In this document: positions 1-20,052 of the stretch, in pieces
Position numbering within the stretch: position 1 is the stretch's first letter
Layout of the letters: every line of letters begins with the position of its first letter
Source of the DNA: a virus
Length of the DNA: 20,052 nucleotides
Reading direction: 5' to 3' (one strand)
Virus record (IMG/VR): IMGVR_UViG_3300009705_000176
Coordinates: 1-20,052 of that record
Position numbers and translations under genes: made by a program
Notes under the pieces: model-generated
Databases searched by the model: none
The model's input: the letters and a program-made list of their open reading frames with translations, nothing else
What the model was told of the DNA's origin: nothing

Positions 1-2
1 AA

Positions 3-125
3 GATGCCGAACAAGTTGGTAGACTTGCTGTCGAATGTATTAAACGAACAGGTGATTACTTCCAATTAAGAGTGCCTTTAACAGGTGAATTTAAAATCGG
101 AAATAATTGGAGTGAAACACATTGA
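3..125 (+). CDS. DNA polymerase I family (T7 gp5-like), C-terminal end only
   Basis: Only the last 40 codons are present; the gene enters from the left edge and stops with TGA at 123-125. The peptide ends in a stretch (GEFKIGNNWSETH) that matches the very C-terminus of T7 DNA polymerase in pattern (GKMGPNWAICH there): glycine, basic/hydrophobic residues, G-x-NW and a final histidine. In T7 this part belongs to the polymerase palm/fingers region near the end of the family A fold, and the enzyme replicates the phage genome. The gene stands directly before the nuclease and exonuclease genes, which fits a T7-type replication module. The following gene starts inside this stop codon (TTGA overlap), suggesting translational coupling. 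The active-site motifs lie outside the window, so the call rests on the C-terminal pattern and on context. Confidence 0.8.
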   Translation, partial: DAEQVGRLAVECIKRTGDYFQLRVPLTGEFKIGNNWSETH

Positions 126-529
126 CGTATAATAAAAAATTTGACCTCGACTTAAAGTATGGTCAAGAAAGAGAGAAGCGTTTAGCCTCTATCTTAGATA
201 AAGATAAAACAAAGATAGAAGTTAAAACGGAAAGAGACTGGTGGTTTAAAACTGGAAACATTTGCATTGAAATAGAATGTAACGGTAAGCCTTCAGGTGT
301 AATGTCCACAACGTCTGATTACTGGTGTCATATATTAGCAGACGGTGACAAAGATTATTGTAGATTAATATTTGACACATCAACAATCAAAAGGTTGGCA
401 AAGAAATATATTAAAACATTACAAAAAGGTGGTGATGGTTGGAGAAGTAAGTTTGTACTTGTACCTCTAGCTGAAATATTCATGCCAAAAAATTTAAGCA
501 AATCTATGCAAGAAAGGATAGTTAAATGA
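122..529 (+). CDS. Putative small PD-(D/E)XK-type nuclease
   Basis: This 135-aa protein probably starts at TTG (122), which overlaps the polymerase stop codon. A GGAG ribosome binding site lies at 109-112, nine bases upstream, and the first internal ATG would remove about 60 residues. The sequence shows a conserved-looking E16 in the first helix, then E33-V-K35 on a predicted beta strand (IEVKTE), followed by another strand (ICIEIE) and a GKPSG turn. This E-x-K arrangement is what PD-(D/E)XK nucleases such as T7 endonuclease I (gp3) use to bind metal and cut DNA. A branched-DNA or host-DNA nuclease beside the polymerase and exonuclease would be natural. In T7 the gp3 gene lies upstream of the polymerase instead, so orthology with gp3 is not claimed. 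The CDS is secure; the nuclease role is inferred from motif and context. Confidence 0.6.
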   Translation: MTYNKKFDLDLKYGQEREKRLASILDKDKTKIEVKTERDWWFKTGNICIEIECNGKPSGVMSTTSDYWCHILADGDKDYCRLIFDTSTIKRLAKKYIKTLQKGGDGWRSKFVLVPLAEIFMPKNLSKSMQERIVK

Positions 530-1266
530 ACACAAAGTTATTAATAGATGGTGATATTTTAATTTATAAAGTAGCTACATCAAATGAAGTCGCTACAAAT
601 TGGGGTGACTTATGGACACTACACTGTGACCAGAAAAGATGTGAAGCAGAGGTAGATGCAGAGATAGATAACTTAGGTTCTAACTTAGAAGCTGATGATT
701 ATGTTGTTTGTCTGACTGATAAGGATAATTTTAGAAAAGATATTCTTCCTTCTTATAAAGATAATAGAAAAGCTAAACGTAAGCCTATGGTGTTAGGTGC
801 ATTGAGAGATTATGTAATGAAAAAACATAATGGTGTCGTTTGGAAAAACTTAGAAGCTGATGATGTCATGGGTATTATGGCAACTGAACCCTCTGATGAA
901 CAACGTATAATTGTTAGTATTGATAAAGACATGAAAACAATTCCATGTAAACTTTCACAAGATGGAATTACTGTTGATGATTTCCCATTAAAACTAGCTA
1001 ACTACTGGCACATGATACAGACATTGACTGGTGACAAGACTGATAACTATGACGGAATAGAAGGCGTAGGAATTAAGACAGCAGAAAAATTAATAAAAAA
1101 ATATACCAATGTGGCTCATAAAGATTTATGGAAAATTGTTCAAGGTATTTACAAAGACAAAGGCTACACAGAAGCAGAAGCACTACAACAAGCTAGAGTA
1201 GCACACATATGTAGACATGGTGATTACAATAAGAAGACAGGGAAGGTGAAACTATGGACAATATAA
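526..1266 (+). CDS. 5'-3' exonuclease, T7 gp6-like (FEN superfamily)
   Basis: This 246-aa protein belongs to the flap/5'-nuclease superfamily. In T7, gp6 degrades host DNA to nucleotides, removes RNA primers and takes part in concatemer processing. Visible motifs run in the expected order: D8 and D10 in the N-terminal LLIDGDI strand, the YKDNRK segment near residues 77-82 of the helical arch, the acidic cluster E110-A-D112-D113, the SIDKDMK strand with D133 and D135, and D170/D173 in TGDKTDN. These are followed by the helix-hairpin-helix IEGVGIKTAEKL at about 178-189, which binds DNA. It is shorter than T7 gp6 (about 300 aa) but keeps the metal-binding carboxylates. The start overlaps the previous gene by four bases (ATGA), and the 3' end overlaps the next gene by 13 bases. 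Confidence 0.93.
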   Translation: MNTKLLIDGDILIYKVATSNEVATNWGDLWTLHCDQKRCEAEVDAEIDNLGSNLEADDYVVCLTDKDNFRKDILPSYKDNRKAKRKPMVLGALRDYVMKKHNGVVWKNLEADDVMGIMATEPSDEQRIIVSIDKDMKTIPCKLSQDGITVDDFPLKLANYWHMIQTLTGDKTDNYDGIEGVGIKTAEKLIKKYTNVAHKDLWKIVQGIYKDKGYTEAEALQQARVAHICRHGDYNKKTGKVKLWTI

Positions 1267-1490
1267 AAAACCCTCCACACTATGCCAGTTCAGAAATAGA
1301 ACCTATTGATTATATCATAGCTAACAAACTTTCATACTGTGAAGGCAATGTTGTTAAGTACATAACTCGTTGGCGTAAAAAGGGTGGCATAGAAGATTTA
1401 AAGAAAGCAAAACAGTACATAGATTTTATCATAGATAAAGAAGACACACCAATAGTAACAAAAGAAGATGAGGAGAACATACCATTCTAA
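1254..1490 (+). CDS. DUF3310 family protein (domain found in T7 gp1.7)
   Basis: This 78-aa protein carries the DUF3310 signature: an N-terminal NPPHY motif, EPIDYI, then EGNVVKYITRWRKKGGIEDL and a KKAKQYID helix, covering about residues 5-61. The domain is common in phages of both Gram types. In T7 it is part of gp1.7, a nucleotide kinase active on dTMP/dGMP, so a role in nucleotide metabolism is plausible here. This protein is little more than the domain and has no P-loop. Its place between the exonuclease that releases nucleotides and the ribonucleotide reductase genes agrees with that role. An AAGGTG ribosome binding site at 1243-1248 lies inside the end of the exonuclease gene, supporting the start at 1254. 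The acidic tail (about 62-78) is not part of the domain. The family is firm; the enzymatic activity is inferred. Confidence 0.88.
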   Translation: MDNIKNPPHYASSEIEPIDYIIANKLSYCEGNVVKYITRWRKKGGIEDLKKAKQYIDFIIDKEDTPIVTKEDEENIPF

Positions 1491-3244
1491 TGAATATAGA
1501 TTATAGCAGAGACGACTTGCTTACTGACTTTGGTAAGACAACTTTAAAAGATAGGTATTTATTACCAGAAGAAACATCACCACAAGATGGATTTATGAGA
1601 GCCGCTAAAGCGTTCTCTGATAATGATGAGATGGCACAGCGTATATATGATTACGCTTCTAAATTATGGTTCATGTTTTCAACACCTATTTTATCTAACG
1701 GTGGAACTAATAGAGGTATGCCTATCTCATGTTTTCTTAATTATGTTGGAGACAGTAGAGAAGGATTAACAGGACACTACACAGAGAATGCTTGGTTAGC
1801 ATCTATTGGTGGTGGTATTGGTGGTTACTGGGGAGATGTTAGAAGTGATGGTGTTATGACATCAGGAGGTTCTCAATCTTCAGGTTCAATTCCATTCTTA
1901 CATGTAGTTGACAGTGAGATACTTGCATTCTCACAAGGTAAAACAAGACGTGGGAGTTATGCGGCGTACATGGATATATCTCACCCAGAAATAATAGAAT
2001 TTTTAGAGATACGTAAACCTAGTGGTGGTGACATTCATAGAAAATGTTTGAACCTTCATCATGCTGTAAACATCTCAGATAAATTTATGCAATTAATTGA
2101 AAAGTGTGTAGCTGAACCTACTTATGATGACAGTTGGAATTTAATAGACCCTCATACAAAAGAAGTTATACGAACTATATCCGCTAGAGATTTGTGGCAA
2201 AAGTTATTAGAAAATAGAGTTGCTACCGGTGAGCCTTATGTTTCATTTATAGATACAATCAATGAAGCGTTACCTGAAACACAAAAGAAATTAGGATTGA
2301 AAGTACATCATTCAAATTTATGTACTGAAATAACATTACCTACTAATGAAGATAGAACAGCAGTGTGTTGTTTGTCTTCTGTAAACTTAGAAAAGTTTGA
2401 TGAGTGGCAAAATGATGGTTTATTTATATCTGATTTAGTTAGATTTTTAGATAATGCTTTAACTCATTTTATTACACATGCCCCTGACAGTGTGTTCAGA
2501 GCAAAGTTTAGTGCAACACAAGAACGAAGTATTGGACTAGGTGCTATGGGTTTTCATTCTTATTTACAATCAAAGAACATTCCCTTTGAAGGTGCGTTAG
2601 CTAAATCTTTAAACTTAAAAATGTTTAGAACTATTAAAGAACAAGCAGTAGCAGAGAGTAAAAGACTTGGTGTTAAGCGTGGAGAAGCACCTGATATGGA
2701 AGGGACAGGTATGAGAAATGCCCACCTTTTAGCTATTGCTCCCAATGCTAGTTCATCAATCATTTGTGGGACTACAAGCCCCTCAATAGAGCCTTATAGA
2801 GCCAATGCTTATGTGCAGAAAACTATGTCTGGTTCTTTTTTAGTTAAAAATAAACACTTAGAAAAGTTATTAGAAAAGAAAGGAATAAATAATGATGATA
2901 TATGGTCGTCCATTGTCTCTCAAAGGGGCAGTGTCTTACATCTCAAACAGTTATCAGACTATGAAAAGGATATTTTTAAAACTGGTATCGAGATAAATCA
3001 ACAGTGGATAATAGAACACGCCGCAGACAGACAGCAATTTATTTGTCAAGGTCAGTCAGTAAATGTGTTTGTACCTGCTGATGTTAACATCAAAGAGTTA
3101 CATGACATACACATGTTAGCTTGGAAGCGTAAATTAAAAACTTTGTACTATTGCAGAAGTGAAGCAATTAAACGTGCAGAGTTAATATCAAAAAAAATAG
3201 AAAGAACAATCATACCAGAAGCAAACTGCTTGGCGTGTGAATAA
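1490..3244 (+). CDS. nrdA: Class I ribonucleotide reductase, large (alpha) subunit
   Basis: This 584-aa catalytic subunit reduces ribonucleoside diphosphates to deoxyribonucleotides, working with the radical-generating NrdB encoded at 3723. Key residues are visible: redox cysteine C81 (PISCF), the active-site N276-x-C278-x-E280 (thiyl radical cysteine in the middle), partner cysteine C293, the phosphate-binding loop GTTSPSIEPY, the radical-transfer pair Y553-Y554 (LKTLYY), and a C-terminal C580-x-x-C583 that would be the thioredoxin/glutaredoxin-reducible tail. It is much shorter than E. coli NrdA (761 aa). The protein begins almost directly at the core, with no N-terminal ATP-cone domain, so dATP feedback inhibition is probably absent. 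The start overlaps the DUF3310 stop by one base (TAATG), with AGGAG at 1471-1475. Phage RNRs boost dNTP supply during replication. Confidence 0.95.
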   Translation: MNIDYSRDDLLTDFGKTTLKDRYLLPEETSPQDGFMRAAKAFSDNDEMAQRIYDYASKLWFMFSTPILSNGGTNRGMPISCFLNYVGDSREGLTGHYTENAWLASIGGGIGGYWGDVRSDGVMTSGGSQSSGSIPFLHVVDSEILAFSQGKTRRGSYAAYMDISHPEIIEFLEIRKPSGGDIHRKCLNLHHAVNISDKFMQLIEKCVAEPTYDDSWNLIDPHTKEVIRTISARDLWQKLLENRVATGEPYVSFIDTINEALPETQKKLGLKVHHSNLCTEITLPTNEDRTAVCCLSSVNLEKFDEWQNDGLFISDLVRFLDNALTHFITHAPDSVFRAKFSATQERSIGLGAMGFHSYLQSKNIPFEGALAKSLNLKMFRTIKEQAVAESKRLGVKRGEAPDMEGTGMRNAHLLAIAPNASSSIICGTTSPSIEPYRANAYVQKTMSGSFLVKNKHLEKLLEKKGINNDDIWSSIVSQRGSVLHLKQLSDYEKDIFKTGIEINQQWIIEHAADRQQFICQGQSVNVFVPADVNIKELHDIHMLAWKRKLKTLYYCRSEAIKRAELISKKIERTIIPEANCLACE

Positions 3245-3246
3245 TT

Positions 3247-3357
3247 ATGACACGATTACTTAAAATTATATACCATTATTCAACTTACTTAACCAGTTGG
3301 TCATGGCAAAAACTATATGGCAACAGAAAAACTGGAAAAGGATATAAAAACAAATGA
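3247..3357 (+). CDS. Small basic aromatic-rich protein of unknown function
   Basis: This short frame encodes 36 residues beginning MTRLLKIIYHY and ending GKGYKNK. It starts two bases after the nrdA stop, and its TGA (3355-3357) overlaps the ATG of the next gene in an ATGA arrangement, which is the main reason to regard it as real. The peptide has eight lysines/arginines, no acidic residue and many aromatics (five tyrosines, two tryptophans), so it might bind nucleic acid or a membrane surface. It has no transmembrane segment long enough to call with confidence. I do not recognise a family. There is no clear ribosome binding site, so translation may depend on coupling with nrdA. Confidence 0.5.
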   Translation: MTRLLKIIYHYSTYLTSWSWQKLYGNRKTGKGYKNK

Positions 3358-3584
3358 CACCCACACAATTTATAATTTTAATGTTATCTTTCGGTGTTGT
3401 TTCATTAATAATAATGTTTTTTAAAAGCACATCAGCTAAACAAAAAGTATTAGATTGGATAGAAACAATATTTGTAACATTTTTATGGTTAATGATATTA
3501 CCTATGGCTTTAATTTTTAAGCTATTTGTAAAAGATATAAGAAAAGACAGAAGGAAAAGAAATGACACACCCAGACGATTTTAA
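3354..3584 (+). CDS. Small membrane protein, two predicted TM helices
   Basis: This 76-aa protein has two strongly hydrophobic stretches, about residues 6-23 (FIILMLSFGVVSLIIMFF) and about 39-60 (around IFVTFLWLMILPMALIFKLF), joined by a short polar loop. It ends in a very basic tail (KDIRKDRRKRNDTPRRF). The shape of two helices and a charged C-terminus resembles small phage holins and also many unrelated phage membrane proteins; position inside the nrd cassette gives no support for lysis. The start overlaps the 36-aa gene's stop (ATGA), and the 3' end overlaps the next small gene by 23 bases. An antisense frame covers the same bases but has no support. No family recognised; coding status is likely because of the hydropathy pattern and chained overlaps. 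Confidence 0.7.
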   Translation: MTPTQFIILMLSFGVVSLIIMFFKSTSAKQKVLDWIETIFVTFLWLMILPMALIFKLFVKDIRKDRRKRNDTPRRF

Positions 3585-3726
3585 ATATATACACAAAACA
3601 ATAAAAAAGAATAAAAAGAAACCAGTAAAACAAACAGTTCTTTGGACAATTTATCATAGCATTCTAGCAATAGAATTAGGAATGATTGTTGTAATAGAAT
3701 TTATAGAATTGATGATGACACTATGA
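3562..3726 (+). CDS. Small protein with one hydrophobic segment, unknown function
   Basis: This 54-aa frame starts at ATG 3562, inside the end of the preceding membrane protein gene. It ends with TGA at 3724-3726, overlapping the nrdB ATG (3723) as ATGA. A strong AAGGAAAAG ribosome binding site lies just upstream (about 3551-3559). The first half is lysine-rich (HKTIKKNKKKPVK); the second half, from about residue 28, is hydrophobic with interspersed glutamates (LWTIYHSILAIELGMIVVIE), consistent with a single membrane-associated helix. It fills the whole gap between the 76-aa gene and nrdB, so the region is a continuous translational chain. No family is recognised and no function can be given. 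Confidence 0.6.
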   Translation: MTHPDDFKYIHKTIKKNKKKPVKQTVLWTIYHSILAIELGMIVVIEFIELMMTL

Positions 3727-4673
3727 GTTTATTTAAAAGCAGACCATTTTACAAACCCTTTGAATACGATTGGGCTTTCGAGAGTTATGACATGCAACAG
3801 AAGATGCACTGGTTGCCTAGTGAAGTTCCTATGCACGAAGATGTTAGAGATTGGAATGAGAGATTAACAATGGAAGAGAAAAATTTAATAGGACAAATAT
3901 TAAAATTCTTTACTCAAGGTGATGTGGATATAGCACAAGCATATCTTGATAAATATATTCCTAAATTTAAACCACCAGAAATTAGAATGATGCTATCTGT
4001 GATAGCAACTGCGGAAGCAAATCATGCACATGCTTATTCATTACTTAATGATACTATTGGTTTGCCTGATAGTGAATACAAAGCATTTCAAGAATATGAA
4101 GAGATGGCTGATAAACATACCTATTTATCTACAAGTAAAGGTTCAGGAATAGAAGGATTAGCTAGAGAGATAGCTTGTTTCTCTGCATTCGGTGAAGGCT
4201 TACAGTTGTTTGCTTCATTTGTAATGCTACTTAACTTCCAAAGATTTGGCAGAATGAAGGGTATGTGTCAGATAGTTACTTGGAGTATCAGAGATGAGAC
4301 ACACCATGTTGAAAGTATGATTAAGTTATTTCATTCTATAATTAAAGAACACCCAGATATTTGGACAGAAAAATTCAAAGCTAGTATCTATCAAACAGCT
4401 AGAGAGATGGTTGACCTTGAAGATAAGTTTATTGATTTAGCATTTTCTATGGGTGGCATTAGAGGATTGAAGCCTGAAGAAGTTAAACAATACATAAGAT
4501 ACATAGCCGATAGAAGATTATTACAGTTGTCTTTGAAACCTAATTATAAGGTTAAAGAAAACCCTCTATCATGGTTGGATTGGGTGTTAAACGGCGTAGA
4601 ACATGCAAACTTCTTTGAGAATAGAGCAACTGAATACAACAAGGGAACAGTCACAGGGAGTTTGTGGGAATAA
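3723..4673 (+). CDS. nrdB: Class I ribonucleotide reductase, small (beta) subunit
   Basis: This 316-aa ferritin-like R2 subunit makes the tyrosyl radical that is passed to NrdA. The di-iron ligands are present in order: D67 (TQGDVD), E98 and H101 (TAEANH), the glutamate in EGLQLF, and the glutamate and histidine in RDETHHVE. Y105 lies seven residues after E98, exactly where the radical tyrosine (E. coli Y122) sits, so this looks like a tyrosyl-radical class I enzyme and not a Tyr-less variant. The C-terminal tail (GTVTGSLWE) would dock on NrdA. The length is typical of phage R2 proteins (E. coli about 375 aa). The start overlaps the preceding small gene (ATGA). The end of the gene forms one arm of a putative terminator. 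Confidence 0.95.
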   Translation: MSLFKSRPFYKPFEYDWAFESYDMQQKMHWLPSEVPMHEDVRDWNERLTMEEKNLIGQILKFFTQGDVDIAQAYLDKYIPKFKPPEIRMMLSVIATAEANHAHAYSLLNDTIGLPDSEYKAFQEYEEMADKHTYLSTSKGSGIEGLAREIACFSAFGEGLQLFASFVMLLNFQRFGRMKGMCQIVTWSIRDETHHVESMIKLFHSIIKEHPDIWTEKFKASIYQTAREMVDLEDKFIDLAFSMGGIRGLKPEEVKQYIRYIADRRLLQLSLKPNYKVKENPLSWLDWVLNGVEHANFFENRATEYNKGTVTGSLWE

Positions 4674-4685
4674 AGTTCCCTTTTT
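4641..4685 (+). terminator. Putative intrinsic terminator at the nrdB/virion module boundary
   Basis: AAGGGAAC at 4641-4648, within the last nrdB codons, is perfectly complementary to GTTCCCTT at 4675-4682, giving an 8-bp stem with a 26-base loop and a run of T through 4685. A competing short hairpin, GGGAA (4666-4670) with TTCCC (4676-4680) and a 5-base loop, uses the same right arm and ends directly at the T run. Either form looks like a weak intrinsic terminator. The position, exactly between the replication genes and the virion genes, fits a partial stop or attenuator. Confidence 0.5.
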
Positions 4686-4687
4686 AG

Positions 4688-4873
4688 ATGAATAAATTAG
4701 ACGAAGATTTAACATTGCCTACAAAGGTAGACGATTTAGTAACACTGCTAAATAAAGTTTACCCAGAAAAGTCTGCTTCACTTAAAGATGATACTAAAAC
4801 TATCTACTTTAAGTCAGGTCAGCGAGACGTAGTAAATTTCATTAATACTTTAAAAGAGAGGTCAGAACAATAA
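4688..4873 (+). CDS. Small protein of unknown function upstream of virion genes
   Basis: This 61-aa soluble protein begins MNKLDEDLTLPTKVDDL. It contains two probable helices separated by a short strand region (TIYFKSG), with no transmembrane segment, signal peptide or cysteine. It is the first gene after the putative terminator behind nrdB. It overlaps the next gene by one base (TAATG), so it is probably translated together with the gp7.3-like protein and portal. T7 places small host-range or virion genes (6.5 to 7.7) in this same interval, but I see no sequence match to any of them. No clear ribosome binding site precedes the ATG. Real by length, composition and tight fit; function unknown. 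Confidence 0.7.
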   Translation: MNKLDEDLTLPTKVDDLVTLLNKVYPEKSASLKDDTKTIYFKSGQRDVVNFINTLKERSEQ

Positions 4874-5082
4874 TGTGTATGTCACCCAAAATACCTGCCG
4901 CACCAATACAACCTGTTGCACCCACACCAGTTAGAGCAGACCAAGCACAGGATTTATCTCCTGAATTGGTGAAAGCTAACGAGCAGGATTTAAACATCAA
5001 GAAGAAAAAAATCAAGAAGTCTGGTACTTCTTCTTTAAATACTTCTTCTGGTTTGAACATAGCTACTAACACAACTCCTTAA
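4873..5082 (+). CDS. T7 gp7.3-like small virion/tail assembly protein
   Basis: This 69-aa protein begins MCMSPKIPAAP, is proline- and alanine-rich in its first third, then has a lysine block (IKKKKIKKSG) and a serine/threonine/glycine-rich end (GTSSLNTSSGLNIATN). T7 gp7.3, a minor virion protein needed for tail assembly and adsorption, has the same architecture: low-complexity N-part, basic segment GKKSL, and a glycine-rich tail ending GGGINI. Many marine podoviruses carry a similar short protein with a GxxSLxIxxxxxGLNI ending immediately before the portal gene, which is where this one is. It likely joins the portal/tail vertex. The identification depends on architecture and position, not on strong sequence identity. 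Confidence 0.6.
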   Translation: MCMSPKIPAAPIQPVAPTPVRADQAQDLSPELVKANEQDLNIKKKKIKKSGTSSLNTSSGLNIATNTTP

Positions 5083-5084
5083 TA

Positions 5085-6647
5085 ATGGACGAGTATAACG
5101 GTAATGTTACAACAGTATTTACAGCAAAACAAAGATACTCAAAGTTAAAACAAAACAGAGAACATTTTTTAGATAGAGCCGAAGCGTGTAGTGAATTAAC
5201 TATACCCTCTCTAATAAAACCAGAAGGCTTCACTAACAGTAGTGAACTATACAATCCTTTCCAATCAGTTGGAGCAAGAGGCGTTAACAATTTAGCAAGT
5301 AAACTCCTTTTACTTTTGCTTCCACCTAATTCCCCATTTTTCAGATTAAAGATAGCAGGAAAAGCTAAAGAAGAACTAGAGCAAAATAAAGAAATGAAAA
5401 CAGAGGTAGAACAATCTTTATCTATTATTGAAAAAGAAGTTTCTGCTAAAATTGAAACATTAGCATTAAGAGTTTCAGTGTTTGAAGCATTAAAACATCT
5501 TATTGTAGGTGGTAATGTCTTAACTTATTTACCTAAAAAAGGAAACATGAGAGTGTTTCCTCTATCACAATATGTAATTGAAAGAGATGGTTCAGGAAAT
5601 GTTTTAGAAATTATTATTTTAGAAAAAGCAAGTGTGTTAAGTCTTGGTAAAGAAATTGCAGAACAGGTTATACAACATTCTGAATATAAAAAAGATGAAG
5701 ATGTTGAATTATATACAAGAATTTATAAATTAGAAAATGACGAATTCTACATCTGCCAAGAAGTACATGGAATAAAAATTCCTTCTAGTATTGGTACATT
5801 TAAAAAAGATAGAATGCCTTACCAAGCGTTAAGAATGGTTAGAGTTGATAACGAAAACTATGGTAGAGGGTATGTAGAAGAATTTAAAGGCGACCTTCAA
5901 TCATTAGAAAGTTTATCACAAGCACTTGTAGAGAGTGCGGCGGCTTCATCTAAGATTGTCTTTATGGTTAGACCTAACTCTGTAACTAGAAAAAAAGATT
6001 TAGCAACAACTAGAAATGGTGACATCATTACTGGGACTGCTGAAGATGTTACAGTTTTACAAGCACAGAAACAGTATGACTTACAAGTAGTACAACAGTC
6101 TGTTCAAAAATTAGAAGAAAGAATGTCTTACTCATTCTTATTACACACAGCTATACAAAGAGACGCTGAGAGAGTAACAGCACAAGAAATTAGATACATG
6201 GCAGAACAATTAGAGACTTCTATGGGTGGAATATATTCATTATTATCTCAAGAGTTTCAATTACCATTAGTAGCAATACTTATGAAAAGAATGGAACAAG
6301 CTAATGAAATTCCCACACTACCTAAAGGAACAGTAGAGCCTACTATTATTACTGGAATAGAAGCATTGGGTAGAGGAAATGATTTACAAAAATTAAGAGA
6401 ATTTGTTGCTGAGATAGGAAACTTAGCACAGATAAATCCGCAAGTGGTTCAGGCTTTAAACCCTGATGATTTGATTAAGCGTATCGCTATCGGTTTAGGT
6501 ATTGATACTGATGGCTTATTAAAATCACCAGAACAACTAGCGGAAGAACAAGCGGCACAAGCAGAGCAAGTGCAGAATGACCAAATGATGCAAATGGCAG
6601 AAAAAGCTATCCCTGCTGTTGCAGGTAATTTGACTAAGCCACAATAA
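5085..6647 (+). CDS. Portal (head-tail connector) protein, T7 gp8-like
   Basis: This 520-aa protein is close to T7 gp8 (536 aa), the dodecameric ring at one capsid vertex through which DNA is packaged and ejected. The N-terminal region shows the family pattern: RAEACSELTIPSL, then YNPFQSVGARGVNNLASKLLLLLLPPNSPFFRL at about residues 46-78. Further on, RDGSGNV (about 166-172) and the RDAERVTAQEIRYMAEQLE helix in the second half are typical of podovirus connectors. The C-terminal third is glutamine- and glutamate-rich. The start follows a double stop (TAATAATG) after the gp7.3-like gene, with little Shine-Dalgarno sequence, so coupling is likely. The next gene, 12 bases on, is the scaffold, as in T7. 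Confidence 0.93.
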   Translation: MDEYNGNVTTVFTAKQRYSKLKQNREHFLDRAEACSELTIPSLIKPEGFTNSSELYNPFQSVGARGVNNLASKLLLLLLPPNSPFFRLKIAGKAKEELEQNKEMKTEVEQSLSIIEKEVSAKIETLALRVSVFEALKHLIVGGNVLTYLPKKGNMRVFPLSQYVIERDGSGNVLEIIILEKASVLSLGKEIAEQVIQHSEYKKDEDVELYTRIYKLENDEFYICQEVHGIKIPSSIGTFKKDRMPYQALRMVRVDNENYGRGYVEEFKGDLQSLESLSQALVESAAASSKIVFMVRPNSVTRKKDLATTRNGDIITGTAEDVTVLQAQKQYDLQVVQQSVQKLEERMSYSFLLHTAIQRDAERVTAQEIRYMAEQLETSMGGIYSLLSQEFQLPLVAILMKRMEQANEIPTLPKGTVEPTIITGIEALGRGNDLQKLREFVAEIGNLAQINPQVVQALNPDDLIKRIAIGLGIDTDGLLKSPEQLAEEQAAQAEQVQNDQMMQMAEKAIPAVAGNLTKPQ

Positions 6648-6659
6648 TAAAAAGGAAAT

Positions 6660-7409
6660 ATGGTAGACAAAGTAGAAATAACGACACCTGAAACTGGCAG
6701 TGAAGCCCCAGTTGATAATGTTACACAAAGTAAACCTGAAGGCTTACCTGAAAAATTCAACACAGTTGAAGATTTAGCGAAGTCATATCAGGAATTAGAA
6801 AAGAAACTTGGTGACAATGTAAGTAAAGAAGCAATAGACCCAGTGTCTAAGGCAACTTTAAAAGAAGATGCTCCTAAAGAAGATACTTTAGAGATAGCCG
6901 AAAAGGCAGTTACAGACGCAGGATTAGATATGAATAATCTAACTGAAGAGTATGCCAAAGAAGGTAAACTAAATGACACGTCTTATGAAGCATTGCAAAA
7001 AGCAGGAATACCAAAAGAATATGTTGACCAATTTATAAAAGGTCAAAAGGCTTTGTCTGATAATCAATCGACAGAGATGAAAAACATAGTTGGTGGTAAT
7101 GATGCTTATAATGAGATGTCTAACTGGGCGGCAGACAATATGACTGACGGTGAGAAGACAGCTTATAATTCAGCAGTTAATTCTAAAGATTTAGAAACTG
7201 CAAAGTTAGCAGTCGTTGGATTGAAAGCAAAGTTTGAAGCCGTTAATGGTTCAGAACCTAATTTGGTACAAGGTAAAGCAACACCTATGGGTGTAGACGG
7301 CTATCAGTCTTGGCAACAAGTTACTGAAGCTATGAAAGACCCTAGATATGCTAAAGACCCTGCTTATCAAAATATGGTTAAAAATAAATTAGCTAAATCG
7401 GAGATATAA
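6660..7409 (+). CDS. Capsid assembly scaffolding protein, T7 gp9-like
   Basis: This 249-aa protein is acidic and mostly helical. It would direct procapsid assembly around the portal and then leave before DNA fills the head. The N-terminal half contains the PEKFNTVEDLAKSYQELEKKL segment (about residues 29-49), widespread in T7-type scaffolds, followed by ELEK-type helices and a long acidic stretch. The C-terminal part (YQSWQQVTEAMKDPRYAKDP, about 215-234, then AYQNMV) is the classical end of the family, with conserved W and D-x-R-Y; it contacts the capsid protein. T7 gp9 is 307 aa, so this is a shorter member. A good AAGGAAAT ribosome binding site precedes the start. Position between portal and capsid confirms the call. 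Confidence 0.92.
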   Translation: MVDKVEITTPETGSEAPVDNVTQSKPEGLPEKFNTVEDLAKSYQELEKKLGDNVSKEAIDPVSKATLKEDAPKEDTLEIAEKAVTDAGLDMNNLTEEYAKEGKLNDTSYEALQKAGIPKEYVDQFIKGQKALSDNQSTEMKNIVGGNDAYNEMSNWAADNMTDGEKTAYNSAVNSKDLETAKLAVVGLKAKFEAVNGSEPNLVQGKATPMGVDGYQSWQQVTEAMKDPRYAKDPAYQNMVKNKLAKSEI

Positions 7410-7410
7410 T

Positions 7411-7641
7411 ATGATGTTATTCGCATTAAAGAAAAGTTATGAAGCTGATGAAGCTGAACACACTGCTGTCATTGATACATTTTTACTAAAATCTATTGGT
7501 GTGGCAGACCACGACAATTTCATTGATACTTTAAAAGATAGGTTTGATGCTTTAACGCATACTAAATGTTGTCTTAAAAATATTAAAGACATTGAAGAAA
7601 AGGCTGTTACATCAGCGAAGAAAGACAAAGAGAAGAAGTAG
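7411..7641 (+). CDS. Small unknown protein between scaffold and capsid genes
   Basis: This 76-aa charged, helical protein begins MMLFALKKSYEADEAEHTAV and ends in a lysine/glutamate tail (KKDKEKK). It has a CC pair near the middle (TKCCLKNI) and no membrane segment. The scaffold stop lies one base upstream, and GGAG at about 7399-7402 may serve as ribosome binding site. Two adjacent ATG codons (7411 and 7414) could both be used. T7 has no gene between 9 and 10, so this is an insertion relative to T7, placed where a head-assembly or capsid-decoration accessory would be convenient. No family recognised. Confidence 0.72.
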   Translation: MMLFALKKSYEADEAEHTAVIDTFLLKSIGVADHDNFIDTLKDRFDALTHTKCCLKNIKDIEEKAVTSAKKDKEKK

Positions 7642-7642
7642 T

Positions 7643-7864
7643 ATGATAGAAGCGTTATTGCTTCTATTTGTAAACCCCACAACAACCCCTAGAACCGAAG
7701 AAATGGTTTTTAAATATCTCGTTAAAGAGAGGTTTAAAACTTATCAAGAATGTCAAAAGCATTTGGATAAAGTTCAATATTATAAAGAGGGTGAAACTGG
7801 AGTTTACATAGAAGTTGAAGGAAAAGAAAGACAAGTAGCGGCAACTGCTTGTGACGAAAAATAG
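7643..7864 (+). CDS. Small unknown protein, possible N-terminal membrane or signal segment
   Basis: This 73-aa protein starts at ATG 7643. The frame is open to an ATG at 7592, but that lies inside the preceding gene and would add a lysine/arginine-rich leader. Starting at 7643 places AGAGAAGAAG at about 7629-7638 as a ribosome binding site and leaves a single base after the previous stop. The protein begins MIEALLLLFVNP, a short hydrophobic stretch, followed by a helical region with a cysteine (YQECQKHLDKV), and a strand-like GVYIEVEGKERQVAATAC with a second cysteine near the end. The two cysteines and hydrophobic start might indicate an exported, disulphide-bonded small protein, but the hydrophobic stretch is short for a signal peptide. 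Function unknown. Confidence 0.68.
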   Translation: MIEALLLLFVNPTTTPRTEEMVFKYLVKERFKTYQECQKHLDKVQYYKEGETGVYIEVEGKERQVAATACDEK

Positions 7865-8002
7865 TTGTGCTTACTTTATAGTAGGCAACTCCTAAACAAA
7901 AACTAAAAAGCGACTTGACCCACTGCGGTGGACAATCTGAATGCCCAAACAGTTCTATGTGAAGGTTTTTAAATCAATGCAATAACAAAAGGACAAACTA
8001 TT
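7865..8002 (+). promoter_or_regulatory. Non-coding leader upstream of the major capsid gene, with two hairpins
   Basis: This 138-bp stretch is one of the longest non-coding gaps in the window. A hairpin starts in the preceding stop codon: AGTTG (7863-7867) pairs with CAACT (7886-7890), then CTTACT (7870-7875) with AGTAGG (7880-7885), leaving a TG bulge and TTAT loop. A second hairpin, CCAC (7920-7923) with GTGG (7928-7931), has the loop TGCG closed by C-G, which fits the stable UNCG tetraloop type. No T run follows either, so they are not typical terminators. T7 has its strongest late promoter (phi10) here, so a phage RNA polymerase promoter is expected, but I could not identify its consensus. 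AAAAGGAC at 7987-7994 is a good ribosome binding site for the capsid gene. Confidence 0.55.
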
Positions 8003-8983
8003 ATGGCAAACATAACAGCAGCAACTTTTGGTCAAGCCAACAGTACAGGTACTGAAGACGCATTGTTTTTAAAGCAGTTTGCAGGTGAGGTTATTACTTC
8101 ATTTGAACAGGCTTCAAAAACATCAGGTGCGGACATGGTTAGGTCAATCAGTTCAGGTAAGTCAGCTTCATTTCCAGTGATGGGAAGAATAGCGGCGGCT
8201 TATCACCAAGCAGGAAATGAAATTACAGGCTCAACTGTAAATCACAACGAGAAAGTAATCACAATAAATGATTTACTTACTTCAAGTGTTTTCCTAAGTA
8301 ACATAGAAGAAGCTAAGGCACATTATGATGTGAGAAGTGGCTATTCAATGGAGATTGGTAGAGCATTAGCTTTCCAAAAAGATAAGCATATCTTACAAAC
8401 TATCGGTCTAGCGACTTTAGCTGCAGCATCAGTTACAGGTGGAGACGCAACAACTAACATAGTTAATACAGGTATTGCTTCTGCTACAGCAGCAACTGCA
8501 GCTAACGCAATGATTGATTCAATCTTTGACGCAGCTAAAGAGTTGGACGCAAACTATGTTCCTACAGAAGGCAGAAAATGCTTTATGAGATTGGAAGAAT
8601 ACTACAAATTAGCTAACGGCACTAATGCTGTTAATGTTGATTTCACTGGTTCTTCTAATGGTGGAATATCTACAGGAAAAGTAATGAAAATTGCAGGAAT
8701 TGAATTAGTTCCAGTTCCGCATTTTGTTTCTTCTAATGTAACATCAGGTGTAGCAGCAGGTTCAGCTACAGCAGGTGGTTCAACACCTCAAGCAGTTAAC
8801 TTAGCTAACTTTGTAGCTCTTATTTCTCACCCTTCAGCCGTTGGTACGGTAAAATTAATGGATTTATCCGTTGAGAAGGAATACGAAATCAGAAGACAAG
8901 GCACGTTAATGGTTGCTAAATACGCTATGGGTCATGGTGTACTTAGACCAGAAGCGGCAGTAGGTATCAAAGAAGCGGCTTAA
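8003..8983 (+). CDS. Major capsid protein, T7 gp10A-like
   Basis: This 326-aa protein is the HK97-fold shell subunit of T7-type heads. The N-terminal arm (MANITAATFGQANSTG) is followed by ALFLKQFAGEVITSFEQ and SGKSASFPVMGRI (about residues 50-62), all typical of podovirus capsid proteins. Further on come NDLLTSSVFLSNIEEA, the alanine-rich spine helix region, and a C-terminal EYEIRRQGTLMVAKYAMGHGVLRPEA segment. The length is slightly below T7 gp10A (345 aa). A good ribosome binding site lies nine bases upstream, and the gene is isolated between a leader and a strong terminator, consistent with high separate expression. I saw no slippery heptamer near the stop that would make a T7 10B-like frameshift product. 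Confidence 0.95.
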   Translation: MANITAATFGQANSTGTEDALFLKQFAGEVITSFEQASKTSGADMVRSISSGKSASFPVMGRIAAAYHQAGNEITGSTVNHNEKVITINDLLTSSVFLSNIEEAKAHYDVRSGYSMEIGRALAFQKDKHILQTIGLATLAAASVTGGDATTNIVNTGIASATAATAANAMIDSIFDAAKELDANYVPTEGRKCFMRLEEYYKLANGTNAVNVDFTGSSNGGISTGKVMKIAGIELVPVPHFVSSNVTSGVAAGSATAGGSTPQAVNLANFVALISHPSAVGTVKLMDLSVEKEYEIRRQGTLMVAKYAMGHGVLRPEAAVGIKEAA

Positions 8984-8999
8984 TACCCTTCTTTTATTT

Positions 9000-9030
9000 G
9001 GTGGGGGATTTATTTCCCCCATCATATTTT
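9000..9030 (+). terminator. Intrinsic terminator after the major capsid gene
   Basis: Bases 9000-9008 (GGTGGGGGA) pair with 9015-9023 (TTCCCCCATC region), giving a 9-bp stem with five consecutive G-C pairs and a TTTATT loop, followed by ATATTTT. It is the most G/C-rich element in an otherwise AT-rich window. It stands 16 bases after the capsid stop, at the same place as T-phi of T7, and would reduce transcription into the tail genes relative to capsid. Confidence 0.8.
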
Positions 9031-9056
9031 CACAAAAAATTTTACATAAAGGATAT

Positions 9057-9665
9057 ATGGCAACACAGATTACCCCAACTACAGAGTTACAATCTGTAAA
9101 CATAATGCTTTCTTCTATTGGAGAAGCACCAGTTAATAGTATTACAGGCACTACAACAGTGGACGTAAGTACAGCTATAAATATCCTAAACGAAACTTCA
9201 ATGTCCATTCAATCACAAGGGTGGAATTTTAACACGCACACTAATTACAAATCATTATCTTTAGATGGTTCTAGTAAAGTTCCCCTTCCTTCAAACTGCG
9301 TTAAAGCAGATGCTAATATTGCATACAGAAATTTAAACTATACAATTAGAGCAGGTTATTTATATGACCTAGACAATCACACAGATGTATTCTCATCTGC
9401 CCCTTCATCAGTAGACCTAGTATTAATACAACAATTTGAACACTTACCAGAATACGCTAGACAATATGTAACTATGAAAGCGGCTAGAAGATTTGCTTCA
9501 AGGTTTATTGGAGATAAAGAAATTACACAATTAATTGGTCAAGATGAGAATGAAGCACTAATGGCATTCCATCAAGCAGATAGTCAAGAGAGTGATATTA
9601 ATATCTTATCTGGTGACGCTAACACTTATTCTATAATAAATAGAACAGGTAGAAGGACTTATTAA
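9057..9665 (+). CDS. Tail tubular protein A, T7 gp11-like adaptor
   Basis: This 202-aa protein is close in length to T7 gp11 (196 aa), which forms the ring between portal and nozzle. It begins with the typical TELQSVNIMLSSIGEAPVNS segment (about residues 9-28), followed by AINILNETSMSIQSQGWNFN, where the W-x-F-N motif is conserved, and later YVTMKAARRFASRFIGD (about 141-157), also a family hallmark. AAAGGA at 9048-9053 lies close to the ATG. It is the first gene after the capsid terminator and is separated from tail tubular protein B by two bases, so the pair is probably co-translated as in T7. Confidence 0.94.
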   Translation: MATQITPTTELQSVNIMLSSIGEAPVNSITGTTTVDVSTAINILNETSMSIQSQGWNFNTHTNYKSLSLDGSSKVPLPSNCVKADANIAYRNLNYTIRAGYLYDLDNHTDVFSSAPSSVDLVLIQQFEHLPEYARQYVTMKAARRFASRFIGDKEITQLIGQDENEALMAFHQADSQESDINILSGDANTYSIINRTGRRTY

Positions 9666-9667
9666 AT

Positions 9668-12160
9668 ATGGGTAGTGTTGTATCTCAATCAATCCCTAAT
9701 TTCCTTAATGGTATGTCTCAACAGACACCTACCCAAAGAGGAATTAATCAGGGTTCAGACCAGATAAATTTACAAAATGGTCTTACAGAAGGATTATCAA
9801 AAAGACCTCCTTTAGATTATGTAGCAACATTAGATAGTTCAAATATTTATTCTAACAGAACAAAATTCTGGTCTATCGCAAGAGATGCCAGTAATCAATA
9901 TGTTGTAGCACTATACAATGGTGGTATTAAAGTATTTGATTTAAACGGAGTAGAAAAAACTGTAACGATAGCTAGTGGTTCAAGTTATTTAACTTCAACA
10001 AATCCTAGAGAACACTTTAAATTAGTAAACATTGCTGATTACACATTCTTAGCTAATACTTCTAAAACAGTAACAGCAGATACAACAACGTCTGCGGCTA
10101 AAGTAGAAGAATTTTTAATTGTTTGTAAATTAACAAACTACGGTAGAGAATATAAAGTAGCATTGAAACACCCTTCAATGGCTAATGAATTAGAAGCAAT
10201 ATTTCAATTACCTACTGGTAATGATGCTTCAACTGATGCAAAATTTAGAGATACTAATAAAATTACAGACATACTTTTAAAAGGAACATCAAGCACACAC
10301 TGGGACGCTACAGCTAATGGTATTGGATTTAATGTAAGAAATACAGCCACAGGGGCTTCAGTTTCTACAACACAAGGATTAAGTAATTACTCTGGGTTCA
10401 CTTCTTATTTTACATTTGAAAGTTTTGATAGTGTAATCTATGGAAAACCTACTGATGGTAATGCGGCTTACACTATAACTTCTTCTGATGGTTCTGGTAA
10501 CACAGCCATGTATGCAATTAGAGATGAGATACAAGATTTTAGTAAGTTACCATTTTATGGAAAGACTGATGTAATTCTAAAAATTACTGGAGAAGAAGGT
10601 GATACATTATCTGATTACTATGTAAAATATACAGGGAAATCTGGTGTGTGGAATGAAACTTTAGCACCTGCAACTTCTTTAGGTGTAACAAATTCTACAA
10701 TGCCACACGCATTGGTTAACAATAATAATGGCACATTTACTTTTCAAGAATTAGCTTGGACAGATAGAGTATGTGGAGATGCAGACAGTAACCCTAATCC
10801 TACATTTGTAGGTAAAAATATTAATAACCTAACTTATTACAAAAATAGATTAGGTATTTTATCAGGAGAGAATTTAATTTTAACTGAGAATGCTTCATTC
10901 TTTAATTACTTTGCAACAACATCTACACAAGTTTTAGACACTGACCCTATTGATATTGCGGCTAGTGGTACACAGGTTAATACACTTAAAAACTCTGTAG
11001 GTTTTAATGAAAGTTTATTATTATTTTCTGATACATCACAATATAAATTAGATAGTTCAGGAGATACAATTTCACCTACGACTGCAATACTCAATGAAGT
11101 CTCTGCATTTGAACATGATGATAAAGTACAACCAATTTCAGCAGGTAAGTATGCTTACTTTGCACAAGCAAGAACATCAGGCACAGCTATAAGAGAATAC
11201 TTTGCTGATGATGATACATTAACAAATGATGGTATGGACATATCTGTATCTGTATCTAATTTAATACCAGAAAATTGTTATCAAATTATATCAAATACTA
11301 CAGAAGATGTTTTAGCATTCTTAGTTTCTGATACAGCAGATAGTCAAACAGCACCTTACAGTGGCACGACTGCTGTAACAAATTCAAACACAATGTATAT
11401 TTATAAATACTTCTTTGATGGTGGTGAGAAGGTACAAAATGCTTGGTCTAAATGGACATTCACAGGTCTTAAAATTCTAGGTGTAAGGTCTTTTGAAAGT
11501 TATTTATATGTACTAGCTTCAGAAGGAACAACTACAAAATTATTAAAAATAGATTTAAGAAATTTAAAAGATGCTACAATAGGTCATGGAGTTTTCATTG
11601 ATTTAAAGGCTTCTGTTACTGGTACTTACTCAAGTGGTACAGGTTTAACAACTTTCACTTCACCGTATGGTGCAAAGACTGACTTACTAGCAGTAGATAG
11701 AACTAACGGAAATGACTATACAGCAACGAATACTACAGGGTCTACATACACAATCGTAGGAGACCACACAGCGTTATATGTTGGTGTGCCTTATGAAAGC
11801 ACCTACACAATGTCTACACAGTACATCAGAGAAAATACTGGTAGAGGGTTAGTTGCAGTTACTTCAGGAAGATACCAAATTAGAAACATAGCATTCAATT
11901 TTGAGAACAGTGGATTTTTTGAAGTAGAAGTTGCTCCAAACAATAGAGACACATCTACAAGTATAATGAATGGTTATATTATTGGTACAGCAACAAGTGT
12001 TATTGGACAACCTGCACTAGCTTCAGGAACATTAAGAGTTCCAGTGCAGTGTAGAAATACAGAGTTTACTCTAAATATAAAATCTTCATCACACCTACCT
12101 ATGTATATAGCAGACGCAGAAGTTGAAGGTTACTACCACGCAAGAGCAAGAAGGATTTAA
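9668..12160 (+). CDS. Tail tubular protein B, T7 gp12-like nozzle
   Basis: This 830-aa protein forms the tail nozzle (T7 gp12 is 794 aa). The N-terminus (SQSIPNFLNGMSQQTPTQR, then DQINLQNGLTEGLSKRPP) at about residues 6-48 is the standard opening of the family, in which the chain wraps around the tail. The YYKNRLGILSGENLILTENASFFNYF region near residues 391-416 is the second conserved block. The rest is beta-rich, as expected for propeller-type domains. The C-terminal part contains TGRYQIRNIAFNFEN-type beta strands, and the protein ends with a basic ARARRI tail. Its stop codon overlaps the start of the next gene by one base (TAATG). Confidence 0.95.
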   Translation: MGSVVSQSIPNFLNGMSQQTPTQRGINQGSDQINLQNGLTEGLSKRPPLDYVATLDSSNIYSNRTKFWSIARDASNQYVVALYNGGIKVFDLNGVEKTVTIASGSSYLTSTNPREHFKLVNIADYTFLANTSKTVTADTTTSAAKVEEFLIVCKLTNYGREYKVALKHPSMANELEAIFQLPTGNDASTDAKFRDTNKITDILLKGTSSTHWDATANGIGFNVRNTATGASVSTTQGLSNYSGFTSYFTFESFDSVIYGKPTDGNAAYTITSSDGSGNTAMYAIRDEIQDFSKLPFYGKTDVILKITGEEGDTLSDYYVKYTGKSGVWNETLAPATSLGVTNSTMPHALVNNNNGTFTFQELAWTDRVCGDADSNPNPTFVGKNINNLTYYKNRLGILSGENLILTENASFFNYFATTSTQVLDTDPIDIAASGTQVNTLKNSVGFNESLLLFSDTSQYKLDSSGDTISPTTAILNEVSAFEHDDKVQPISAGKYAYFAQARTSGTAIREYFADDDTLTNDGMDISVSVSNLIPENCYQIISNTTEDVLAFLVSDTADSQTAPYSGTTAVTNSNTMYIYKYFFDGGEKVQNAWSKWTFTGLKILGVRSFESYLYVLASEGTTTKLLKIDLRNLKDATIGHGVFIDLKASVTGTYSSGTGLTTFTSPYGAKTDLLAVDRTNGNDYTATNTTGSTYTIVGDHTALYVGVPYESTYTMSTQYIRENTGRGLVAVTSGRYQIRNIAFNFENSGFFEVEVAPNNRDTSTSIMNGYIIGTATSVIGQPALASGTLRVPVQCRNTEFTLNIKSSSHLPMYIADAEVEGYYHARARRI

Positions 12161-12642
12161 TGAAAGAAAATTATGTACGCAAAGCAGTATTAAAAGATGC
12201 TTTAGAGTTAGCACCTAAAATACGAAAAGGTGATAGGTTAGAGATTATGGCTTCAGATGGTGCAACACCATTAGAGGCATTAGTAATACCTTTTACACAA
12301 GATAATGCAAAAATATATACCATTGTAGGTACACAGTCAGAAGGTGTCATTGGTATGTTTGGGTCTAGTCCGACTAAAGAAGAAGGCTATGGCGTAGTTT
12401 GGTTATTATCTAGCGAAGGTTTATTTAAACATATTAAACAGTTTATTAAAGAGTGTCCTAAATGGGTAGCAGAGATGAGTGAAGATTATGAACATGTCTA
12501 CAATTTTGTAGATGAAAGAAATTGGAAAAGTTTAAAATGGTTACAGTTCTTAGGATTTGAACCAAAAAGAAAAATAGGAGATTTTGGCATTGGAAAGATG
12601 CCATTTATATTAATGATGAAAGAGGTAAATAAACATGTGTAG
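12160..12642 (+). CDS. Internal virion protein A, T7 gp13-like (DUF2833, GNAT-like fold)
   Basis: This 160-aa protein matches T7 gp13 (138 aa) in position and pattern: a short N-terminal helix followed by APKIRKGDRLEI, a strand pair (AKIYTIVGTQSEGVIGMFGSS), a helical centre (GVVWLLSSEGLFKHIKQFIKEC) and the end of a GNAT-type domain (VDERNWKSLKWLQFLGFEP, where N-x-x-x-x-x-W-L-x-x-x-G-F is the usual C-terminal acetyltransferase motif). In T7 gp13 is needed for assembly of the internal core but is not clearly an enzyme. The fold is that of acetyltransferases, yet the acetyl-CoA loop (Q/R-x-x-G-x-G/A) is not evident, so catalysis is doubtful. The gene overlaps the next by eight bases. Confidence 0.82.
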   Translation: MKENYVRKAVLKDALELAPKIRKGDRLEIMASDGATPLEALVIPFTQDNAKIYTIVGTQSEGVIGMFGSSPTKEEGYGVVWLLSSEGLFKHIKQFIKECPKWVAEMSEDYEHVYNFVDERNWKSLKWLQFLGFEPKRKIGDFGIGKMPFILMMKEVNKHV

Positions 12643-13138
12643 TCCCCAAGCGGCTCTAGCAATAGCAGGACAAGTTGTTTCTTATCAACAACAGAAAGCT
12701 AATAACAAAGCTATCAGAAGAGACCAAACTACAACAAGACGACACGCTGATAAAGGATATTTACACGATTTACAAAAGATTGATAATGAGAAAGTCAATG
12801 CAGACCAAGAAAAAGCAGTAGCAGAATTAAGGTCAAAGACTGAAAGAGATGCAGAAGTCGCACAATCACTTAATTTAGGTTTTGGGAATAGTACAAAAAT
12901 AGTACAATCTATAGGAGCATTATTTGATGATGACTGGAATAGTATTGACAGAGATTATTCTAAAGACATGACAACATTAACTGAACAAAAATCAGAAGCA
13001 TACGCAAACATGAATAAAACTTATAACAGCTTAACTCCACCGACAGAGCCGTCAAGAGCAGGTTTAATTATTGGTATAGCATCATCAGGTTATGATGGCT
13101 ACCAAACTTCTCAAACTAATAAGAAAGTGAAGAAATAA
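12635..13138 (+). CDS. Internal virion protein B, T7 gp14-like
   Basis: This 167-aa protein starts MCSPQAALAIAGQVVSYQQQ, an alanine-rich hydrophobic opening followed by a long glutamine/lysine/glutamate helical region (about 18-75), then GFGNSTKIVQSIGALFDDDW, and finally a glycine-containing hydrophobic piece near the end (AGLIIGIASSGYDGY). The same arrangement is seen in T7 gp14 (196 aa), which after infection inserts into the outer membrane and forms the first part of the DNA ejection channel. The start lies within the gp13-like gene, eight bases before its end. The gp15-like gene follows after two bases. Identification rests on position plus the characteristic N-terminus. Confidence 0.85.
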   Translation: MCSPQAALAIAGQVVSYQQQKANNKAIRRDQTTTRRHADKGYLHDLQKIDNEKVNADQEKAVAELRSKTERDAEVAQSLNLGFGNSTKIVQSIGALFDDDWNSIDRDYSKDMTTLTEQKSEAYANMNKTYNSLTPPTEPSRAGLIIGIASSGYDGYQTSQTNKKVKK

Positions 13139-13140
13139 CA

Positions 13141-15144
13141 ATGGCTACAAAATACACAAGACAATCAACTAACAAATACTATGGTGCAGGTAGTGCAGGA
13201 TTTGTACGGTCAGGGAGTTCATCAGATGGTTTAGCTAAAGCATTAGCAAATGCAAGTGGTGTGGTTGGACGAGCAGATAATAACAGAATTAATAATAATA
13301 AAGATGCGGCTATTGAAAAAATACAAGCAATGGAAGCAGGAGGTAAAACTCTTGAAACTATACAATCAGAAATTCTTGCCGGTAAGCACCCAGATTTAAC
13401 TGGTAAATATGTTGAGGCAACTACACAGTTTCATACTGGTAAAGTTAAAGCGGCAGAAGTTATTAACACAATAACAGAAAACATAGATGACTATGATATT
13501 ACTACTACTAATTTAAACGATTTTTATAAGAAATTTATTCCTGACTTTGATGGACAAGATAGTTCTTTTATGGCAGGTTTTGGTTCACAGTTTAATGGTT
13601 GGAAAGCTAAACAAACTGAACAAGATGCTTTAAATAGAGCAACACTTTCAAGAGAAAAGAAAATTTCAGATGTTAGAACAATACTATCAAATATTCCTAC
13701 TGAAGATTTAGAAGACAGATATGTTAAAGAATGGAAAAGTCTCGGCACAGCTCTTCGTACTAGCGACAACTCAGAGTTAACTCAATTTTACACTAATGAA
13801 GAACTGATGATAGCATTAAGAGAAGATGTTGCTTCTTTGATTGATAGTGCTGATACGTCAGAAAAGATTGAGAGAGCAGAAAAGATTATGTCTTTAAATC
13901 TTGGCAAAGGTAGAGATGGCACAGACTTAGGTTCATTAAATAGTAGAAAGAATACTAAAACAGATAAATTGAAAGCAGACTTAGTATCAAAAAGAGATGC
14001 TATCACACAAAAAGAAAGAAGAGATGAGAATTATAACATAGCTAAAAATACTCAAAATGTTTGGGTAGAAGCCTTTACTCCAAATGAAGACGGCACACCT
14101 AAAACTACTCTCCAAATTGCAGAATTAAAAAGAAAACTGACAATCGAAAGTAAAGGGGACATAAACCAGTTAGATGCTTTTGTAAAATATTTTAATTCAG
14201 ACCCTAGTTCAAGACAAATACAAGACCCTATAAAAAACCAAGACTTCTTATTAGCAATTTCAAATGGGGCTTTTGAAAGTCATGCAGAGATTGTGATAGA
14301 AATGGCGGCACAAAATATTCCTGAAAGTTTATTTGCTAAAGTAAATCAAAGATGGGACAGATACCAAGCAGAATATAATGAAGGAGCAAGAAAACCTATC
14401 TATGATACAAACCACCATTACATAAATACTAAAGCCGCTATGTTTAAAATAGTTGGTGAAAAATACAAAATAGATGATGAAGGATTAGGTACTAAAGAAA
14501 TAGCAAGAGAAGATGTGAGAAGATATGTTGATACTGCAATTTTAGCACAAGAAGATGAGTGGAGAGCAGAGGGTGTTACAGTTACAGAGCCAATGAGAAG
14601 AAAGTTTATTCTTGAAGTAGAAGACTATGTTAAAAGAACTTGGACAGGCAGTGAAAAAGATGACAATTATATTAAACCTGAAACAACTACACAAGAAATT
14701 GAAAATTTAAGAATTAAAGAAGAAAAACAATTAGCAGACGCAGAAGAACTGAAAGCAGACGAACAAGATAAAACTGACAACACTGTAATATTTCAAAGAG
14801 GTGGAGAACCTGTAACTCTAAAAGGTTACATAAATGAAATTACAGAGAATATTAAAAAAGCAGGAAAACAAGATTTCTTACTTACTCCTAGAATTGCAGG
14901 AATTATCTCACAAGAGAAATTTATAGAACAAATAAGAGACCCTAAATTTCAAAAATATATACAAGAAGTTATTGGTTCAGAATTTAACGAAGATATATTT
15001 GCGGCAATGAGCCAAGACCAATTCTTTGGTTTAGTAGAAGCAATAACAGAAAATTTAGGATTAATGAAAGGCAGTGACGAAGAAGATGAAGCAAATATAA
15101 ACACTATCATACAACTAATTTCTAACAGTTATGGACTAAAATAA
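13141..15144 (+). CDS. Internal virion protein C, T7 gp15-like
   Basis: This 667-aa protein is largely helical and charged, slightly shorter than T7 gp15 (747 aa). Gp15 forms an octameric tube inside the head and crosses the periplasm during ejection. The N-terminus (MATKYTRQSTNKYYGAGSAG) is glycine-containing and flexible, followed by a sequence of amphipathic helices. A conserved-looking FIPDFDGQDSSFMAGF segment sits near residues 127-142, a SHAEIVIEMAAQNIPE region near 380-395, and a long glutamate/lysine coiled-coil-like stretch at about 518-545. No enzymatic motif is visible, and there is no lytic transglycosylase signature. It is located between the gp14-like and gp16-like genes with two- and one-base spacers, which strongly supports the call. 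Confidence 0.88.
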   Translation: MATKYTRQSTNKYYGAGSAGFVRSGSSSDGLAKALANASGVVGRADNNRINNNKDAAIEKIQAMEAGGKTLETIQSEILAGKHPDLTGKYVEATTQFHTGKVKAAEVINTITENIDDYDITTTNLNDFYKKFIPDFDGQDSSFMAGFGSQFNGWKAKQTEQDALNRATLSREKKISDVRTILSNIPTEDLEDRYVKEWKSLGTALRTSDNSELTQFYTNEELMIALREDVASLIDSADTSEKIERAEKIMSLNLGKGRDGTDLGSLNSRKNTKTDKLKADLVSKRDAITQKERRDENYNIAKNTQNVWVEAFTPNEDGTPKTTLQIAELKRKLTIESKGDINQLDAFVKYFNSDPSSRQIQDPIKNQDFLLAISNGAFESHAEIVIEMAAQNIPESLFAKVNQRWDRYQAEYNEGARKPIYDTNHHYINTKAAMFKIVGEKYKIDDEGLGTKEIAREDVRRYVDTAILAQEDEWRAEGVTVTEPMRRKFILEVEDYVKRTWTGSEKDDNYIKPETTTQEIENLRIKEEKQLADAEELKADEQDKTDNTVIFQRGGEPVTLKGYINEITENIKKAGKQDFLLTPRIAGIISQEKFIEQIRDPKFQKYIQEVIGSEFNEDIFAAMSQDQFFGLVEAITENLGLMKGSDEEDEANINTIIQLISNSYGLK

Positions 15145-15145
15145 T

Positions 15146-18100
15146 ATGGCTACATTATCAGTCTACAAGAAAAAGAAAAAAACCAAAGTAACAGATGCGA
15201 TTTCAGCATCATCATCAATCTCCCAATTAAGAAAAGTTACAAGTGAAGAAGAAGCACTAGAAGAAATTAAAACAGAAGAATTTTATAAGACGCTACAAAG
15301 TTATTATACACATAGAGATGGTGACAGTGAAATTACAACTAGAGGTAATAATGTATTTTCAAAAATGTCTCATGCAGATTTATTAGAATATTTTTATAAT
15401 GATAGGTCATGGAGAAATAATAATACTGGTGGTATGACTAAAGATTTAGCTAATGCGTTTACTGATAGTTCAGAAAGAAATGCACAGTTAGGATACATCT
15501 CAGCTACTTATCATGCGTTACCATCATTTTGGAATGACCCAAATAGAAGTTTTGGTTCATGGTTATATGACAACGGTGGAGCAATGATAGCTGACCCAGT
15601 AAATCTAATATCTTTTGGTATTGGTGGTCAAGCCGCTAAAGTTGCTTACAGAAAAGGTTTAACTGAAGTTCTTAAAGGAAGAGTGGCAGGAGAGATTAAT
15701 AAACAAGTATTGAAAGAAACAGCTAAAGTAGCAACTAAAGAAGCTATGGGAAAAGCTGTAATGAAGGGTGCAATAGTGGAAGGCAAAATTGGTGCAGTAG
15801 TTGCAACAGCACAAGATACTATGCTCCAAATTACAGAAATTAAAACAGGTGTAAGTGATGGTTATAGCCTTAAAAGAGGTGCATTAGCTACAGGAGCAGG
15901 ATTTGGTTTTGGTACTGTATTTGGTGGTGCATTTTCTTATGGTGGTTTTAAATTAGGAATGAGAGGAAGTAAGAATACAGCAGTTAAGAATTTAAAAGAT
16001 ATACATGAATATGGTAGAAGTGAAATTACAGGTAAAAGATTATTTCAAGATTTAGCAGAACCTAAACCTGATAAAGCATTATATAAAAATCTTGATAAGA
16101 ATACTGTTGAAAGATTGACTACTGAAAGTAAACTTAATGGTAAAACTATTGATGAAAAAATTGCCAATTTAAGAAAAACTATTGGTACAGGGAAGCCTCC
16201 TGAAGAATTATTAAATTATTATAAATTTCCTAAGAAAGTACGAGTACATTTAAAAAACCTTGCAGACCAAATGGTCAGAGAAGGTAAAATAATTGATGAT
16301 GTTGTCAGTGAAAAATATGCAATAGCACAAGCACAAGTTTTAGGTTTAGATAGTAATGCAGTTGTTGCTTTAGGTAAATCAAGAGCAAAAGCAGATAGAT
16401 TATTATATGCAGAAATACTTGCACATGGAGATTTATTAGCTAAACAAAGTGACGACATAGTTAAACTAGGAAATCAATTACATAGATTAGATATAACCCC
16501 TGATGAAGAAGCAAAAATATTAGCAGAGTTAAACATAAGACAGAACATTGCAGGTGAAACTTTAATCAATCAAAAAGAAATTACTAAAAATGTAGCTAGA
16601 GCCATGAGATTTATGCAGGTAAATAAAGATGGAACTAGAGCCGCAGAATTAAAAATAAATCCTGAAGACCCTGCAATGGCAACTTTAAAAACAGGAAATC
16701 CAAAAGAATTTTACAAAGCAATAGCTAAACTCCATGACACAGACCAAGTTATAATGGCATTACAGAATGCTAGAAAAGTAGATGGTTGGGATTTAACTTC
16801 AGAGTTTATTAATAATAACTTACTATCTTCTCCTGACACTCACATTATTAATATTGTATCAGGACTGTTTCAGACACAGTGGAAACCTTTAACTATGTTA
16901 GTTAGAGCCGCCTTTTTAGCACCACAAGATAGTAAAAGAGCAAACACATTGGCTAAAGAAGCTGTTGATACTTATATTCACCAATTTTATTATACTAAAG
17001 ATGCACTGTTAGCGGCTAGAAGAGGCTTCATGGAAGGCAGAGGTATCCTTGATAGTAAGCAGATGAAGTACGATAACAATATTAGACAAGGACAACTACA
17101 AAGATGGTTACAAGCAACTACTAGAATTTTAACTGACAACATGGGAACAGTAGGCGTTGGGCTTGATAAATATGTAGTTAGACCTGTGGGTTACGCTGTA
17201 TCTTTTCCTATGAGAATTTTAAGTGCAGGTGATGAGTTTCTTAAAACAATGACTTACAAAGCAAGAATGACATCTCAAATTAATTCACAAATAAGAAGCG
17301 AAACAGGTAAAGGATTTTGGAAAGGTGTAGTCAATGATGAAGAGTTTAAATTAAGATTTAAAGAACTAGAAGCTGATTATCAAAAAACTGCCTCTGGTGG
17401 TGCTATTGAAACTGCGGACATGCCTAGCAAAAATATAAGTGACGTAAACAAATTACAAGTTAATGACCCATTACAATATGCTAGAGAAAGCACATACACG
17501 CAATCAGCTTATTCTATTGACCCTGCAACAGGTAAATTAGAAGGTGGTATTACAGGCGGTGTTTTATCTTTCACAAGTAAACACAAATGGACAAGAGCAT
17601 TAGGTCTACACTTTATCAATACTCCATCTAACTTAATTAAATGGAATTTTGAACACTTACCATTAGCAAACAAATTAGTTTTATCTACCAGACATGCTTT
17701 AAAAAAAGGAGCAGATGGTAAATATCTAAATGTTGAAGCGGCGGCAGAAGCTAACGCTAGAGCAACTATGGGATTTCTACTATGGTCATCAGCATTCAGT
17801 GCTGTAACTATGGGTAAAATTACTGGTGGTGGTTCAAGAAATTACAGGGAAAACATTGAGAGAGAATTGTCTACAGGTTGGAAACCTTATTCTTATAAAA
17901 CAAATGATGGAAGATATATTCAATTAAATAGAGCAGACCCAGTGATGATGCCTTTCTTTATTATGGCAGATTTACAACAGTCTATGGGTAAGTTTTTAAG
18001 ATACAATGAAGATATACCTGAAGCAGTTCAGAAGGATATGACAGAGTTATCTATGGGAGTTTTAACTTCTTTGTTTAGAAATCTTAACTCTAAATTCTAT

Positions 18101-18886
18101 ATGAAAAATATAGTTGAAACTGCAAACTTTTTCTTTAGTGATGACTTTGTTTCTACAAGGTCTCCTGATAAAGTAAGTGCTTCAGTATTAGCTAGAGCAA
18201 TTTATAAACTAACACCACTATCAGGTGGATTAAGATACGCTACTAGAGTTGAAGAAGATTATCAAAAAGAACTATTCACATTAAATGACAGGCTGTTAGC
18301 TTTAAATCCTTTCAAAGGTAAAGATGGTATTATGCCAAAACGTAATATGTATGGTGAAAAAATAGATAGAAATAAAGGTTGGTTATTTGGATTAGGTGGA
18401 AAATCTGGTTTATGGTCATCACCTTTTGCTATGACTAAAACTGACAACCCAATGATACAAAAGTTTTATGAAACTAGAGATTTTGATTACAGACCACCTG
18501 CTAAAATAGATAGAGAAAGTGGTGTAGATTTAAGAACAATTAAAAATGAAACTACTGAACAAACTGCTTATGACAGATGGAGAGAATTAGCAGGACAAGT
18601 TACATTGTCTTATCAAGGTCAAAAATTAACACTTAAAAAGTTAATTGAAAAAGTAATATTAGACCCTAAGAGCAGACTTTACAAAAAACCTGATGGCACA
18701 GTTGCAGGGAGAGATGAAAGACAGAAGTTTATTTTAGAATTTGTGCATAAAGCAGAAGCAAAAGCTAAAAAACTACTACTAAAAGAGTTCCCTAAAATTA
18801 AACAAATGCAAAAAGATAGAAAAACAATTTATAAAAATTCTAAGAGAAAAGCTAAGAAAAACTACATTGAGATACTAACTCAATAA
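15146..18886 (+). CDS. Internal virion protein D, T7 gp16-like, without a visible transglycosylase domain
   Basis: This 1246-aa protein is the largest in the window and corresponds to T7 gp16 (1318 aa), which is ejected and forms the inner-membrane end of the DNA translocation channel. The N-terminal region begins with a lysine cluster (YKKKKKTK) and does not show the E-S motif and following pattern of the lytic transglycosylase domain of T7 gp16. It contains an ADPVNLISFGIGG segment (149-161), frequent in large phage ejection proteins, and a glycine-rich hydrophobic stretch at about 247-270 that may enter the membrane. Further on come long amphipathic helical regions and NNNLLSSPDTHIINIVSGLF, with a hydrophobic AFLAP after it. 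The C-terminus is very basic (KNSKRKAKKNY). It starts one base after gp15. The peptidoglycan-cutting activity must come from elsewhere or from a diverged domain. Confidence 0.87.
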   Translation: MATLSVYKKKKKTKVTDAISASSSISQLRKVTSEEEALEEIKTEEFYKTLQSYYTHRDGDSEITTRGNNVFSKMSHADLLEYFYNDRSWRNNNTGGMTKDLANAFTDSSERNAQLGYISATYHALPSFWNDPNRSFGSWLYDNGGAMIADPVNLISFGIGGQAAKVAYRKGLTEVLKGRVAGEINKQVLKETAKVATKEAMGKAVMKGAIVEGKIGAVVATAQDTMLQITEIKTGVSDGYSLKRGALATGAGFGFGTVFGGAFSYGGFKLGMRGSKNTAVKNLKDIHEYGRSEITGKRLFQDLAEPKPDKALYKNLDKNTVERLTTESKLNGKTIDEKIANLRKTIGTGKPPEELLNYYKFPKKVRVHLKNLADQMVREGKIIDDVVSEKYAIAQAQVLGLDSNAVVALGKSRAKADRLLYAEILAHGDLLAKQSDDIVKLGNQLHRLDITPDEEAKILAELNIRQNIAGETLINQKEITKNVARAMRFMQVNKDGTRAAELKINPEDPAMATLKTGNPKEFYKAIAKLHDTDQVIMALQNARKVDGWDLTSEFINNNLLSSPDTHIINIVSGLFQTQWKPLTMLVRAAFLAPQDSKRANTLAKEAVDTYIHQFYYTKDALLAARRGFMEGRGILDSKQMKYDNNIRQGQLQRWLQATTRILTDNMGTVGVGLDKYVVRPVGYAVSFPMRILSAGDEFLKTMTYKARMTSQINSQIRSETGKGFWKGVVNDEEFKLRFKELEADYQKTASGGAIETADMPSKNISDVNKLQVNDPLQYARESTYTQSAYSIDPATGKLEGGITGGVLSFTSKHKWTRALGLHFINTPSNLIKWNFEHLPLANKLVLSTRHALKKGADGKYLNVEAAAEANARATMGFLLWSSAFSAVTMGKITGGGSRNYRENIERELSTGWKPYSYKTNDGRYIQLNRADPVMMPFFIMADLQQSMGKFLRYNEDIPEAVQKDMTELSMGVLTSLFRNLNSKFYMKNIVETANFFFSDDFVSTRSPDKVSASVLARAIYKLTPLSGGLRYATRVEEDYQKELFTLNDRLLALNPFKGKDGIMPKRNMYGEKIDRNKGWLFGLGGKSGLWSSPFAMTKTDNPMIQKFYETRDFDYRPPAKIDRESGVDLRTIKNETTEQTAYDRWRELAGQVTLSYQGQKLTLKKLIEKVILDPKSRLYKKPDGTVAGRDERQKFILEFVHKAEAKAKKLLLKEFPKIKQMQKDRKTIYKNSKRKAKKNYIEILTQ

Positions 18887-18933
18887 AGTACCCCTTTTAG
18901 AAGAATTCAACCCAAAATAAGGAATAATAACAC
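18887..18933 (+). promoter_or_regulatory. Short spacer with ribosome binding site before the tail fibre gene
   Basis: This 47-bp gap separates the gp16-like stop from the fibre start. It has a CCCCTTTT run (18893-18900) but no complementary arm, so I do not call a terminator. AAGGAA at 18919-18924 has nine bases to the ATG and is the only site I can support. A promoter is possible, as T7 has phi17 just before gene 17, but no sequence is recognised. Confidence 0.4.
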
Positions 18934-20052
18934 ATGGCAAATAGTTTTGTACGTTACACAGGTAACGCTAGTACAACAGCTTTTGCTATTCCATTCAGTT
19001 ATAGGGCTTCAACAGATTTAACAGTAACGATTGCAGGGGTAGCTTCAACTGCATATACATTAAATGCGGCAGGAACTACTTTAACATTTACTTCTGCACC
19101 TGCTGATACCTTAGCTATTGAAATTAGAAGAACAACATCACAGACTGCAAGATTAACAGACTATGCTGATGGTTCAGTTCTTACTGAAAATGATTTAGAT
19201 ACAGATAGTGAACAAGCATTCTTTATGTCACAAGAAGCTATTGATGATGCAAAAGATGTAATCTCATTAGACAATGCAGATTTTCAATATGATGTAGGAA
19301 GTAAAAGATTAAAAAATGTGACTGACCCTACAGCCGCACAAGACGCTGTAACAAAGAATTATTTAGAAAGCACTTGGTTATCAGCTTCAGATAAAACAAA
19401 TTTAACTGCGGTGGCAGGTGTATCAACACAAATGGGATTACTAGGTACTTCAGATGCAATATCTGATATGAACACTTTAGCTACAGCAGATATTATTTCT
19501 GACATGAACACATTAGCTACCAGTGATATTGTTGCTGACCTAAATACTTTAGCGGCTTCAGATATTGTAACTGATATGAATACGTTAGCAACTTCTGCTA
19601 ATGTTACTGCTATGGGATTACTAGGTAATTCTACAACTGTAACAAATATGGGATTACTTGGAACTTCAGCAGTCGTTACTGATTTAGGATTATTAGGAAC
19701 TTCGGCAGTTGTTACTGATTTAGATTTATTAGCTACTTCAGCTAATGTTACTGCTATGGGATTACTAGGTAATTCTACAACTGTAACAAATCTAGGTTTA
19801 TTAGGAACTTCAACAGTAGTTTCAAACATAGCAACAGTAGCAGGTAAAAATACTGAAATTGGTTTATTAGGAACTTCAGCTAATGCAACAGCTATAGGTT
19901 TACTAGGAACGTCAGCAGTAATAGCTGATATGAATACTCTTGCTACTTCAGATATTGTTTCAGACTTAAATACTTTAGCTTCATCAGGAATTGTTGAAGA
20001 CTTAAATATTTTAGCAACTTCAGCAAATGTTACTGCTATGGGATTATTAGGA
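18934..20052 (+). CDS. Tail fibre protein, T7 gp17-type N-terminal domain (3' end outside the window)
   Basis: The first 373 codons are present; the gene continues past the right edge. The N-terminal approximately 105 residues (MANSFVRYTGNASTTAFAIP, then DLTVTIAG, LTFTSAPA, IEIRRTTSQTARLTDYADGS and LTENDLDTDSEQAFF) are the T7 tail fibre N-terminal domain that anchors the fibre to the tail adaptor/nozzle. Next is a linker with the common fibre motif RLKNVTDPTAAQDAVTKNYL (about 125-144). From residue 167 onward the protein is an array of 12-residue repeats rich in leucine, threonine, serine and alanine, probably forming a trimeric shaft. The receptor-binding tip is not in the window. AAGGAA at 18919-18924 is the ribosome binding site. 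An antisense frame within the repeat array is a by-product of the repetition. Confidence 0.93.
   Translation, partial: MANSFVRYTGNASTTAFAIPFSYRASTDLTVTIAGVASTAYTLNAAGTTLTFTSAPADTLAIEIRRTTSQTARLTDYADGSVLTENDLDTDSEQAFFMSQEAIDDAKDVISLDNADFQYDVGSKRLKNVTDPTAAQDAVTKNYLESTWLSASDKTNLTAVAGVSTQMGLLGTSDAISDMNTLATADIISDMNTLATSDIVADLNTLAASDIVTDMNTLATSANVTAMGLLGNSTTVTNMGLLGTSAVVTDLGLLGTSAVVTDLDLLATSANVTAMGLLGNSTTVTNLGLLGTSTVVSNIATVAGKNTEIGLLGTSANATAIGLLGTSAVIADMNTLATSDIVSDLNTLASSGIVEDLNILATSANVTAMGLLG
19597..19647 (+). repeat. 51-bp exact direct repeat, copy 1
   Basis: Starting GCTAATGTTACTGC and ending CTGTAACAAAT, this segment is identical base for base to 19741-19791. The copies are offset by 144 bp, exactly four 36-bp units, and so stay in frame and in register. 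Identity extending through third codon positions indicates recent duplication or gene conversion, not selection on protein alone. Confidence 0.92.
19741..19791 (+). repeat. 51-bp exact direct repeat, copy 2
   Basis: Identical to 19597-19647 over 51 bases, beginning at codons ANVTAMGLL of the fibre shaft. A shorter, diverged third version (GCAAATGTTACTGCTATGGG onward) starts at about 20022 and is cut by the window edge. Confidence 0.92.

Follow-up and report, generated by a model that had tools for sequence, protein, structure and literature searches.

We consider it likely that a T7-type tail fibre of the HTVC019P phage group has a helical shaft, presumably a trimer, whose evolution proceeds by gain and loss of short repeat units and by exchange of tracts. 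The fibre is encoded at the end of a 20,052-base virus record, hereafter the window, whose last base falls inside the tail fibre gene. SAR11 bacteria are the ocean hosts of pelagiphages, which are among the most abundant marine viruses, and pelagiphage fibres are expected to determine the SAR11 cells that get infected. If true, a shaft with units that are gained, lost and exchanged in register would account for the re-pairing of anchors and tips between phages, and it gives a testable prediction on the location of recombination breakpoints.

The window is a fragment of a T7-like pelagiphage of the HTVC019P group, Autographiviridae. Among the 30 phage records that Megablast matched to it, 26 are of Pelagibacter phages, and HTVC201P, HTVC304P, Jormungand and Ran show about 80% identity across about 90% of its length. 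Its genes run in the order ribonucleotide reductase, portal, scaffold, capsid, tail tubes, internal virion proteins and fibre, the same order as in HTVC019P-type pelagiphages, and it contains no tRNA and no Rfam match. Short plus-strand open reading frames of 36-90 residues lie between the large structural genes at 3247-3726, 4688-5082 and 7411-7864.

The fibre gene and the parts of it described first are the following:

18934..20052, continuing past the window end, plus strand: tail fibre gene, 5' 373 codons (open reading frame list; tblastn to annotated Pelagibacter phage tail fibres; PHROG tail fiber families)
18940..19374, plus strand: N-terminal virion-attachment domain of the T7 gp17 type, residues 3-147 (PF03906, Phage_T7_tail, E 4.7e-30)
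19423..20052, plus strand: shaft array of 16 complete 12-residue units, one 10-residue unit and one cut unit (repeat finding, unit profile, lag identity)
19828..19857, plus strand: unit of 10 residues, IATVAGKNTE, which is a decad of the type that builds related shafts (same context in Bylgja, locus L082)

The reading frame that starts at 18934 stays open to the final base of the window. Its PF03906 score of 104.8 bits lies well above the gathering cut-off of 25.2, and the gene comes directly after those of the internal virion proteins, both in the window and in the isolates, which is the position of a T7-type fibre gene. The N-terminal PF03906 domain is thus common to T7 gp17 and the window fibre, whereas past about query residue 197 tblastn gave no T7 match. 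Since the window stops in the shaft, the fibre tip and the total number of units lie beyond it, which excludes a comparison with the T7 tip. The fibre of phage Bylgja aligns with all 373 residues, at 51% identity.

The initial annotation had described 17 or more units of 36 bp, in two alternating flavours, within a fibre shaft. The array is real: the base identity found at lag 36 over 19432-20052, 0.63, is higher than in any shuffle (maxima of 0.33 for 500 base shuffles and 0.41 for 500 codon shuffles), and Tandem Repeats Finder returned 36-bp periods in four rows, from 19462 to 20031. Its assignment to a fibre shaft is likewise supported. The count of 17, however, is reached only by including the 30-bp (10-residue) unit or the partial unit, as there are 16 complete 12-residue units; and the two flavours, both of which are present, do not strictly alternate but occur in blocks, NTLAT-type units near the start, GLLG-type units in the middle and NTLA-type units near the end.

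To place these units among relatives, we used loci from the best 80 of 573 N-domain matches and the best 80 of 304 array matches in IMG/VR, plus five isolate regions; the loci were picked by similarity to the window, and the sample therefore lies near the query. An iterated profile of both unit types was applied to 166 reading frames of fibres, among them the one in the window, which gave the consensus V-T-D-M-G/N-L/T-L-G/A-T-S-A/D-V for the 12-residue unit, or dodecad, and V/I-N/T-T-V-A-G-N/I-x-S-N for the decad. Dodecads and decads are in register, many dodecad runs being flanked by 7 residues before and 3 after that together make up one decad. On this basis, the 10-residue unit of the window reads as one decad within a dodecad run. 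It had been annotated as a possible kink, but an accident of this kind does not agree with a flavour that recurs throughout the relatives and has an identical context in Bylgja.

Both unit types, in identical register, form the shafts of many marine phage fibres, and dodecad shafts are found with T7-type N-domains as well as with others that match different PHROG fibre families. The fibres of HTVC019P-type pelagiphages and related marine phages (Bylgja, HTVC105P and HTVC019P) resemble that of the window in having a T7-type N-domain followed by a shaft of 10- or 12-residue repeats, but differ from it in the number and order of units; most of its close relatives by N-domain have decads only. The Pfam LED repeat (PF20854) is matched by 25 of 26 dodecad arrays at E <= 0.01, with a best value of 6.1e-20. 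Its cut-off of 59 bits is above the scores of the window (25 bits for the whole fibre, 27.8 for the shaft), and was exceeded by none of six related records.

The shaft is likely a helical trimer. In the AlphaFold2 model of the 210-residue window shaft (single chain, 26 sequences), helices of about 10 residues are separated by short breaks, mostly every 12 residues, with a single helix of 20 residues around the decad; mean pLDDT was 80.6 (65.9-80.6 in the five models) and pTM 0.29. A decad shaft modelled with a mean pLDDT of 58 and with confident helix for only the first 90 residues or so. A fold search of the PDB with the dodecad model gave a single, chance-level match (4jrb, E 9.3, Z 2.1), and a PDB sequence search with the window array reached a best E of 0.77. 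In BFVD, the fold search returned four nameless matches at E <= 0.001 and a cyanophage protein at E 0.02, and these are probably driven by sequence, given their low TM-scores and 36-49% sequence identity.

Two structural likenesses deserve mention. First, the regular 12-residue spacing of helix breaks in the monomer model would work like the alpha/beta coiled coils as defined in the available part of Hartmann et al. (2016; PMC4786415), where short helices alternate with a regularly spaced break at small residues; by eye, LAT and LGT of the window recall MAT in the MATKDDIAN nonad of that source. Alpha/beta coiled coils, however, have three chains with beta-layers in nonads or hexads (9 or 6 residues), whereas the window has spacings of 12 and 10 in a single-chain model, and a helical shaft with such 12/10 spacing is not described for them in the same part of PMC4786415. 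Second, the '60 kDa protein' of phage N4 (PDB 9lc0, 9yf4 and 9yf5) is matched by the decad shaft of Jormungand (L084) at E 6.8e-6, but not by the dodecads of the window. We infer that this protein is the gp66 appendage, since the N4 preprint, in its available part, names gp66 among the modelled proteins of 9YF4/9YF5; there, gp66 is modelled for about residues 1-80 only. The Jormungand decads link the shafts of marine T7-like fibres with an N4 appendage-type protein.

At the DNA level, the array contains an exact internal repeat:

19597..19647, plus strand: copy 1 of the exact 51-bp repeat, ANVTAMGLLGNSTTVTN (direct comparison, synonymous permutations)
19741..19791, plus strand: copy 2, at an offset of 144 (different unit at the corresponding place in L099)

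Both copies are identical, as had been noted before. In 300 rounds each, the longest exact repeat was 36 bp under array codon usage, 35 under phage codon usage and 41 in synonymous permutations; with 51 bp reached in 0 of 300 permutations, protein identity and codon bias are insufficient to account for the repeat, and the claim of a recent copying event in the DNA is upheld. At lag 144, identity is limited to the first 51 of 144 bp and codon identity elsewhere is near the level of codon usage, which points to a patch rather than to a recent tandem duplication of 144 bp. Across the array, synonymous identity is likewise close to expectation (0.57 from codon usage; 0.45-0.67 at most lags), and most units have synonymous sites close to saturation. 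Taken with the single identical patch, this indicates that most units are old and that one patch is young. Locus L099 has a single counterpart of the block, identical at 48 of 51 positions, and another unit where the window has copy 2; hence the patch probably arose by copying in the lineage of the window, or disappeared from L099, once the two shafts had separated. Internal exact repeats are uncommon, the window ranking fourth among 129 distinct arrays, 11 of which exceed all 60 of their own permutations. An exact search of viral contigs with a 42-base piece of the duplicated block gave no matches.

Exchange of segments between fibres is a stronger signal than difference in unit number, and three stretches of the window bear on it:

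19438..19824, plus strand: shaft segment (387 bp) 89.4% DNA-identical to L099, the nearest shaft relative
19660..19751, plus strand: 92-bp tract identical in L099 (exact match)
19958..20028, plus strand: 71-bp tract identical in L013 and L026 (exact match)

The N-domain of the window is nearest to that of L002 and L003 (90.4% of DNA, and 87.2% over the upstream 1.5 kb), the shaft of which consists of decads only, and the N-domain of its nearest shaft relative, L099, is 40-41% identical to it in protein. A run as long as the 92 bp shared with L099 was reached in 3 of 5000 mismatch shuffles, and the longest runs shared with L003 in 5.1% (N-domain) and 31% (upstream stretch). Among the distinct arrays, 127 have complete 5' ends, and between these 5331 non-independent pairs have N-domains less than 50% identical; exact shaft tracts of at least 50 bp occur in 5 of these pairs and of at least 40 bp in 8, against none and 0-3, respectively, in six rounds of synonymous permutation. 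No N-domain tract of at least 40 bp was found among the same pairs, though the permutations serve better as a control, conservation being lower in N-domains than in shafts. Two loci, L097 and L129, share no N-domain match, maybe because their N-domains are cut, and the count was limited to complete 5' ends.

The reading we favour, of a shaft evolving by unit gain and loss and by tract exchange, would work as follows. Three chains would pack as a long, mostly helical shaft of which each unit is one step, such that gain or loss of a unit in frame would be tolerated. Because the units resemble one another, patches could be copied by recombination or by template switching, both inside the gene and from one co-infecting phage to another, which would alter shaft length and pair anchors with other shafts, and so probably with other receptor-binding tips. 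In a further-reaching version, the array itself would be more than a spacer and serve as a platform for exchange at the DNA level, in which repeat homology lets marine phages with distant anchors copy tracts of about 50-200 bp into each other's fibres and re-pair their anchors with foreign shafts and tips, the in-register 12/10 design keeping nearly every in-frame product foldable. We regard this version as possible, but rather doubtful.

Pelagiphage fibre-shaft repeats have been described before (Mizuno et al., 2014; PMC3909814), where, in the available part of the text, the repeat patterns are said to share no similarity with each other, and unit gain or loss and exchange at the DNA level are not described. 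Our search of the open-access literature found no paper on unit gain, loss or exchange in such shafts. The informative part of the present results is the in-register design with two units, together with the DNA tracts shared across anchors; overall, this is a variation on known fibre biology.

That the array might act as a mechanism for changing fibre length had been suggested in the initial annotation, and simple replication slippage could provide a quick switch of this sort, much as in a contingency locus. The 36-bp periodicity and the exact 51-bp repeat are what slippage would leave behind, and unit number does change between relatives. Among 41 close pairs (at least 95% upstream DNA identity over 480 bp or more; complete, non-identical arrays, identical ones having been omitted beforehand), array length is the same in 26 and different in 15, the pairs being related and non-independent and some counted more than once (by contig name, L013 = L142, L026 = L148 and L076 = L091). 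One further pair, L131 and L135 (95.3% upstream), lies outside this count as L131 ends soon after the array; it shows one clean 36-bp and one clean 72-bp step between arrays that are otherwise nearly identical. The two 72-bp copies at that step are nevertheless visibly diverged in the alignment, and L117/L124 and L072/L086, more than 98% identical upstream, differ by replaced segments. The near-saturated synonymous sites and the limited identity at lag 144 described above also speak against slippage, as does the uniform length of the Skadi fibres: 2403 bp in eight of eight isolates, with 0-4 differences from Skadi-1 (eight of nine matched records compared; the upstream comparison of Skadi-7, with 573 differences and a shifted start, was dropped). 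Himinglaeva and Unn equal Bylgja across the 1484 bp compared. Thus, the suggested change holds between relatives but not as a fast, strain-level process, and slippage as a length switch is unlikely; array length shifts on a time scale of percent divergence, with no change seen within near-identical isolates. The Skadi paper (PMC10504331), in its available part, reports a hypervariable region, with a structural lectin-domain protein among its contents.

The lengths of the main decad runs in related fibres (L028, L045, L033, L047, L037, L072 and others) cluster at 4-5, 9, 13 and 17 units, that is, in steps of 40 residues or 120 bp, and net array differences of 120 bp are recurrent between close pairs. 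A preferred size of block, or a small set of shared alleles, may lie behind this; we do not claim decad runs quantised in steps of four (5, 9, 13, 17), as the loci are related and may have a few alleles in common.

Assembly artefacts at repeats could also account for the exact tracts that are shared, and perhaps for the 51-bp repeat. Both cross-anchor pairs with tracts of at least 60 bp involve contigs cut in the array, and the window itself ends there. We find this decidedly improbable, as the exact tracts common to the window and L099 are separate, and stretches between them have diverged, unlike the product of one chimeric join, and tracts of 59 and 51 bp occur in pairs not cut in the array (L105/L165 and L092/L127). 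Besides the window, contigs L096, L099, L103, L126 and L161 end within the repeat shaft; assemblers seem to break inside it, and variation in unit number may be hidden for this reason. Hence a warning that marine phage assemblies can end, or may mis-join, within fibre shafts.

Finally, that the repeats bind receptors or glycans, with unit flavours encoding specificity, would fit, indirectly, with the variation of pelagiphage fibre genes in metaviromes (PMC3909814, available part), but is very improbable given that identical units occur on different N-domains and C-terminal parts, and that the strongest under-recruitment reported in the same part of that source is in C-terminal regions and C1q-type proteins. 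In the reading that we favour, the shaft would be a spacer, with receptor binding most likely in the C-terminal tip. A conserved segment, VNSFA(D/E)RYRVAS...LDEGDLYYN...LKYYNGSxW, follows many shafts whatever their N-domain (L087, L090, L076, L095, L107 and others), and the window fibre probably continues into a segment of this type past the window end. One dodecad fibre (L120) has in its N-domain, at residues about 99-130 on the anchor side of the shaft, a carbohydrate-binding module, CBM_5_12, that scores above its cut-off.
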